Shown in pieces: positions 1 through 64,000 of a stretch of 64,000 nucleotides of DNA. Position 1 is the first letter of the stretch. The number at the start of each line of letters is the position of its first letter. This DNA is from Cupriavidus pauculus (GTDB lineage Bacteria > Pseudomonadota > Gammaproteobacteria > Burkholderiales > Burkholderiaceae): assembly GCF_003854935.1 (NCBI RefSeq), contig NZ_CP033969.1, positions 3,534,001 to 3,598,000 of the forward strand. Reading direction: 5' to 3'. Position numbers and translations under genes: made by a program. The notes under the pieces are model-generated. The model saw nothing but the letters and a program-made list of their open reading frames with translations, was not told the origin of the DNA and made no database searches.

Positions 1-99
1 GGTCAGCAGGGCGACCTGGACTTCGGGGCTACCCGTGTCGTTGGCACCGCGGGCGAACTTCTGGATGACTTCGGACTTGTTGATATTGGCAACTGCCAT
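1..99 (-). CDS. rpsO: 30S ribosomal protein S15 (N-terminal part, cut by window edge)
   Basis: S15 binds 16S rRNA in the platform of the 30S subunit. Only the first 33 codons are inside the window. They begin [18 protein letters not shown] and contain the family-typical stretch [14 protein letters not shown], so the identity is safe although the gene is partial. The start is fixed by an AAAGGA ribosome binding site about nine bases upstream. In many bacteria S15 represses its own mRNA through a structure in the leader. A leader of roughly 105 bases is present here, but no specific fold was worked out. Confidence 0.93.
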
Positions 100-210
100 G
101 ATGATTTCCTTTCACTTGCGATCGCTGCAGCGCGGAATGCGCCGCCTGCGTCGTGCCTTGTCTTGGCATCTGCCGCCCCATGGCCGGGGGCCAACGGACG
201 ACAGCCGCGC

Positions 211-239
211 ATTATAGCCGAATTCCTTCCCGCGGCGAA
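211..239 (-). promoter_or_regulatory. probable rpsO promoter
   Basis: Read on the minus strand there is a perfect -10 hexamer TATAAT (216-211), preceded after 17 bases by a weak -35 TTCGCC (239-234). It lies just past the stop of the upstream binding-protein gene, so rpsO has its own promoter and an untranslated leader of about 105 bases. The -10 is convincing and the -35 is poor. Confidence 0.55.
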
Positions 240-258
240 ATCCGCGCGCCGGCAGCGC

Positions 259-1527
259 TCAATTGCGCGGCGGGCGCTCCATCCGGCACGTGGTGGGCAG
301 CGTGGTCTGGGCGGTCTTGAGCTTCTTCACGGTGCGGAACCCGTAGCCCGACCCTTCGTTGTCGAAGCGCACCTCCCCGCCCTGCCGGGCCATCACCGAC
401 ACGTACAGCGGCTGCAGGACCTGGTGGTCGTCGGCGCGCACCGTGGCCTCGTGGAAGCCGTTGGTGAACCGCATGTCCTCCAGCGCGTAGGCCACGGCGG
501 CAGCCTCGGTGGATCCGGCCTGCTCGATCGCGCGCGCCAGCATCTCGACCATCATCTGCATGCGCAGGTGCACGTAGTCGTCGCGCGGATCGGGGTAGCG
601 CGTGCGAAACGCCTGGTAGAACGCGTCGGACGCCGCGCCGCCCACGTTCGGGTGCCATTCGGCCACGGCCAGCACCCGGCCCACGCCGGCATCGCCCATC
701 GCCGCCGGGGCGCCCAGGCCGTTGCCGTAGAACGTATAGAACCGGGCCTTCAGGCCGCCCTCGCGGGCCGCCTTGATCATCAACGTCAGGTCGTTGCCCC
801 AGTTGCCCGTGACCACGGCGTCGGCGCCGCTGGCCTTGATCTTGGCCACGTAGGGCGCGAAATCCTTAATCTTGCCGATCGGATGGAATTCGTCGCCGAC
901 GATCTGGATGTCCGGCCGCTTGGCCGCCAGCATCTCGCGTGCCGAACGCGCCACCTGGTGGCCGAAGCTGTAGTCCTGGTCGATCAGGTAGACCTTGCGC
1001 ACGCCGTGCTCGGCGCGGATGGCCTCGGTCAGCGCCTGCATCCGCATGTCGGCGCTGGCGTCGAACCGGAAATGCCAGAAACTGCAATTCTCGTTGGTCA
1101 GCGTCGGATCGACGGCCGAGTAGTTCAGGAACAGCACGCGGGCGTCCGGCTGGCGCTGGTTCTGGCGGTTGATCGCCGCCACCAGCGCGCTGGCCACGGC
1201 CGAGCTGTTGCCCTGCAGGACGAACGGGATGCGCTTGTCCACCACGCTGCGGAACTGGATCAGGCTTTCGTCGACGTTGCCCTTGCTGTCGAACGTGACC
1301 AGTTCCAGCGGGTGCGCGCCATCCGGCAGCTTGACGCCGCCGCGCGCGTTGACCCGCTCCACCGCGATCCGCAGGTTGCGCACCACGGCCTCGCCCGCGT
1401 TGGCGAACGGACCGGACAGCCCGTCGATCATGCCCAGCCGGATCGGCGCGCCCGACGGCTGCTGCGCCATGGCGCCCGTCGCCGCGCAGCACAGCGCCAC
1501 AGCCAGCCAGCGCCGCACGCGGTTCAT
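259..1527 (-). CDS. ABC transporter substrate-binding protein, branched-chain amino acid type
   Basis: A 422-residue periplasmic binding protein of the Leu/Ile/Val-binding (Peripla_BP_6) family. It opens with a signal peptide (basic MNRVRR, hydrophobic core, AMA cleavage site near residue 21), then the family hallmark IRLGMIDGLSGPFANAG. Such proteins capture amino acids, amides or aromatic acids and pass them to a LivHMGF-type ABC importer. No permease or ATPase gene lies nearby, so it is a solitary binding protein and its ligand cannot be read from context. Another in-frame ATG at 1542 has a GGAG ahead of it and is also possible; 1527 was chosen because it gives a normal-length signal peptide. 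The gene diverges from the lipoprotein gene at 1651. Confidence 0.85.
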   Translation of the reverse strand: MNRVRRWLAVALCCAATGAMAQQPSGAPIRLGMIDGLSGPFANAGEAVVRNLRIAVERVNARGGVKLPDGAHPLELVTFDSKGNVDESLIQFRSVVDKRIPFVLQGNSSAVASALVAAINRQNQRQPDARVLFLNYSAVDPTLTNENCSFWHFRFDASADMRMQALTEAIRAEHGVRKVYLIDQDYSFGHQVARSAREMLAAKRPDIQIVGDEFHPIGKIKDFAPYVAKIKASGADAVVTGNWGNDLTLMIKAAREGGLKARFYTFYGNGLGAPAAMGDAGVGRVLAVAEWHPNVGGAASDAFYQAFRTRYPDPRDDYVHLRMQMMVEMLARAIEQAGSTEAAAVAYALEDMRFTNGFHEATVRADDHQVLQPLYVSVMARQGGEVRFDNEGSGYGFRTVKKLKTAQTTLPTTCRMERPPRN

Positions 1528-1650
1528 TCGGATCCCACCCATTGCCACTCCAGTCATTCCAGTCGCTGCGAAAGCCGCGATGGTACACACAGACCGCCGG
1601 CCACCGCTACACTGGCGATCAACGCACTTTCGCTGCCGTTCACCGAGAAA

Positions 1651-2193
1651 ATGATGCTTTCCCCGAAATATCGTGCCGGCCGCTGGATGTCCGCGGCGCT
1701 GCTGGCCGCCGCCGCACTCGCCGGCTGTGCCAGCCTGGGCCCGGCCCTGGCGCCGGTCAGCACCGGCCTGAAGCTGGTGGGCCAGCCGCAGAGCGCCTTG
1801 GAGGCCACCTTCGGCAGGCCCACAGACGTCTACCGGCTGGACGACGGCACCACGCGCTGGTTCTATTCCAAGCAGCCGCTGGGCGAATATTCCTACGCCG
1901 CCGACTTCGACCGCGACGGCCGCCTGACCAATTTCCGCCAGATGCTGACCACGACCGAGCTGTACAAGTCGCAGGTCAACGTCTGGACCAAGAAGGACGT
2001 GCTCGAACATTTCGGCGCGCCGCGCGAGCCCATCGAGTACTACCCCCGCCTGCGCCAGGAAGCCTGGAGCTACCGCTTCCTGCACGAGGACCAGTGGTAC
2101 TCGATGTTCAACTTCATGTTCGACGATGCCGGCGTGCTGCGCCGGACGCTGATCACGCCCGACCCGCTGCGCGACCGTCCCGACCGGCGGTAA
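1651..2193 (+). CDS. small outer-membrane-type lipoprotein of unknown function
   Basis: A 180-residue protein with a lipoprotein signal peptide: basic start, alanine-rich core and lipobox LAGC around residues 22-25, predicting acylation of the cysteine. The mature part has two similar motifs, a GRPTDVYRLDDGTTRW stretch and a later GAPREPIEYYPRLRQEAW stretch. These resemble the repeat seen in SmpA/OmlA (BamE-like) domains, where a Gly-x-Pro turn precedes a strand ending in an aromatic residue. I infer a periplasmic beta-rich lipoprotein and no defined role. GAGAAA lies just before ATG 1651; the next codon is also ATG and could be the start. Confidence 0.7.
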   Translation: MMLSPKYRAGRWMSAALLAAAALAGCASLGPALAPVSTGLKLVGQPQSALEATFGRPTDVYRLDDGTTRWFYSKQPLGEYSYAADFDRDGRLTNFRQMLTTTELYKSQVNVWTKKDVLEHFGAPREPIEYYPRLRQEAWSYRFLHEDQWYSMFNFMFDDAGVLRRTLITPDPLRDRPDRR

Positions 2194-2200
2194 ACGACAA

Positions 2201-2239
2201 ACCGCCCGGCCATGCGGGATACGCAACGGGCCGGGCGGT
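2201..2239. terminator. GC-rich hairpin between convergent genes
   Basis: An 11-base inverted repeat (ACCGCCCGGCC at 2201-2211 and its complement at 2229-2239) lies between the stops of the lipoprotein gene and leuA. There is no long T run on either side, so it is a hairpin that may end transcription weakly in both directions. Confidence 0.4.
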
Positions 2240-2302
2240 CCATGACGGCTGGCGCTTCGTGGGCGCCGGCCGTCGCATCGCAGGATTCAGGTCAGGTAAG
2301 GG

Positions 2303-3844
2303 TCAGATCTGCGGGTTGATCTTCTGCACGGCCTTGTCGTGCAGCTTGTTCAGCGCGGCCAGGTAGGCCTTGGCCGAGGCGGCCACGATGTCCGGGTCGG
2401 TGCCTACGCCGTTGACGATGCGGCCGGCCTTCGACAGCCGCACGGTCACTTCGCCCTGAGCCTGGGTGCCGGCCGTGATCGCGTTGACCGAGTACAGCAC
2501 CAGTTCGGCGCCGCTCGACACGCGGCCCTCGATGGCATGGAGCGTGGCGTCGACCGGGCCATTGCCCTCGGCCTCGCCCACCTGCTCGGTGCCATCGGCG
2601 TTGAACACCACGCGGGCGTGCGGGCGCTCGCCGGTTTCCGAACGCTGCGACAGCGACACGAAGCGGTAGTGTTCGTTGGCGTGCTCCTGCTCCTCGTCGG
2701 ACACGATGGCCATGATGTCCTCGTCGAAGATCTCGGCCTTCTGGTCGGCCAGCTCCTTGAAGCGGGCGAACGCGGCGTTGATCTCGGCCTCGCTCTCCAG
2801 CTCGATGCCCAGCTCCTGCAGGCGCTGCTTGAACGCGTTGCGGCCCGAGAGCTTGCCCAGCACAATCTTGTTGGCCGTCCAGCCCACGTCTTCCGCACGC
2901 ATGATCTCGTAGGTGTCGCGCGCCTTGAGCACGCCGTCCTGGTGGATGCCCGAGGCATGCGCGAAGGCGTTGGCGCCCACCACGGCCTTGTTCGGCTGCA
3001 CCACGAAGCCGGTCACCTGCGACACGAGCTTCGAGGCCGGCACGATCTGCGTGGTATCGATGCCGACGTCCATGTTGAAGTAGTCACGGCGCGTCTTCAC
3101 GGCCATCACCACCTCTTCCAGGCTCGTGTTGCCGGCCCGCTCGCCCAGGCCGTTGATCGTGCATTCGATCTGGCGCGCACCACCCAGCTTCACGGCGGCC
3201 AGCGAGTTTGCCACGGCCATGCCCAGGTCGTTATGGCAGTGGACGGACCAGACGGCCTTGTCCGAGTTCGGAATGCGCTCGCGCACCGAGCGGATCAGCT
3301 CGGCATAGCCTTCCGGCACGGCGTAGCCGACGGTGTCCGGCAGGTTGATCGTCGTCGCGCCTTCGGCAATCACGCCTTCCAGCACGCGGCACAGGAAGTC
3401 CATATCCGAACGGCTGCCGTCCTCTGGCGAAAATTCGATGTCGTCGGTGAACTGCCGCGCAAAGCGCACAGCCAGGCGGGCCTGTTCGTAGACCTGGTCC
3501 GGCGTCATGCGGAGCTTCTTCTCCATGTGCAGCGCCGAGGTGGCGATGAACGTATGGATCCGGAACGAGTTGGCCGGCTTCAGGGCCTCGGCGGCGCGGG
3601 CGATGTCCTTGTCGTTGGCGCGGGCCAGCGAGCAGATCGTCGAATCCTTGACGACCTGGGCGATCGAGCGGATGGCCTCGAAATCGCCGTTGGAGCTGGC
3701 CGCAAAGCCGGCCTCGATCACATCGACCTTCAGGCGTTCCAGCTGACGCGCGATGCGAATCTTCTCTTCGCGGGTCATGGACGCACCGGGCGACTGCTCG
3801 CCGTCGCGCAAGGTGGTGTCGAAAATGATGAGTTTGTCAGACAT
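2303..3844 (-). CDS. leuA: 2-isopropylmalate synthase
   Basis: LeuA condenses 2-ketoisovalerate with acetyl-CoA, the first committed step of leucine synthesis. The 513-residue length is normal for the long bacterial form. The N-terminal TIM barrel starts at [20 protein letters not shown], which carries the metal-binding Asp and catalytic Arg of the DRE-TIM family. [16 protein letters not shown] and the NGLGERAGN stretch are also present. The C-terminal 150 residues form the LeuA regulatory domain that binds leucine in the family. The start at 3844 has AGGAG eight bases upstream and matches the family N-terminus; an upstream in-frame extension runs through the attenuator and is rejected. Expression is probably attenuated by the leader peptide and terminator just upstream, in addition to feedback inhibition. 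Confidence 0.97.
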
Positions 3845-3925
3845 TTGTGGAGCTCCTGGGCTGTGCCTTATGTGCTGTACCGCTGGCCCGCCTTCACCAC
3901 GCCGGGCATTCGGATCGGAATGCAA

Positions 3926-3961
3926 AACGCCCCGGCGTGCATGGATGCAGGCCGGGGCGTT
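3926..3961 (-). terminator. leuA attenuator hairpin
   Basis: On the minus strand an 11-bp stem (AACGCCCCGGC pairing with GCCGGGGCGTT) encloses a second 5-bp stem (TGCAT/ATGCA) and is followed by a short T run (GTTTTGC). It lies 47 bases past the leader-peptide stop and about 80 bases ahead of leuA. That is the position of the terminator in ribosome-mediated attenuators. The T run of four is short, so termination efficiency is uncertain. Confidence 0.75.
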
Positions 3962-4007
3962 GAAAAATCCTTGTGATTTCCGCGCTAGGGGCGAACCGTC
4001 GATCCCT

Positions 4008-4088
4008 TTAGCGCGCGCGCGTCCCGACCCGATGGCCTAGTAGGCCACCTAGGGTGGTGCGGGCGATTAGGATCTGGCGCGAAATCAT
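4008..4088 (-). CDS. leuL: leucine operon leader peptide
   Basis: A 26-codon reading frame ATG to TAA encoding [18 protein letters not shown] followed by HRVGTRAR. All four leucines (codons 7, 13, 16 and 17) are CTA, a codon that is very rare in this GC-rich genome, where the neighbouring genes use CTG almost exclusively. Two of them are adjacent. This is the signature of a leucine-sensing leader: shortage of charged tRNA-Leu(CUA) would stall the ribosome and prevent the downstream hairpin (3926-3961) from forming. The frame also contains overlapping inverted repeats (CCACC/GGTGG and GGCCTA/TAGGCC) that could be the alternative stems. No Shine-Dalgarno is present, and the predicted transcription start is at or within two bases of the ATG, so it may be translated as a leaderless message. 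Confidence 0.82.
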
Positions 4089-4095
4089 GTCGGCG

Positions 4096-4124
4096 ACTAT
4101 AGCCGGTTTGCCAGCGGCGCGCAA
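4096..4124 (-). promoter_or_regulatory. promoter of the leuL-leuA transcript
   Basis: Minus-strand TTGCGC (4124-4119) and TATAGT (4101-4096) are separated by exactly 17 bases, a good sigma-70 match. They fit in the 51-base gap between the kbp stop and the leader peptide. The first purines after the -10 are at 4090 and 4088, the latter being the A of the leader ATG. Confidence 0.72.
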
Positions 4125-4139
4125 CCGGCGGCAACCCGG

Positions 4140-4643
4140 CTATTTCGGCGGGATGCGCAGCTTCTGACCCGGGTAGATCTTGTCCGGGTGCGTCAGCATC
4201 GGCTTGTTGGCCTCGAAGATCTTGTTGTACTCGGCGCCGTTGCCGTACGCCGCCTGGGAAATCGCCCAAAGCGTGTCGCCCTTGACCACGGTGTGCCACT
4301 GCGATGCGTCGGTCTCCACGTTGACCGACATCTTGTCCTCCACCGACGCCACGCCCTCGACGTTGCCGCAGCACAGGATGATCTTCTCGCGCGTGGCCTG
4401 GTCCGGGGCCACGCCGAACACGGTCACCTTGCCCCGCGAGCCATCCACCGTCACGGTCAGCCCGGTGGCGGAGAGCCCCATCTGGGCGATGTACGCCTCG
4501 ATCGCGTCGCCGGCCGCCCGGTTGGCCGCCTCGGCCTTGTCGGCCGCGCCGGGATTGGCCGTGGCCGCATCCTGGGCCGCCTTGGCCTCGCCCTTGCCGA
4601 ACAGCTTCTCTCCCGCTTCCTTGATGAAGTCGAACATGCCCAT
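4140..4643 (-). CDS. kbp: BON and LysM domain protein, Kbp (YgaU) type
   Basis: A 167-residue soluble protein. The start MGMFDFIKEAGEKLFGKGE resembles E. coli Kbp/YgaU. An Ala-rich linker (about 20-45) is followed by a BON domain (about 45-110, with VTVDGSRGKVTVFGVAP) and a C-terminal LysM domain (about 115-165, HTVVKGDTLWAISQAAYGNG to IYPGQKLRIPP). E. coli Kbp (149 residues) is a cytoplasmic potassium-binding protein; that role is transferred by family resemblance only. AAGGAG precedes the start. It lies between pssA, which ends in its own terminator, and the leu promoter, so it is likely transcribed by itself. Confidence 0.8.
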   Translation of the reverse strand: MGMFDFIKEAGEKLFGKGEAKAAQDAATANPGAADKAEAANRAAGDAIEAYIAQMGLSATGLTVTVDGSRGKVTVFGVAPDQATREKIILCCGNVEGVASVEDKMSVNVETDASQWHTVVKGDTLWAISQAAYGNGAEYNKIFEANKPMLTHPDKIYPGQKLRIPPK

Positions 4644-4686
4644 GTCATTCTCCTTGGGGTGGGTGTAACGGACTACAACGCGCGCA

Positions 4687-4712
4687 AAACAAAGGGCGCC
4701 ACGAGGGCGCCC
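4687..4712 (-). terminator. terminator downstream of pssA
   Basis: On the minus strand the stem GGGCGCC-CTCGT-GGCGCCC (4712-4694) is followed by TTTGTTTT, a clear intrinsic terminator 16 bases past the pssA stop. Confidence 0.85.
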
Positions 4713-4727
4713 TTCCACAAGACGAGA

Positions 4728-5633
4728 TCAATGGCCGTTGCCATCGCCGCTGCCGCCGCCGGCTGGCCGCGACTTGCCGACGCTGCCCCGCTGCCCGTGG
4801 ATGGACCGCCAGGCCCACAGCACATAGCCGGAGATCGCATAGGCGACGAACAGCCCAAACAGCGCCACGGGCGGATCGGACGACACGATGACGAACAGCA
4901 CCAGGACCAGCACCATCATGCCGAACGGCACCCGGTAGCGCACATCGAGCGCCTTGCCGCTGTAGAACGGGGCATTGGACACCATCGACAGCCCCGCATA
5001 GAGCGTGATCGCGAACGCCACCCACGGCATCCACAACTCCTTGACCGGCAGCTTGTTGTCGATGGCCAGCCAGACAAAGCCGGCCACCAGCGCGGCCGCG
5101 GCCGGGCTCGGCAGGCCCTGGAAGAACCGCTTGTCGATCACGCCGATGTTCGCGTTGAAGCGCGCCAGCCGCAGCGCGGCGCACGTGCAGTAGACGAACG
5201 CCGCGATCCAGCCCCATTTGCCCAGGTCGTGCAGGATCCACTCGTACATGACCAGCGCCGGCGCCACGCCGAACGACGTCATGTCCGAGAGCGAATCGTA
5301 CTGCTCGCCGAAGGCGCTCTGGGTGTTGGTGATGCGGGCCACGCGGCCGTCCATGCCATCGAGCACCATGGCCGCGAAGATGGCGATGGCCGCCACGTCG
5401 AAGCGCATGTTCATGGCCTGCACGATCGCGAAAAAGCCCGCGAACAGTGCCGCCGTGGTGAACGCGTTCGGCAGCAGGTAAATGCCGCGGCGGCGCGGAC
5501 GCACGTACTCGATGTCGTGCTCGTCGGCATCGTCGTAGCCGGCGTCGTTGCGAAGCTGGTTGTGGCGGAACGGGCGCAGATGCGTCACATTGCCGCTGCT
5601 CACGCGCTTGTTGCGTCGGTTGAAGGCACCCAT
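4728..5633 (-). CDS. pssA: CDP-diacylglycerol-serine O-phosphatidyltransferase
   Basis: Makes phosphatidylserine from CDP-diacylglycerol and serine at the inner membrane. The CDP-alcohol phosphotransferase signature DG-x2-AR-x8-G-x3-D-x3-D is complete (DGMDGRVARITNTQSAFG, then the QYDSLSD aspartates) near residues 93-118. It is flanked by about seven to eight hydrophobic segments; the polar N-terminal 50 residues and the C-terminal tail are cytoplasmic-type. At 301 residues it belongs to the multi-spanning type II (Bacillus-like) PssA, not the peripheral E. coli enzyme. GGAGA precedes the ATG. It lies 31 bases downstream of psd, the next enzyme of the pathway, so the two are co-transcribed. 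Confidence 0.95.
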   Translation of the reverse strand: MGAFNRRNKRVSSGNVTHLRPFRHNQLRNDAGYDDADEHDIEYVRPRRRGIYLLPNAFTTAALFAGFFAIVQAMNMRFDVAAIAIFAAMVLDGMDGRVARITNTQSAFGEQYDSLSDMTSFGVAPALVMYEWILHDLGKWGWIAAFVYCTCAALRLARFNANIGVIDKRFFQGLPSPAAAALVAGFVWLAIDNKLPVKELWMPWVAFAITLYAGLSMVSNAPFYSGKALDVRYRVPFGMMVLVLVLFVIVSSDPPVALFGLFVAYAISGYVLWAWRSIHGQRGSVGKSRPAGGGSGDGNGH

Positions 5634-5664
5634 GCCAGGTCTCCTGTCGCTGACCGGTCCGGCG

Positions 5665-6318
5665 TCAGGGCTGCACGTCCAGCTCGGCGAGCACGGTCGA
5701 CGAGGCCGACACCTTCTCGCCGATCGTCACGCGCGGACGGGCATCCACGGGCAGGTACACGTCCACGCGCGAGCCGAAGCGGATGAAACCGTAGCGCTGG
5801 CCGCGCGACAGCGTGTCGCCCACCTTGGTGTAGCAGAGAATGCGGCGCGCCACCAGGCCGGCCACCTGCACCAGCGTCACCAGCTGGCCATCGGCCGCGC
5901 GGCGGACCACCACCGCGTTGCGTTCGTTCTCCAGCGACGCCTTGTCCAGGTCCGCGTTGACGAACTTGCCCGGGAAGTATTCGAGCTTCTCTACCTTGCC
6001 GTCCAGCGACGAGCGGTTCGAGTGCACGTTGAACACGTTCATGAACACGCTGATCTTGAGCGCCTCGCGGCCGGCATAAGGGTCCTGCGTCTTCTCGACC
6101 ACGACGATGCGGCCGTCGGCGGGCGCCAGGATGGCGTTGGGCGCCGACGGGATCGGGCGCGGCGGGTCGCGGAAGAACTGCAGCACGAAAATCGTGATGA
6201 TCCACAGCGGCAACGCCCACCAGAAACCCGCGCTGACATGCACCAGCAGCGAGATGATGAAAGCGCCGGCCAGGAACGGCCAGCCTTCACGGGCGATCAG
6301 CGGATGAGGATAGTTCAT
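5665..6318 (-). CDS. psd: phosphatidylserine decarboxylase proenzyme
   Basis: Decarboxylates phosphatidylserine to phosphatidylethanolamine. The 217-residue form is the short PSD-A type. A membrane anchor spans about residues 14-45, the core contains [11 protein letters not shown] and [15 protein letters not shown], and the C-terminal [11 protein letters not shown] holds the serine pair (206-207) where self-cleavage should create the pyruvoyl cofactor. The start [15 protein letters not shown] matches the family, although the ribosome binding site is weak. It follows two terminators after ilvC, so it has its own promoter, probably within 6319-6411, and is the first gene of psd-pssA. Confidence 0.93.
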
Positions 6319-6411
6319 GCAAGCGTTGTTCTGTTGGTCGCGTAAGGTCGACAAACCCGGCGCACGATGCTGCACATGCAGGCCATGCGGGGCCGTCGGA
6401 GCGAAATATAA

Positions 6412-6434
6412 GAAAAAATCAGGCCTGCGCCTGA
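6412..6434 (-). terminator. second terminator after ilvC
   Basis: Minus strand TCAGGC-GCAG-GCCTGA (6434-6419) followed by six Ts. It backs up the larger hairpin at 6460-6521, so two terminators separate ilvC from psd. Confidence 0.7.
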
Positions 6435-6454
6435 AAAAGTCCGACAAGGATAAC

Positions 6455-6521
6455 AAAAAGCCGCCCAGTCGCCGCCGAAATGTCCCGTGCATTGCATAAG
6501 ACCGGCGGCCGACTGGGCGGC
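6455..6521 (-). terminator. main terminator of the ilvBHC operon
   Basis: A long, near-perfect inverted repeat (the arm GCCGCCCAGTCG and its complement at the ends of 6460-6521) is followed on the minus strand by TTTTTG. It begins about 60 bases past the ilvC stop. Confidence 0.8.
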
Positions 6522-6580
6522 CGTGGCAATCGCGGCAGGCCCGGCCGGTTGGCCAGGCGCGCCGCCGCTGCCCGTACTGC

Positions 6581-7615
<1,035 letters not shown>

Positions 7616-7730
7616 TCAGATCTTCGTATTTGGGGTGGCGGCGCAGCGACCCACGGGTGCGTGCGGGCGCCGCGCTGCTTCGGGATACTGCTGTCGGCTT
7701 GTGGCCGTGCTCTGTTGCCGGGGGCGCCGG

Positions 7731-8222
7731 TCAGACCTTCAGGATGCGCTCGCCGCGGCCGATGCCGGAGCCGCCCGTGCGGACGGTTTCCAGGATCGCG
7801 GTGCGGTCGATGGCATCGAGGAACGCATCCAGCTTGCCGCCGTTGCCGGTCAGCTCGATGGTGTACGTCTTTTCGGTCACGTCGATGATGCGGCCACGGA
7901 AGATGTCGGCCGTGCGCTTCATTTCCTCGCGCTCCTTGCCGACCGCGCGGACCTTGACCAGCATCAGCTCGCGCTCGATGTGCGCGCCTTCGGTCAGGTC
8001 CACCACCTTGACCACCTCCACCAGCCGGTTCAGGTGCTTCGTGATCTGTTCGATCACGTCGTCCGAGCCGGTGGTGACGATGGTCATCCGCGACAGCGAC
8101 GCATCCTCGGTGGGGGCCACCGTGAGCGTCTCGATGTTGTAGCCACGGGCCGAGAACAGGCCCACCACGCGCGACAGCGCGCCGGGTTCGTTTTCCAGCA
8201 GGACCGAGATGATGTGACGCAT
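7731..8222 (-). CDS. ilvH: acetolactate synthase small (regulatory) subunit
   Basis: Regulatory subunit of acetohydroxyacid synthase; confers valine sensitivity and full activity on IlvB. The 163-residue chain has an N-terminal ACT domain (MRHIISVLLENEPGALSRVV, residues 1-75) and the C-terminal ALS_ss domain ending ERILKV. Its ATG overlaps the ilvB stop by one base (TAATG), implying translational coupling that keeps the subunits in proportion. Confidence 0.96.
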   Translation of the reverse strand: MRHIISVLLENEPGALSRVVGLFSARGYNIETLTVAPTEDASLSRMTIVTTGSDDVIEQITKHLNRLVEVVKVVDLTEGAHIERELMLVKVRAVGKEREEMKRTADIFRGRIIDVTEKTYTIELTGNGGKLDAFLDAIDRTAILETVRTGGSGIGRGERILKV

Positions 8223-9985
8223 TACAGGTCCTCCACGCCGAGCAGCATTTCGGAGATACCCTTGCCGGCCTGCACCATCGGCCACACGTTTTCCGTGGGG
8301 TCGGTCTGGAAGTCCAGGAACACGGTACGGTCCTTCAGGCGGAACGCCTCGCGCAGCGCCGGCTCGACGTCGGACGTCTTCTCGACGCGCATGCCCACGT
8401 GGCCATACGACTCCGCCAGCTTCACGAAGTCGGGCAGCGCGGTCATGTAGGAGTGCGAGTAGCGGTTGTCGTACTCGATCTCCTGCCACTGGCGCACCAT
8501 GCCCAGGTAGCCGTTGTTCAGCGAGCAGATCTTGACCGGGGTGTCGTACTGCAGGCAGGTCGACAGTTCCTGGATGCACATCTGGATCGAGCCTTCGCCC
8601 GTGATCGTGACGACTTCCTTGTCCGGGAACGCCTTCTTGATGCCCATCGCGTACGGCAGGCCCACGCCCATCGTGCCCAGGCCGCCGGAGTTGATCCAGC
8701 GGCGCGGCTCGTCGAACTTGTAGAACTGCGCGGCCCACATCTGGTGCTGGCCGACGTCGGAGCAGACGAACGCGTCGCCCTTGGTCAGTTCCCAGATCTT
8801 TTCCACCACGTATTGCGGCTTGATGATCTCGGAGTTGCGGTCGTACTTCAGGCAGTCCACCGAGCGCCATTGCTCGATCTGGTCCCACCACTTCGCCAGC
8901 GCCTCGCGCTTGGGCTTGACGTCGCTGGCCTTGATCTGGGCGATCAGTTCCTGCAGCACATCCTTGACATTGCCGACGATGGGAATGTCCACCTTGACGC
9001 GCTTCGAGATCGACGACGGGTCGATGTCGATGTGGATGATCTTGCGCGCCTGGGCCGTGAAGTGCGCCGGGTTGCCGATCACGCGGTCGTCGAAGCGGGC
9101 GCCGATGGCGATCAGCACGTCGCAGTTCTGCATGGCCATGTTGGCTTCATACGTGCCGTGCATGCCGAGCATGCCGACGAACTGCTTGTGCGTGCCCGGG
9201 AACGCGCCCAGGCCCATCAGCGTGTTGGTCACCGGGTGGCCGGTCAGTGCCGCCAGCTCGCGCAGCTCGTCGCTGGCATTGGCCAGCACCACGCCGCCGC
9301 CCGAGTAGATGTACGGGCGCTCGGCGCCCTGCAGCAGCGCCACGGCCTTGCGGATCTGGCCCGAGTGGCCCTTGTTGACCGGGTTGTACGACCGCATGTC
9401 CACCGCCTTCGGGTACTCGAAGCGGCAGGCATTGCGCGACACGTCCTTCGGGATGTCCACCACCACAGGGCCGGGACGGCCCGTGGCGGCGATGAAGAAC
9501 GCCTTCTTGATCGTCGCGGCCAGGTCGCGCACGTCCTTGACCAGGAAGTTGTGCTTGACGATGGGGCGCGTGATGCCGACGGTATCGCACTCCTGGAACG
9601 CGTCCTGGCCAATGGCGTGGGTCGGCACGTTGCCGGTGATCACCACCATCGGGATCGAGTCCAGGTAGGCCGTGGCGATGCCGGTCACGGCATTGGTCAC
9701 GCCGGGGCCCGAGGTCACCAGGGCGACGCCGACCTTGCCGGTCGCGCGGGCATAGCCATCGGCGGCATGCACGGCGGCCTGCTCGTGGCGCACCAGGATG
9801 TGTTCGAATTTCTTTTGCTTGTGGAGCTCGTCGTAGATATAGAGCACTGCGCCGCCGGGGTAGCCCCAGACGTACTCGACGCCTTCTTCGGCAAGTGCAT
9901 TGACGAGGATTTCCGCTCCGATCATTTCGCGAGCGGAGGATGAATTGCTGTCTGCGTGGGAGAATTCCGCGCTGGGCATGTTCAT
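8222..9985 (-). CDS. ilvB: acetolactate synthase large (catalytic) subunit
   Basis: Catalytic subunit of the thiamine-diphosphate and FAD enzyme that makes acetolactate from pyruvate; 587 residues. The N-terminal EEGVEYVWGYPGG holds the catalytic Glu; the TPP/Mg site is ITGEGSIQMCIQELST with a downstream NNGYLG, using Glu where many enzymes have GDGS. The chain ends GKGISEMLLGVEDL. The start at 9985 (MNMPSAEF) was chosen for an AAAGGA five to six bases upstream; 9979 is possible. It is the first gene of ilvBHC. A predicted promoter at 10130-10158 leaves a leader of nearly 140 bases, long enough for leader regulation. Confidence 0.96.
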   Translation of the reverse strand: MNMPSAEFSHADSNSSSAREMIGAEILVNALAEEGVEYVWGYPGGAVLYIYDELHKQKKFEHILVRHEQAAVHAADGYARATGKVGVALVTSGPGVTNAVTGIATAYLDSIPMVVITGNVPTHAIGQDAFQECDTVGITRPIVKHNFLVKDVRDLAATIKKAFFIAATGRPGPVVVDIPKDVSRNACRFEYPKAVDMRSYNPVNKGHSGQIRKAVALLQGAERPYIYSGGGVVLANASDELRELAALTGHPVTNTLMGLGAFPGTHKQFVGMLGMHGTYEANMAMQNCDVLIAIGARFDDRVIGNPAHFTAQARKIIHIDIDPSSISKRVKVDIPIVGNVKDVLQELIAQIKASDVKPKREALAKWWDQIEQWRSVDCLKYDRNSEIIKPQYVVEKIWELTKGDAFVCSDVGQHQMWAAQFYKFDEPRRWINSGGLGTMGVGLPYAMGIKKAFPDKEVVTITGEGSIQMCIQELSTCLQYDTPVKICSLNNGYLGMVRQWQEIEYDNRYSHSYMTALPDFVKLAESYGHVGMRVEKTSDVEPALREAFRLKDRTVFLDFQTDPTENVWPMVQAGKGISEMLLGVEDL

Positions 9986-10370
9986 TTCAGTCCTTTGCAA
10001 TTTTCGGCAAAAAATTGTTTGGATGCTCTCTGCCGGGCTTGTGGCTCGGGTTCAAGCGGTGCGCGTCTGCATGAGGAGACCGCCTCATAAGCGGTCTGAT
10101 GAGACAACCACTGATGTCGTGAACCGCCGATGATACTGCAATGCACCAGTGCGGTAAATGAATCGCCGGAACTTTTTGCACGGCCGCACCCTGTGGGGGC
10201 AGCGGCGCTACAACGCCGGGGCGGCGGCCCGGGCCCATGTCTGCATTTGCATACAGGAGTGGCAGGAAGCGGCCGTTTTTTGCTAGCATCGCAGACATTT
10301 CCCGGCTGCCGCAGGACTGAGGCGGCACATTTGGCCTGCCCCACCACGCCCATACGCTGTTTTTGCCTGC
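9986..10370. other. divergent control region between ilvB and the sigma-factor gene
   Basis: Non-coding stretch of 385 bases. It holds the probable ilvB promoter (10130-10158, minus) and a compact set of alternating repeats at 10071-10104, where ATGAGG can pair with CTCAT on one side or CCTCAT on the other and AGACCGC can pair with GCGGTCT. No branched-chain-rich leader peptide was found. The right half (10160-10370) is GC-rich and should contain the promoter of the plus-strand sigma operon, but no convincing hexamer pair was seen there. Confidence 0.45.
10130..10158 (-). promoter_or_regulatory. ilvBp: probable ilvBHC promoter
   Basis: Minus strand TTTACC (10158-10153), a 17-base spacer and TATCAT (10135-10130). 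The -10 matches five of six consensus bases. Transcription would begin near 10123, about 138 bases ahead of ilvB. Confidence 0.55.
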
Positions 10371-10937
10371 ATGGCCACCGACAAGGAACTCTCAGACTTT
10401 CTCGCCAGCGTCGAACGCCGCGCCTTCAAGCAGGCCGTTTTCGCCGTCCGTGACGACGAAGCGGCGCTGGACATCGTGCAGGACGCCATGATCAAGCTGG
10501 CGGAAAAGTACGGCGACAAGGGCCCGACGGAATTGCCGCCGCTGTTCCAGCGCATCCTGCAGAATACGATCCACGACTGGTTCCGCCGCCAGAAGGTGCG
10601 CAACACCTGGGTGACGCTGTTCTCGAACCTGCGCGACGAGCGCGACGGCGACGACAGCGACCTGCTGGACACGCTGGAGGCCGAATCGGGCACCGAAATG
10701 GCCGAAAGCAGCGCCGACAAGGTGGAGCGCGCCCAGGTCATGGCGATCATCGAACAGGAAATCCAGCGCCTGCCCACGCGTCAACGCCAGGCTTTCCTGA
10801 TGCGTTACTGGGAAGATATGGACGTGGCCGAAACGGCAGCCGTGATGGGCTGTTCGGAAGGCAGCGTCAAGACGCACTGTTCCCGTGCCACGCATACGCT
10901 GGCGCAAGCCTTGCGCGCGCGGGGGGTCCGACTATGA
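10371..10937 (+). CDS. RNA polymerase sigma factor, ECF-like
   Basis: A 188-residue sigma-70 family protein. Region 2 occupies about residues 8-80, with RDDEAALDIVQDAMIKLAEKY and the -10-recognition helix around TIHDWFRRQKVRNTW. A charged acidic linker (DERDGDDSDLLDTLEAESG) follows, then region 4 (about 120-185) with LPTRQRQAFLMRYWEDMDVAETAAVMG and the helix-turn-helix GCSEGSVKTHCSRATHTLA. It heads an operon: its stop overlaps the next ATG (ATGA). In this family group the following DUF3619 membrane protein is the natural anti-sigma candidate, which is an inference from position. Its target promoters are unknown. Confidence 0.88.
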   Translation: MATDKELSDFLASVERRAFKQAVFAVRDDEAALDIVQDAMIKLAEKYGDKGPTELPPLFQRILQNTIHDWFRRQKVRNTWVTLFSNLRDERDGDDSDLLDTLEAESGTEMAESSADKVERAQVMAIIEQEIQRLPTRQRQAFLMRYWEDMDVAETAAVMGCSEGSVKTHCSRATHTLAQALRARGVRL

Positions 10938-11386
10938 GCAGAAACGAACGAGAAATCCAGGAACGGCGCTTTGCACGCGAGGTCCGCGTGGCACTCGATG
11001 CCTCGGCCGACGCGTTGCCGCGCGACATCGCCGAACGGCTGGCCGCCGCGCGCCGCATGGCGCTGGCCGCGAAGAAAGCCGAAGCAACCGCTCACGTCCC
11101 GCGCCTGGCGATGCCCGGCGCACCGGGCGGGTACGGCCACGACCTCGACGACGTGGACGACACGCCGCTGCACCGCGCCGGTGCGTGGCTGCGCAAGCTG
11201 GCGCTGGTCTGGACGCTCGTCGCGCTGGTCACGGGACTGGTCGGCATCTACCACTGGCAGCAGCAGAAGCGCGTCGAGGAACTGGCCGACGTGGACGCCG
11301 CGATGCTGCTGGACGACCTGCCGCCCACGGCCTACGCCGACCAGGGCTTCCACGTGTTCCTGAAGCGCGACCGCGACAATCCCTAG
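10934..11386 (+). CDS. DUF3619 family single-pass membrane protein
   Basis: A 150-residue protein with a cytoplasmic-type basic N-terminal half (MSRNEREIQERRFAREVR), one transmembrane helix near residues 88-108 (LALVWTLVALVTGLVGIYHW) and a short C-terminal part rich in Asp that ends in FHVFLKRDRDNP. The start overlaps the sigma stop by four bases, so the two are translationally coupled. The N-in topology and the pairing with an ECF-like sigma suggest an anti-sigma role, but no ZAS or RseA-like motif is visible and this remains a guess. Confidence 0.8.
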   Translation: MSRNEREIQERRFAREVRVALDASADALPRDIAERLAAARRMALAAKKAEATAHVPRLAMPGAPGGYGHDLDDVDDTPLHRAGAWLRKLALVWTLVALVTGLVGIYHWQQQKRVEELADVDAAMLLDDLPPTAYADQGFHVFLKRDRDNP

Positions 11387-11387
11387 C

Positions 11388-12173
11388 ATGGCGCGCGCAT
11401 CTTCCCGTACCGACGTGATCCGTCGCCGGCTGACCGCTTTCTGCGCCGCCGGCGCAACCTTTGCTGCACTTTTCTTCGGCACCGTGGCCCATGAGGCGCT
11501 CGCGCAAGGCCAGCACGATGCCGCCAGCCAGGCAGCTGCCCGGCCGATCATCAACGCCCGGCCGATGTGGAACGAGCTGTCGGCCACGCATCGCCAGATC
11601 CTGGCGCCGCTGCAGCCGCTGTGGGACACGATCCCGGAACTGAACCGCCGCAAGTGGCAGCGCATCGCCGATCTGTATCCGAAGCTCAAGCCCGAGGAAC
11701 AGCAGCGGCTGCAGGAGCGCATGGCCGAGTGGGTCAAGATGACGCCCCAGCAGCGCCGCCTGGCGCGCGAGAACTACCAGATCACGCGCCAGCTGCCGCC
11801 CGAGAAGAAGGCCGAGGCGTGGGACCGCTACCAGCAACTGCCTGAAGAGCAGAAGAAAAAGCTGGCCGCCGCCGAGAAAGTCCGCCGCCCCGGCGCCGTG
11901 AGCGCCCTGCCGTCGGGCAAGCGTCCGCCGGCCGATACCAGCCGCCAGATCCATCACCCGGGCAAGCACCCGGCCAGCGCCCCGGATGCCACGCCGGCGT
12001 CCTCGCCCGCCACCCAGGCCATCGCCGGCGCCTCCGCCGCCACCCCGGCGCCGATCGCCTCCGCCCCGGCAGCCCCGCCCGCAGCCGCCGCCACACCGGC
12101 CCCCGCCACACTGTCCCCGCCCGTCACGGGCGAAGCGGCCACGGATTTCAATCCGTCGGAGACGCAGCGGTAA
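11388..12173 (+). CDS. DUF3106 domain protein, probably periplasmic
   Basis: A 261-residue protein starting one base after the DUF3619 stop. A signal-like segment (about residues 14-40, ending EALAQG) precedes the DUF3106 region (about 55-160), built from repeated amphipathic helices such as RRKWQRIADLYPKLKPEEQQ and MTPQQRRLARENYQ. The pattern recalls the helical LTXXQ-type stress sensors in sequence feel only. The last 90 residues are Ala/Pro-rich and disordered. Function is unknown; co-transcription with the sigma factor suggests an envelope-sensing or regulatory role. Confidence 0.8.
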   Translation: MARASSRTDVIRRRLTAFCAAGATFAALFFGTVAHEALAQGQHDAASQAAARPIINARPMWNELSATHRQILAPLQPLWDTIPELNRRKWQRIADLYPKLKPEEQQRLQERMAEWVKMTPQQRRLARENYQITRQLPPEKKAEAWDRYQQLPEEQKKKLAAAEKVRRPGAVSALPSGKRPPADTSRQIHHPGKHPASAPDATPASSPATQAIAGASAATPAPIASAPAAPPAAAATPAPATLSPPVTGEAATDFNPSETQR

Positions 12174-12278
12174 CAGGGCGCACCCCGGCCCGATGGCCGG
12201 CGTGCCCGGTGCGGCAAACCCGGCGACCATGTGCCGGGCATTTGGCATAATGGCCGCTCCCCCGACCTGCCCCGCGCC

Positions 12279-12818
12279 ATGTCTGCCGCCACGCCCGCCG
12301 CTTCCGATCTGTCTGCTGCCGTTCCTGCTGCCGCGCCCACGCTGCGGCGCCGCCTGCTCTGCATGTTGTACGAAGGGGTGTTGCTGTTTGGCGTGCTGAT
12401 GGCGGCCAGTGCGGTGCACGTGCTGGCGCGGCCGCTGCTGCGCAAGGTCGGGCTCGATCATCCCTATGCCGACCAGGCGTGGATGTTTGTCGTGCTGGGC
12501 ATCTATTTCACGTGGTTCTGGCAGCGCACCGGGCAGACGCTGGCGATGCAGACCTGGCGCATCCGGCTGGTCAACGCGGCCGGGCAACCGCCACGCTGGC
12601 CGCAGGCGGTGCTGCGCTACGTGCTGGCGTGGCTCTGGCTGCCGCCTGCCGCCGCCGTGGGTCATGCAATGGGGCTGACGCGGTGGCCGTTCCTGGGCGT
12701 GCTGGCGATCGCGCTGCTGCTCTGGATGTCGCTGGCGTGGCTGGATCCGCGCCGCCAGTTCTTGCATGACCGCCTGGCCGGCACCCGGCTGACTGACCTG
12801 CGCCCGCCGCGCCCATGA
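12279..12818 (+). CDS. RDD family membrane protein
   Basis: A 179-residue integral membrane protein with three to four hydrophobic segments. It begins with the RDD-type region LRRRLLCMLYEGVLLFGVL. Then come a charged GQTLAMQTWRIRLVNAAG segment and the terminal DPRRQFLHDRLAGTRL block that is the most conserved part of the family. RDD proteins are mostly uncharacterised; some are proposed ion or proton transporters. The start at 12279 (MSAATPAASD) is preferred over an earlier in-frame ATG at 12231 because the extra residues are unlike a membrane protein start. Its stop overlaps the next gene's ATG. Confidence 0.85.
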   Translation: MSAATPAASDLSAAVPAAAPTLRRRLLCMLYEGVLLFGVLMAASAVHVLARPLLRKVGLDHPYADQAWMFVVLGIYFTWFWQRTGQTLAMQTWRIRLVNAAGQPPRWPQAVLRYVLAWLWLPPAAAVGHAMGLTRWPFLGVLAIALLLWMSLAWLDPRRQFLHDRLAGTRLTDLRPPRP

Positions 12819-13816
12819 GCCTGTCGGCGGCCGCCCTGCGGCGCGTGGCCGTGGTCGTGCAGGCGTGTTCTGCCGCAGCGGTGGCGGCATGGCTGGCGCT
12901 GGCGCACGGCTGGTCATGGGGCGCCGCGCTGGCCGGTGGACTGGCTGCCGTGCTGGTCGGCTTCGGCATCAGCATCGCGATGGCCTTTGGCGCCACGCTG
13001 GCCGGGGTCGGCGTGCGGCGCCACGACCGCCCGTCTGTACCTGCCGATGTCCCCTCGCCCCGCCCACTCGGTCTCAGCGCCGCCCTGCGTGGCTTTCTTG
13101 CCGAATACCGCGCCGTGTTCCGGATGTTCAACTGGCTGCAGCCGTTCCGCTCGCGGCTGCGGTTCGCCGCGCCGGCGCAGCCGCTGGCCGATGCCCCGCC
13201 TGTCCTGCTGGTCCATGGCTACGGCTGCAACCACGCGATCTGGCTGGACATGGCGCCAGCGCTGGCGGACGCCGGCTATCGGTGCGAAGCGATCGACCTG
13301 ATGCCGGTGCTGGGCGACATCGACGACTACGCGCCGCAGTTGCTGGCCCGGATGCGCGATATCCAGGCGCGCACCGGCCGCGCGCCGCTGCTGGTCTGCC
13401 ACAGCATGGGCGGGCTCGCCGCGCGCGCCGCGCAGGTGCTGGCCGCCCGCGCGGCGGAGCCGCCGCCGTGCGCGGGCATCGTCACGCTTGGCAGCCCGCA
13501 CCATGGCTGCGCGCTGGCGCGCTTTGGCGGCGGGCGCAATGCCCGGCAGATGCGGTGGCGCAGTCCGTGGCTGGCGGCGCTGGCCGGGCTCGAAACGCCG
13601 CAGATGCGCGCGCGCATTGTCTCGGTCTTCAGCTGGCATGACTCGATTGCCGGGCCGCCCGGCACGGCGTGCCTGGTCGGCGCGCGCCACATCGCGCTGG
13701 ATGGCATCGGCCATGTCTCGCTGCTGCGCGACCCGCGCGCCGTGGCGGCCACGCTTCAGGCGCTGGCGATGCTGCGCCGGACGCCGGCAGCGGCCACGCC
13801 CGCCCCGCTGCGCTGA
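12815..13816 (+). CDS. alpha/beta hydrolase (lipase/esterase-like), membrane-anchored
   Basis: A 333-residue protein. Two hydrophobic segments occupy residues 8-65 and probably anchor it in the inner membrane. The alpha/beta-hydrolase fold follows from about residue 125: PPVLLVHGYGCNHAIW (oxyanion loop), the nucleophile elbow CHSMGG (GxSxG-like), GSPHHGC, a catalytic Asp candidate in FSWHDSIAGPPG, and a His in DGIGHVSLL. This resembles the triacylglycerol lipase/PGAP1-like group. Substrate unknown. ATGA overlap with the RDD gene places it as the last gene of the sigma operon. Confidence 0.82.
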   Translation: MSLSAAALRRVAVVVQACSAAAVAAWLALAHGWSWGAALAGGLAAVLVGFGISIAMAFGATLAGVGVRRHDRPSVPADVPSPRPLGLSAALRGFLAEYRAVFRMFNWLQPFRSRLRFAAPAQPLADAPPVLLVHGYGCNHAIWLDMAPALADAGYRCEAIDLMPVLGDIDDYAPQLLARMRDIQARTGRAPLLVCHSMGGLAARAAQVLAARAAEPPPCAGIVTLGSPHHGCALARFGGGRNARQMRWRSPWLAALAGLETPQMRARIVSVFSWHDSIAGPPGTACLVGARHIALDGIGHVSLLRDPRAVAATLQALAMLRRTPAAATPAPLR

Positions 13817-13874
13817 CCCGCCGCAGTGGCGCGCAAGCTTCATGTGACATTCATGTTTCCGTCACGGCTCCGTC

Positions 13875-14915
13875 ATGCGGCGCTGGCCCAATGCAGCCAT
13901 CGCCGATACCGGGGCCGCCATGGTTCAAGCCATCCGATTTGCACGCGGACGTCTGTCGAGGGTCGCGCAGCGCCTGCGCGGCAAGCCTGACACCACGCTT
14001 TCCATGACCGCCGCGTTTGCGGCCTTCATGCCCCCGCCCGCCGATCTGTCCGCCGCCCGCCACGCGCCCCTGCGCGACGCCGCCGATGCCGGCACCCGTC
14101 CCGCCGTCCCCGCCGAACCGTCGGCGCACCGCTACCGGGCGATCTGGCTGTCCGACATCCACCTGGGCACGCCGGGCTGCCAGGCCACCTACCTGCTCGA
14201 CTTCCTGAAGCACAACGATTCCGACGTGCTCTACCTGGTCGGCGACATCATCGACGGCTGGCAGCTCCGCCGCGGCTGGTACTGGCCGCAGAGCCACAAC
14301 GACGTGGTGCAGAAGCTGCTGCGCAAGGCGCGCAAGGGCACCGAGGTGATCTACATCCCCGGCAACCACGACGAAGGCGCGCGCCAGTTCGACGGCCTGG
14401 CCTTCGGCGACGTGACCGTGCGCGAGGACGCCGTGCACGTGACCGCCACCGGCAAGCGGCTCTGGGTGGTGCATGGCGACCTGTTCGACGGCGTGGTCCA
14501 GCATGCGAAATGGCTGGCCTACCTGGGCGATTCGGCCTACACGATGATCCTGGCGCTGAACCGGCATTTCAACCGCATCCGCGCCCGGCTGGGCTTCGAC
14601 TACTGGTCGCTGTCGCAGTACCTGAAGCACCAGGTCAAGAACGCGGTCAGCTACATCAACTCGTTCGAGCACGCCATGGTCGACGAGGCGCGCCGCCGTG
14701 GCTGCGACGGCGTGGTCTGCGGCCACATCCACAAGGCCGAGATCCGCGAGGTGGACGGCCAGCTCTACTGCAACGACGGCGACTGGGTCGAAAGCCTGTC
14801 GGCGCTGGTGGAGACGATGGAGGGCGAGCTGAAGATTGTCTACTGGACGACGCTGATCGACCCGCCCGTCCCGACCACCCGCCGGCGCCGCCGCACGGCC
14901 GAAATCGCCGCCTGA
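13875..14915 (+). CDS. metallophosphoesterase, UDP-2,3-diacylglucosamine diphosphatase-like
   Basis: A calcineurin-like phosphoesterase of 346 residues at this start. All metal motifs are present: SDIHLG (residues 93-98, Asp/His), GDIIDGW, GNHDE (163-167), the HGDLFDG His/Asp, and GHIHKAE (283-289). The family (LpxH-related, COG2908) hydrolyses diacylglucosamine nucleotides, but this branch is not the housekeeping LpxH and may act on another lipid or nucleotide-sugar. The first 80 residues look disordered; starts at 13920 (with a GGGG ahead) or 14004 are equally possible. It is followed by a GT4 glycosyltransferase and dgkA, suggesting membrane glycolipid metabolism. Confidence 0.82.
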   Translation: MRRWPNAAIADTGAAMVQAIRFARGRLSRVAQRLRGKPDTTLSMTAAFAAFMPPPADLSAARHAPLRDAADAGTRPAVPAEPSAHRYRAIWLSDIHLGTPGCQATYLLDFLKHNDSDVLYLVGDIIDGWQLRRGWYWPQSHNDVVQKLLRKARKGTEVIYIPGNHDEGARQFDGLAFGDVTVREDAVHVTATGKRLWVVHGDLFDGVVQHAKWLAYLGDSAYTMILALNRHFNRIRARLGFDYWSLSQYLKHQVKNAVSYINSFEHAMVDEARRRGCDGVVCGHIHKAEIREVDGQLYCNDGDWVESLSALVETMEGELKIVYWTTLIDPPVPTTRRRRRTAEIAA

Positions 14916-15045
14916 CCCGACCGAGCCGGCCCCCCGGGGCGCGGCCGTCCGCGGCCCGGCCCCGCGTTGGGCCCGCCCCTTCTCCGCGCCGGCTGCCGGC
15001 CCGGACCGCCATACCACTACGGCACTGCCGCCCCAAGGAGCTTCA

Positions 15046-16164
15046 ATGAGAGTCATGATCGTTACCGACGCATGGGAACCGCAGGTCAACGGCGTGGTAC
15101 GCACGCTGAAGTCGACCCGCCGCGAGCTCGAAGCCATGGGTCACACGGTGGATCTGCTCACGCCGCTGGAATTCCGCACGGTGCCGTGCCCGACCTATCC
15201 CGAGATCCGCCTGTCGATCCTGCCGTCGGCCAAGGTACGCCGGCGCATCGACGGTTTCCGCCCGGAGGCCCTGCACATCGCCACCGAAGGCCCGCTGGGC
15301 CTGGCCGCGCGCGCCTATGCCATCCGCCATCGCCTGCCGTTCACCACGGCCTACCACACGCGGTTTCCGGAATACGTCCAGGCCCGCTTCGGCATTCCGC
15401 TGGCCTGGACCTACCGCTTCCTGCGCTGGTTCCACGGCCCGGCGCGCGCGGTGATGGCCCCGACGCCGGTCGTGCTCAAGGACCTGCAGGACTACGGCAT
15501 CACGCACGGCGTGCTCTGGACGCGCGGCGTGGACCTGGACGTCTTTACCGCGCAGCGGGCCAACGTTTTAAACACCGCGCATCCGATCTTCCTGTACGTG
15601 GGCCGCGTGGCCGTGGAAAAGAACGTCGAGGCGTTCCTGCAGCTTGACCTGCCCGGCTCCAAATGGATCGTGGGCGACGGCCCGGCGCTGGCCGGGCTCA
15701 AGCAGCGCTATCCGACGGCCAACTACCTGGGCGTGCTGAAACAGCCAGATCTGGCAAAGGTGTATGCTTCGGCAGACGTTTTCGTGTTTCCGAGCAAGAC
15801 CGACACGTTCGGCCTGGTCCTGCTGGAAGCGCTGGCCAGCGGCCTGCCCGTGGCGGCGTATCCGGTGACGGGTCCGATCGACGTACTGGGCGACAGCCCG
15901 GCCGGCGTGATGCACGAAGACCTGCGCGAAGCCTGCCTGGAAGCGCTGCGCATCGACCGCGCCACCGCGCGCCAGCACGCCGAGAAGTTCTCATGGCGCG
16001 CCGCTTCCGAACAGTTCCTTGCGCATCTGCGTCCGCTGCCTGGCGCGGCGGGCGGATCCGACAACCCGGCATCTACCGTCGCACCCGATCATGGCCAAGC
16101 CCCAACCCACGCTACCGCCCGATCCGTCGCTGCACCGGCCGACCGCCACCCGGGTGGCGGCTGA
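15046..16164 (+). CDS. GT4-family glycosyltransferase
   Basis: A 372-residue retaining glycosyltransferase of the GT-B fold. The N-terminal domain has MRVMIVTDAWEPQVNGVVRT, typical of enzymes related to GDP-mannose or UDP-sugar lipid glycosyltransferases. The C-terminal domain contains FLYVGRVAVEKNVE, WIVGDGPALAGLK and the donor-binding TDTFGLVLLEALASGLPVAA. The acceptor is likely a lipid, judging by the neighbouring phosphoesterase and diacylglycerol kinase. AAGGAGC precedes the start. The last 37 or so residues (after PLPGAAGG) are low-complexity, and the final 74 bases overlap dgkA in another frame, so the tail is probably non-essential. Confidence 0.88.
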   Translation: MRVMIVTDAWEPQVNGVVRTLKSTRRELEAMGHTVDLLTPLEFRTVPCPTYPEIRLSILPSAKVRRRIDGFRPEALHIATEGPLGLAARAYAIRHRLPFTTAYHTRFPEYVQARFGIPLAWTYRFLRWFHGPARAVMAPTPVVLKDLQDYGITHGVLWTRGVDLDVFTAQRANVLNTAHPIFLYVGRVAVEKNVEAFLQLDLPGSKWIVGDGPALAGLKQRYPTANYLGVLKQPDLAKVYASADVFVFPSKTDTFGLVLLEALASGLPVAAYPVTGPIDVLGDSPAGVMHEDLREACLEALRIDRATARQHAEKFSWRAASEQFLAHLRPLPGAAGGSDNPASTVAPDHGQAPTHATARSVAAPADRHPGGG

Positions 16165-16588
16165 AGTGGAATCCGAATACTCGATCGCCAACAATCCCCA
16201 CAAGGGCAACCGCGGGCTGACGCGCGCGTGGCATGCGGCCATCAATTCGCTGTCGGGGCTGCGCTACGCGGTGCTCGAAGAGAGCGCGTTCCGCCAGGAA
16301 CTGACGCTGGTGGTCATCCTCACGCCGTGCGCGTTCCTGCTGCCGGTGACGATCGTGGAGCGCGTGCTGCTGCTGGGCACGCTGCTGCTGGTGCTGATCG
16401 TGGAGCTGCTCAATTCGAGCGTCGAGGCGGCGATCGACCGGATCTCACTGGAACGCCACAGCCTGTCCAAGCGCGCCAAGGACTTCGGCAGCGCCGCCGT
16501 GATGCTGGCGCTGATCCTGTGCGGCGGCACATGGATCGCCATCGGCGGCCCGCCGGTGGTGCGGTGGATCGGGGGGTGGTGGGGATAA
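16091..16588 (+). CDS. dgkA: diacylglycerol kinase
   Basis: Small integral membrane kinase that phosphorylates diacylglycerol to phosphatidate, recycling lipid from envelope glycan synthesis. 165 residues: a 50-residue polar N-terminal extension, then the DgkA core with RAWHAAINSLSGLRYAVLEESAFRQE, three transmembrane segments, and the active-site region IVELLNSSVEAAIDRIS with LSKRAKDFGSAAV. The start ATG lies inside the glycosyltransferase gene (74-base overlap, different frame), so it depends on translation of the upstream message. Confidence 0.9.
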   Translation: MAKPQPTLPPDPSLHRPTATRVAAEVESEYSIANNPHKGNRGLTRAWHAAINSLSGLRYAVLEESAFRQELTLVVILTPCAFLLPVTIVERVLLLGTLLLVLIVELLNSSVEAAIDRISLERHSLSKRAKDFGSAAVMLALILCGGTWIAIGGPPVVRWIGGWWG

Positions 16589-16603
16589 GGGAACGGCTGG
16601 GGT

Positions 16604-16634
16604 GCTCCCCTCTCCCGCCGGCGGGAGAAGGGAG
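16604..16634. repeat. REP-like palindrome
   Basis: A nearly perfect 31-base palindrome built on CTCTCCCGCC/GGCGGGAGA between the convergent dgkA and LOG genes. The same CTCCCCTCTCCC core occurs twice more at 49580-49702. It has no T run, so it is a repeated extragenic hairpin rather than a standard terminator. Confidence 0.65.
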
Positions 16635-16658
16635 AAAACCTTCGGCCAAGTCAAACGT

Positions 16659-17243
16659 TCAGGTCTTCTCCCGTCCGGCCTGCCACTTGTCCACGCGCAC
16701 GCGCGGTGCGGCGGCCAGTTGGGCGAGCAGGTCGGCGGGCGACGTCGAGACGTGGAGCATGTCGGCGTGCGCCTGCTTCAGAAAGCCCTCGCCCACGGCG
16801 TGGTTAAGGAACGCGAGCATGCCGTCGTAGAAGCCCGCCACGTTCAGCAGCCCCACGGGCTTGTCGTGGTAGCCAAGCTGGGCCCATGTGAACGTCTCGA
16901 ACAGTTCCTCGAAGGTCCCCACGCCGCCGGGCATGGCGATGAACGCGTCGGCGCGGTCCGCCATCATCTGCTTGCGCTCGTGCATGTTGCGCACGACGTG
17001 GAGCTCGGTCAGGCCGCGATGGCCGACTTCCTTCTGCATCAGCGCGTCCGGAATGATGCCGATGGCCTTGCCGCCCGCAGCCATCACGCTGTCCGCCACG
17101 ACACCCATCAGCCCCACCTTGCCACCGCCGTAGACCAGCGCCAGACCGCGTTCGGCCATGGCCTGGCCCAGCGCCTGCGCCATCGCCGCATACTCGGGCC
17201 GGAAGCCGGGGCTGGACCCGCAATAGACGCAGACCGATTTCAC
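16659..17243 (-). CDS. LOG family protein (nucleotide 5'-monophosphate phosphoribohydrolase)
   Basis: 194 residues of the TIGR00730/LOG family. It begins MKSVCVYCGSSPGFRPEYA and contains the Rossmann LVYGGGKVGLMGVVA and the hallmark PGGVGTFEELFET, with the Arg/Glu catalytic pair. Enzymes of this family release adenine-type bases from nucleoside monophosphates (cytokinin-activating in plants); in bacteria the natural substrate is debated. The ATG overlaps the stop of the preceding TetR gene (ATGA), so the two form one unit. Confidence 0.92.
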   Translation of the reverse strand: MKSVCVYCGSSPGFRPEYAAMAQALGQAMAERGLALVYGGGKVGLMGVVADSVMAAGGKAIGIIPDALMQKEVGHRGLTELHVVRNMHERKQMMADRADAFIAMPGGVGTFEELFETFTWAQLGYHDKPVGLLNVAGFYDGMLAFLNHAVGEGFLKQAHADMLHVSTSPADLLAQLAAAPRVRVDKWQAGREKT

Positions 17244-17950
17244 TTGCGCTCCTTTTCGGCGCGGGCGGCGTCGGCGGCGGCCTTCTCGGCCGCGTACTCG
17301 CGCGCCAGCTGGTCGAACGCCTCGCGCGCCTTGCCGCGCAGGTACGGCGCCAGGATCGAGAAAATGTGATAGCTGGACCCGTGCAGGTAGCCGCGGATCT
17401 GCTCGGGATCGTTGTACTGGCGCGGGTGCTGCACGAACTGGAACGACAGCCAGTAGGTGGCGATCACCACGATGTTGGTGCAGACCGCGTCCACCTGCTC
17501 AGGCGTGGCCTCCATGTCGCCGTCCTCCTGGAACTGGCGGCAGATCTCCATCGCAAAGCGCTTCTTCTGGTCGACGATGCGCTTGAAGTTCGTCTCCAGC
17601 ATCCGGTTGCGCGCCAGCAGGTCGTTGATGTCGCGGTACAGGAAGCGATAGTTCCACAGGAACTCCGACATGTACTGCAGGTAGCCCCAGCTCTCGCCCA
17701 GCGTGGCCTTGTGGTCCTCCGGCATCTTCAGGCGGCGCTCCATCTCCTGCTCGAAGCGCACGAAGATGGAATTGATGATGTCGTCCTTGTTGCGGAAGTG
17801 GTAGTAGAGGTTGCCAGGGCTGATTTCCATGGCCTCCGCGATGGTCGTCGTGGTGACGTTCGGCTCGCCCAGCTCGTTGAACAGGCGCAGCGACACATCG
17901 AGGATGCGGTCTCGGGTACGGCGCGGACCGGCTTGCGGTTTGGCTTCCAT
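17240..17950 (-). CDS. TetR family transcriptional regulator
   Basis: 236 residues. The N-terminal DNA-binding domain (about 12-65) shows RRTRDRILDVSLRLFNELGE, a recognition region TIAEAMEISPGNLYYHF and RNKDDI, which is the standard TetR pattern. The C-terminal part has the LWNYRFLYRDINDLL stretch found in a broad group of proteobacterial TetR proteins, and ends in a charged Ala/Lys-rich helix. Start 17950 (MEAKPQAG) is chosen because upstream residues do not fit the family. It is translationally coupled to the LOG gene. Ligand and targets unknown; autoregulation is usual in the family. Confidence 0.9.
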   Translation of the reverse strand: MEAKPQAGPRRTRDRILDVSLRLFNELGEPNVTTTTIAEAMEISPGNLYYHFRNKDDIINSIFVRFEQEMERRLKMPEDHKATLGESWGYLQYMSEFLWNYRFLYRDINDLLARNRMLETNFKRIVDQKKRFAMEICRQFQEDGDMEATPEQVDAVCTNIVVIATYWLSFQFVQHPRQYNDPEQIRGYLHGSSYHIFSILAPYLRGKAREAFDQLAREYAAEKAAADAARAEKERK

Positions 17951-18064
17951 GGGATATCGGAAAGACTTTCGATCGGCAGGATTGGGATTATAAGCACACC
18001 GGGCAGCCCGACCCCGCCGGGCGGCGTGCACGGCACAGGACGGTCGCCCGGCCGTGCCCGGCGG

Positions 18065-18676
18065 CTAGAACCGCGATCCCGGCTGCTCCAGGAAGGCCAG
18101 TTCCTCGGCGGTGCCGGCGCGGCCCAGCACGGCGTTGCGATGCGGGAACCGGCCGAAACGCGCGACGATATCGCGGTGCTTGATCGCCCACTCGACCACG
18201 TCGACCTGGCCGCCGGTCTCGTCGCGCAGCGCCTCGAATGCGCCCACGGAGACGTCCTGCTCGGCCAGCGACTCGGCGTGTTCGAATGGCAGGTAGCAGA
18301 ACATCCGATGCCACGGCGTGGGGAGCTGGCGGTCCCAGCCGTCGGCCAGCATGCGCCGGGCCAGCGCCAGCGCCTGGCCGTCGGTGGCAAAGCTGCGGGC
18401 GTCGCCGCGGAACATGTTGCGCGGGAACTGGTCCAGCAGCACCACGCGCGCGCAGGCGCCGGCCGGGGTGACCGACCAGTCGTCCGCCGCGCCGTCGTGG
18501 GCGGCCTGCCAGGCCGGCAGGAAGCGCTCGCGGATGTCGGCGTCGAAGGCGTCGGACTTGGTGAACCACTCGCGCCGCGAGGTATTCCACGCAGGCGATC
18601 CCGGCAGCCCGAACCAGAAGTCGAGCACCGCGCGCGCGGCGGGGGGCACGGTGTCGCGGGGGTCAGCGCTGGACAT
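18065..18676 (-). CDS. DUF924 family protein
   Basis: 203 residues matching DUF924, an alpha-helical TPR-like fold. Visible family blocks are VLDFWFG near the N-terminus, VVLLDQFPRNMFRG, and HRMFCYLPFEHAESLAEQ; the C-terminus has HRDIVARFGRFPHRNAVLGR. Biochemical role unknown. Its ATG lies 14 bases inside the end of the truncated globin gene upstream, so the two are likely co-translated. Confidence 0.88.
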   Translation of the reverse strand: MSSADPRDTVPPAARAVLDFWFGLPGSPAWNTSRREWFTKSDAFDADIRERFLPAWQAAHDGAADDWSVTPAGACARVVLLDQFPRNMFRGDARSFATDGQALALARRMLADGWDRQLPTPWHRMFCYLPFEHAESLAEQDVSVGAFEALRDETGGQVDVVEWAIKHRDIVARFGRFPHRNAVLGRAGTAEELAFLEQPGSRF

Positions 18677-19082
18677 TGCGCATCCAGTCGGCGGTCTGGA
18701 ACAGCGCCTGCATCAGGCGCATCTGCAGGTCCTCGGGCAGGCCCACGTCCTGCATCGCCAGCGCCATGCAGCGCATCCACTGGTCGCGCTCGCTGGTGCC
18801 GATCTCGAACGGCAGGTGGCGGGCGCGCAGGCGCGGGTGGCCAAAGCGCTCGATAAAGTAGTTCGGGCCGCCCAGCCAGCCGCAGAGGAACCAGAACAGC
18901 TTGTCGCGCGAGCCGTCCAGCGATGCCGGATGCAGCGCGCGCAGCCCGGCAAACTCGGCCTCCAGGTCCATCAGGTCGTAGAAACGGTCGACCAGCTCGC
19001 GCACGCGCGCCTCGCCGCCGATCAGCTCGTAGGCGGTGATCTCCTCGCGCTTCTCGCCGGGCTCTTCGATATTCGTCACCAT
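18663..19082 (-). CDS. group II truncated hemoglobin
   Basis: A 139-residue 2-on-2 globin. TAYELIGGEARVRELVDRFYDLMD (helices B/C), the FWFLCGWLGGPNYFIERFG segment typical of group II (TrHbO), the proximal His in GHPRLRARHLPF and the terminal helix region ERDQWMRCMALAMQD are all present. Such globins bind oxygen or nitric oxide and act in detoxification or redox sensing in the cytoplasm. The upstream FtsX-type permease gene ends two bases before its ATG. I infer one transcript of permease, globin and DUF924 without functional evidence for a link. Confidence 0.9.
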   Translation of the reverse strand: MVTNIEEPGEKREEITAYELIGGEARVRELVDRFYDLMDLEAEFAGLRALHPASLDGSRDKLFWFLCGWLGGPNYFIERFGHPRLRARHLPFEIGTSERDQWMRCMALAMQDVGLPEDLQMRLMQALFQTADWMRNVQR

Positions 19083-19084
19083 CT

Positions 19085-21640
19085 TCAGTTCACATCCCGC
19101 AGCGTGGCCAGCGCCGGCTGCCGCAGCACTTCGCGCAGGCCCAGCCAGCCGCCGGCAAAAGCGCACAGCATGCCAGAAACCACGCCCACCGGCACGATCC
19201 AGCCGTTGAAGCGGTACGGAAAGTCGAACACGAACTGCGACAGCCCCCAGCCCACGGCAATGGCGCCCAGGCTGGCCAGGAAGCCGGCCAGCCCGCCCAC
19301 CACCAGGAACTCGGCGTACTGCGTCTGCCGGACCAGCGCCGCCGGAGCGCCCAGCGCCTTGAGCAGGCCCGCGTCGCGCTTGCGCTCGTCGCGCGCGCCG
19401 GACAGCGCCGCGTACAGCACGGTCACGCCGGCCAGCAGCGTGAAGACGAACAGGAACTCCACGGCCGCGATCACCTGGTCCAGCACGTTCTGGATCTGGC
19501 GCAGGATCAGGTCGGTATTGACCACGGTGATGTTCGGAAACGTGGCCGTCAGCCGGTTGCCGAGCGCCGCCTGCTCGGGCGGCAGGTGGAACGACGTGAT
19601 GTACGTCTCCGGCAGCCCCTGCATCTTGGCCACGGGCAGGATGACGAAGAAGTTGACACGCATCGAGCCCCATTCGAGCTTGCGCAGCGACGTCACCGGC
19701 GCCTCCACGATCTGCCCGGCCACGTCGAAGCGCAGCGTATCGCCCAGCCGGATATGCAGGGTCTTGGCGATGCCCTCCTCCACCGACGCGCCGCCGTCCC
19801 ACTTGCCGGCCACCACCTCGTTGCCGTCCGGCACCGTATCCATGTACGACAGGTTGAACTCGCGCTCGACCAGGTTGCGTGCGCGGCCGTCGGGGTAGTC
19901 AGCAGCCTGCACCGGCCGGTCGCCGATCTGGATCAGCCGGCCGCGCACCATCGGGAACAGCAGGTCGTCGACCCCGCTCCGGGCCAGCATCTGGCGCAGC
20001 GGCTCGCGCTGGTCGGGCTGGATGTTGATGATGAACCGGTTGGGCGCGTCGGCCGGCGTGGCGTTGCGCCAGGAATCGATCAGGTCATTGCGCGTCATGC
20101 CCAGCAGCAGCAGCGCCATCAGCCCCACGGCCAGCGCCACGGTCTGCAGCACGGTCACGCCACGGCGCCGTTCCAGCACCGCCAGCGCAAAGCGCCAGCC
20201 CACGCTGCCCCGCGCGCGGCCGCGCATGGTGCGCGACAGCGCCATCAGCAACGCCAGCGCCAGCAGCGCGAACACTACGCCGGCGCCCACGAAGCCGCCC
20301 GCCGTGGTCAGGCCCAGCTTCAGGTCGCGCGCGGCCACCATCAGCAGCGCCACGAACGCGCCCAGGCCCAGCGCGTAGGCCGTCCAGGCCGATACCGGCG
20401 GCAGCCCGATGTCCCGCCGCAGCACGCGCAGCGGCGCGATCCGCGTCAGCGCCAGCAGGGGGGGCAGCGCAAACCCCACCAGCAGCACCAGCCCGGCCGC
20501 CACGCCCACCAGCGCCGGCACGGCCGACGGATGCGGCAGCGACACCTGCAGGATGCCGCCCAGCGACGCCAGCAGCCCGTAATGGGCCGCGTAGCCCAGC
20601 GCCACGCCCACCAGCGCGCCGGCCAGCCCCAGCATCACGAACTCGATGCCGAACGCGGCCAGGATCTGCCCGCGCGACAGCCCCAGGCACTTGTAGACCG
20701 CCGTGGCGTCGGTGTGGCGCTGCATGTAGCGCCGCGCGGACATGGCAATGGCCACCGCGGCGATCATCGACGACAGCACCGCCACCAGCGACAGGAATCG
20801 CTCGGCCCGGTCCAGCGTGGCGCGCATCTGCGGCTGGCCCGATTCCAGCGATTCCACGCGCGTATTGCGCAGGTGGCGCCGCTCGATCTCGGCCGTTGCC
20901 CACTTGCGGTACGCCTCGCCGGCCGCGTCGGGGCCGGCCACCAGCAGGCGGTAGGTCACGCGGCTGCCCCAGCCGATCAGCCTGGTGGCCTCCAGGTCGG
21001 CCATCGGCAGCAGCACGCGCGGCGCGAAGTTCATGAAGCCGGCGCCGCGATCGAGTTCCTGCGTGATGATCCGGTCGATGCGGAACGTCTTGCTGCCCAG
21101 TTGCAGGCCGTCGCCGACGCGCAGGCCCAGCGCGATCAGCAGCGCCTCGTCCACCCAGACCGTGCCGGGCGCCGGGATGCCCTCGGCGTTGGCTTCGGGC
21201 CCGCCGGGCGCCTGCGCCACCTTGAGCCGGCCGCGCAACGGGTAGCCGTCAGAGGCGGCCTTCAGCGCGGCCAGCTGGCTCGGCGCGTCGCCCTGCGCCG
21301 GGGCGCCCTGGGCGCGCGCCGTGGCCATGCTCGGGAAAGTCACCGTCTGCGCCACCTGCAGGCCGTCGCGCCGGGCGCGGTCGGCAAAGGCGGCATCGAA
21401 CGGCTGGTCGGAGATCAGCAGCACATCGGCGGCGATCATCTGCCGCGCGTCGCGCTCCAGCCCCAGCCGCATGCGGTCGGCCAGAAAGCCCACGCTGGTC
21501 AGCGCGGCCACGGCCAGCACCAGTGCAAACAACAGCAGCGTCAGTTCGCCGGCCAGCCAGTCGCGGCGGGCCATGCGCATGGCCTGGCGCCAGGCCGAGA
21601 ATCGATGGGGGTGGGCTTCGGTTGGGGAGGCAGTCGACAT
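19085..21640 (-). CDS. FtsX-like ABC transporter permease (YbbP/LolE-type)
   Basis: 851 residues with the ten-helix layout of long FtsX permeases. One N-terminal helix (about 30-50, LTLLLFALVLAVAALTSVGF) is followed by a large periplasmic MacB-like domain. Then come a block of six helices around residues 270-500, a second periplasmic domain, and three helices at the C-terminus. ARRDWLAGELTLLLFAL and DRMRLGLERDARQMIAADVL resemble YbbP. These proteins pair with a LolD/YbbA-type ATPase to drive lipid or lipoprotein extraction or export; no ATPase gene adjoins it. The start at 21640 has a poor ribosome binding site; a TTG at 21679 is a less likely alternative. Confidence 0.87.
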   Translation of the reverse strand: MSTASPTEAHPHRFSAWRQAMRMARRDWLAGELTLLLFALVLAVAALTSVGFLADRMRLGLERDARQMIAADVLLISDQPFDAAFADRARRDGLQVAQTVTFPSMATARAQGAPAQGDAPSQLAALKAASDGYPLRGRLKVAQAPGGPEANAEGIPAPGTVWVDEALLIALGLRVGDGLQLGSKTFRIDRIITQELDRGAGFMNFAPRVLLPMADLEATRLIGWGSRVTYRLLVAGPDAAGEAYRKWATAEIERRHLRNTRVESLESGQPQMRATLDRAERFLSLVAVLSSMIAAVAIAMSARRYMQRHTDATAVYKCLGLSRGQILAAFGIEFVMLGLAGALVGVALGYAAHYGLLASLGGILQVSLPHPSAVPALVGVAAGLVLLVGFALPPLLALTRIAPLRVLRRDIGLPPVSAWTAYALGLGAFVALLMVAARDLKLGLTTAGGFVGAGVVFALLALALLMALSRTMRGRARGSVGWRFALAVLERRRGVTVLQTVALAVGLMALLLLGMTRNDLIDSWRNATPADAPNRFIINIQPDQREPLRQMLARSGVDDLLFPMVRGRLIQIGDRPVQAADYPDGRARNLVEREFNLSYMDTVPDGNEVVAGKWDGGASVEEGIAKTLHIRLGDTLRFDVAGQIVEAPVTSLRKLEWGSMRVNFFVILPVAKMQGLPETYITSFHLPPEQAALGNRLTATFPNITVVNTDLILRQIQNVLDQVIAAVEFLFVFTLLAGVTVLYAALSGARDERKRDAGLLKALGAPAALVRQTQYAEFLVVGGLAGFLASLGAIAVGWGLSQFVFDFPYRFNGWIVPVGVVSGMLCAFAGGWLGLREVLRQPALATLRDVN

Positions 21641-21679
21641 GTCCGGCTGGCGGGTTGGCAGGCAGTTTGGGGGTGGCAA

Positions 21680-22282
21680 TCAGGGACGATGGGGCGGATG
21701 GTCGGGCTTGCCGCGCAGGCTGGCGTGCAGCCGCCGCGCGCCGCGCCAGAGCCGGGGCACGAGCCAGGCGGCGACGATCAGGAACACTACCAGCAGCACC
21801 AGGAACACGACCGGCAGGAAGAACGCCAGCAGCAGGCCGCCCATCGTGCCGACATCCTCGGTGAATGAGGCCACCCAGTTCGAGAAAGGTTCGGGCGACA
21901 CGTTGATCAGCGCCCGCGTGCCGGCCTTGGCCGCGTGGGCGGTGCCGGCCAGCGTGCCGCCGATCAGGCCGGCGGCCACGGTCCACTGGGGGTCCATGTG
22001 GCCAAAGGCGGCGGCCGCCAGGATGGCGCCGGCGGGAATCCGGATGAAGGTCTGGATGCCGTCCCAGGCGGTGTCGAAGCCGGGCACCTTGTCGGCCACG
22101 AATTCAGCCATGGTCAGCGCGGCGGCCACCCCGATCACCCACCAGGACGACAGCACCTGCAGCCCGGACGGCAGGTCGAGCCAGCCCAGGCGGGCCAGCA
22201 CGCCGGCCGTCAGCACGGCCAGGTAGAGGCGCAGGCCGCTGGCCCAGGACATGCCGGCGGCCAGCGCGGCGGTTTCCAGCAT
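21680..22282 (-). CDS. DUF4126 domain membrane protein
   Basis: 200 residues, four to five hydrophobic segments. The family blocks MSWASGLRLYLAVLTAGVLARLGW and a GFDTAWDGIQTFIRIPAGAILAA-like region are clear; the final 25 residues are basic and cytoplasmic. Function unknown. It ends about 40 bases before the FtsX-type permease and probably shares its transcript. Confidence 0.85.
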   Translation of the reverse strand: MLETAALAAGMSWASGLRLYLAVLTAGVLARLGWLDLPSGLQVLSSWWVIGVAAALTMAEFVADKVPGFDTAWDGIQTFIRIPAGAILAAAAFGHMDPQWTVAAGLIGGTLAGTAHAAKAGTRALINVSPEPFSNWVASFTEDVGTMGGLLLAFFLPVVFLVLLVVFLIVAAWLVPRLWRGARRLHASLRGKPDHPPHRP

Positions 22283-22403
22283 GGCAGCTCCCTCGCGTTA
22301 CGGCGCGTTCAACGTCCGGTGAGTGTAACGCCAGCGGCCGGTGCGGGCGCGGGCCGGACAGCGCCGATATGGAAGTGGATCATGCGCCATACCGGGCGCA
22401 GCG

Positions 22404-23354
22404 TCAGGTAGCCGGCGCCGACTCCAGGCGGGGGAGCTGCGGCAGGTCCGACGCCACCTCGGCAATCATCCGGCGCAGCCACATCACGTCCGGCGCGGCG
22501 TGGCAGCGCTCGTGCCAGAGCTGGTAGAAGCGCATGCGCGGGAACGTGACCGGCGACGGCACCATGCGGATCGGCAGGTACTGCGCGTAGTGGGCGGCAA
22601 ACTGGCGGCCCGTGGTGAACACCATGTCGGTCTTCATCAGCACGTACGGCACCAGCCCGAAGTACGGCAGCGTGACCTGGATATTGCGCTTGTAGCCCTG
22701 CTCGGCCAGCGCCTGGTCGATCATGCTGCGCTGCATCGACGCATACGGCGCCGGCGCCAGGTGCGGCATTTCCAGGTAGTGGCGCAGGGTCAGGCCGTGG
22801 CGCGCCAGCGGGTGCTGGGCGCCGAGCATGCAGACCACCTCGTCGTCGAACAGCGGCGAGATGTGCAGGTGCTCGGGCGGCGACAGCCAGTTGCCGACCA
22901 CGATATCCAGATGGCCCTGCTCCAGCGCGTCCAGGAAGTCGGTCGACTGGGTCATCGGATGCACGAACAGCTTGGCGCCCGGCGCCAGCCGGCGCACGCG
23001 CTCGACGATGTTGGGCAGGAAGAAGGCGTCCAGGTAGTCCGGCGCGCCCAGGTGGAACGTGCGCGTGGTGGTGGCCGGGTCGAACTGCTGCGGCGGCCGG
23101 GCGATGCGGTCCATCGCAGCCAGGCTCTGCTCGGCCAGCAGCAGCAGTTCCCGGCCGCGCTCGGTCGGCACCATGCCGCTCTTGCCGCGCACCAGAATGG
23201 CGTCGCCGGTGATCTCGCGCAGCCGCTTGAGCGTATTGCTGATGGCCGGCTGCGACTGGCCAAGCCGGACGGCGGTGCGGGTCACGCTCTGCTCGGTGAG
23301 CAGGGTGTGCAGTACCCGCAGCAAATAGGTATCGAGATGGTCGCGTCCGTGCAT
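22404..23354 (-). CDS. LysR family regulator, probable xanthine dehydrogenase regulator
   Basis: 316 residues. The N-terminal winged helix-turn-helix (about 8-65) reads LLRVLHTLLTEQSVTRTAVRLGQSQ then PAISNTLKRLREITGD. The effector domain follows (about 90-300), with the FHLGAPDYLDAFFLP opening seen in the NodD/NahR-like group. It is transcribed away from xdhABC across a 278-base control region, the standard LysR arrangement, so I infer that it controls xdhABC and probably itself, possibly sensing a purine. Start 23354 (MHGRDHLDTY) fits the family; the open frame upstream is non-coding by composition. Confidence 0.88.
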   Translation of the reverse strand: MHGRDHLDTYLLRVLHTLLTEQSVTRTAVRLGQSQPAISNTLKRLREITGDAILVRGKSGMVPTERGRELLLLAEQSLAAMDRIARPPQQFDPATTTRTFHLGAPDYLDAFFLPNIVERVRRLAPGAKLFVHPMTQSTDFLDALEQGHLDIVVGNWLSPPEHLHISPLFDDEVVCMLGAQHPLARHGLTLRHYLEMPHLAPAPYASMQRSMIDQALAEQGYKRNIQVTLPYFGLVPYVLMKTDMVFTTGRQFAAHYAQYLPIRMVPSPVTFPRMRFYQLWHERCHAAPDVMWLRRMIAEVASDLPQLPRLESAPAT

Positions 23355-23632
23355 GGCAGGTGCCGCCCCGCTCTTCTGGGTGGCGTGGGTGGCGTGGGGG
23401 AAGGGAACGGCGCATAGTGTAAGACAGCCACCCCTGATACGGTCAAATACGGCGCCGCGTGCCGATGCACTACGGGAAGACCCGGAGATGCCCCGCCAGG
23501 CCGCCCCGGGGCAGGGATGGCGGCGCCGCGCCGGCCATTGGCGCGCGCCTTGATGGGGCATATCACCTGGGCCAAATATTGCAGGAAAAGACCCGGTGCT
23601 ATGTTTCCGCCATCCCCGAAAGAGAGAAGATC
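23355..23632. promoter_or_regulatory. lysR-xdhA divergent control region
   Basis: 278 non-coding bases. A close direct repeat ATACGG-TCAA-ATACGG lies at about 23436-23451. A plausible xdhA promoter (TTGATG at 23550, 18-base spacer, AAATAT at 23574) lies about 55 bases ahead of the ATG. No unmistakable T-N11-A LysR box was settled on. Confidence 0.4.
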
Positions 23633-25129
23633 ATGGAGACGCAAACGATCCGCTTCTACCACCGCGGCCAGGTGCAGGAAGTGTCCGACGCCCCGGTGAC
23701 CCGCACCGTGCTGCAGTACCTGCGCGAGGACGTGCGCTGCACCGGCACCAAGGAAGGCTGCGCCGAAGGCGACTGCGGCGCCTGCACGGTCGTGCTGGGC
23801 GAGCTCAAGCCGGACGGCGACGTCGAGTTCAAGGCCGTCAACGCCTGCATCCAGTTCCTGCCCACGCTGGACGGCAAGGCACTGGTCACGGTGGAAGACC
23901 TGCGCCAGGCGGACGGCACGCTGCACCCGGTGCAGGAGGCGATGGTCGAATGCCACGGCTCGCAATGCGGCTTCTGCACGCCGGGCTTCGTGATGTCGCT
24001 CTGGGCGCTGTACCAGCAGCACACCCCGGGCGGCGCGCCGCCGGCCCGCCAGGAGATCTGCGACGCGCTGACCGGCAACCTGTGCCGCTGCACCGGCTAC
24101 CGGCCCATCGTCGACGCCGGCCAGCGCATGATGGCCCTGCCCGCCCCGGCCGCCAGCCGGCTGAACCCGAAGCAGATTGCCGACACGCTGCGCAGCCTCA
24201 GGCGCGGCGAGACATTCCACTACAGCGCGCGCGGCCAGCATTTCTACGCGCCGCGCACGGCGGCCGAATTTGGCGCGATCAAGGCGGCCGAGCCCGGCAT
24301 CCGCATCCTGGCCGGCAGCACCGACGTCGGCCTGTGGGTCACCAAGCAGTTCCGCGAGCTGGGCAACCTGCTCTACGTCGGCCAGGTGGAAGACCTGAAC
24401 ACCGTGGCCGAGCGCGACGGCTACGTCGAGATCGGCGCCGCCGTGACGCTGGAAAAGGCGTACGCCGCGCTCAATGCCGCCCATCCCGAGCTGGAGGAGC
24501 TGTGGAAGCGCTTTGCCTCGCTGCCGATCCGCAACGCGGGCACGCTGGGTGGCAACGTGGCCAACGGGTCCCCCATCGGCGATTCGATGCCGGCGCTGAT
24601 CGCGCTGGGTACCGAGGTGGTGCTGCAGCACGGCGACGTGCGCCGCACGCTGCCGCTGGAGGACCTGTACCTGGCCTACCAGAAGACGGCCATGGCCGAG
24701 GGCGAGTTCGTCGCCGGGCTGCGCGTGCCGGTGAAGGGGCCGGGCCATTTCCGGACCTACAAGCTGTCCAAGCGTTTCGACGAGGACATCTCGGCCGTCT
24801 GCGCCGCCTTTGGCATCAGCGTCGATGACGGCATGGTGACCCACGCCCGCATCGCGTTCGGCGGCATGGCCGCCACGCCCCGGCGAGCGGCGCAGGCCGA
24901 GGCCGCGCTGGTCGGCCAGCCGTGGACCGAGGCCACCGCGCGGGCCGCGATGGCCGCGCTGGGGCAGGACTACACGCCGCTGACCGACATGCGCGCCACC
25001 GCCGCCTATCGCGCGCGCGGCGCCGCCAACCTGCTCTACCGCTTCTGGCTGGAAACCCGCGATGGCGCGCTGCCCGCCGCCATGGTCAATGTCCGCGCCC
25101 TCGGCGCCGGCGAAACGGTCAGCGCGTAA
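23633..25129 (+). CDS. xdhA: xanthine dehydrogenase, iron-sulfur and FAD subunit
   Basis: Small subunit (498 residues) of the XdhAB heterodimer that oxidises hypoxanthine and xanthine to urate with NAD+. Residues 1-80 form the plant-ferredoxin-like [2Fe-2S] domain with Cys 43, 48 and 51 in GCAEGDCGAC. Residues 80-165 carry the second [2Fe-2S] centre (HGSQCGFCTPGF and LCRCTGYRP). Residues 190-380 form the FAD domain (ILAGSTDVGL, then SLPIRNAGTLGGNVAN), followed by the CO-dehydrogenase flavoprotein C-terminal domain. AGAGAGAAG precedes the start. It is first in xdhABC, 12 bases ahead of xdhB. Confidence 0.96.
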   Translation: METQTIRFYHRGQVQEVSDAPVTRTVLQYLREDVRCTGTKEGCAEGDCGACTVVLGELKPDGDVEFKAVNACIQFLPTLDGKALVTVEDLRQADGTLHPVQEAMVECHGSQCGFCTPGFVMSLWALYQQHTPGGAPPARQEICDALTGNLCRCTGYRPIVDAGQRMMALPAPAASRLNPKQIADTLRSLRRGETFHYSARGQHFYAPRTAAEFGAIKAAEPGIRILAGSTDVGLWVTKQFRELGNLLYVGQVEDLNTVAERDGYVEIGAAVTLEKAYAALNAAHPELEELWKRFASLPIRNAGTLGGNVANGSPIGDSMPALIALGTEVVLQHGDVRRTLPLEDLYLAYQKTAMAEGEFVAGLRVPVKGPGHFRTYKLSKRFDEDISAVCAAFGISVDDGMVTHARIAFGGMAATPRRAAQAEAALVGQPWTEATARAAMAALGQDYTPLTDMRATAAYRARGAANLLYRFWLETRDGALPAAMVNVRALGAGETVSA

Positions 25130-25141
25130 GGAACGCCCGCC

Positions 25142-27496
25142 ATGAACAAGCAAACCGAACCCTTCCTGCTCGACGCCAGCGTGGCCGCGGAGTCCACGCC
25201 CCAGGTGGGCATCTCGCGCCCGCACGAATCGGCCCACCTGCACGTGGCCGGCACCGCCACCTATACCGACGACATTCCCGAACTGGCCGGCACGCTCCAC
25301 GCAGCGCTGGGCATGAGCGCCAAGGCCCATGCGCGGCTGAAGTCCGTGGGGCTGGACCGCGTGCGCAAGGCGCCCGGCGTGGTGGCCGTGCTGACCGTCG
25401 ACGACATCCCGGGCGTCAACGACTGCGGCCCGATCATCCACGACGACCCGATCCTGGCCAGGGACGTGGTGCAGTTCGTCGGCCAGCCGATCTTCGTGGT
25501 CGTGGCCACGTCGCACGACGCCGCACGCCGCGCCGCCCGCCTGGCCGACATCGACTACGAGGACCTGCCTCCGGTGCTGACGCCCGAGGCGGCCCATGCC
25601 GCCGGCAGCTACGTGCTGCCGCCGATGCACCTGACGCGCGGCGAGCCGGCCCGGCAACTGGCGGCGGCCACCCATCGCGACAGCGGCCACATCCGCCTGG
25701 GCGGCCAGGAACAGTTCTACCTGGAAGGCCAGATCGCCTACGCCGCCCCGCGCGAGAACGACGGCATGCACGTCTGGTGCTCGACCCAGCACCCGACCGA
25801 GATGCAGCACGCCGTGGCGCACATGCTGGGCTGGCACGCCCACCAGGTGCTGGTGGAATGCCGCCGCATGGGCGGGGGCTTCGGCGGCAAGGAATCGCAG
25901 TCGGCCATGTTCGCGTGCTGCGCGGCGCTGGCCGCCTGGAAGCTGCTGTGCCCGGTCAAGCTGCGTCCGGACCGCGACGACGACATGATGATCACCGGCA
26001 AGCGCCACGACTTCACGTTCGACTTCGATGTGGGCCACGACGACGAGGGCCGGCTGGAGGCCGTGCGCGTGGAGATGGTGTCGCGCGCGGGTTTCTCCGC
26101 CGACCTGTCCGGCCCGGTCATGACCCGCGCCATCTGCCACTTCGACAACGCCTACTGGCTGCCGCACGTGCAGATCGACGGCTACTGCGGCAAGACCAAC
26201 ACGCAGAGCAACACGGCGTTCCGGGGCTTTGGCGGCCCGCAGGGCGCGTTCGCGGTGGAGTACATCCTGGACAACGTGGCGCGCAACATCGGCAAGGATT
26301 CGCTGGACGTGCGCCGCGCCAACTTCTACGGCAAGGGCGAGCGCAACGTCACGCCGTACGGCCAGACCGTGGAGGACAACGTCATCCACGAGCTGATCGA
26401 CGAACTGGTGGCCTCGTCGGCCTACCAGGCCCGCCGCGCGGCCACCCGCGCGTTCAACGCAAAGAGCCCGGTGCTGAAGAAGGGCATCGCGATCACGCCG
26501 GTCAAGTTCGGCATCTCGTTCAACGTGGCGCACTACAACCAGGCCGGCGCGCTGGTGCACGTCTACAACGACGGGTCGGTACTGGTGAACCACGGCGGCA
26601 CCGAGATGGGCCAGGGGCTGAACACCAAGGTGGCGATGGTGGTGGCGCATGAGCTGGGCATCCGCATGGAGCGCGTGCGCGTGACGGCCACCGATACCAG
26701 CAAGGTGGCCAACACGTCGGCCACGGCCGCGTCCACCGGCGCTGACCTGAACGGCAAGGCCGCCCAGGACGCCGCGCGCCAGATCCGCGAGCGGCTGGCC
26801 GACTTTGCCGCGCGCAAGGCCGGCGTGACGCCCGCCGACATCCGCTTCAACGACGACCTGGTGATTGCCGGCGAGCTGCGGCTGCCATTCAACGAACTGG
26901 TGCGCGAGGCCTACATCGCCCGCGTGCAGCTCTGGTCGGATGGCTTCTACACCACGCCCAAGCTGTACTGGGACCAGAAGGCGCTGCACGGCCGGCCGTT
27001 CTACTACTACGCCTACGGCGCCGCGTGCTCGGAGGTGATCGTCGACACGCTGACCGGCGAATGGAAGCTGCTGCGCGCCGACGCGCTGCATGACGCCGGC
27101 AAGTCGCTGAACCCGGCCATCGACATCGGCCAGGTGGAAGGCGCGTTCGTGCAGGGCATGGGCTGGCTGACCACCGAGGAACTGTGGTGGAACCCGAACG
27201 GCAAGCTGATGACCCACGCGCCGTCGACCTACAAGATCCCGACGATCAACGACGTGCCAGAGGGCTTTCACGTGCGGCTGTTCCAGAACGCCAACGTCGA
27301 GGACAGCATCCACCGCTCGAAGGCCGTGGGCGAGCCGCCGCTGCTGCTGCCGTTCTCGGTGTTCTTCGCCATCCGCGACGCCATCGCCGCCGTGGGCGAC
27401 TACCGGGTCAACCCGCCGCTGCGGGCCCCGGCCACCAGCGAAGCCATCCTGGACGCCGTGGAGGCCGTGCAGGCCGCCGCCGGCGTGCCGGCCTGA
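25142..27496 (+). CDS. xdhB: xanthine dehydrogenase, molybdopterin subunit
   Basis: Large subunit (784 residues) bearing the molybdenum cofactor. The a/b hammerhead domain is at about 25-140 (HLHVAGTATYTDDIPE). The cofactor domain holds the conserved GGQEQFYLE, the loop CRRMGGGFGGKE (about 241-252), AFRGFGGPQG, and NHGGTEMGQGLNTK. The GEPPLLLP segment near residue 735 carries the catalytic glutamate. AAGGAACG precedes the ATG. It works with XdhA; cofactor sulfuration is by XdhC, encoded next. Confidence 0.97.
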   Translation: MNKQTEPFLLDASVAAESTPQVGISRPHESAHLHVAGTATYTDDIPELAGTLHAALGMSAKAHARLKSVGLDRVRKAPGVVAVLTVDDIPGVNDCGPIIHDDPILARDVVQFVGQPIFVVVATSHDAARRAARLADIDYEDLPPVLTPEAAHAAGSYVLPPMHLTRGEPARQLAAATHRDSGHIRLGGQEQFYLEGQIAYAAPRENDGMHVWCSTQHPTEMQHAVAHMLGWHAHQVLVECRRMGGGFGGKESQSAMFACCAALAAWKLLCPVKLRPDRDDDMMITGKRHDFTFDFDVGHDDEGRLEAVRVEMVSRAGFSADLSGPVMTRAICHFDNAYWLPHVQIDGYCGKTNTQSNTAFRGFGGPQGAFAVEYILDNVARNIGKDSLDVRRANFYGKGERNVTPYGQTVEDNVIHELIDELVASSAYQARRAATRAFNAKSPVLKKGIAITPVKFGISFNVAHYNQAGALVHVYNDGSVLVNHGGTEMGQGLNTKVAMVVAHELGIRMERVRVTATDTSKVANTSATAASTGADLNGKAAQDAARQIRERLADFAARKAGVTPADIRFNDDLVIAGELRLPFNELVREAYIARVQLWSDGFYTTPKLYWDQKALHGRPFYYYAYGAACSEVIVDTLTGEWKLLRADALHDAGKSLNPAIDIGQVEGAFVQGMGWLTTEELWWNPNGKLMTHAPSTYKIPTINDVPEGFHVRLFQNANVEDSIHRSKAVGEPPLLLPFSVFFAIRDAIAAVGDYRVNPPLRAPATSEAILDAVEAVQAAAGVPA

Positions 27497-27513
27497 CGCG
27501 ACGGAGACCTACC

Positions 27514-28518
27514 ATGCAGGACGCCCCGCTCAAGCCGTTCCGCTTTGCCGACGCCGCCCGCTGGGTGCGCGCCGGCGTGCCCGTGGCGATGGTCACCATC
27601 GTCGACGTCAAGGGCTCCGCGCCGCGCGACGCCGGCATCCGCATGCTGGTCACGGCCGACGACCTGGTCGGCACCATCGGCGGCGGCCATCTGGAATGGC
27701 GCGGCATGGACATCGCCCGCGCGATGCTGGCCAACCGCCATGTGCGCGGCAACCCGCCGCGTCGCATCGAGCGCATCGCGCTGGGGCCGACGCTGGGCCA
27801 GTGCTGCGGCGGCGTGGTCAAGCTGGCGTTCGAAGTACTGGACGAGACCGACCTGCCGTGGCTGGACACCGTGCAGGCCGCGTTCCGGGCCGGCCGGGCG
27901 ATCGAGCGCGTGGTGCCGCCCGCCGGCCCGGTCGGCTTTGCGCCGAGCCGTGCACAGTTGGCCACGGCGGCGCTGCAGGGCGACGGGACGTGGATCGACA
28001 CGCTGGTGCCCGACGCCATGCACGTGGTGCTGTTCGGCGCGGGCCACGTTGGCCATGCGCTGGTAAAAGTGCTGTCCACGCTGCCCTGTCACGTGCACTG
28101 GGTGGACGAGCGCGACACGCTGTTCCCGGCCGGGCTGCCCGACACCATCGAGGCTGAGCCGACCGACACGCCCGAGGCCGTGATCGACCAGGCGCCGCCG
28201 GGCGCGTACTTCATCGTCATGACCCACAGCCACGCGCTGGACCAGCAGCTCTGCGAGCGCATCTTCCGCCGCACGGATTTCGCCTATTTCGGGCTGATCG
28301 GTTCGCGGACCAAGCGGGCCAGGTTCGAGCACCGGATGGTGGAGCACGGCGTGGACCCGGCGCGGCTGCCGGAAATGACCTGCCCGATGGGTGTGGCGGG
28401 CATTACAGACAAGGCTCCGGCTATGATTGCGGTTGCCATCGTCGCCCAGCTACTGCAGGTGCGCGAGCAGCGCATTGCGGCGCTGCGCGCCCAGCGGCTG
28501 GAGACGGTGCTTCCGTAA
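27514..28518 (+). CDS. xdhC: xanthine dehydrogenase accessory protein XdhC
   Basis: 334 residues. XdhC binds molybdopterin and promotes insertion of the sulfurated cofactor into XdhB. The N-terminal XdhC/CoxI domain has VTIVDVKGSAPRDAGIRMLV and TIGGGHLEW with the conserved cysteines of LGQCCGGVV. The C-terminal Rossmann-like domain starts VVLFGAGHVGHALV and has YFGLIGSRTKRARFEHR. GGAGA precedes the start. A small hairpin without T run (28523-28542) separates it from the next gene, so transcription may continue. Confidence 0.95.
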   Translation: MQDAPLKPFRFADAARWVRAGVPVAMVTIVDVKGSAPRDAGIRMLVTADDLVGTIGGGHLEWRGMDIARAMLANRHVRGNPPRRIERIALGPTLGQCCGGVVKLAFEVLDETDLPWLDTVQAAFRAGRAIERVVPPAGPVGFAPSRAQLATAALQGDGTWIDTLVPDAMHVVLFGAGHVGHALVKVLSTLPCHVHWVDERDTLFPAGLPDTIEAEPTDTPEAVIDQAPPGAYFIVMTHSHALDQQLCERIFRRTDFAYFGLIGSRTKRARFEHRMVEHGVDPARLPEMTCPMGVAGITDKAPAMIAVAIVAQLLQVREQRIAALRAQRLETVLP

Positions 28519-28562
28519 CAGCACAGCCGCCCGTGCGGCTGTCAGCATAGAAAAGAGGCCCC

Positions 28563-29627
28563 ATGACCATCGATGCCGCGCTGGCGGACAAAATCCGCCG
28601 AACTCCCAAGGCCGAACTGCACGTGCATATCGAAGGCACGCTCGAACCCGAGCTGATCTTCCGGCTGGCCCAGCGCAACAACGTCAGCCTGGCCTACCCC
28701 GACGTGGAGGCGCTGCGCGCCGCCTATGCCTTCAGCGACCTGCAGTCGTTCCTGGACATCTACTACGCCGGCGCCAGCGTGCTGCTGACCGAGGAAGACT
28801 TCTTCGACATGACAATGGCCTACGTGCAGCGCGCCGTGGCCGACAACGTCCGCCATGCCGAGATCTTCTTCGACCCGCAGACCCACACCGAGCGCGGCGT
28901 GCCGATCGGCACCGTGATCGACGGCATCTCGGACGCGCTGGCGCAGGCGCGCACCGAGTACGATTTTTCGAGCAGCCTGATCCTCTGCTTCCTGCGCCAC
29001 CTGTCCGAGGAAGACGCGTTCGCCACGCTGGAGGCCGCGCTGCCCTACCGCGACCGCTTTGTCGGCGTGGGACTGGATTCGTCGGAGCGCGGCAACCCGC
29101 CCGAGAAGTTCGCGCGGGTGTTTGCCCGCGCCAAGGCGCTGGGCCTGCGCCTGGTGGCCCACGCGGGCGAGGAAGGCCCGGCGCAGTACGTGACCGATGC
29201 GCTGGACATCCTCAAGGTGGAGCGGATCGACCACGGCGTGCGGGCCATCGACGACGCGGCGCTGGTTGAACGGCTGGCGCGCGAGCGCGTGGCGCTGACG
29301 GTCTGCCCGCTGTCGAACCAGAAGCTCAAGGTGTATCCGGACCTGCGCGACCACTCGCTGAAGCAACTGCTGGACGCCGGCGTGGCCGTGACGCTGCATT
29401 CGGACGACCCGGCCTACTTTGGCGGCTACATGAACGCCAACTGGGAAGCCACGTTCGACGCGCTGCCGCTGGACGCCGCCGACGCCCACAAGCTGGCGCG
29501 CAACAGTTTTGAAGCGGCCTTCCTGCCGGAGAAGCAGAAGGCCGAATTCCTGGCGGAGGTCGACCATTTCTGGTCGGCGCCGCCGATGTCCCCGCCCGCG
29601 GCGGCCCATGTGAGTTCCACGGGCTGA
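28563..29627 (+). CDS. adenine/adenosine deaminase
   Basis: 354 residues of the adenosine deaminase superfamily. Zinc and catalytic motifs are complete: AELHVHIEGTLEPE (His-x-His), HAGEEGP (His plus Glu), RIDHGVRA, and SDDPAYFGGY (Asp-Asp). The sequence follows the bacterial adenine deaminase type (GTLEPELIFRLAQRN, FFDPQTHTERG) rather than classical adenosine deaminase, so adenine to hypoxanthine is the more likely reaction. That hypoxanthine would feed XdhAB encoded just upstream. GAGG precedes the ATG by six bases. Annotation pipelines usually call this gene add. Confidence 0.88.
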   Translation: MTIDAALADKIRRTPKAELHVHIEGTLEPELIFRLAQRNNVSLAYPDVEALRAAYAFSDLQSFLDIYYAGASVLLTEEDFFDMTMAYVQRAVADNVRHAEIFFDPQTHTERGVPIGTVIDGISDALAQARTEYDFSSSLILCFLRHLSEEDAFATLEAALPYRDRFVGVGLDSSERGNPPEKFARVFARAKALGLRLVAHAGEEGPAQYVTDALDILKVERIDHGVRAIDDAALVERLARERVALTVCPLSNQKLKVYPDLRDHSLKQLLDAGVAVTLHSDDPAYFGGYMNANWEATFDALPLDAADAHKLARNSFEAAFLPEKQKAEFLAEVDHFWSAPPMSPPAAAHVSSTG

Positions 29628-29713
29628 CGCGGACGCCTATCCCAGAATGCCGGATGCCGCGCCCGCTGCCTGCCAAGGCACGGGCGGGGCGCCGGCCGCC
29701 CCGAGACAAGACG

Positions 29714-31045
29714 ATGACGACTTCCCCCGCCCCCCGCACCAACGGTGCCGTCACCCGCGCCATCCGCGGCCGCATCCTCCATTTCCTGCGCGATCCGCAG
29801 TTCCACGAGGACGCTTATCAGTATTGGGAAGACGGCCTGATGGTCGTGACCGCCGGGCGCGTGGCCGCCGTGGGCCCGTACGCCACGCTGGCGCACGAGG
29901 TGCCGGCCGGCGCCGAGCTGGTCGACCATCGCGGCAAGCTGATCGTCCCGGGCTTCATCGACACGCACGTGCACTACCCGCAGACCGACATCATCGCGTC
30001 GCCGTCGCCGGGGCTGCTGCACTGGCTGGACACCTACACGTTCCCCGAGGAGCGCCGCTTCAGCGACGCCACCTACGCGCGCGGCGTGGCCGACTTCTTC
30101 ACCGACGAACTGCTGCGCAACGGCACGACCACGGCGATGGTCTGGAGCACCGTGCACGCGCAGTCGGCCGACGCGCTGTTCGCGGCCAGCCAGGCGCGCA
30201 ACCTGCGGATGATCACCGGCAAGGTGCTGATGGACCGCAACTGTCCCGATTTCCTGCAGGACACGGCCGAATCCGGCGCGCGCGAATCGGCCGACCTGAT
30301 CTCGAAGTGGCACGGCAAGGACCGGCTGGCCTACGCCATCACGCCGCGCTTCGCGCCCACGTCCACCGAAGCCCAGCTTGCCGCCTGCGGCGAGCTGGCG
30401 CGCGCGCATGACGACGTCTTCATCCAGACGCACGTGGCCGAGAACCGCGACGAGGTGAAATGGGTGGCCGAGCTGTTCCCGGACGCCCGCAGCTACCTGG
30501 ACGTCTACGACCGCTACGGCCTGCTGCGCCCGGGCGCGTTCTACGGCCACGCGATCTACCTGGACCCCGAGGACCGCCGCCGCCTGGCCGACAGCGGCGC
30601 GGCCGTGGCCCACTGCCCCACGTCGAACCTGTTCCTGGGCAGCGGGTTCTACGACTTCCACCAGTCCGACGCCAACCGCCTGAACGTGACGCTGGCCACC
30701 GACGTGGGCGGCGGCACGTCGTTCTCGATGTTCCGCACGATGAACGCCGCCCACAAGGTGGCGCGCATGGGCGGCTACCACCTGACGGCGCTGCGCATGT
30801 TCTACCTGGCCACGCGCGCGGCGGCCGAGGCGCTGGGCTGGCAGGACCGCATCGGCAGTTTCGAGGTGGGCTGCGAGGCCGATTTTGTGGTGCTGGACCC
30901 CGATGCCACGCCGCTGATCGCGCGCCGCAGCAGCCGCTCGGAGACGCTGGAAGAGCAACTGTTCGCGTTTGCGATGCTGGGCGACGACCGTGTCATCGAC
31001 AGCGTGTACGTGATGGGCGAAGCCGCGCAGCCGGTGGCTGCCTGA
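29714..31045 (+). CDS. guaD: guanine deaminase
   Basis: 443-residue amidohydrolase converting guanine to xanthine, which XdhAB then oxidises. The zinc motif is PGFIDTHVHYPQTDI, followed by family blocks LLHWLDTYTFPEE, QTHVAENRDEVKWV, AHCPTSNLFLGSG and LATDVGGGTSFSMF. Length is normal. Start 29714 (MTTSPAPRTNG) was chosen over an in-frame start at 29654 whose extra 20 residues are just basic filler. It is the last purine gene of the first block and is followed by a long inverted repeat. Confidence 0.95.
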   Translation: MTTSPAPRTNGAVTRAIRGRILHFLRDPQFHEDAYQYWEDGLMVVTAGRVAAVGPYATLAHEVPAGAELVDHRGKLIVPGFIDTHVHYPQTDIIASPSPGLLHWLDTYTFPEERRFSDATYARGVADFFTDELLRNGTTTAMVWSTVHAQSADALFAASQARNLRMITGKVLMDRNCPDFLQDTAESGARESADLISKWHGKDRLAYAITPRFAPTSTEAQLAACGELARAHDDVFIQTHVAENRDEVKWVAELFPDARSYLDVYDRYGLLRPGAFYGHAIYLDPEDRRRLADSGAAVAHCPTSNLFLGSGFYDFHQSDANRLNVTLATDVGGGTSFSMFRTMNAAHKVARMGGYHLTALRMFYLATRAAAEALGWQDRIGSFEVGCEADFVVLDPDATPLIARRSSRSETLEEQLFAFAMLGDDRVIDSVYVMGEAAQPVAA

Positions 31046-31068
31046 GCACCCCGCCGGCGTGCCGCCCT

Positions 31069-31136
31069 GCCGATCAAGCGGCTCCGGCTTCGCATGGGAC
31101 GCCGAAGCCCCTTTCAGGCCCAATGTCTTGATCGGC
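31069..31136. repeat. long inverted repeat between guaD and the desaturase gene
   Basis: GCCGATCAAG (31069-31078) is perfectly repeated in inverse at 31127-31136. Between them is a nested stem, GGCTTCG pairing with CGAAGCC. The inner stem is followed by CCTTTC, so it could end guaD transcription; the outer arms could form one long cruciform. Confidence 0.5.
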
Positions 31137-31229
31137 ATCAACACAATCGTCATCCAAGCCTTATAGCCTGTCGCATTCGTGCGCCCACGCAAACGGGCGC
31201 CCCCTGCATTCCGACTCGCTGAAGCCTTG

Positions 31230-32414
31230 ATGACTGCCAGATCCCAGACCCTTTCCCCGACGGACGGCGGCGCGCCGCCCCCCGCCGCCGCCCCGTCCAC
31301 CGCCTCCCAGCGTCGCCCGCATGCCGGCGACGTGCCACTGCCCGAGCCGATCGCGTTCGAGGCCCCGTTCCCCAACCGCAAGACCATCCGAAGCTGGCTG
31401 ATCCCGCTGGGACGTCGCAGCACGTCGCGCGCGCTGCTGCTGTTCGCGTTCGACTACGCGCTGTTCTTCGCGGTGCTGGCCGGCGTGGTGCTGCTGTCGG
31501 CATGGTGGGCCAAGGTGGGCCTCGGCGTGCTGGCCGGGCTGATCATCGCGCGGCTGTTCATCATCGGCCACGACGCCTGCCACCAGAGCCTGACCGACCA
31601 CCGTGGACTGAACAAGTGGCTGGGCCGGCTGACCTTCCTGCCGTCGCTGACGCCGTACAGCCTGTGGGAAGTGGGCCACAACGTGGTGCACCACGGCTAT
31701 ACCAACCTCAAGGGCTTTGACTTCGTCTGGGCGCCCTACTCGCTCGACGAATTCCGCGCGCTGCCGCGCCGCCGCCGCGTAATGGAGCGCATCTACCGCA
31801 ACGGCTTCGGCGCCGGCCTGTACTACCTGATCGAGATCTGGTGGTTCAAGCTGTTCTTCCCGAGCAAGCGCCAGATGGCCACGCGCCGCGCGATCTTCCT
31901 GTGGGACTGCACGCTGGTGGCTGCCTTCGGCGCGCTGTGGATCGGCGCGCTGGCATGGCTTGCCGTCGCCACGGGGCAGTCGGTGCTGCTGATGGTCGGC
32001 ACCGGCTTCGTGCTGCCGTTCCTGGTCTGGAACACGACGGTCGGCTTCGTGCTCTACGTCCACCACACCCATACCAGCGTGGCGTGGTACGACACCAAGG
32101 CGATGTGGGCCAAGGCCCAGCCGTTCGTCTCGACGACCGTGCACCTGCGCTTCGGCATGGGCATCGGCGCGGCGCTGCACCACATCATGGAACACACGGC
32201 GCACCACGTGGACATGAGCGTGCCGCTGTACCGGCTGAAGCGCGCGCAGGCCCTGCTGGAGCACGCGCTGCCGGGGCGGATCATCATCGAGAAGTTCTCG
32301 TGGCGCTGGTACTTCCGTACCGCGCGGCACTGCAAGCTCTACGACTTCAAGGCCCTGTGCTGGACCGATTTCCGCGGTCGCCAGACCAGCGAGAACGCCC
32401 CCGTACCTGCCTGA
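31230..32414 (+). CDS. fatty acid desaturase (membrane, di-iron)
   Basis: 394 residues. Three histidine boxes that bind the di-iron centre are visible: GHDACHQS (HxxxH), EVGHNVVHHGYTN (HxxxHH), and MEHTAHHVD (HxxHH), with an additional YVHHTHTSVAW. They are separated by about four membrane helices. The enzyme would introduce a double bond into a fatty acid or acyl lipid at the inner membrane; regiospecificity and substrate cannot be told. The first 60 residues are Pro/Ala-rich and poorly conserved, so the start at 31230 (MTARSQTLS) is tentative; 31179 is open too. Confidence 0.87.
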   Translation: MTARSQTLSPTDGGAPPPAAAPSTASQRRPHAGDVPLPEPIAFEAPFPNRKTIRSWLIPLGRRSTSRALLLFAFDYALFFAVLAGVVLLSAWWAKVGLGVLAGLIIARLFIIGHDACHQSLTDHRGLNKWLGRLTFLPSLTPYSLWEVGHNVVHHGYTNLKGFDFVWAPYSLDEFRALPRRRRVMERIYRNGFGAGLYYLIEIWWFKLFFPSKRQMATRRAIFLWDCTLVAAFGALWIGALAWLAVATGQSVLLMVGTGFVLPFLVWNTTVGFVLYVHHTHTSVAWYDTKAMWAKAQPFVSTTVHLRFGMGIGAALHHIMEHTAHHVDMSVPLYRLKRAQALLEHALPGRIIIEKFSWRWYFRTARHCKLYDFKALCWTDFRGRQTSENAPVPA

Positions 32415-32451
32415 GAACCCTTCTCAATTCGATCGTAGTTCCGCCAGATCG

Positions 32452-32481
32452 TTGGACATTCGCCGACGGTCTGGCTACAAT
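32452..32481 (+). promoter_or_regulatory. promoter of the riboswitch and exporter transcript
   Basis: TTGGAC (32452-32457), an 18-base spacer and TACAAT (32476-32481) form a strong sigma-70 promoter. It is placed so that transcription starts near 32488, just ahead of the riboswitch. Confidence 0.8.
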
Positions 32482-32487
32482 GCGGGC

Positions 32488-32645
32488 TCCATTGGGGAGT
32501 AGCCGCCCTGATCCCACCGCGCCGCGCAATGCGGCACCCGGAGGACAGGGGCGTACGTCAACAGACTTGACCGCGAAGCGGTTATGGCGTGCGCAGCCTT
32601 GGACCTTGTGTCCAGCGCCTGGCGAGACCGATGACCATACCTTTC
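32488..32645 (+). ncRNA. yybP-ykoY manganese riboswitch
   Basis: The leader of the exporter gene carries the class hallmarks in order: ATTGGGGAGTAGCC at the 5' side (32491-32504), GTACGTCAACAGACTTG in the middle, then GGCGAGACCGATGACC near the 3' end. A total leader of about 230 bases leaves room for an expression platform between 32645 and the ATG at 32721. Known members bind Mn2+ and turn on export genes. The gene behind it is a GDT1-type Mn transporter, a common partner. Exact 5' and 3' limits are estimates. Confidence 0.87.
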
Positions 32646-32720
32646 TGGCCGGGCCGGGAAAGGTGTGTGTCATTGGCATCTCGCAAGATGCGCAGGCGGC
32701 CCGGTTTTACACCAATAACA

Positions 32721-33296
32721 ATGGAATCATTCCTCGTCTCCACAGGTATCGTCGCGCTCGCCGAAATGGGCGACAAGACGCAGTTGCTGTCCCTCGTGCT
32801 GGCCGCGCGGTATCGCAAACCCCTTCCCATCATCCTCGGCATCCTGATCGCCACGCTGGTCAACCACGGCTTTGCCGGCGCCCTTGGTGGCTGGATCACC
32901 CAGGTCCTGGGCGCCAACCTGCTGCGATGGATCCTCGGTCTTGGCTTTATTGCGATGGCCGCGTGGATGCTGATTCCCGACAAGCTCGACGAGGCCGAGG
33001 AAGCCAAGCCGGTCAAGGGCGCGCTGGGCATCCTGGGCACTACGATCGTGGCCTTCTTCTTTGCCGAGATGGGCGACAAGACGCAGATCGCCACCGTGGC
33101 GCTGGCGGCCCGCTTCCATGGCGAGGTGCTGGCGGTGGTGGCAGGCACGACGTTCGGCATGATGCTGGCCAATGCACCGGCCGTGATGCTGGGCGAGAAG
33201 TTCGCGAACCGGATGCCGATCGCCCTGGTCCACAAGATCGCCGCCGCGATCTTCCTGGTGCTGGGACTGCTGGCGCTGTTCAACGTCGGACGCTGA
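32721..33296 (+). CDS. TMEM165/GDT1 family manganese exporter
   Basis: 191 residues, six transmembrane helices in two halves. Each half carries the family motif EMGDKTQ (residues about 14-20 and 115-121), the metal-binding site of the UPF0016 family, of which MneA of Vibrio is a studied Mn2+ exporter. The start at 32721 (MESFLVSTGIVALAEMG) fits the family; longer in-frame starts fall inside the riboswitch. Mn control through the riboswitch supports a role in Mn2+ efflux. No obvious Shine-Dalgarno is visible right before the ATG, which fits structure-controlled initiation. Confidence 0.92.
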   Translation: MESFLVSTGIVALAEMGDKTQLLSLVLAARYRKPLPIILGILIATLVNHGFAGALGGWITQVLGANLLRWILGLGFIAMAAWMLIPDKLDEAEEAKPVKGALGILGTTIVAFFFAEMGDKTQIATVALAARFHGEVLAVVAGTTFGMMLANAPAVMLGEKFANRMPIALVHKIAAAIFLVLGLLALFNVGR

Positions 33297-33297
33297 T

Positions 33298-33321
33298 AAA
33301 AAAACGGGGCCGAAGCCCCGT
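33298..33321. terminator. bidirectional terminator between the Mn exporter gene and puuD
   Basis: ACGGGGC-CGAA-GCCCCGT stem. On the minus strand it is followed by seven Ts, making a strong terminator for uraH-puuD. On the plus strand only TTC follows, so termination of the exporter transcript is weaker. Confidence 0.85.
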
Positions 33322-33400
33322 TCAAACCCTCGCCGGTCCGGTACAGCCGGCTGCCGACTGCGCAGCCTCCGGACCGTCGATCACCGATGCCCGGTCGTAA

Positions 33401-34603
33401 TCAGTTGGTCGTCTTGGCGCCGCCCTCGAACCACTGGCCCAGCAGCGCGCGTTCGTCGTCCGTGATCTGCGTGACGTTGCCCAGCGGCATCGCCTTCTGC
33501 TGCACGGCCTGCTGGTAGATGAGCTGGGCGTGCGACTTGATGTCGTCCACGGTATCGAGCTTGATGCCCTTGGCGGCCGTCGGCATCATCTTCGGCTGCG
33601 CGGCATGGCACTGCACGCAGCGCGAGTTCATGATCTCCTGCACCTTGACGAAGCTCACCGCGTTGGCGGCGCCTTCGCCCTGCGCCACCTGCGGGCGCGG
33701 CTGCGGCGCGATCAGGAACGCCACCAGCCCCAGGCACGCCACGCCGGCGGCCGGCCACGCGATGTTGATCTTGCCCTTGTGCTTGAGGATGAAGAACTGG
33801 CGGATCAGCACGCCGGCCAGCATGACCAGGATCAGCACCACCCAGTTGTTCTTGGCCGCGTAGGTCATGCTGTAGTGGTTCGACAGCATCGCGAACAGCA
33901 CCGGCAGCGTGAAGTACGTATTGTGCACGCTGCGCTGCTTGCCGCGCTTGCCGTGGATCGGGTCCACAGGCTGGCCGGCCTTCAGCGCCGCCACCACCTT
34001 GCGCTGCCCCGGGATGATCCAGAACAGCACGTTCGCGCTCATGATCGTGGCGATCATCGCGCCGGTCAGCAGGAACGCCGCGCGGCCCGAGAAGATATGG
34101 CACGCCACGTAGGCGGCCACGCCCACGTAGATCGCCACCAGGATGCCCACCGTCCGGTCGCTCTTGCCGAAGATCCGGCAGATGGCGTCATAGACCACCC
34201 AGCCCACGATCAGGTACGACACCGCGAAGCCCACGGCCGCGCCGGGCGACATGTCGTAGACGTTCTTGTCGATCAGGAAGGTGCTGGCGTTGAACAGGTA
34301 CAGCACCACCAGCAGCGCGAAGCCGCTCATCCACGTGGAGTACGACTCCCAGTAGAACCAGTGCAGGTTCTCGGGCAGCGACTTCGGCGCGGTCAGGTAC
34401 TTCTGGGGGTTGTAGAACCCGCCGCCGTGCACGGCCCAGAGTTCGCCATCGACGCCCTTGTCCTTGAGCCCGGCGTCCGTGGGGCGCGTCAGGCTGTTGT
34501 CGAGCCAGACGAAGTAGAACGACGAGCCGATCCAGGCAATCGCCGTGATGACGTGCAGCCAGCGCAAGAGCAGATTGGCCCAGTCGAGAATGTAGCCTTC
34601 CAT
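33401..34603 (-). CDS. puuD: membrane urate hydroxylase with C-terminal cytochrome c domain
   Basis: 400 residues. Residues 1-300 form the urate oxidase N-terminal (PF06181) membrane domain with about eight helices (WANLLLRWLHVITAIAWIGS at the start). A C-terminal class I cytochrome c domain has CVQCH at 329-333 and a probable axial Met at 372 (QKAMPLGN). PuuD oxidises urate to 5-hydroxyisourate and is thought to pass electrons to the respiratory chain instead of producing hydrogen peroxide. It lies 31 bases after uraH, which encodes the next enzyme. Start 34603 (MEGYILDWAN) has GGAGACA upstream. Confidence 0.94.
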   Translation of the reverse strand: MEGYILDWANLLLRWLHVITAIAWIGSSFYFVWLDNSLTRPTDAGLKDKGVDGELWAVHGGGFYNPQKYLTAPKSLPENLHWFYWESYSTWMSGFALLVVLYLFNASTFLIDKNVYDMSPGAAVGFAVSYLIVGWVVYDAICRIFGKSDRTVGILVAIYVGVAAYVACHIFSGRAAFLLTGAMIATIMSANVLFWIIPGQRKVVAALKAGQPVDPIHGKRGKQRSVHNTYFTLPVLFAMLSNHYSMTYAAKNNWVVLILVMLAGVLIRQFFILKHKGKINIAWPAAGVACLGLVAFLIAPQPRPQVAQGEGAANAVSFVKVQEIMNSRCVQCHAAQPKMMPTAAKGIKLDTVDDIKSHAQLIYQQAVQQKAMPLGNVTQITDDERALLGQWFEGGAKTTN

Positions 34604-34634
34604 GACTTGTCTCCTTGTTCCCGTCCGCCTTGTC

Positions 34635-34988
34635 TCAGCTGCCGCGGTAGGTCGAGTACGACCACGGCGACACCAGCAGCGGCACGTGGTAGTGCGCGGC
34701 CGTGTCGGCAATGCCGAAGCGCAGCGTCACCACGTCGAGGAAGGCCGGTTCGGGCAGCTTGACGCCCTGGGCACGGAAGTAGTCACCGGCACCGAAGTCG
34801 AGTTCGTAGACGCCCGGTTGCAGGTCGGCGCCTTCCAGCAGCGGCTGGTCGGCACGGCCATCGTGGTTGGTCCGGATCGACTTCAGGGTCTCGCGACGAT
34901 TGTCGACAATTTTATGCAGGGTAACCGACATGCCGGCACCGGGCGTCCCGGCGGCAGTGTCGAGAACGTGAGTGGTCAAGCGTCCCAT
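34635..34988 (-). CDS. uraH: 5-hydroxyisourate hydrolase
   Basis: 117-residue transthyretin-related protein. THVLDTAAGTPGAGM at the start, the HDGRADQPLL block and the family-defining C-terminal YRGS tetrapeptide are all present. It hydrolyses 5-hydroxyisourate to OHCU, which UraD then decarboxylates. It is first in uraH-puuD and is transcribed away from the gntR gene. A TTGTCGACAA palindrome (34900-34909) lies inside its codons about 26-29 and may be an operator within the gene. Confidence 0.96.
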   Translation of the reverse strand: MGRLTTHVLDTAAGTPGAGMSVTLHKIVDNRRETLKSIRTNHDGRADQPLLEGADLQPGVYELDFGAGDYFRAQGVKLPEPAFLDVVTLRFGIADTAAHYHVPLLVSPWSYSTYRGS

Positions 34989-35333
34989 CCTGTTCTTCCT
35001 TTGGAATGTGGGTTGTGAGGGGCGCCGCTGCCTTCACTAGCACCATTTGTGGGAAATGGTGCCCGCTCGGTACGTGTTTCAACGCATCCCGGCGCTGGAT
35101 TGGTGCGAGGCGACAATGCGCCTGCCCCATCCGTTAGACAACTCGGTAATTACCCGTAGTTGTCGAAAACCTGGGTCGGTTTTGTTGACAATGGTGCTTG
35201 CATATCCAAATAATTGTCAACAATTTTTAGATCGGCGCAGCCAAATGATCGATATCAAAACGCTTGATGTTGGTCTGTGAACGGCTCGCTACGATCGCTG
35301 ACCATCGCCTCCCCTGCATTGCGAGTGTCCAGG
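34989..35333. promoter_or_regulatory. uraH/gntR divergent control region with repeated TTGTNNACAA sites
   Basis: 345 non-coding bases. TTGTTGACAA (35182-35191) and TTGTCAACAA (35214-35223) are matching palindromes 32 bp apart centre to centre. GACAACT (35137-35143) and AGTTGTC (35158-35164) flank a GGTAATTACC palindrome. The half-site GACAA/TTGTC recurs, and a further full site lies inside uraH. A -35-like TTGACA (35185-35190) overlaps the first site, with AATAAT (35209-35214) 18 bases on, pointing toward gntR. A perfect 9-bp hairpin (GCACCATTT/AAATGGTGC, 35040-35062) lies in the probable uraH leader. Confidence 0.7.
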
Positions 35334-36074
35334 ATGTCCAAGAATCTCAAGCTGATCGCCGCCGACGCGCTGCCCGCGTCCCTAGACAACAAGCCCGCCC
35401 GCAAGGGGTCGGTGGAAGAGCGCATGTATCACGAGATCTACGACGCGATCATGGAGCACCGCCTGCCGCCGCGCACCAAGCTCACCGAGCATTCGCTGTG
35501 CGAGATCTATGCCACCGCGCGACACACCGTGCGCAAGGTGCTGTCCCGGCTGGCCGCCGACGGCATGGTCGACCTGGAGCCCAACCGCGGCGCCTTCATC
35601 GCCAGCCCGTCGACCGACGAGGCGCACGACATGTTCGAGCTGCGCCAGATGCTGGAGCGCGCCGTGCTGGAAAAACTGGCCGCCATGCCGAACGTGCGCG
35701 CGGTGATCGCGCCGCTGCGCAAGATGGTGGCCGACGAGCGCCAGGCGTTTCTCACGCACGAGCGGCCTACCTGGATCCGCCTGTCCGCCGAATTCCATAC
35801 CGCGCTGGCCGACCTGTCCGGCAACGCGCTGCTGGTGACGATGATGCGGCGGCTGGTGTCGCGCACCACGCTGATGATCGCCAGCGTGGAGGCCCCCGGC
35901 CACAACGCGTGCTCGTTCGACGAGCACGACGACATTCTTGACGCACTGGAACAGGGCGACGCCGCCCTGGCGCAGTCGCGCATGGCGCACCACCTTGGCG
36001 CCTGCGCGGACCGCGTGCAGCCGGACGAGCCCGGCAACTTCGATCTTCGCAGCGTGCTGGGCCGCTCCACCTAG
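35334..36074 (+). CDS. GntR family regulator (FCD domain), probable purine regulator
   Basis: 246 residues. The N-terminal winged helix (about 22-85) reads VEERMYHEIYDAIMEHRLPP, RTKLTEHSLCEIYATARHT and VRKVLSRLAADGMVDLEPNRGAF. The C-terminal FCD helical domain (about 100-225) carries likely metal-ligand residues in EFHTALADLSGNALL and DEHDDILDALEQGD. Position between puuD-uraH and the permease-puuE-uraD genes, together with the TTGTNNACAA sites, suggests control of urate breakdown. Start 35334 (MSKNLKLIAAD) has a weak ribosome binding site; a GTG at 35277 is possible. Confidence 0.88.
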   Translation: MSKNLKLIAADALPASLDNKPARKGSVEERMYHEIYDAIMEHRLPPRTKLTEHSLCEIYATARHTVRKVLSRLAADGMVDLEPNRGAFIASPSTDEAHDMFELRQMLERAVLEKLAAMPNVRAVIAPLRKMVADERQAFLTHERPTWIRLSAEFHTALADLSGNALLVTMMRRLVSRTTLMIASVEAPGHNACSFDEHDDILDALEQGDAALAQSRMAHHLGACADRVQPDEPGNFDLRSVLGRST

Positions 36075-36284
36075 CACGGTGTTCCCGCCGCCGGGCAACA
36101 GCACACCCCTGTTGCCGATGCAGGCCCACCCGCTGCCCACCGCATCCACGCCCGCCAGAGGCGCGGCAGGCAGCCGGACAAGAACCGCCAACAATCGCCC
36201 GTCACAAGAGGCATCGACAAAAGCGGTCACGGGCAAAACCCGGCGCGCGTTCCCATCGAAACCAATCGGAGAGGAGACACACCC

Positions 36285-37691
36285 ATGAATTCCGCAAGCA
36301 CCACGGTCCCCACGGACCAGACAAACGAGCGGCTGCCCTCCGGGCGGTTGCTGGCGCTGGGCCTGCAGCACGTGCTGGTGATGTATGCCGGTACCGTTGC
36401 CGTTCCGCTCATCGTCGGCGGGGCGCTCAAGCTGCCGAAGGACCAGCTCGCGTTCCTGATCAATGCCGACCTGTTCGCGGCCGGCCTGGCCACGCTGATC
36501 CAGGCCATCGGCTTCTGGAAGTTCGGCATCCGCATGCCCGTGATGATGGGCGTGACGTTCGCGTCGGTGGCGCCGATGATCGCCATCGGCACCGACCCCA
36601 ACGTGGGCCTGCTGGGCATCTATGGCGCGGTGATCGCGTCCGGGCTCTTCGGCATCCTGATCGCGCCGATGATGGGGCGCATGCTGGGGCTGTTCCCGCC
36701 CGTGGTGACCGGCACCGTGATCACGCTGATCGGGGTGTCGCTGATGCGCGTGGGCATCAACTGGGCCGGCGGCGGCCAGCCCACCACGCGGGCGGTCATC
36801 GACGGCGTGGTCAAGGACGTGCCGAACCTGGCCTACGGCGACCTGGGCAACCTGGCCATCGCCGGCCTGACGCTGCTGGTGATCCTGCTGCTGACGCGCT
36901 ACGGGCGCGGCCTGGTGGCCAACTGCGCGGTGCTGCTGGGCATCATCATCGGCACGTTCGTGGCAATGGCGTTCGGCAAGGTGTCGTTCGAGGGCCTGCA
37001 CGAAGCCAGCTTCGTGGCCGTCATCACGCCGCTGCACTTCGGCATGCCGACGTTCCAGCTCACCGCGATCCTGTCGATGTGCATCGTGATGCTGATCACG
37101 CTGGTCGAGTCCACCGGCATGTTCCTGGCGCTGTCCGACATCACCGGCCGCCGGCTGAGCCCGAAGGACCTGACCGCCGGCCTGCGCGCCGACGGCCTGG
37201 GCACGGTCATCGGCGGCGTGTTCAACACGTTCCCGTACACGTCGTTCTCGCAGAACGTGGGGCTGGTCACCGTGACCGGCGTGCGCTCGCGCTACGTGGC
37301 GGCCGCCGGCGGCCTGATCCTGATCGCGTTCGGCCTGTTCCCGAAGATGGCCCACGTGGTGGCGTCGGTGCCGCAGTTCGTGCTGGGCGGCGCCGGCATC
37401 GTGATGTTCGGCATGGTCGCGGCCACCGGCATCCGCATCCTGGGCAGCTGCGATTTCAACCGCAACCGCCACAACCTGTTCATCGTGGCGATCTCCATCG
37501 GCTTCGGCATGATCCCCACGCTGGCGCCCACGCTGTTCCAGTACCTGCCCAAGTGGACCGACCCGTTCACGCACAGCGGCATCGTGCTGGGCACCATCGT
37601 GGCCGTGGTGCTGAACCTGTTCTTCAACGGCATGCAGTCGGCCGAGGAAGCCATGCGCAACGCCGCCGCGAACAGCCATGGCACGGAGTAA
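36285..37691 (+). CDS. NCS2 nucleobase permease (xanthine/urate type)
   Basis: 468 residues, about 14 membrane segments of the nucleobase:cation symporter-2 family. Family marks include LALGLQHVLVMYAGTVAVPL at the N-terminus, LVESTGMFLALSDITGR (substrate-binding Glu region) and NTFPYTSFSQNVGLVTVTGV (the NCS2 signature, whose QN motif favours the xanthine/urate branch). Clustering with urate-degrading genes supports uptake of urate or xanthine by H+ symport. GGAGAGGAG precedes the ATG. The 210-base gap upstream shows no promoter I would defend. Confidence 0.9.
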   Translation: MNSASTTVPTDQTNERLPSGRLLALGLQHVLVMYAGTVAVPLIVGGALKLPKDQLAFLINADLFAAGLATLIQAIGFWKFGIRMPVMMGVTFASVAPMIAIGTDPNVGLLGIYGAVIASGLFGILIAPMMGRMLGLFPPVVTGTVITLIGVSLMRVGINWAGGGQPTTRAVIDGVVKDVPNLAYGDLGNLAIAGLTLLVILLLTRYGRGLVANCAVLLGIIIGTFVAMAFGKVSFEGLHEASFVAVITPLHFGMPTFQLTAILSMCIVMLITLVESTGMFLALSDITGRRLSPKDLTAGLRADGLGTVIGGVFNTFPYTSFSQNVGLVTVTGVRSRYVAAAGGLILIAFGLFPKMAHVVASVPQFVLGGAGIVMFGMVAATGIRILGSCDFNRNRHNLFIVAISIGFGMIPTLAPTLFQYLPKWTDPFTHSGIVLGTIVAVVLNLFFNGMQSAEEAMRNAAANSHGTE

Positions 37692-37883
37692 CCCCGCCGA
37701 CCATTGACCCCTGACAATCGCACGCGACAATCGGGCGCGGACAATCCGCTGCGTTCCGCTCCGCCTGCCGCGTACGTTGCCGCCTGCACCGGGCGGCCTC
37801 TGGCACGCGCTTTGCGTCATGCAGCGCGCTCCGGGACCGACCCCTGCAGGCTGCAGATTTCTCTCCTGAAGCAGACACAACAG

Positions 37884-38828
37884 ATGACACACGATAACTA
37901 TCCACGCGATCTCATCGGCTACGGCGCCCGCCCGCCGCACGCCCGCTGGCCGGGCGGCGCGCGTATCGCGCTGCAGTTCGTGCTCAATTACGAGGAAGGC
38001 GGCGAGAACTGCGTGCTGCACGGCGACGCCGCGTCCGAGCAGTTCCTGTCCGAGATCGTCGGTGCCGCGGCCTACCCCGCCCGGCACATGAGCATGGAAG
38101 GCATCTACGAATACGGGTCGCGCGCGGGCGTCTGGCGCATCCTGCGCGAGTTCGAGCAGCGCAAGCTGCCGCTGACGATCTTCGGCGTGTCGATGGCACT
38201 GCAGCGCCATCCGGAACTGACGCGCGCCTTCGTCGAGCTGGGCCACGAGATCGCCTGCCACGGCTGGCGCTGGATCCACTACCAGGGCATCGACGAGGCC
38301 ACCGAGCGCGAGCACATGCGCATCGGCATGCAGATCATCAAGGACCTGACCGGCGAGATGCCGCTGGGCTGGTACACCGGCCGCGACAGCCCCAACACGC
38401 GCCGGCTGGTGGTGGAGCACGGCGGCCTGCTGTACGACTCGGACTACTACGGCGACGACCTGCCCTTCTGGACCGAGGTGGAAGTCGCCGGCGGCGAGAA
38501 GAAGCCCCACCTGGTGGTGCCCTACACGCTGGACTCCAACGACATGCGCTTTGCCACGCCGCAGGGCTTCAACACGGGCGAGCAGTTCTTCCAGTACCTG
38601 AAGGATGCGTTCGACGTGCTGTACGCCGAGGGCGACCCCAGCGGGCTGGACCAGCCCAAGATGCTGTCGATCGGCATGCACTGCCGCCTGCTGGGCCGGC
38701 CGGGCCGGTTCCGCGCGCTGCAGCGGTTCCTGGACTACGTCCAGTCGCACGACAAGGTCTGGATCACGCGGCGCGTGGACATCGCCCGCCACTGGATCGA
38801 CACCCACCCGTACCGGAGCCAGGCATGA
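37884..38828 (+). CDS. puuE: allantoinase PuuE
   Basis: 314-residue cofactor-light allantoinase of the polysaccharide deacetylase (NodB) fold, unrelated to zinc amidohydrolase allantoinases. It opens RDLIGYGARPPHARWPGGARIALQF and has the PuuE-typical NYEEGGENCVLHGD, HEIACHGWRW, and GWYTGRDSPNTRRLVVEHGG. It hydrolyses allantoin to allantoate. Start 37884 (MTHDNYPRDL) matches the family. Its stop overlaps the uraD ATG (ATGA). Confidence 0.95.
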   Translation: MTHDNYPRDLIGYGARPPHARWPGGARIALQFVLNYEEGGENCVLHGDAASEQFLSEIVGAAAYPARHMSMEGIYEYGSRAGVWRILREFEQRKLPLTIFGVSMALQRHPELTRAFVELGHEIACHGWRWIHYQGIDEATEREHMRIGMQIIKDLTGEMPLGWYTGRDSPNTRRLVVEHGGLLYDSDYYGDDLPFWTEVEVAGGEKKPHLVVPYTLDSNDMRFATPQGFNTGEQFFQYLKDAFDVLYAEGDPSGLDQPKMLSIGMHCRLLGRPGRFRALQRFLDYVQSHDKVWITRRVDIARHWIDTHPYRSQA

Positions 38829-39346
38829 GCCAGACGCGCTACACGATTACCCAGCTGAACGCGATGCCCGAGCCCGAGTTCGTCAAGGTGCTGGGCGGTA
38901 TCTACGAACATTCGCCCTGGTTCGCCGACGCCGCGGCGCGGCAGCGTCCGTTCGCCAACACGGCGGAACTGGCCGGCGCGCTGCGCGCCGCGGTGGATGC
39001 AGCGGGCCAGGACGCCCAGCTCAAGCTGGTGCGCGCCCACCCGGAGCTGGCGGGCAAGGCGGCCGTGCGCGGCGAGCTGACGGCCGAATCGACGCGGGAG
39101 CAGGCCGGCGCCGGGCTGGACCAGTGCACGCCGGAGGAATTCCAGCGCCTGCAGGACCTGAACGCGGCCTACAACCGCAAGTTCGGCTTCCCGTTCATCC
39201 TGGCCGTGCGCGGCTACGACCGCCACGGGATCATCGACGCTTTTGCAAGGCGCCTCGACAACGAGCCCCCGGTCGAGTTGCAAACTTGCATCAACCAGAT
39301 CCACCGCATTGCGCAGTTCCGCCTGAACGACTTAGTATCCGCCTGA
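38825..39346 (+). CDS. uraD: OHCU decarboxylase
   Basis: 173 residues. UraD decarboxylates 2-oxo-4-hydroxy-4-carboxy-5-ureidoimidazoline to (S)-allantoin. The catalytic His region RAHPELAGKAAVRGELTAES, the QCTPEEFQRLQDLNAAYN block and KFGFPFILAVRGYDRH are clear. It is coupled to puuE by a four-base overlap even though it acts one step earlier. Downstream allantoate-degrading genes are not in the window. Confidence 0.95.
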   Translation: MSQTRYTITQLNAMPEPEFVKVLGGIYEHSPWFADAAARQRPFANTAELAGALRAAVDAAGQDAQLKLVRAHPELAGKAAVRGELTAESTREQAGAGLDQCTPEEFQRLQDLNAAYNRKFGFPFILAVRGYDRHGIIDAFARRLDNEPPVELQTCINQIHRIAQFRLNDLVSA

Positions 39347-39552
39347 AAAAAAATCCACGGCAGTCAAGAGAGAGAAATTCAGGAACGTTCGGCGACCCGC
39401 GTCGCCGTCCAACAAAGTCCCGGCCGCGCCGGTCCCCACTGCACCGTCAGACTTCCGTGCGCGGCCAAGGGACAAAGCAGAAGAAGCCCAGTCAAGGGTT
39501 CCGGCACACAACGAAAACGTTCTGAGCAGCATCACAACCACGGAGGTCTTAC

Positions 39553-40629
39553 ATGACAAAGCAGTACAAGCCGGCCATCAAGCTGGCGGCAATCGCGGCC
39601 ACCCTCTTCTCCGGCGCGGCCCTGGCCCAGTCCAGCGTCACGCTGTACGGCCAGGCCGACATGTTCGTCGGCGGCATCAAGAGCCCGGGCACGGGCGAGC
39701 GCGCCTACGTGGCCAACTCGGGCGGCATGCAGACGTCGTACTGGGGCATCAAGGGTACCGAGGACCTGGGCATGGGCACCAAGGCCATCTTCGACCTGAA
39801 CGGCTTCTTCCGTACCGATTCGGGCAGCTCGGGCCGCTTCAACGGCGACTCGCTGTTCAGCCGCAACGCCTACGTCGGCCTGCAGAACGACCGCTACGGC
39901 GCGCTGAAGCTGGGCCGCAACACCACGCCGTACTTTGTCTCGACGATCCTGTTCAACCCGCTGATCGACTCGTACGTCTTCAGCCCGATGATCTTCCACA
40001 CGTACTTCGGCACGCCGGGTACGGGCCTCTACGATCCGGGCATCATCGGCGATTCGGGCTGGAACAACTCGATCGTCTACTCCACGCCCACGTTCGGGGG
40101 CCTGACCGCCAACCTGATCTACGGCGCGGGCGAGGCGGCGGGCAGCAACAGCAAGAACAAGTGGGGCGGCAACATGACCTACTTCTCGGGCAACCTGGCT
40201 GCCACCGTGGCGTTCCAGCAGGTCAAGTTCGACGTGGCGCCGTTCGACCCGCAGAACCCGGCCCTGGCCAACCTGGACAAGCAGTCGGCCGTGCAGGCTG
40301 GCCTGTCGTACGACTTCAAGTTCGTGAAGGCCTTCCTGCAGGGCCAGTACATCAAGACGGACTTCACGACCAGCGCCACCGGCGACATCAAGCACATCGA
40401 CGGCCAGGCCGGCGTCTCGGTGCCGGTGGGCGCGGGCAACGTGCTGGCGTCGTACACATTCGGCCGCGTGCTGAACGAAGTCACCAGCATCAAGCGCAAC
40501 ACGTTCGCGGTGGCCTACGACTACAACCTGTCGAAGCGCACCGACGTCTACGCGGCCTACTTCTACGACAAGGTCACGGGCGTGGAACACGGCGACAGCT
40601 TCGGCGTGGGCGTGCGCCACAAGTTCTGA
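39553..40629 (+). CDS. general porin (Burkholderia-type, 16-strand)
   Basis: 358 residues: signal peptide (about 1-26, ending ALAQS), then SSVTLYGQADMFVGG typical of the beta-proteobacterial porin family, alternating amphipathic strands, and the C-terminal Phe (GVGVRHKF) used by the BAM machinery. Its position behind permease-puuE-uraD suggests it admits purines or ureides through the outer membrane; this is inference. ACGGAGG lies about ten bases ahead of the ATG. The 205-base gap upstream is relatively A-rich and may hold a separate promoter. Confidence 0.9.
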   Translation: MTKQYKPAIKLAAIAATLFSGAALAQSSVTLYGQADMFVGGIKSPGTGERAYVANSGGMQTSYWGIKGTEDLGMGTKAIFDLNGFFRTDSGSSGRFNGDSLFSRNAYVGLQNDRYGALKLGRNTTPYFVSTILFNPLIDSYVFSPMIFHTYFGTPGTGLYDPGIIGDSGWNNSIVYSTPTFGGLTANLIYGAGEAAGSNSKNKWGGNMTYFSGNLAATVAFQQVKFDVAPFDPQNPALANLDKQSAVQAGLSYDFKFVKAFLQGQYIKTDFTTSATGDIKHIDGQAGVSVPVGAGNVLASYTFGRVLNEVTSIKRNTFAVAYDYNLSKRTDVYAAYFYDKVTGVEHGDSFGVGVRHKF

Positions 40630-40658
40630 CGCCTGCCGCCAGTCTCGGCGCCGTCACA

Positions 40659-40686
40659 AAAGCCTGCCCGCGCGGCAGGCTTTTTC
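40659..40686 (+). terminator. terminator after the porin gene
   Basis: AGCCTGCC-CGCGC-GGCAGGCT stem (40661-40681) followed by TTTTC; closes the permease-puuE-uraD-porin unit. Confidence 0.88.
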
Positions 40687-40869
40687 TTGCGCGCAACCCG
40701 GCCCGATCCGCCACAATGCTGCGCCGCAGCGCAAATTCGCGCGACTGCAGCAGGATCGGAAGCCCCCGCTTCATAGGCCGATTCAATTGGCGACCGCCCC
40801 CTCTTCTACCTAGATTGGTCTTCCGGACTGTGTGCCGGACCACGTAAACCAGGACGAGTGAGGTGACGC

Positions 40870-41115
40870 ATGCGGCGCTATGTGAAATCCCGATCGGAAC
40901 TGATGGCCATCCTGAGCCAGTGCCTGGACAACAACCCGGAATGCGGCGAGGTGGAGCTGCACGCCATGCGCGTGCACCAGCCCGACCATACCGGTTGCAA
41001 CTGGAGCGCTGAGGTCGATTTTCGCCAGGACACCTTCGACGATCTGGCACAGCAGATGGCCGCGGCCCGCTCGATCATCGTGGTGATGCGGGAGCAGTAC
41101 AACGTGCTGCAATAG
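40870..41115 (+). CDS. small protein of unknown function
   Basis: 81 residues, soluble, mildly acidic, with three Cys/His-containing stretches (SQCLDNNPECGEVELHAMRVH and HTGCNW) and no signal or membrane segment. GAGGTGACGC precedes the ATG, a fair ribosome binding site, and codon choice matches the neighbours (GC-rich third positions), so it is likely real. I recognise no family. It is isolated between two terminators. Confidence 0.6.
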   Translation: MRRYVKSRSELMAILSQCLDNNPECGEVELHAMRVHQPDHTGCNWSAEVDFRQDTFDDLAQQMAAARSIIVVMREQYNVLQ

Positions 41116-41207
41116 CGGCAATGCACCGGCTAGGGCGCACGACCCGTGCGTACTGACCCGCCGACGCGCTGACACCCCGGCAGACGTGCCAGCGCACCGA
41201 CAAAAAA

Positions 41208-41243
41208 ACCGGGCCGCGAGGATTGCCCCTCGCGGCCCGGTTT
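41208..41243. terminator. terminator between the small gene and maeB
   Basis: A 13-bp stem (AACCGGGCCGCGAG with its complement) and an 8-base loop. On the minus strand it ends in seven Ts and serves maeB strongly; on the plus strand TTTCCTTTT follows, so it also works for the small gene. Confidence 0.9.
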
Positions 41244-41295
41244 CCTTTTGCGACCATCAGACCTGCACGCCGTGCAGATCAGACCCGGCGCGGCC

Positions 41296-43617
41296 TTAGC
41301 GGATCGCGCCCGCCTCGGCCACGGCCACGGCCGTCATGTTGACGATGCGGCGCGTGGTGGCCTGCGGATTCAGGATGTGCACCGGCTTGGCCGCGCCCAG
41401 CAGGATCGGGCCCACGGTCACGCCCTGGCCGCCCGTCATCTTGAGCAGGTTGAACGCGATGTTGGCCGCGTCCAGCGTCGGCATGACCAGCAGGTTGGCG
41501 CTGCCCACGAGCTTGGTGTTGGGCAGGAAGTGGCGGCGCACGTCCTCGTCCAGCGCGGCGTCGCCCTGCATCTCGCCTTCCACTTCCAGCTCCGGCGCCA
41601 CGCGCGCCAGGATGGCCGCTGCCTCGCGCATCTTGCGCGCCGACGGACGCGTCGACGAGCCGAACATCGAGTGCGACATCATCGCCAGCTTCGGATGCAG
41701 GCCGAAGCGCGCAATCTCCTTGGCGGCAAGCTGCGCGATGGCGGCCAGTTCCTCGGCGCTCGGGTCGTCGTTCACGAACGTGTCGGTGATGAACAGCGTG
41801 TGCTTTTCCAGCATCAGCGCGTTCATGGCGGCGAACACCTTGGCGTCCGGCGCCAGGCCGATCACGTCGCGCACGTGCTCCAGATGGGCCTCGAAGCGGC
41901 CCACGGTGCCGCACAGCAGCGCGTCGGCATCGCCCATGTGCATCAGCATCGTGCCGATCAGCGTGTTCGAGCGGCGCAGCGCCACCTTGGCCATGTCCGG
42001 CGTCACGCCGTCGCGGCCGCGCAGCGCGTGGTATTCCTCGTGATAGGCGCGGTAGCGCGGATCGTCTTCCGGATTGATCAGCTCGAAGTCGACACCGGGA
42101 CGCAGGCGCAGGCCGGCCTTCTCGATGCGCATCTGGATCACGTGCGGGCGGCCGATCAGGATCGGACGCGCCAGGCCCTCGTCCACCACGCCCTGCACGG
42201 CGCGCAGCACGCGCTCTTCCTCGCCCTCGGCATAGGCCACGCGCTTGGGCGCGGCCTTGGCGGCCGAGAACACCGGCTTCATGATCAGGCCGGTGTGGTA
42301 GACGTAGCTCGACAGTTGCTGGCGGTAGGCTTCCAGGTCCTTGATCGGACGCGTGGCCACGCCGGACTCCTCGGCGGCCTTGGCCACGGCCGGCGCGATC
42401 TTCTCGATCAGGCGCTGGTCGAACGGCGTCGGGATGATGTAGTCGGGCCCGAACTTCAGCTCGCGGCCACCGTAGGCGGCGGCCACGGCATCGTTCAGCT
42501 CGGCCTCGGCCAGCTCGGCGATGGCCTTCACGCATGCCAGCTTCATTTCCTCGGTGATCTTCGTCGCGCCGCAATCGAGCGCGCCACGGAAGATGTACGG
42601 GAAGCACAGCACGTTGTTCACCTGGTTCGGATAGTCCGAACGGCCGGTGGCGATGATGCAGTCCGGGCGCGCGGCCTTGGCCACTTCCGGGCGGATTTCC
42701 GGCTCCGGGTTGGCCAGCGCCAGGATGATCGGCCGGTCGGCCATGGTCTTCACCATGTCGCCGGTCAGCACGCCTGCCGTGGAGCAGCCCAGGAATACGT
42801 CGGCGCCCTTGACGATATCGGCCAGCGTGCGGTCCGACGTGTCCTGCGCGTAGCGGGCCTTGTTGGCTTCCATATTGGCGTCGCGGCCCTGGAAGATCAC
42901 GCCCTTCGAATCGACCACGTAGACGTTCTCGCGCTTCACGCCCAGGCTGACCATGGTGTCCAGGCAGGCAATGGCGGCGGCGCCGGCGCCCGAGACGGCC
43001 AGCTTGACCTTGCCGATTTCCTTGCCCACGACCTTCAGGCCGTTCAGCAGCGCGGCGGCCGAGATGATCGCCGTGCCGTGCTGGTCATCGTGGAAGACCG
43101 GAATGTTCATGCGCTCGCGCAGTTGCTTCTCGATGTAGAAGCACTCGGGCGCCTTGATGTCCTCCAGGTTCACGCCACCCAGCGTGGGCTCCAGCGCGGC
43201 CACGATCTCGACGATCTTGTCCGGGTCGCGGGCATCCAGCTCGATGTCGAACACGTCGATGCCGGCAAACTTCTTGAACAGGCAGCCCTTGCCTTCCATC
43301 ACCGGCTTGCCGGCCAGCGGGCCGATGTCGCCCAGGCCCAGCACGGCGGTACCGTTGGTGATGACCGCCACGAGGTTGCCGCGCGAGGTGTACTCGGCGG
43401 CCATCGACGGGTCCTTGTGGATTTCCTCGCAGGCATACGCCACGCCCGGCGAATAGGCCAGCGACAGGTCGCGCTGGTTGGACAGCGCCTTCGTGGCCGT
43501 TACCTGGATCTTCCCCTTGGTCGGGCTGCGGTGGTATTCCAGCGCGGCCAGGCGCAGTTGCGCTTCGGGGCTGTTGGGGGCGTGTTGCGGTGCATCACCG
43601 CTGGTCTTGCTGCTCAT
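41296..43617 (-). CDS. maeB: NADP-dependent malic enzyme with phosphotransacetylase-like domain
   Basis: 773 residues, the long hybrid type. Residues 1-430 form the malic enzyme part: the N-terminal domain with [16 protein letters not shown] and [13 protein letters not shown], metal residues in [10 protein letters not shown], and the Rossmann [11 protein letters not shown]. Residues 440-773 resemble phosphate acetyltransferase (from [21 protein letters not shown]), which in this family is regulatory, sensing acetyl-CoA. It converts malate to pyruvate with NADPH. Start 43617 ([11 protein letters not shown]) excludes an unlikely 19-residue extension. Unusual alternative hairpins lie about 100-140 bases upstream. 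Confidence 0.96.
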
Positions 43618-43709
43618 TCTGCTTGTCCGGAAGAGAAGGCCAAAAAAATCGAGCAGCCATTCTAGCCCAGCCATTCCGCGCTGGCGGGGCTTTGCAGCGG
43701 TCCGGCGCG

Positions 43710-43754
43710 TGTTTTTGCCGTGCGGCGTTGAAAAACACCTTTTACCGCACGGCA
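43710..43754. repeat. overlapping alternative hairpins upstream of maeB
   Basis: TGCCGTGCGG (43716-43725) and CCGCACGGCA (43745-43754) form a 10-bp stem. GTGTTTTT (43710-43717) and AAAAACAC (43731-43738) form a competing 8-bp stem that encloses part of the first. Neither has a T run in the direction of the flanking minus-strand genes. The next 55 bases hold the direct repeats ACCGGTGGAC (43772, 43785) and GACGAATG (43792, 43802). Confidence 0.45.
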
Positions 43755-43861
43755 GGGTTCAGGTACGTCTCACCGGTGGACCAAACCGGTGGACGAATGT
43801 CGACGAATGCATGCGGGCCGAATGCTGCGGCGCGCCCGCGCCGACTGCCTTGCCTGCCGGC

Positions 43862-44524
43862 TTATTTCGCCTCCTTCTCGACCTCCAGCGTCACGCGCCG
43901 CGGGCGGCCGCTGTCCCCCGGAAAGCCGGCAAACGCGCTGCGGATCATGTATGGCATCACGGCGGTCAGGTTGCCGCCCTCGGTGGTGTTGCGGGCCGTC
44001 ACCTGGTACACGCGCTTGCCGCTGGCGGCGTCCTTGAAGAACACGCGCAGGTTCGAGAATGTCACCGGCACGTCGCGCACCACGGTCTGCGGCGGCCAGT
44101 AGCCAGGCCCCCAACCGTAAGGGCCCCATGGACGGTAGTAGCCATACGGGCCCCAGTAGGGACCCCACGGGCCGTACCACGGGTCGGGATAGACCGTCTC
44201 GGCCACGCGGACAAAGCCGGGCGCGGCGTCATAGTCCATCGTCACCAGGTAGCGCGCCTGCCGGGCCGGCACCTGTTCGAAGCCGATGCCGCCCAGCGTC
44301 TGCGCCAGCCACGCTTCGTAGGTCTGCCGATCGAGCTGGCCTTCCTGCTGCGGGGTGCGCTCGAAGGCGTAGGTATGCGGCGGGTCGTTGTTCCAGCCGG
44401 CATCGCGGAACGCCGTCACCTCGGTGGTGACGGTGCTGGCGCAGCCCGACAGCCACAAGGCGCCCAGCGCCACCAGCAACCCCATCCCGCCCCGTCTTCC
44501 CATGCTTGCCACGGCTTGCCACAT
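43862..44524 (-). CDS. DUF4136 lipoprotein
   Basis: 220 residues. A lipoprotein signal ends in LSGC with the acylated Cys at 28. DUF4136 follows: TTEVTAFRDAGWNNDPPHTYAFERTP, then LGGIGFEQVPARQARYLV. A striking Trp/Gly/Pro/Tyr-rich stretch (about residues 115-145, WYGPWGPYWGPYGYYRPWG) sits in the middle. Function unknown; members are outer-membrane or periplasmic. Start 44524 has AAGAGG eight bases upstream. It diverges from pepN. Confidence 0.85.
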   Translation of the reverse strand: MWQAVASMGRRGGMGLLVALGALWLSGCASTVTTEVTAFRDAGWNNDPPHTYAFERTPQQEGQLDRQTYEAWLAQTLGGIGFEQVPARQARYLVTMDYDAAPGFVRVAETVYPDPWYGPWGPYWGPYGYYRPWGPYGWGPGYWPPQTVVRDVPVTFSNLRVFFKDAASGKRVYQVTARNTTEGGNLTAVMPYMIRSAFAGFPGDSGRPRRVTLEVEKEAK

Positions 44525-44706
44525 CGCGATACCTCTTCTTATTGGTCCGGTCACGTTTCCTGAGACAGGGACGGACGCGCCAAATTCCCTGGGCCGCTGC
44601 CGGCCCGACGCAGGCCGCAGGCCCCTTGGCTACAATGGGGGCTTCAGGGCCCGGCTCCGGCCGCCACGGCCCGCCGCCCCCGGTCACCCGACGACAGGAT
44701 CTCCCC

Positions 44707-47400
44707 ATGCTGCGTACCGACACGCCCGTTACCGTCTATCGCAAGGACTATACTCCGCCCGCGTTTGCCATCGACCACGTCGACCTCGTGCTCGACCTCG
44801 ATCCGCAGCGCACCATCGTCACCAGCACGCTGAAGCTGCAGCGCACCGGCGCCGCCGACGCGCCGCTGACACTGGCGGGCGAGGCGCTGGAACTGCTGGG
44901 CGTGCGGCTCGACGGGCAGCCGTTCACGGCCTACCGCGCCGACGCCGGCACGCTGACGCTGACCGGCCTGCCCGCGCAGGGCACGCTGGAGATCACCGTC
45001 GCCATCGACCCGTCGGCCAATACCACGCTGTCCGGCCTGTACGTCTCCAACGGCAACTTCTTCACCCAGTGCGAGGCCGAGGGCTTTCGTCGCATCACGT
45101 ACTTCCTGGATCGCCCGGACGTGATGACCACCTACCGCGTGACGCTGCGCGCCGACCGCGCGGCTTACCCGGTGCTGCTGTCCAACGGCAACCTGCTGTC
45201 GCAGCGCGACTTGCCCGACGGCCGCCACGAGGCGGTGTGGGAAGACCCGTTCCGCAAGCCGTCGTACCTGTTCGCGCTGGTGGCGGGCAAGCTGGAGCGG
45301 ATCGAGGAGACGATCGTCTCGGCCTCGGGCAAGGAAAAGCTGCTGCAGGTCTGGGTGGAGCCGCAGGACCTGGACAAGACCCGCCACGCGATGGATTCGC
45401 TGATCCACTCGATCCGCTGGGACGAGCGTCGCTTCGGGCTGGAGCTGGACCTGGACCGCTTCATGATCGTCGCCGTGGGCGACTTCAACATGGGCGCGAT
45501 GGAGAACAAGGGCCTCAACATCTTCAATACCAAGTACGTGCTGGCCAACGCGCAGACGGCCACCGACGTCGACTTTGCCAATATCGAGTCGGTCGTGGCG
45601 CACGAGTACTTCCACAACTGGACCGGCAACCGCGTGACCTGCCGCGACTGGTTCCAGTTGTCGCTCAAGGAGGGCCTGACCGTCTTCCGCGACCAGGAGT
45701 TCTCGGCCGACATGATGGGGTCCGAATCGGGCCGCGCCGTCAAGCGCATCGAGGACGTCCGCGTGCTGCGCCAGGTGCAGTTTCCCGAGGACGCCGGCCC
45801 GATGGCCCACCCGGTGCGCCCGGACAGCTACGAGGAAATCAACAACTTCTACACGGTCACGGTCTACGAGAAAGGCGCCGAGGTGGTGCGGATGTACCAG
45901 ACCCTGCTGGGCCGCGACGGCTTCCGCAAGGGCATGGACCTGTACTTCCAGCGCCACGACGGCCAGGCCGTGACCTGCGACGACTTCCGCGCGGCCATGG
46001 CCGACGCCAACGGCCGCGACCTGAAGCAGTTCGGCCTGTGGTACAGCCAGGCCGGCACGCCGGTGGTGATGGCCCGGACCCAGTGGGATGCCGCCGCCGG
46101 CGCGCTCACGCTGACGCTGACGCAGCGCTGCCCGAAGGTCGGCATCGAGACCCGCGCCGGCAGCCCGGACAAGCAGCCGTTCCACATCCCGTTCGCGCTG
46201 GGCCTGATCGACGCCGAGGGCAACGACCTGCCGCTGCAGCTCGACGGCGAGCCGCAGCCGGCCGGCACCACGCGCGTGCTCGATCTCACGCAGGCCGAGC
46301 AGACCTTCCGCTTCGTCGGCCTGCCCAAGGGCGGCCGCGCGCCGCTGCCGTCGCTGCTGCGCAATTTCTCGGCGCCGGTCATCGTCGACTACGAATACAG
46401 CGATGCCGAGCTGACGTTCCTGCTGGCCCACGACAGCGACGCCTTCAACCGCTGGGAAGCCGGCCAGCGGCTGGCCACGCGCGCGCTGCTGCAACTGGTG
46501 GCCGACGTCCAGGCCCGGCGCGAACTGAAGCTCGACACCGGGCTGGTGGCCGCCTTCCGCACCGTGCTGACCGATGGCACGCTGAATCCGGCCTTCCGCG
46601 AACAGGCGCTGATGCTGCCGGCCGAGGCGTACCTGGCCGAGCGCATGGGCGTGGCCGACCCGGCCGCCATCCACCGCGCCCGGCTGTTCCTGCGCGAGGG
46701 CCTGGCCCGCGCGCTCAAGGCCGAATGGCTGGCCGCCTATCACGCCAACGCCACGCCTGGCACCTACAGCCCCGACGCCGAATCCATGGCCAGGCGCGCG
46801 CTGCGCAACCTGGCGCTGGGCTACCTGGCCGACACCGGCGACGCCGACATGCAGGCGCTGGCCGACCAGCACTACCAGCAGAGCGACAACATGACGGACC
46901 GCTTCGCGGCGCTGTCGGCGCTGGTCAACAGCTTCGCGCCGGGCCGCGAGCACGCGCTGGCGGACTTCTACAGCCGCTTCGAGGGCGACGCGCTGGTGAT
47001 CGACAAGTGGTTCTCGCTCCAGGGCATGCAGCGTGGCGACGTGGGCCCGCACGCCGGCAAGCGCACCATCGACACCGTGCGCGCGCTGATGGCGCACCCG
47101 GCGTTCAACCTGCGCAACCCGAACCGCGCCCGCTCGCTGATCTTCAGCTTCTGCTCGGGCAACCCGGCCCAGTTCCATGCCGAGGACGGCTCCGGCTACG
47201 CGTTCTGGGCCGAGCAGGTGCTGGCGCTGGACGCGATCAACCCGCAGGTGGCCGCGCGGCTGGCCCGGGTGATGGACCGCTGGCAGAAGTACGAGATCCC
47301 GCTGCGCGACCGCATGCGCGCGGCGCTGGAGCAGGTGGCGGCCGCGCCCACGCTGTCACGCGACGTGCGCGAGATCGTCGGCAAGGCGCTGGCGAGCTGA
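44707..47400 (+). CDS. pepN: aminopeptidase N (M1 family)
   Basis: 897-residue cytoplasmic zinc aminopeptidase that removes N-terminal residues from peptides. The exopeptidase motif GAMENKG starts at residue 263 and the zinc motif HEYFHNWTGNR (HExxH) at 299, with the third ligand Glu in LKEGLTVFRDQEFSAD. The length and C-terminal helical domain (DUF3458) match E. coli PepN. A probable -10 TACAAT lies about 75 bases upstream (near 44631). The start MLRTDTPVTVYRKDY fits the family. It is monocistronic or followed by fbp after 122 bases. Confidence 0.96.
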   Translation: MLRTDTPVTVYRKDYTPPAFAIDHVDLVLDLDPQRTIVTSTLKLQRTGAADAPLTLAGEALELLGVRLDGQPFTAYRADAGTLTLTGLPAQGTLEITVAIDPSANTTLSGLYVSNGNFFTQCEAEGFRRITYFLDRPDVMTTYRVTLRADRAAYPVLLSNGNLLSQRDLPDGRHEAVWEDPFRKPSYLFALVAGKLERIEETIVSASGKEKLLQVWVEPQDLDKTRHAMDSLIHSIRWDERRFGLELDLDRFMIVAVGDFNMGAMENKGLNIFNTKYVLANAQTATDVDFANIESVVAHEYFHNWTGNRVTCRDWFQLSLKEGLTVFRDQEFSADMMGSESGRAVKRIEDVRVLRQVQFPEDAGPMAHPVRPDSYEEINNFYTVTVYEKGAEVVRMYQTLLGRDGFRKGMDLYFQRHDGQAVTCDDFRAAMADANGRDLKQFGLWYSQAGTPVVMARTQWDAAAGALTLTLTQRCPKVGIETRAGSPDKQPFHIPFALGLIDAEGNDLPLQLDGEPQPAGTTRVLDLTQAEQTFRFVGLPKGGRAPLPSLLRNFSAPVIVDYEYSDAELTFLLAHDSDAFNRWEAGQRLATRALLQLVADVQARRELKLDTGLVAAFRTVLTDGTLNPAFREQALMLPAEAYLAERMGVADPAAIHRARLFLREGLARALKAEWLAAYHANATPGTYSPDAESMARRALRNLALGYLADTGDADMQALADQHYQQSDNMTDRFAALSALVNSFAPGREHALADFYSRFEGDALVIDKWFSLQGMQRGDVGPHAGKRTIDTVRALMAHPAFNLRNPNRARSLIFSFCSGNPAQFHAEDGSGYAFWAEQVLALDAINPQVAARLARVMDRWQKYEIPLRDRMRAALEQVAAAPTLSRDVREIVGKALAS

Positions 47401-47522
47401 CCGTTCCCCCTTCGGTGCGCCGCCGCACCAGGACATGGGCCGATTAAGGCGCGCGGCAGGCCAAAACGGCCTGTCCGCAGCGCTGGCCCTGTAGAATGGC
47501 GGCCATCCAAGGAGAACCCACC

Positions 47523-48536
47523 ATGACACGCATCAGCCTCACCCGCTATCTGGTCGAGGAGCAGCGCAAGCACAACACGATCCAGCCCGAGCTACGGCTG
47601 CTGATCGAGGTGGTTGCCCGCGCCTGCAAGGCCATTTCCAACGCCGTCAGCAAGGGCGCCCTCGCGGGCGTGCTGGGGTCGGCCGGCACCGGCAACGTCC
47701 AGGGCGAGACCCAGCAGAAGCTCGACGTGATCGCCAACGAGGTGCTGCTGGACGCCAACGAATGGGGCGGCCACCTGGCGGCCATGGCGTCCGAGGAAAT
47801 GGACTCGTTCTACGAGATCCCGAACCGCTACCCGAAGGGCGAGTACCTGCTGCTGTTCGATCCGCTGGACGGCTCGTCGAACATCGACGTTAACGTGTCG
47901 ATCGGCACGATCTTCTCGGTGCTGCACATGCACAAGCCGGGCGAAACCGTGACCGAGAGCGATTTCCTGCAGCCCGGCACGCACCAGGTGGCCGCCGGCT
48001 ACGCGGTGTACGGCCCGCAGACCACGCTGGTGCTGACCGTGGGCAATGGCGTGCACATGTTCACGCTGGACCGCGAGGCCGGCAGCTTCGTGCTGACGCA
48101 GTCGGACGTGAAGATCCCGGAGGACACCAAGGAATTCGCGATCAACATGTCCAACATGCGCCACTGGGCCCCGCCGGTGCGCCAGTACATCGACGAATGC
48201 CTGGCGGGCGAAGACGGCCCGCGCGGCAAGAACTTCAACATGCGCTGGATTGCGTCGATGGTGGCGGACGTGCACCGCATCCTCACGCGCGGCGGCATCT
48301 TCATGTACCCGTGGGACAAGCGCGAGCCCGAGAAGCCGGGCAAGCTGCGCCTGATGTACGAAGCCAACCCGATGGCGTTCCTGGTCGAGCAGGCCGGCGG
48401 CGCGGCCACCAATGGCCAGGAGCGCATCCTGGACGTGACGCCGACCAAGCTGCACCAGCGCGTATCGGTGATCCTGGGCTCGAAGAACGAGGTGGACCGC
48501 GTGACGCGCTACCACCGCGAGGCCGACAAGGGCTGA
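47523..48536 (+). CDS. fbp: fructose-1,6-bisphosphatase class I
   Basis: 337 residues. Gluconeogenic (and Calvin cycle) enzyme hydrolysing fructose 1,6-bisphosphate. Metal and substrate motifs: [11 protein letters not shown] (Glu), [21 protein letters not shown] (about 114-134), [29 protein letters not shown] and [27 protein letters not shown] precedes the ATG and TAGAAT (47492-47497) is a likely -10. It is not clustered with cbb genes here, so this is the housekeeping copy. Confidence 0.96.
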
Positions 48537-48562
48537 CTGGCGGCCATCCCGGCAGCACGACA

Positions 48563-48586
48563 CAGGGCGCTTCGGCGCCCTGTTTT
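48563..48586 (+). terminator. fbp terminator
   Basis: CAGGGCGC-TTCG-GCGCCCTG followed by TTTTC, 26 bases after the fbp stop; a classic tetraloop terminator. Confidence 0.92.
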
Positions 48587-48605
48587 CATTGGCGGCTCAG
48601 GCCCG

Positions 48606-49520
48606 TCAGGCGGCCAGCAGCCACTGCATCCGCCAGCGCGCGGTGTCACCCGGCGCCAGCGTGCGCAACCCCGTGCCTTCCCAGCCGCGCGCCGCCAGGT
48701 TGACGGCATCGGCCACGTGCGACACCGGCTCCAGGCAGAAGAACGCGCAGCCGGCCGGCGCGTGCAGCACCAGGTGGTCCAGCCCCTCGCCGGCGCGGAT
48801 CGTCAGCGTGGCGCCGTCCGGCCGCTTGACCGTCGCCGTACGCTTCCAGCCGCCGTAGTAACGGCTGAAATCGCCCTCGGGCAGGTCGCGCTCGCGCAGA
48901 AAGCGCTCGCCATCGGCCACGGCCGTGCGCCCCGTGGCCACGCCGCCCGCATCGGCCGGCCAGACGTACGCGGCATCGAACTGCACGCGCAGCCCCGGCA
49001 CGCGCGCCAGGAACGGATGGAAGCCGCCGCCCACGGGCATGTCGGTGTCGCCATCGTTGCGGATGGCCAGCTCGGCGTCGAGCCCCGTGGCCGACAGCCG
49101 CAGCGTCTGCCACGCCGTGAGCGCCCACGGCCAGCCACCATCGCGCCCGGCATGGGCCAGCGTCATGACGAGCTGGTCGGCGCCGGCTTCAGCCACGGTC
49201 CACGGCCGCGCGTGGCCAAGGCCGTGCATCGCATGGGCCTGCCCCGGATGGGCCGGCACCACGATGTCGCGCCCCTGCCAGCGAAAGCGCCCCTCGCGGA
49301 TCCGGTTCGAGAACGGCAGCAGCGGATAGCTGCCCGCCTTGGGCCACTGATGCGCGTCGAACCCCTGCGTGGCATCGAGCGGCGCCAGCCAGTCGATCAC
49401 CGTGCCATCGGCCCGGGCCGTACGCAGGGTGGCCATGCGGCCGCCGAGGGACGGGGCGATGGTGAGGGTGTGGGGGGCGGCGGTGAGGGTGTGGGTGGGG
49501 CCTGGAACGAGGTTGGGCAT
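48606..49520 (-). CDS. aldose 1-epimerase family protein
   Basis: 304 residues of the GalM-like beta-sandwich family that interconverts sugar anomers. The conserved His residues lie in HAMHGLGHARPW and GGFHPFLAR, and the catalytic Glu in FFCLEPVSHVADAVN. Its closeness to the uronate dehydrogenase, lactonase and TRAP genes suggests it may supply the correct anomer of a uronic acid, which is inference. It is separated from dctM by a REP pair, so co-transcription is uncertain. Start 49520 (MPNLVPG) gives a normal family N-terminus. Confidence 0.85.
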   Translation of the reverse strand: MPNLVPGPTHTLTAAPHTLTIAPSLGGRMATLRTARADGTVIDWLAPLDATQGFDAHQWPKAGSYPLLPFSNRIREGRFRWQGRDIVVPAHPGQAHAMHGLGHARPWTVAEAGADQLVMTLAHAGRDGGWPWALTAWQTLRLSATGLDAELAIRNDGDTDMPVGGGFHPFLARVPGLRVQFDAAYVWPADAGGVATGRTAVADGERFLRERDLPEGDFSRYYGGWKRTATVKRPDGATLTIRAGEGLDHLVLHAPAGCAFFCLEPVSHVADAVNLAARGWEGTGLRTLAPGDTARWRMQWLLAA

Positions 49521-49579
49521 GGTCGTGTGGTGAATCGCGGCGCGGCTTACCCAATATCGGATCGAACGTCGACGGGTTG

Positions 49580-49702
49580 CTCCCCTCTCCCTCCGGGAGA
49601 GGGGTTGGGGGAGAGGGCGTGGCGGTTCCATCCACGACATGTCGCGATCTGATCCGCTGGCCCTCTCCCCCGCCCCTCTCCCGCAAGCGGGAGAGGGGAG
49701 AC
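49580..49702. repeat. inverted pair of REP-like elements
   Basis: Two copies of an approximately 40-base element facing each other: 49580-49618 (CTCCCCTCTCCC core with an inner CTCTCCC/GGGAGAG palindrome and a GGGGGAGAGGG tail) and the reverse copy at 49660-49702 (inner stem CTCTCCCGC-AA-GCGGGAGAG). This is the layout of a bacterial interspersed mosaic element. A related single copy lies at 16604-16634. No RAYT transposase gene is in the window. Confidence 0.75.
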
Positions 49703-49724
49703 AACAATGGGAACGCGTACGTTC

Positions 49725-51008
49725 CTACTTCAGCAACGTCTCCGGCAGCCACAGCGAGAACGCCGGCACGTACGTCACCAGCAGCAGCGCCGCCAGCAGC
49801 GCGCCGTAGAACGGCCAGATCGTGCGCATGACCTGCCCCACCGAGACGCCGCCGATGGCGCAGCCGACGAACTGGGTGGTGCCCACGGGCGGGGTGTTCA
49901 GGCCCAGCGCGCAGTTGATCAGCATCAGCATGCCGAACTGGACCGGGCTCATGCCGTAGTGCATGCAGATCGGCAGGAAGATCGGCGTGCAGATCAGGAT
50001 CGTGGCGGCCATGTCCAGGAAGGTGCCGAGGATGAACAGCATCACGTTCACCATCAGGAAGATCACCCACGGGCTGGTGGACACCGAGCTCAGGAACTGC
50101 CCGGTCAGCTCGGCCACGCCATAGAGGCTGATCATGTAGCCGAACGTCGCCGAGATGCCGATCAGCAGCAGCACCACGCCGGTCGTCTTGACCGCCTTGG
50201 CCGCGGCCTTGATGAACTGCTCGCGGGTCAGCGAGCGGTACAGGAACACGGTCAGCGTCAGCGCGTACAGCACGGCCACGGCGGCCGATTCGGTGGCCGT
50301 GAACACGCCCGACAGGATGCCGGCCAGGATCAGCACCACCACGAACAGCCCCGGGAGCGCGGCGGCCAGCGAGTGGCCCACGATCTGCCAGCCCGGGAAC
50401 GTGCCCGACGGGTAGCCGCGGCTGCGCGCCACGAAGTACGCGGCGGCCAGGTTGCAGATCGTCAGGATCAGCGCCGGCAGCACGCCCGCCAGGATCAGCG
50501 CGGCGATGGACACCTTGCCGCCCGCCGCCAGCGTGTAGATGATCATGTTGTGGCTGGTCGGCATCAGCGCGCCCACCAGGGCCGCGTGGGTGGTCACGTT
50601 GACCGCGTAGTCGGCGTGGTAGCCCTCGCGCTTCATCATCGGGATCATCACCGCGCCCATTGCCGACACATCCGCCACGGGCGACCCCGACACGCCGCCG
50701 AACAGCGTGCACGCCACCACGTTGGACATGCCCAGCCCGCCGCGCACATGGCCGGCCATCGACTTGGCAAAGTTGACGATGCGGTCCGCGATGCCGCCGT
50801 ACAGCATCAGTTCGCCCGCGAAGATGAAGAACGGGATGGCCAGGAACGAGAACGCGTTCATGCCCGACGTCATCTGCTGGAACACCACGGCCAGCGGCAG
50901 GCCCTCGTAGAGGATCGTGGCCACGGCCGACAGCCCGATGGCGAACGCGACCGGCACTCCGAGGATCAGGAAGCCGAAGAAGCAGACGGTGAGGATGATC
51001 AGTGCCAT
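49725..51008 (-). CDS. dctM: TRAP transporter large permease (DctM)
   Basis: 427 residues, about 12 helices, DctM family. VPVAFAIGLSAVATILYEGLP near the start, IPFFIFAGELM, the GGVSGSPVADVSAMG block and NTPPVGTTQFVGCA near the end are characteristic. It forms the sodium-driven channel part of a tripartite ATP-independent transporter. Start 51008 (MALIILTVCFFGF) overlaps the end of dctQ by ten bases. Context suggests a uronic acid substrate. Confidence 0.94.
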   Translation of the reverse strand: MALIILTVCFFGFLILGVPVAFAIGLSAVATILYEGLPLAVVFQQMTSGMNAFSFLAIPFFIFAGELMLYGGIADRIVNFAKSMAGHVRGGLGMSNVVACTLFGGVSGSPVADVSAMGAVMIPMMKREGYHADYAVNVTTHAALVGALMPTSHNMIIYTLAAGGKVSIAALILAGVLPALILTICNLAAAYFVARSRGYPSGTFPGWQIVGHSLAAALPGLFVVVLILAGILSGVFTATESAAVAVLYALTLTVFLYRSLTREQFIKAAAKAVKTTGVVLLLIGISATFGYMISLYGVAELTGQFLSSVSTSPWVIFLMVNVMLFILGTFLDMAATILICTPIFLPICMHYGMSPVQFGMLMLINCALGLNTPPVGTTQFVGCAIGGVSVGQVMRTIWPFYGALLAALLLVTYVPAFSLWLPETLLK

Positions 51009-51571
51009 GCCGGCTCCACTTCCGTGCCTTTCAGCACTGCAATGATGTGTTCGATCGAGAACAGCACGATCAGCACGCCGGCGATGACCGGCGGCAGGTA
51101 GCGCCACCCTTCGGAAATGCCCAGCGTGGGCAGCTTGTAGTCGGCCACGGACATCGCCAGGATCGCGCAGTTCCAGGCCATGACCGCGCCAAACGTGCCG
51201 ACCAGCGTGTGGATCAGCAGCTCAAGCTTGATGCGCAGGCGCTCGGACAGCAGCACCAGCAGCGACTCCAGGCCGATGTGGCCCGCGTCGCGCACGCCCA
51301 CCGCCGTGCCCAGCATGGTCACGTACAGCACCAGCAGCATCGCGATGGACTCGGCCCAGGTGGGCGTGTCGTTGAGCACGTAGCGCCCGAAGACCTGGTA
51401 GAGCACCGCGATCACGAGCAGCACCAGGCCGAAGACGCCCAGGCCCAGGCAGGCCCGGGCCAGCGCGGCACAGAAGCGGGTATAGGGATGGGCGTGCGCG
51501 GCCACCGCCGGGTCGGCGGGGCCATGCGCGCCCTCCGCCGGCGCGGCCGGCGTGGGGGATGGCGAAAGCAT
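50999..51571 (-). CDS. dctQ: TRAP transporter small permease (DctQ)
   Basis: 190 residues with four transmembrane helices after a 30-residue polar N-terminus. The family block YVLNDTPTWAESIAMLLVLYV and GTAVGVRDAGHIGLESL are clear. It couples to DctM and docks DctP. It starts 28 bases after dctP. Confidence 0.93.
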   Translation of the reverse strand: MLSPSPTPAAPAEGAHGPADPAVAAHAHPYTRFCAALARACLGLGVFGLVLLVIAVLYQVFGRYVLNDTPTWAESIAMLLVLYVTMLGTAVGVRDAGHIGLESLLVLLSERLRIKLELLIHTLVGTFGAVMAWNCAILAMSVADYKLPTLGISEGWRYLPPVIAGVLIVLFSIEHIIAVLKGTEVEPAWH

Positions 51572-51599
51572 GATGGATTCCCTGCTGCGGGTACGTCGG

Positions 51600-52592
51600 T
51601 TACTTCGTCTCTTGCGCGCGGCGCACGAGGTCCTTCATCTGCGCGCTGGTAATGAAGCGGTCGTACACGGGCTTCATCGCGGCCTGGAACGACGCCTTGT
51701 CCACCTGGATGATCTGCACGCCCGACGCCTCCACCAGCTTGCGCGACTTCTGCTCGCGCTCATCCCACAGCTTGCGCATGTACGGCACCGAATCCTTGGC
51801 GGCCTGGCGCACCATCGCCTGGTCTTCCTTCGACAGGCGGTCCCACGCGACCTTCGAGAACAGCAGCATTTCCGGGGCCATCGAGTGCTCGGTCAGCGAG
51901 TAGTACTTGGCCACCTCGAACTGGCGCGAGCTCTCGTAGCTGGGCCAGTTGTTCTCGGCGCCGTCGACCAGGCCGGTCTTCAGCGCGGTGTAGACCTCGC
52001 CCCAGGGCATCGGCGTGGCGTTGGCGTGCATGGCTTCCAGCAGCGACACCCAGAGGTCCGACTGCTGCACGCGGATCTTCATGCCCTTGGCGTCGGCCAG
52101 CGACTTGATCGGGCGCTTGGTGGTGTACATCGAGCGCGAGCCGCTGTCGTACCAGGCCAGGCCGATGAAGCCGTTTTTCTCGCACGACTTCAGGATGTCG
52201 TCGCCCACCGGGCCGTCCAGCACGTGCCGCATGTGCTCGGTGGAGCGGAACAGGAACGGCATCGTCGGGACGATGGTCGCCTCGCAAATGTTGTTCATCG
52301 CGGCCGAGTTCACGCGCACCATCGACAGCGCGCCGATCTTGGTCTGCTCGATGGCGTCCTTCTCGCTGCCCAGCGAGCCCTGCGCGAACACCTTGACCGA
52401 CATCTTGCCGTTGGAGCGCTGCTTGAGCAGGTCGCCCAGGTGGCGCACGGCCTGGACGGTCGGGTAGTCGTCGGGATGGATGTCGGCCGAGCGGAATTCC
52501 ACGGCGTGCACGGCCGTGGGCAGCGCCACGGCGGCGAGCAGCGCGGCCATCAGGGTACCCAGGCGGGTACGCGGGGAGCGGTGTTGGAACAT
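51600..52592 (-). CDS. dctP: TRAP transporter solute-binding protein (DctP)
   Basis: 330 residues: signal peptide (about 1-30, ending AVHA), then the DctP fold. [39 protein letters not shown], the [19 protein letters not shown] hinge with its substrate-carboxylate Arg, and [18 protein letters not shown] are typical. TRAP binding proteins hold a substrate carboxylate; clustered uronate dehydrogenase suggests D-glucuronate or D-galacturonate. GGAGG precedes the ATG. A 91-base gap separates it from the lactonase gene. Confidence 0.93.
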
Positions 52593-52683
52593 GTGTATTG
52601 CCTCCAGAGTTATTCGTTATCAGTCGACACAGGTTCGGCCCCCTGGCCCGGCGCGGGCCCGGAGGGCGCGATGCGAAATCGGG

Positions 52684-53571
52684 TCAGTCGCGCAGCACGG
52701 GCTCCGCGGTGCCGCGCACGCCGGGGCGCAGCGCCACCACGGCGCCGGACAGCGGGTCGCTGTCGTCGGTGCGGATCGACGTGACGTAGAGCGTGTCCAG
52801 CCCGCTGCCACCGAACGCACACATGGCCGGCTTGGCGAACGGCACGGCCAGGCTGCGGTCCAGGCGGCCATCCGGCGTGAAGCGGTGCACCTGGCCGGCG
52901 TCGTTGCCGCAGATCCAGTAGCCGCCGTCCTGGTCCACCGCGGCGCCGTCGGGGCGGCCCGGGTAGCGGTTCATGTCGATGAACACGCGCCCGTTGGCCG
53001 GCGTGCCGGTATCGACGTCGTAGTCGAAGGCCCAGACCGCCTGCCGCGCCGGGTGCGAATCGGACAGGTACATCGTGCGCCCGTCGGGGCTGAAGGCCAG
53101 GCCGTTGGGCGTGATCAGGTCCTCGCGGACCACGTCCAGCGCGCCGCTGCGCGCGTCGTAGCGATAGAGCTTGCCGTCGGTGGCGGCCAGCGACATGTCC
53201 ATCACCATCGTGCCGGCCCAGAAGCGGCCCTGGCGGTCGCAGCGGCCATCGTTGAAGCGCATGCCGCCGCGCGCGTGCTGCACGGCCGCCACGGGCTGCG
53301 GCGTCGGCGCCGGTTGTCCCGCCACCAGCTTGCCGATGCGGAACAGGCCGGTCTCCATCGCCAGCAGCCAGCCGCCGTCGGCCGTCATCGCCATGCAGCC
53401 CGCCATCTCGGGGATGGCCCAGTGCCTGGTGTCGCCGCTGGCCGGGTCAAAGCGCCACAGCGTGCGATTGGGGATATCGGTCCAGTACAGCGCCGCCTCG
53501 CCCGCGTGCCAGACGGGGCTTTCGCCCACGCCGCAGCGCATGTCGCCGATCCGTTCGTAGGTGCCGGCCAT
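52684..53571 (-). CDS. SMP-30/gluconolactonase family sugar-acid lactonase
   Basis: 295-residue six-bladed propeller. Metal ligands can be placed: Glu in GVGESPVWH, Asn/Asp in MRFNDGRCDRQGRFWAGTM, Asn in LITPNGLAFSPDG, and Asp in YLSDSHPARQAVW. Five bases separate it from udh, whose product is an aldarolactone, so hydrolysis of galactaro- or glucarolactone to the aldarate is the expected reaction (the UxuL-type lactonases act this way). Alternatively it could be a gluconolactonase. Confidence 0.88.
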   Translation of the reverse strand: MAGTYERIGDMRCGVGESPVWHAGEAALYWTDIPNRTLWRFDPASGDTRHWAIPEMAGCMAMTADGGWLLAMETGLFRIGKLVAGQPAPTPQPVAAVQHARGGMRFNDGRCDRQGRFWAGTMVMDMSLAATDGKLYRYDARSGALDVVREDLITPNGLAFSPDGRTMYLSDSHPARQAVWAFDYDVDTGTPANGRVFIDMNRYPGRPDGAAVDQDGGYWICGNDAGQVHRFTPDGRLDRSLAVPFAKPAMCAFGGSGLDTLYVTSIRTDDSDPLSGAVVALRPGVRGTAEPVLRD

Positions 53572-53576
53572 GGCGC

Positions 53577-54416
53577 TCAGTCCCCGAACGGGCCGGCCTT
53601 GACGAAGGCCCCGCCCTGGTACCAGCCGGCCGGGTCGTCGGCCGGCAGCGGCGGCACCGATTCCACCTTGGCGCGGAACTGCTCGGACGACTCCACGGGC
53701 CTGAAGCCCAGGCGGGCCGCCTTGCTGTTGTCCCACCAGCTGTCGCGGTTGGCCGATGCGCCGTAGACGATCAGGAAGCCCACCTTCGGCACGAAGATGG
53801 CGCGCTTGACGAGCTGTTCCAGGTCGTCGTAGCCGAGCCACGTGACCAGCATGCGGCGGTCCTTCGCTTCGGGGAACGACGAGCCGATGCGCAGCGCGAC
53901 GGTGTCGATGCCGTAGCGGTCGCTGTAGAAGCTGGCCAGCTGCTCGCCGAACGCCTTGCTGACGCCGTAGTAGCCGTCGGGCCGCGCCGGCGTGTCGGCG
54001 TCCAGCACTTCGCCCTGCCGGTAGTAGCCAATGACGTGGTTCGAACTGGCGAACACGATCCGGCGCACGCCCTGGCGGCGGGCCGCCTCGTACAGGTTGT
54101 AGGTGCCCTGGATGTTGGCCGGCAGGATTTCCTCGAACGGCCGCTCCACCGATACGCCGCCCAGGTGCACGACCGCGTCGACCCCCTCCAGCAGCGCGTG
54201 CACGGCCTTTGCATCGGACAGGTCGCACGGCACGACTTCTTCCTGCTCCCGGGCCTCGCCGAGGTTGGCGATATCGGACACGCGCACCACGTCGGCATAG
54301 CGCTTCAGCCGGTCACGCAGGACCTTGCCGAGATTGCCGGCGGCACCGGTCAGGAGAATGCGATGGCAACGGGTGGTGACGCCGTCGAGCGGGTCTTGGG
54401 AGGAGGTCTGAGACAT
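53577..54416 (-). CDS. udh: uronate dehydrogenase
   Basis: 279-residue short-chain (extended SDR) enzyme oxidising D-galacturonate or D-glucuronate to the aldarolactone with NAD+. RILLTGAAGNLGKVLRDRLK is the Rossmann start; SSNHVIGYYRQGE, YYGVSKAFGE (catalytic Tyr and Lys) and LRIGSSFPEAKDRRMLVTWL closely follow known Udh enzymes. It has a strong promoter with an operator-like palindrome at the start site and heads the udh-lactonase-dctPQM unit. Aldarate dehydratase genes are not in this window. Confidence 0.92.
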   Translation of the reverse strand: MSQTSSQDPLDGVTTRCHRILLTGAAGNLGKVLRDRLKRYADVVRVSDIANLGEAREQEEVVPCDLSDAKAVHALLEGVDAVVHLGGVSVERPFEEILPANIQGTYNLYEAARRQGVRRIVFASSNHVIGYYRQGEVLDADTPARPDGYYGVSKAFGEQLASFYSDRYGIDTVALRIGSSFPEAKDRRMLVTWLGYDDLEQLVKRAIFVPKVGFLIVYGASANRDSWWDNSKAARLGFRPVESSEQFRAKVESVPPLPADDPAGWYQGGAFVKAGPFGD

Positions 54417-54486
54417 GGTGTCGGGCTACAGCGGCGCGCGATCGGAAAATCGGCACACCAATGACTGGAAAGGGAGTAATTGATCT

Positions 54487-54536
54487 GTTGTCATACAACG
54501 CCACTGGAATCTAATCGTCTCCCCTTCTCCGGTCAA
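54487..54536 (-). promoter_or_regulatory. udh promoter with GTTGTCATACAAC operator
   Basis: Minus strand TTGACC (54536-54531), a 17-base spacer and TAGATT (54513-54508). A 13-base palindrome GTTGT-CAT-ACAAC (54487-54499) lies immediately downstream of the predicted start, where a bound repressor would block transcription. The TTGTNNNACAA form is usual for GntR-family repressors of sugar-acid genes; no such regulator gene adjoins. Confidence 0.72.
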
Positions 54537-54862
54537 GGTGCGATTCCCTAAGTAAATTCCCTAGAAGTTTTAAGATGCAGACATCCAGACTTGGATTTCC
54601 GGCGCGTGGTTTTTCCTCACTCAAATGAGTGAGTTAGCAGGATTCCGACCGCCCAGGCCCTGCTGCGCAATGGCGCTGCAGGCCGCCCCGGGAGTCGATT
54701 TTCCATTGCTTTTAAATAACTTACGTGAAACTGACAAACGTTTGCTGCAATGCAAGCTAAGCATTTGCCTAATTCCGCAAACCCGCGTTTGAGGGCCCAC
54801 GATAATGTCGATGGAATATCGGCTCTAGTGTTGTGGATCCACCCAATGTCTCGTCGTATGTC

Positions 54863-54906
54863 TTGCGACGTTATTTTTCTGTAAGGTACGATGTCATAGG
54901 ACATCG
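54863..54906 (+). promoter_or_regulatory. porin promoter overlapped by a palindrome
   Basis: TTGCGA (54863-54868), 18 bases, TACGAT (54887-54892). The palindrome CGATGTC-ATAG-GACATCG (54889-54906) covers the end of the -10 and the start point. The arrangement suggests repression by a dimeric regulator. Confidence 0.6.
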
Positions 54907-55118
54907 GATCTGTTTGCCTGCCTTTCCCAGGCCAGCCGCGCCGCATGTCCCGGCGCCGTGGAGACATCCTCGCGCGCCACCCATGCCCGCCGGTGACACA
55001 TGCCCTGCCGCTTTCCAGAAGGCGGCACCCGAGGTCGACACAACAGACGCAGCACGGCATGCAGCACCGGTCTACCGCAGCAAATAACGAAACCAGAGCC
55101 AGGATGGAGACCAACATC

Positions 55119-56180
55119 ATGAAGCGAGCCCTTGCGCCCTTCGTCACCACGGCCGCGCTGGCGGCCATCGGCGCCGCGGCACCGGCCCACGCCCAGTCGA
55201 ATGTCACGCTGTACGGCATCGTCGACACCACGATCCGCTATACGACCAACGAAAGCGCCGCCGGCAACGGCAAGCTCCAGATGAGCGACGGCGTGCTGAC
55301 CGGCAGCCGCTGGGGCCTGTACGGCGTGGAAGACCTGGGGCGCGGCTACCAGGCGCTGTTCGTGCTCGAATCGGGCTTCTCGCCCGACGCCGGCCAGAGC
55401 CTGCAGGGCAACCGGCTGTTCGGCCGCAAGGCGTACGTCGGGCTGCAGGGCGAATTCGGCACCGTCACGCTGGGCCGCCAGTTCACGGTGATCCACGAGG
55501 TCATCGCCAGCTACGACGCGATGGCGCTGGCCAACCTGTCCATCGTCGGCTTCCAGGGCGGCAACTACACGGGCGGCGTGCGCCAGGACAACATGATCAA
55601 GTACGCCGGCAAGTTCGGCGGCTTCACCGTCGCGGCCCAGCACGCGTTCGGCGAGCAGCCGGGCAGCGTGGCGCGGTCGTCGTCGACGGGCGGCAGCCTG
55701 ACCTACGCCGCAGGCCCGTTCATGGTCGCGGGCGGCTACCAGATCATGAAGGACAGCACGAGCTACTACGGCGTGACCATCCCCACCAGCGACCAGAAGG
55801 TCTGGACGCTGGGCGGCACCTACACGGCCGGCCCCGCGACGATCTACCTCGGCTACACCAACAGCAACGTCGACAACGCCGGCTACAAGAACCAGGCCGG
55901 CTACCTGGGCGGCAAGTACCAGTTCAACCCGGCGTGGTCGCTGATCGCCATCGGCACGTACGACCACCTGAAGCACGGCGGCGATTCGGGCAACCGATTC
56001 ACCGGCGCGCTGATGCTGGACTACGCGTTCAGCAAGCGCACCGACGTCTACCTGGAAGCCGACTACACGACGCTGACCGACGCCTGGCGCACGCTCGGCG
56101 CGCAGCCGACCTTCCAGACGCCGTTCTACGGCCACGGCAGCCGCGTGGGCGTGATGGCCGGCCTGCGCCACAAGTTCTGA
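55119..56180 (+). CDS. general porin (Burkholderia-type)
   Basis: 353 residues. Signal peptide (1-27, ending AHAQS), SNVTLYGIVDTTIRY opening, RWGLYGVEDLGRGYQALFVLESGF in strands 2-3, and a C-terminal GLRHKF with terminal Phe. It is about the same length as the porin at 39553 and clearly of the same family but diverged. Divergent to the uronate operon, it may admit uronic acids. Start 55119 has GGAGA nine bases upstream; 55104 is an in-frame alternative that would lengthen the signal peptide. Confidence 0.9.
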   Translation: MKRALAPFVTTAALAAIGAAAPAHAQSNVTLYGIVDTTIRYTTNESAAGNGKLQMSDGVLTGSRWGLYGVEDLGRGYQALFVLESGFSPDAGQSLQGNRLFGRKAYVGLQGEFGTVTLGRQFTVIHEVIASYDAMALANLSIVGFQGGNYTGGVRQDNMIKYAGKFGGFTVAAQHAFGEQPGSVARSSSTGGSLTYAAGPFMVAGGYQIMKDSTSYYGVTIPTSDQKVWTLGGTYTAGPATIYLGYTNSNVDNAGYKNQAGYLGGKYQFNPAWSLIAIGTYDHLKHGGDSGNRFTGALMLDYAFSKRTDVYLEADYTTLTDAWRTLGAQPTFQTPFYGHGSRVGVMAGLRHKF

Positions 56181-56205
56181 CGCGGCACCACGCGGTCAAT
56201 CGGAA

Positions 56206-56230
56206 ACAGGGGGCGGCTTCGCCCCCTTTT
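56206..56230 (+). terminator. terminator after the second porin
   Basis: GGGGGC-GGCTTC-GCCCCC (56209-56226) followed by TTTTCC, about 30 bases past the stop. Confidence 0.85.
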
Positions 56231-56499
56231 CCATCCAGGCCCGCCGCGCGGCACGTGCGATCCTTACGCCTGTTGCTGCAGCGGACACATCGCCGCCAGC
56301 CACACCCGCAGCACCCGCCAGCCAGCCCGGCGCCGCCAGATCCATTAAAAAATCTGCGCGAGGGGCTTCACAAAACTGGAAGGCGCTGATAGTATTGCGG
56401 GCTCTATCCGATTCGTTGCAGACGCCGCAAAACACCGCAGCAGCACGGATCGCCGCGGTAAATCGCGACGATGGAACAGGTTTCGCAAGTCAAGGTTTC

Positions 56500-56575
56500 G
56501 CCGGTGTAGCTCAGTTGGTAGAGCAGCGCATTCGTAATGCGAAGGTCGTAGGTTCGACTCCTATCTCCGGCACCA
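56500..56575 (+). tRNA. tRNA-Thr (anticodon CGT)
   Basis: 76 bases including the encoded CCA. D-arm AGCTCAGTTGGTAGAGC, anticodon stem GCGCA/TGCG around the loop TTCGTAA (anticodon CGT, reads ACG), T-loop GGTTCGACTCC. The acceptor stem GCCGGTG/CTCCGGC has one T-T mismatch at pair 6-67. An intrinsic terminator follows after 18 bases. No integrase or duplicated 3' end marks it as an occupied attachment site. Confidence 0.97.
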
Positions 56576-56592
56576 TTCACTTGAAGTAGGAA

Positions 56593-56619
56593 GGGCAACC
56601 CAGGCGGGTTGCCCTTTTT
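56593..56619 (+). terminator. terminator after tRNA-Thr
   Basis: GGGCAACC-CAGGCG-GGTTGCCC stem (56593-56614) followed by five Ts. Confidence 0.9.
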
Positions 56620-56695
56620 GCTTTGGGGCTTCGCAACTGGGCCGGCTGAAGTACGACGTCGAGCTGCACGCCGACGCCGCCGAGCCCCTCCCCTC

Positions 56696-57127
56696 TCAAG
56701 ACATCGCGCCCGGCCGATGGTGCAGTTGCCACGCGTCGGCGGCCACGCGGCGCAGCGGCACGAGGCTGTCGGTGCCGACCATCTGCATCACGGCCATCTC
56801 GATGCGTTCGATCGTCGCGGTCTTGGGCAGGCAATCCACCACGCCGCGCGACTCCAGCGCGGCCGGCACGCGCAGCCACATGTTGTCGGACAGCAGCAGG
56901 ATGCGCGCGTTGGGCAGCGCCTCGGTCAGGCGCCGCAGCAGGTACCAGTTGTCGTTGACGTCCCCGGCCATGCCGTAGACCACCACGGCCGGCGCGTGGC
57001 TGGGCGCGAGTGCGACGATGTCGGCCGGGTCGATGGCATGGACAGCGCCGATGCCCGGCATGCGTTCCAGCAGGCGCTGCATGCCCAGGCGGACCAGCGG
57101 CTGGTCGTCGATCACGATGGCGGTCAT
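56696..57127 (-). CDS. degenerate response-regulator receiver domain protein
   Basis: 143 residues, only a receiver-like domain with a 30-residue tail and no output domain. The fold is recognisable: acidic pair DD (7-8) in AIVIDDQPLVRLGMQRLLE, the switch Ser in ARILLLSDN and the conserved Lys 102 in DCLPKTAT. But at the phosphorylation position (expected D-x-x-M-P-G) the sequence is VYGMAG, so the acceptor Asp is replaced by Val 50. It should therefore not be phosphorylated conventionally and may act by protein contact. No histidine kinase is nearby. Confidence 0.7.
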   Translation of the reverse strand: MTAIVIDDQPLVRLGMQRLLERMPGIGAVHAIDPADIVALAPSHAPAVVVYGMAGDVNDNWYLLRRLTEALPNARILLLSDNMWLRVPAALESRGVVDCLPKTATIERIEMAVMQMVGTDSLVPLRRVAADAWQLHHRPGAMS

Positions 57128-57325
57128 GGTCTATCTCCCCGTATCTTGTATGGATGCGGGGATTCTGCAAGCGTCATGCCAGACGGTTTGTGGCCGCTGC
57201 GAGCAGTCGTGGCGCGAGCCATGGCGAACCCACCAGCGCCCGCGGCCCCTTGGCCCGCCGGGGCTGGCCGGCCTTGGCCGACCGCGCCGGCGCACTGCCA
57301 GCCATGCCGGGCCGACCGCACGCGA

Positions 57326-57367
57326 TGTTACGGCCAACGTAACGTGTCACGGGGCACCGTAACGTGA
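57326..57367. repeat. GTAACG repeats upstream of the receiver gene
   Basis: CGTAACGTG occurs directly repeated at 57339 and 57359 (20-base spacing, about two helical turns), and GTTACG (57328) pairs with the first copy as an inverted repeat. They lie in the 291-base gap between the FapA-type gene and the receiver gene, about 200 bases ahead of the latter. The rest of that gap is GC-rich with nothing notable. Confidence 0.45.
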
Positions 57368-57418
57368 GACCGTCGGACCGGCAGACCATCGAGGCTGGAC
57401 CGGGCCGGCCCGCCGTTG

Positions 57419-59032
57419 TCAGGTCACCGTGATCCGGTCGTCGATCACGCGCACCTGCCCGCCCGTCTTGTCCTCCATGACCTTGAGCACCTTGTGCCCC
57501 ACCTGCAGCGTCACGCCGCCATGGATGCGGCGGCCCACCGCGATCACGGCATCGTCGGACGGCTTGATCTGCTCGGCCAGCCGCGCGATCTCGGCGTCCA
57601 GTTCGAACAGGTCCTTGTTGATCTTGAACATCGTGGCGCGCGCCTTCTCGCGGACGTCGCCCTGGGCGCGCTCGGGATGCTTGGCGAAGAACGCCACCAG
57701 CTGCTGCAGCTTGGCCTGGTCGTCCAGCACCTTGCGCCGCCGCGCCTCCAGCTCGGCCTTCTGCTCGTCGGCAAACGGGTTCAGGCCCACCTGCACGGCC
57801 GTGGCGCTGCCGGCCGGCGCGCCCAGCGTGGCCACGCTCACCGACTGCAGCGCGCGCGTGCGGCCGCCGCTGATGCTGCCCTGCCCGGTCGGCGTGCCCA
57901 CCACCACGCGCTCGCCGGCCGAGACGTCGCTCTGCCGGATGCCGCTTTCCACCACCACCTCGGTGGCGGCCTCTACGATGGCGTTCTGGATATAGCGCGC
58001 ATGCACCGCACCCTTGGTGCGGACGCTGGCAATCTCGTTGGGGTCGCCGCCATGCGCGGTCTCCGCCCTGCCGATGATGCCGCCCTTGACGATGACGTCC
58101 CCGCCGGCCTCCACGTGGGCCGCCTCGATCGTGCCCTGCACCACCACGTCGCCGGTCACGCGGACCGACATGCCGGTGAGGATGTCGCCCGAGACGCGCA
58201 GCGATCCATCGAAATTGACATTGCCCGAATGCAGGTCCACCGCGTCCACGTCGACCACGGGGCTGACGATCACGCCATTGGGCAGCACGCGCGGCGACCC
58301 GGCGATGACGGCCAGCAGCAGGTTGGGATCGTTCGGGTCCGGGGCCACGCCGGTCAGGTCCGGCGCGTAGGGGGTGTCGATGACCGGCTCGGCGGCGATC
58401 GGCTTGCCCAGCAGGTCCATGCCGTCCTTGCCGGGCCGGGCCGGCGTGCGGCGCATCAGCGCGGTGCCGGGATTCACCAGCAGCAGGCTGCCGAGGTCGC
58501 GCAGGTCCACCCGCTCGTCCTCGTTCTCCGCCTGCGCGGGCCGGCGCTGCTGCACGAGGCTGTCGAACCGGGCGGGCTCGCCCTGCACCGGCGCCACGCC
58601 GCGGGCAATCTCGCGGCCCTCGCAGCCGCCCGCTTCCAGCGCCACGCGGATGGCGGCCGAATCGAGCAGCGCCACCACGCCCATCGACGCCGCGGCGGCC
58701 GCGATGTCGGCTTCCTCGATCGGACGGCCGCCCTCGGGCGGCATCAGCGTCAGCAGCAGTTGCAGCTTGTCGCCGGTCATTTCCAGTTCGAAGGCACCGT
58801 CCAGCACATTGCCGATCACCGCGTCGATCTCGCGATCGGTGAGCTGGCACTGGGTCAGGAAGCCGGTCACGGCGCCCTGGTCCAGCCGGGCGCCTAGCCA
58901 GCCGTGCTCGGCCAGCGACGCCTCCAGCGCCGTCCGGTCCGGCGGCAGCCGCCCCGTTTCCGGCGTAAAGCAAGCCCTTACCTGATCTCCCGGCTGGTTG
59001 AGTTCCAGCCGTAATCCCACGTCCGCGTTCAT
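57419..59032 (-). CDS. FapA family (DUF342) protein
   Basis: 537 residues. The N-terminal region (1-170) is a helical FapA-N-like domain. The central part (about 240-400) is a right-handed parallel beta-helix of short repeats, seen in SGDILTGMSVRVTGDVVVQG, VEAGGDVIVKGGIIG and VRTKGAVHARYIQN. A coiled-coil region (about 420-500, KAELEARRRKVLDDQAKLQQ) and a small C-terminal beta part follow. FapA-family polymers resemble bactofilin scaffolds; some members have roles in membrane or signalling processes, and the exact function is unknown. It diverges from the methyltransferase gene. Confidence 0.85.
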   Translation of the reverse strand: MNADVGLRLELNQPGDQVRACFTPETGRLPPDRTALEASLAEHGWLGARLDQGAVTGFLTQCQLTDREIDAVIGNVLDGAFELEMTGDKLQLLLTLMPPEGGRPIEEADIAAAAASMGVVALLDSAAIRVALEAGGCEGREIARGVAPVQGEPARFDSLVQQRRPAQAENEDERVDLRDLGSLLLVNPGTALMRRTPARPGKDGMDLLGKPIAAEPVIDTPYAPDLTGVAPDPNDPNLLLAVIAGSPRVLPNGVIVSPVVDVDAVDLHSGNVNFDGSLRVSGDILTGMSVRVTGDVVVQGTIEAAHVEAGGDVIVKGGIIGRAETAHGGDPNEIASVRTKGAVHARYIQNAIVEAATEVVVESGIRQSDVSAGERVVVGTPTGQGSISGGRTRALQSVSVATLGAPAGSATAVQVGLNPFADEQKAELEARRRKVLDDQAKLQQLVAFFAKHPERAQGDVREKARATMFKINKDLFELDAEIARLAEQIKPSDDAVIAVGRRIHGGVTLQVGHKVLKVMEDKTGGQVRVIDDRITVT

Positions 59033-59259
59033 GGCTCCCCGCTTTCTGGTTGCAGCGTGGTGCCCGCCGGCCGGGGTTCATGCCCCGCGCGTCCTTCCGC
59101 CAGGACGTCCGTACTTGCGCCAACCCTGCTTGTCGTATCCAGTGGTCAACGGCAGAAATGCGAGTGAGCTTTAGCCCACAAAAGTAGGGGACCGGCGTTT
59201 TCGGTAAACTGACGCCCTTTCCGAAGCGCCCGGGATCCCAGAATCCCCAAAATCCCCAG

Positions 59260-60090
59260 ATGTCCAGCCCATACGAAGTCCGTCCCGGCCAGTCCGTCGA
59301 ACTGCTCAAGGAACTCCATATCCTGACGCGCGACGGCAAGATGAACCAGGACAGCCGCCGCAAGCTCAAGCAGGTCTACCACCTGTTCCAGTTCATCGAG
59401 CCGCTGCTGCGCGAGGTGAAGGACGCGAAGGGGTCCGTGGCGCTGGTGGACCATGGCGCCGGCAAGTCCTACCTGGGCTTCATCCTCTACGACCTGTTCT
59501 TCAAGGACCTGCACGACGATTCGCACATCTTCGGCATCGAGACCCGCGAGGAACTGGTGGCCAGCTCCCAGGCGCTGGCCAGCCGGCTGGGCTTTCCGGG
59601 GATGTCGTTCCTGAACCTGTCGGTGGCGGATTCGATCACCTCGCCGGCGCTGCCCGCCACCGTGGACGTGGTCACCGCGCTGCATGCCTGCAATACGGCC
59701 ACCGACGACGCCATCCGCTTCGCGCTGGCCAAGCACGCCCAGCACATCGTGCTGGTGCCGTGCTGCCAGGCCGAGGTGGCCAGCGTGCTGCGCAAGCACA
59801 AGGGCCGGCTGCTGGCCGGCAATCCGATGACGGAAATCTGGCGCCACCCGCTGCATACGCGCGAGTTCGGCAGCCAGCTGACCAACGTGCTGCGCTGCCT
59901 GCAGCTCGAAGCGCATGGCTACCAGGTCAGCGTGACCGAGCTGGTCGGCTGGGAACATTCGATGAAGAACGAGCTGATCATCGCGCAGTACAAGGACCTG
60001 CCGCGCCGGCGTCCGGCCGAGCGCCTGAAGCAGGTGCTGGAATCGGTCGGCATCGAGGAACTGGGCGAGCGCTTCTTCACGCCCGCCTGA
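59260..60090 (+). CDS. SAM-dependent methyltransferase (methyltransferase_32 type)
   Basis: 276 residues. Class I fold with the SAM-binding loop VALVDHGAGKSYLGFILY (motif I), IFGIETREELV (motif II acidic residue), VDVVTALHACNTATDDAIRF and the VLVPCCQAEVA segment, which match PF13679 proteins. The N-terminal 45 residues are helical and basic. Substrate unknown; relatives include tRNA or protein methyltransferase candidates. The start has no Shine-Dalgarno; instead the sequence before it is a short tandem run of ATCCC(C)A(A/G)A units (59234-59260). Confidence 0.85.
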   Translation: MSSPYEVRPGQSVELLKELHILTRDGKMNQDSRRKLKQVYHLFQFIEPLLREVKDAKGSVALVDHGAGKSYLGFILYDLFFKDLHDDSHIFGIETREELVASSQALASRLGFPGMSFLNLSVADSITSPALPATVDVVTALHACNTATDDAIRFALAKHAQHIVLVPCCQAEVASVLRKHKGRLLAGNPMTEIWRHPLHTREFGSQLTNVLRCLQLEAHGYQVSVTELVGWEHSMKNELIIAQYKDLPRRRPAERLKQVLESVGIEELGERFFTPA

Positions 60091-60123
60091 CCCCGCGCCG
60101 GCCGCCGCACCGGGCTGGGGCGG

Positions 60124-60705
60124 CTACAGGTCGCTCTTGCCCGCCATCCACCTGAGCCAGCCGGCGTGGCCAAGCTGGCGCAGCGTTTCCATGTTGCGCT
60201 CGTAGATGTCCTCGGCCTCGGGAAAGGCTTCGGCCGCCCGCGCGATGCTGTCCTCGCGCAGCAGGTGCAGGATCGGGTACGGCGCGCGGTTCGTGTAGTT
60301 CTCGATGTCGTCGGGCCCGGTGCCGTCGAACTGGTACTGCGGATGGAAGCTGGCAATCTGCAGCGTACCTTCCAGCTTCAGGCTGCCGAGCAGCCGGTCC
60401 GCGAAATACAGGAAGTCGTTGTAGGCCAGGAAATCGGCCAGGCCATGCGGCACGATGAGCAGCGTGGTATCCACCTGCGCCGGATCGGCCTCGGCCAGCA
60501 GGCGCAGTTCGCGCTCCAGGTCGTCGAACACGTCCGCGTCGTCGGATGCCTGGCTGACCACGTACCGCACCTGGTCCTTCACGTACACGCTCTTGGCGAA
60601 CGGGCACAGGTTCAGGCCGATCACTGCACGCGCCAGCCAGTGCCGCACGGCCGCGATGACCTCGCCGTCTTCGGGCCGCTGGCCGCCCTGCCCGGTCGCG
60701 CTCAT
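60124..60705 (-). CDS. DUF1415 family protein
   Basis: 193 residues, cytoplasmic. The family blocks RHWLARAVIGLNLCPFAKSV, DTTLLIVPHGLADFLAYNDFL and QFDGTGPDDIENYTNRAPYP are all present. No known biochemical role. The ATG overlaps the stop of the FAD oxidoreductase by four bases, so the two are co-translated, as is common for this pair. Confidence 0.9.
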   Translation of the reverse strand: MSATGQGGQRPEDGEVIAAVRHWLARAVIGLNLCPFAKSVYVKDQVRYVVSQASDDADVFDDLERELRLLAEADPAQVDTTLLIVPHGLADFLAYNDFLYFADRLLGSLKLEGTLQIASFHPQYQFDGTGPDDIENYTNRAPYPILHLLREDSIARAAEAFPEAEDIYERNMETLRQLGHAGWLRWMAGKSDL

Positions 60706-62324
60706 TGGCCGTTGGCGATCTGCAGCGCGACGGCTTCCGCCACCTCGATGCCGTCGATCGCCGCCGAATAGATGCCGCCCGCGTAGCCGGCGCCCTCGCC
60801 GGCCGGGTACAGGCCGCGCACGTTGATGCTCTGGTAGTCGTCGCGATTGCGCTCGATGCGCAGCGGCGACGACGTGCGCGTTTCCACGCCCGTCAGCACC
60901 GCGTCGTGCATCGCAAACCCGGCGATCTTGCGGTCGATCTGGGGCAGTGCCTCGCGGATCGCGTCGATCACGTAGTCGGGCAGCGACGTGCTCAGGTCAG
61001 TCGGCGTCACGCCGGGCTTGTAAGACGGCTCCACGCTGCCCAGCGATGTCGACGGCCGCCCCGCCAGGAAATCGCCAACCAGCTGGCCCGGCGCGCGATA
61101 GTCGCCGCCACCCAGCACGAACGCGCGCTCTTCCCACTTGCGCTGGAACGCGATGCCCGCCAGCGGGCCGCCCGGGTAGTCCTGCTCGGGCGTGATGCCC
61201 ACCACGATGCCCGCGTTGGCGTTGCGCTCGGCGCGGTAGTACTGGCTCATGCCGTTGGTCACCAGCCGCCCCGGCTCGGACGCGGCCGCCACCACCGTGC
61301 CGCCCGGACACATGCAGAAGCTGTAGACCGCCCGGCCGTTGCTGGCGTGGTGCACCACCTTGTAGTCGGCCGCGCCCAGCAGCTTGTTGCCGGCAAACTT
61401 GCCAAAGCGGCTGCGGTTGATCAGGCCCTGCGGATGCTCGATCCGGAACCCCAGCGAGAACGGCTTGGCTTCCATGAACACGCCGCGCCCGTGCAGCATC
61501 TCGAACGTGTCGCGCGCGCTGTGGCCCACGGCCAGGATCACGTGGTCGCACGGCAGGTAGTCGCCGGTGGACAGCTTCAGGCCGCGCACCTGGCCGCCGT
61601 CGATGTCGATATCGTCCACGCGGGTCTCGAAGCGGATCTCGGCCCCCAGCGCCAGCATCTCGGCGCGCATCTTCTCGACCATGCTCACGAGCCGGAACGT
61701 GCCGATGTGCGGCCGCGCCTTGAACAGGATGTCCTCGGGCGCGCCCGCGCGCACGAACTCGTCCAGCACCTTGCGCCCGTAGTGCTTCGGGTCCTTGATC
61801 TGGCTGTACAGCTTGCCGTCCGAGAACGTGCCCGCGCCGCCTTCGCCAAACTGCACGTTCGACTCCGGATTCAGCACGCTCTTGCGCCAGAGCCCGAACG
61901 TGTCCTTGGTACGCTCGCGCACTTCCTTGCCGCGTTCCAGGATGATCGGGCGGAAGCCCATCTGCGCCAGCAGCAGGCCGGCCAGCAGCCCGCACGGCCC
62001 CAGGCCGATTACCACGGGGCGGGTCTTCGGGCCGCCCTCGGGGGCGCGCGCCACGAAGCGGTACGTCATGTCCGGCGTCACGCTCCAGTTCGGCTTGCGC
62101 TCCATGCGCTGGCGCGCGGCGGCCTCGTCGCGGACTTCGATGTCGATGATGTAGGTGAGCTTGATGTCGTCGCGCTTGCGGGCGTCGTGCGCGCGGCGGA
62201 AGACCTTGAATCCGACGAGGCCGTCGCCCTTGACCCCGATCTGGGCCAGGTGGCTGCGCACGGCAGCCTCTAGATCGCCCTCGGTATGGTCGAGCGGCAG
62301 TTTGACTTCACTGAGACGTAGCAT
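60702..62324 (-). CDS. NAD(P)/FAD-dependent oxidoreductase (COG2509 type)
   Basis: 540 residues. An N-terminal 100-residue domain is followed by the FAD-binding Rossmann motif VVIGLGPCGLLAGLLLAQMG (about 105-125), QFGEGGAGTFSDGKLYSQIK, CDHVILAVGHSARDTFEMLH, FCMCPGGTVVAAASE and the terminal GLYPAGEGAGYAGGI. This belongs to the uncharacterised FAD-dependent dehydrogenase group related to BFPP-like flavoproteins; electron donor and substrate are unknown. Its start is 17 bases inside the end of the DUF2917-like gene, giving an operon of three. Confidence 0.88.
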   Translation of the reverse strand: MLRLSEVKLPLDHTEGDLEAAVRSHLAQIGVKGDGLVGFKVFRRAHDARKRDDIKLTYIIDIEVRDEAAARQRMERKPNWSVTPDMTYRFVARAPEGGPKTRPVVIGLGPCGLLAGLLLAQMGFRPIILERGKEVRERTKDTFGLWRKSVLNPESNVQFGEGGAGTFSDGKLYSQIKDPKHYGRKVLDEFVRAGAPEDILFKARPHIGTFRLVSMVEKMRAEMLALGAEIRFETRVDDIDIDGGQVRGLKLSTGDYLPCDHVILAVGHSARDTFEMLHGRGVFMEAKPFSLGFRIEHPQGLINRSRFGKFAGNKLLGAADYKVVHHASNGRAVYSFCMCPGGTVVAAASEPGRLVTNGMSQYYRAERNANAGIVVGITPEQDYPGGPLAGIAFQRKWEERAFVLGGGDYRAPGQLVGDFLAGRPSTSLGSVEPSYKPGVTPTDLSTSLPDYVIDAIREALPQIDRKIAGFAMHDAVLTGVETRTSSPLRIERNRDDYQSINVRGLYPAGEGAGYAGGIYSAAIDGIEVAEAVALQIANGQ

Positions 62325-62700
62325 GGGGTACCGATTCTTCTGCGGCCTGGATGTCTGGTGGCCGGGAGTCGCCCAGCAGGAGGCCAGAACGGCCGAAGCG
62401 GGATTTTATCAGCCGCCACAGCCCCGGGCGCGCCGCCGGCACCATGATGCGCAGCCGCGACGACCCCTGCGCGACGATGCGGTGCCAGCCGGCCGCGTCG
62501 ATCACGCAGACGCCGCCGGCGCGCAGGTCGCAAGACCACTGGAAGACCTGCCCGCCCAGCCAGCGCGGCGCATCGGACACGGCCACGCGGCCCGACACGA
62601 CGTGCACCACGGCGCCGCTGCCCAGGTGCAGATTGAGGCACTGGTCGGCTGCCAGGCTGACGTCCTGGACGTCTCCGGGAAAGTGATGCGGGCGGTTCAT
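62308..62700 (-). CDS. DUF2917-like small beta-sheet protein
   Basis: 130 residues. The central part, SGAVVHVVSGRVAVSDAPR, with a second strand pair AGGVCVIDAAGWHRIVAQG, matches the DUF2917 pattern (a cupin-like short beta domain often encoded next to GntR or MocR regulators). Start 62700 (MNRPHHFPGDV) is preferred. It diverges from the MocR gene across an operator-rich gap and may be its target. Function unknown. Confidence 0.72.
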   Translation of the reverse strand: MNRPHHFPGDVQDVSLAADQCLNLHLGSGAVVHVVSGRVAVSDAPRWLGGQVFQWSCDLRAGGVCVIDAAGWHRIVAQGSSRLRIMVPAARPGLWRLIKSRFGRSGLLLGDSRPPDIQAAEESVPHATSQ

Positions 62701-62788
62701 GGCGGCACTCCTTGGGCGATGGAAAATCGTGCCTCCAGCGTATCGGCCGGCCTGTTTCGCCAACAGACACAAGGGCTCGCAGCCGCAA

Positions 62789-62853
62789 CCGGAACAGATG
62801 CGAAACCCTGGCGCTGTTACGATACAGCGGCCGCCTATCTGTATCTGTTCCGG
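62789..62853. promoter_or_regulatory. inverted and direct repeats in the DUF2917-MocR gap
   Basis: CCGGAACAGAT (62789-62799) and its perfect complement ATCTGTTCCGG (62843-62853) are 43 bases apart. Inside lies GATACAG (62821-62827) with CTGTATC (62839-62845), and ATCTGT is directly repeated at the right end. This is likely the operator array of the MocR-type regulator, which usually controls the divergent gene. Confidence 0.65.
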
Positions 62854-62880
62854 ATCTCGCCCGCGCGCGAAGATTGCGCC

Positions 62881-64000
62881 ATGTCCGCCACCATGCCCGA
62901 CCCGCTCCACACCGCCGCGGCCCCGCTCTACCAGCGGCTGGCCGGCCACTATCGACAGGCCATCACGTCAGGCACGCTGACGCCGGGCGACCGCATGCCG
63001 TCGGTGCGCGCGCTGATGGGGCTGCACGACGTGAGCCTGTCCACGGCGCTGCAGGCGTGCCGCGAACTGGAAGCCGCCGGCCTGCTGGAAGCTCGCCCGC
63101 GCTCCGGCTACTTCGTCTGCGCGCCGGCCCGGCCCGCGCTGGCGCCCATCGAGGAACCGGCGCCGGGGCTGCCCGATCCCGCGCAGTACGTGGGCATCCA
63201 CCAGCGGATCTCCGCGATCCTGGCGCGCAGCAAGCACCATCGGATCAACCTGGGCGGCGCCTGCGGCGCGCCGGAGCTGTATCCGACCGATGCGCTGCGC
63301 AACGCGGCCCAGCGCGCGCTGCGCAAGTATCCCGAGCTGTTCGGCACCTCGGTCGACGCCGACGGCCATCCGGCCTTCCGTGCCGCGCTGGCCCGGCATG
63401 CGCTGCGGTCGCACATCAACGTCTCACCCGAGGAAATCGTCGTCACCCACGGCGCCACCGAGGCACTGACGCTGGCGCTGCGCGCCGTGGCCGGCCCGGG
63501 CGACGTGATCGCGGTGGAATCGCCCACCTATTACGGTCTGTTGCAGATCCTGGAGAGCCTGGGCATGCGCGCGCTGGAAATCCCATGCAGCCCGCAGACC
63601 GGCATCTCGCTGGAGGCGCTGGAGCTGGCCGCGCAGACCTACGCCAACATCAAGGCCGTCTGCGTGGTGCCGAACCTGCAGAACCCGCTGGGCTGCGTGA
63701 TGCCCGACGCGCACAAGCAGCGGCTGGTGGCGTGGTGCGCGGCGCGGGGCATCGCCATGATCGAGGACGACTGCTGCTCGGCCACCATCGACGACGACAC
63801 GCCGCTGCCGGCCGCCAAGTCGTGGGACACCACCGGCACCGTGATCCATTGCGCGTCGCTGCACAAGGTGCTGGCGCCCGGCATGCGGCTGGGCTGGATC
63901 ACCGCCGGCCGCTGGCAGGCGCGCGTGGAAATGCTCAAGTTCGGGCTGTCGCGCCCGAACGAGATGCTGACCCAGATTGCCGTGGCCGAGTACATGGGCA
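62881..64000 (+). CDS. MocR-type GntR/aminotransferase regulator (C-terminus beyond window)
   Basis: The first 373 codons of a PLP-dependent GntR fusion; the reading frame is open to the window edge. The N-terminal winged helix (about 12-80) reads LYQRLAGHYRQAITSGTLTPG, DRMPSVRALMGLHDVSLST and ARPRSGYFV. The fold-type I aminotransferase domain from about 105 has GACGAPELYPTDAL, THGATEALTLALRAV, NPLGCVMPDAHK, IEDDCCS and the PLP lysine in ASLHKVLAPGMRLGWI. Such proteins are regulators that use PLP or an amino compound as effector. Start 62881 or 62893. Full MocR proteins are about 470 residues. Confidence 0.9.
   Translation, partial: MSATMPDPLHTAAAPLYQRLAGHYRQAITSGTLTPGDRMPSVRALMGLHDVSLSTALQACRELEAAGLLEARPRSGYFVCAPARPALAPIEEPAPGLPDPAQYVGIHQRISAILARSKHHRINLGGACGAPELYPTDALRNAAQRALRKYPELFGTSVDADGHPAFRAALARHALRSHINVSPEEIVVTHGATEALTLALRAVAGPGDVIAVESPTYYGLLQILESLGMRALEIPCSPQTGISLEALELAAQTYANIKAVCVVPNLQNPLGCVMPDAHKQRLVAWCAARGIAMIEDDCCSATIDDDTPLPAAKSWDTTGTVIHCASLHKVLAPGMRLGWITAGRWQARVEMLKFGLSRPNEMLTQIAVAEYMG

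Follow-up and report, generated by a model that had tools for sequence, protein, structure and literature searches.

Enterobacterial leucine operons are preceded by leuL, a short leucine-rich leader open reading frame (ORF) with CUA control codons, followed by competing hairpins and a terminator before leuA. Rare leucine control codons in the leu leader also figure in the title of a paper in the reference list of PMC1183508. Leaderless leader peptides have been described elsewhere. Specifically, the ilvBNC operon of C. glutamicum has a leaderless leader peptide, a three-hairpin attenuator and a hairpin shielding the start codon (PMC11857589), in S. meliloti the 5' end of the trpL attenuator RNA is the ATG of the leader ORF (PMC7298713), and S. 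lividans has leaderless leaders for leuA, leuS, trpE and ilvBHC (PMC8079986). For S. coelicolor, the relevant part of PMC1262725 states that leuA mutants did not fit classical attenuation. In addition, the transcription start maps of C. metallidurans (PMC7563307) and B. cenocepacia (PMC4603805) contain many leaderless mRNAs; leuA is unnamed in the main texts of both, and in that of PMC2965389.

In this study, we analyzed a window of Cupriavidus pauculus DNA, that is, the whole stretch of 64,000 nucleotides, in which a leader ORF stands before leuA, a gene that we name by our own recognition of its protein. The observation itself, a leader with CTA codons, a promoter and a hairpin before leuA, was confirmed as real, and its parts are as follows.

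4119..4124, minus strand: -35 element TTGCGC, of which TTGC is invariant in 34 Cupriavidus rows
4096..4101, minus strand: -10 element TATAGT, 17 nt from the -35 element and 7 nt from the ATG
4088, minus strand: predicted transcription start, the A of the leader ATG and the eighth base past the -10 element
4008..4088, minus strand: leader ORF leuL, with its ATG at 4088 and 26 codons plus TAA
4068..4070, minus strand: codon 7, CTA, which is CTA in 24 of the 29 Cupriavidus rows with leucine there
4050..4052, minus strand: codon 13, CTA, which is CTA in 31 of 34 Cupriavidus leaders and CTG in three
4038..4043, minus strand: codons 16-17, CTA CTA, kept as CTA in 34 of 34 Cupriavidus leaders; the modelled switch falls between them
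3927..3960, minus strand: terminator hairpin (segments 3:4), with a T run at 3924-3927; the 13 pairs counted in it do not change across 30 distinct rows
3853..3857, minus strand: leuA Shine-Dalgarno sequence AGGAG
2303..3844, minus strand: leuA, 2-isopropylmalate synthase, 513 aa, starting at 3844

The Cupriavidus leader resembles the leuL of Salmonella and E. coli in its leucine-rich ORF, rare leucine codons, modelled competing hairpins and terminator before leuA, but it lacks a Shine-Dalgarno sequence and, as predicted, a 5' leader. It would work in the manner of the classical leu attenuator, and a start of transcription at the predicted site would also place it beside C. glutamicum and S. 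meliloti with their leaderless attenuators. With ilvBNC it shares a three-hairpin layout and, as predicted, a start codon shielded by structure and the leaderless leader peptide, but operon, phylum, control codons and sequence differ, and in Cupriavidus the start codon would pair with a segment before the terminator (PMC11857589). The S. meliloti trpL RNA likewise has its 5' end at the leader ATG, predicted here, but serves a Trp operon in an alphaproteobacterium (PMC7298713). The S. lividans leuL1 and leuL2 are also leucine-rich and leaderless (the latter predicted here), with leuL1 before leuA, but leuL1 has, in the account drawn on here, no typical Rho-independent terminator (PMC8079986). 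A leaderless attenuator or leader, which the earlier note had called unusual, is already published for S. meliloti trpL, C. glutamicum ilvBNC and S. lividans; leaderless attenuation is known as a kind, and the betaproteobacterial leuA case would add a member to it. We found no account of a betaproteobacterial leuA attenuator in literature that covered little of the subscription journals, which is weak evidence of absence. Rfam at its gathering score had no match in 3600-4400, and Rfam, Pfam and NCBIfam had none to the tested leaders (8 loci and 5 leader peptides; a peptide of 17 residues was too short). Close to the leader, Rfam gave sub-threshold hits alone (PtaRNA1, ncS54 and others, E 0.24 or worse), which were not taken as identity; ncS54 was dropped because PMC5688073 ranks it, where it is mentioned, among independent sRNAs.

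Re-reading of the leader frame gave leucine codons 7, 13, 16 and 17, all CTA, and no other leucine codon, just as the earlier note had described, and the rarity of CTA that it had assumed was borne out in the window, with 7 of 1462 leucine codons across 37 window ORFs chosen by a rule on GC content by codon position. Against this usage, four CTA codons out of four have a probability of about 5e-10. A search for conserved CTA runs in relatives, which had been proposed as a check, gave the pair at codons 16-17, invariant in Cupriavidus. In the 34 Cupriavidus leaders together, 125 of 161 leucine codons are CTA, whereas leuA itself, taken from 36 Cupriavidus loci (two of them duplicates), uses it for 2 of 1229. 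The genome has one tRNA-Leu gene for UAG, three for CAG and one each for GAG, CAA and UAA, as counted in 14 tRNA matches (the 13 longest and one more) among 64. The leader has 26 codons in 33 of 34 Cupriavidus rows and 35, nine more, in L022. ORF columns are gap-free in the other 33 rows, and the distance from the stop codon to the terminator core ranges from 42 to 54 nt.

The strong hairpin with a T run noted earlier before leuA was mapped at 3960-3927, 47 nt from the leader frame; it is GC-rich and followed by TTTTGCATT. An intrinsic terminator sits between the leader ORF and leuA, although a consensus scanner called neither a promoter nor a terminator in 3800-4200. The gene upstream, on the minus strand like leuA and presumably LysM-like as judged by eye, ends at 4140, and about 50 bp separate its stop codon from the leader ATG. 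Farther upstream on the same strand, at window positions 6581-9985, lie genes that we take by recognition to be ilvI, ilvH and ilvC, and reading of the sequence gave no obvious leader peptide before ilvI.

The promoter TTGCGC-17-TATAGT is where it had been placed, its end 7 nt before the ATG, and the absence of a Shine-Dalgarno sequence was also upheld, the stretch between the -10 element and the ATG reading cgccgac. The form TTGNNN-17-TATANT-7-ATG occurs at three sites in the 6.18 Mb genome, one of which is the leuA leader. Transcription had been proposed to start either at the A of the ATG or two bases before it. C/A is a favoured context for transcription start, and the base preceding the ATG is C in 48 of the 50 Cupriavidus and Ralstonia-group regions, so the first position is the likelier, and transcription likely starts at the A of the leader ATG; the second, with a pyrimidine two bases before the ATG in 16 of 50 regions, fits less well.

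For comparison, leuA upstream regions of 283 loci were used, comprising 106 after removal of 4 duplicates, 40 from the family, 88 from the order and 49 from the class. The family sample was chosen among the matches listed of 179 matching family genomes, the order sample took 88 of 94 non-self matches (L169, with only 34 nt before leuA, was left out) and the class sample 49 of 52; in tblastn, the leuA start positions of 16 other loci differ by 3-6 nt from those used. The leaderless pattern TTG-(16-18)-TATANT-(5-9)-ATG with an ORF of 15-50 codons was present in every distinct region of Cupriavidus (34 of 34) and of the Ralstonia group (16 of 16), always with spacings of 17 and 7 nt, as well as in 47 of 92 other distinct L039-L150 regions, 42 of 88 order regions and 11 of 49 class regions. 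The version with 17 nt and 6-7 nt spacing was found with such an ORF in 97 of 146 leuA upstream regions vs 1 of 29,200 dinucleotide shuffles, a comparison in which 4 of the 146 are duplicates and real regions were searched up to 450 nt, shuffles over their last 300 nt. In a less biased test, ORFs were picked solely by their leucine cluster and -10-like hexamers were located within 35 nt; these lay 6-7 nt before the ATG in 72 of 78 cases (L001-L150), 32 of 56 in the order and 13 of 23 in the class, a single region being able to contribute several of these cases. Of the 88 order regions, 40 have a leader with a leucine cluster and a -10 element 6-8 nt ahead of the ATG, as do 17 of the 49 class regions. 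Since 26 of these 40 and 10 of these 17 have no CTA, vs 1 of 89 in L001-L150, the leaderless arrangement is wider than the choice of CTA.

These counts weigh on the alternative that survives best, a leucine attenuator with an ordinary 5' leader, transcribed from an upstream start or by readthrough from the gene ending at 4140, in which TATAGT would be incidental. The scanner makes no promoter call here, TTGCGC matches the -35 consensus at only 3 of 6 positions and the upstream stop codon is close to the leader ATG, all of which would suit it; however, it leaves unaccounted for a geometry invariant in 50 of 50 Cupriavidus and Ralstonia-group regions, the 6-7 nt peak in the wider samples and an ATG with no Shine-Dalgarno sequence before it. 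We regard this alternative as improbable.

None of 200 dinucleotide shuffles folds as well as the RNA that runs from the ATG to beyond the hairpin (z -4.18). Three of its elements upstream of the terminator are as follows.

4031..4049, minus strand: hairpin 1:2 over codons 16-17, GGUGGCCU-ACU-AGGCCAUC, paired in 97.5% of cells, with no double-sided change
4020..4029, minus strand: segment 2, GGUCGGGACG, the proposed antiterminator arm, whose partner is 3950-3959; 99.6% of cells pair, with no covariation
3981..4015, minus strand: hairpin burying the leader stop codon, paired in 89% of cells

For 33 Cupriavidus rows, a ribosome with an assumed footprint of 30 nt was placed at each codon in turn and the nascent RNA was folded as far as the 5' arm of the terminator; L022, which is 27 nt longer, was left out of this model, the alignment and the closing-helix test below. 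Modelled sequestration of the arm by upstream RNA averaged 0.84-0.87 when any of codons 5-13 occupied the A site, 0.65-0.71 for codons 14-16 and 0.29-0.34 from codon 17 through the stop; a stall at the last CTA gave 0.30, below the 0.41 of the RNA with no ribosome. When a ribosome is stalled, the arm pairs mainly with nucleotides -18 to -8 from the stop, which correspond to segment 2. By these values, a stall at CTA codon 7, 13 or 16 would promote readthrough, but one at codon 17 would not; folding of the leader alternatives, another check proposed earlier, thus favoured the antiterminator through codon 16 but not from codon 17. The Ralstonia-group model (17 rows, one a duplicate) gave 0.86 at the second-last CTA, 0.61 at the last, and 0.55 both at the stop and without a ribosome. 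Fourteen hand-picked leaders of another type (e.g., MKKISLALLLSANGPRR), nine of which we take to be Comamonadaceae from their family or genus names, share this logic but not the sequence; they averaged 0.99 with the ribosome at the third-last leucine codon, 0.75 at the second-last, 0.42 at the last, 0.34 at the stop and 0.55 without a ribosome, with three also high at the stop (L107 0.89, L085 0.70, L108 0.65). Compared with shuffles, the antiterminator duplex by itself stood out in 0 of 33 Cupriavidus rows, in 12 of 17 of the Ralstonia group and in 4 of 18 from elsewhere. Little covariation that could prove structure was found in the 33 Cupriavidus rows, where the arms vary too little, segments 2, 3 and 4 being near invariant in nucleotides.

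Taken together, the conservation of CTA, the invariant promoter-ATG geometry and the stalled-ribosome folding argue for a ribosome-mediated attenuator of leuA with a leader peptide translated from a leaderless transcript, which, as far as sequence and modelling carry, is very probably what this locus is. The switch between terminator and antiterminator is computed, and the leucine response, the translation of the leader and the start site are inferred. RNA polymerase would begin at the A of the leader ATG and a ribosome would load on the emerging 5'-terminal AUG. When leucine is plentiful, the ribosome would clear the CTA codons and cover segment 2, so that the terminator would form and leuA would go untranscribed. 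When charged tRNA-Leu(UAG) is scarce, it would stall at CTA 7, 13 or 16, segment 2 would take up the 5' arm of the terminator by pairing, and transcription would enter leuA; a stall at codon 17 itself would come too late in the model. The earlier suggestion that leaderless initiation would couple 70S ribosomes directly to leucine supply finds no support, because initiation at a 5' AUG would set timing only and leucine would enter at elongation over the CTA codons.

A second alternative is that RNA structure regulates and translation does not, the ORF being incidental and the hairpins acting for a protein or an sRNA or in plain termination. Much of what was seen could come from selection acting solely on the RNA, given the near invariance of segments 2, 3 and 4, variable ORF columns with no excess at third positions and a single in-frame indel, but such selection would hardly put a rare CTA at fixed codons, nor would it make other clades with different peptides keep a run of leucines directly ahead of the segment that can pair with the terminator arm. 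This alternative appears very improbable. A chance short frame before leuA with no regulatory role, although the frame is lost in the relatives L051 and L054 and none is shown in L065 and L074, has next to no likelihood against the codon probability and the 97 of 146 regions vs shuffles given above.

In addition to the attenuator of leuA proposed here, the Cupriavidus leaders show a long-range closing helix at the 5' end of the RNA, with the following predicted arms.

4077..4087, minus strand: 5'-end arm of the closing helix (codons 1-4), pairing with 3974-3985
3974..3985, minus strand: the opposite, 3' arm of this helix, immediately ahead of the terminator

The first 12 nt, which take in the start codon, are complementary to the stretch before the terminator with a mean z of -4.18, below -1.64 in 33 of 33 Cupriavidus rows, which share ancestry and are not 33 independent cases. 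Of ten other windows compared, the overlapping 7-18 averages -1.67 (17 of 33) and the rest range from -0.70 to +1.09. The 3' side varies (GGAAATCA, GGAATCA, GAAATCC, GAAGTCG) with pairing retained. In the alignment, only 65.6% of cells pair, as the aligner leaves the 3' arm ungapped, and the helix was hence tested row by row; it reached p<=0.05 in 33 of 34 Cupriavidus rows vs 0 of 17 Ralstonia-group rows. The RNAalifold consensus has no closing helix and pairs nucleotides 8-18 with 60-71 instead, and the helix has bases in common with the stop-codon hairpin. As a general feature it was rejected on the Ralstonia-group count and on the argD leaders described below, and it was kept as specific to Cupriavidus. 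By analogy with the hairpin that covers the leaderless start codon of C. glutamicum ilvBNC (PMC11857589), it could plausibly block the loading of a second ribosome once the terminator region is made.

A wider reading would make leaderless initiation the usual state of the leucine leaders of leuA across Burkholderiales and in some further lineages of the class, as part of a wider leu and arg strategy, with the 5' start codon in Cupriavidus then shut by the pre-terminator pairing so that one pioneer ribosome per nascent leader would decide the outcome. We rate this wider reading lower and consider it rather unlikely, because the hairpin-plus-T-run rule found a terminator after none of 41 Burkholderia-type leaders (L041-L077, L128-L150). 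By the same rule, terminators follow 6 of 46 order-sample and 3 of 18 class-sample leaders, and termination outside the Cupriavidus, Ralstonia and Comamonadaceae type is less clear. The attenuator proposed for leuA would itself show leaderless translation to be a conserved component of the machinery by which Burkholderiales control their amino acids. ORFs of leader size are easily missed by annotation in this order; the B. cenocepacia start-site study limited its screen of orphan and antisense starts to ORFs of at least 50 residues (PMC4603805). The leader also offers a defined, conserved substrate for studying the timing of leaderless initiation relative to RNA polymerase.

Several observations concern the other lineages. 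L041, L062, L050, L053, L064 and their kin (Burkholderia, Paraburkholderia, Caballeronia, Trinickia) have leucine leaders of the leaderless type and no rule-based terminator. An A-poor, C-rich stretch (A 0.12, C 0.37 over 36 leaders) lies past the stop, a hairpin GCGTCGCC/GGTGGCGC stands before leuA, and TTTT occurs somewhere in 20 of 36 spacers; a Rho-dependent or another ending is possible there. Four Paraburkholderia (L048, L051, L054, L061) keep the TTGC/TATAGT promoter before leuA, with the leader frame lost or very short, and no leader was seen before leuA in L065, L074 and others. The Mycetohabitans type is a natural exception to the 6-7 nt rule, the ATG of its leucine-containing frame lying 13 nt after the -10 element in L042 (= L128) and L129 and 12 nt after it in L076. 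In the Pandoraea type (L039, L040, L133-L135), the same -10/ATG spacing goes with few leucines in most frames. In the class sample, several of L180-L204 and L271-L281 have TTGGCAA...TATAGT or TATATT 6-7 nt before the ATG, and their peptides end in LLLP or LRLP, mostly without CTA.

A second leader of the leaderless type was found outside the window, at C2:1524629-1524667 on the minus strand, where the arginine-rich MNTAILRRRARTLLPSGVPRG stands ahead of a terminator-like hairpin, which carries a T run, and of argD, acetylornithine transaminase (NF002985, 784 bits). It is another of the three sites that match TTG-17-TATANT-7-ATG exactly; the third opens a five-codon frame only, and relaxed spacing for TTGC and TTGA starts gave no additional sites in the genome. 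The DNA of the argD leader has a match in 29 of 30 Cupriavidus genomes, and in all 25 loci read (L307, L308, L309-L332), TTGACA-17-TATATT-7-ATG, the arginine cluster and the hairpin are kept. Its 5' end pairs weakly with the pre-terminator stretch (z<-1.64 in 4 of 25). Modelled as above, arm sequestration was 0.77-0.87 with a ribosome at -15 to -10, the position of the arginine cluster, 0.54-0.67 from -7 to the stop and 0.56 without a ribosome. Possibly, then, the argD leader is an arginine attenuator.
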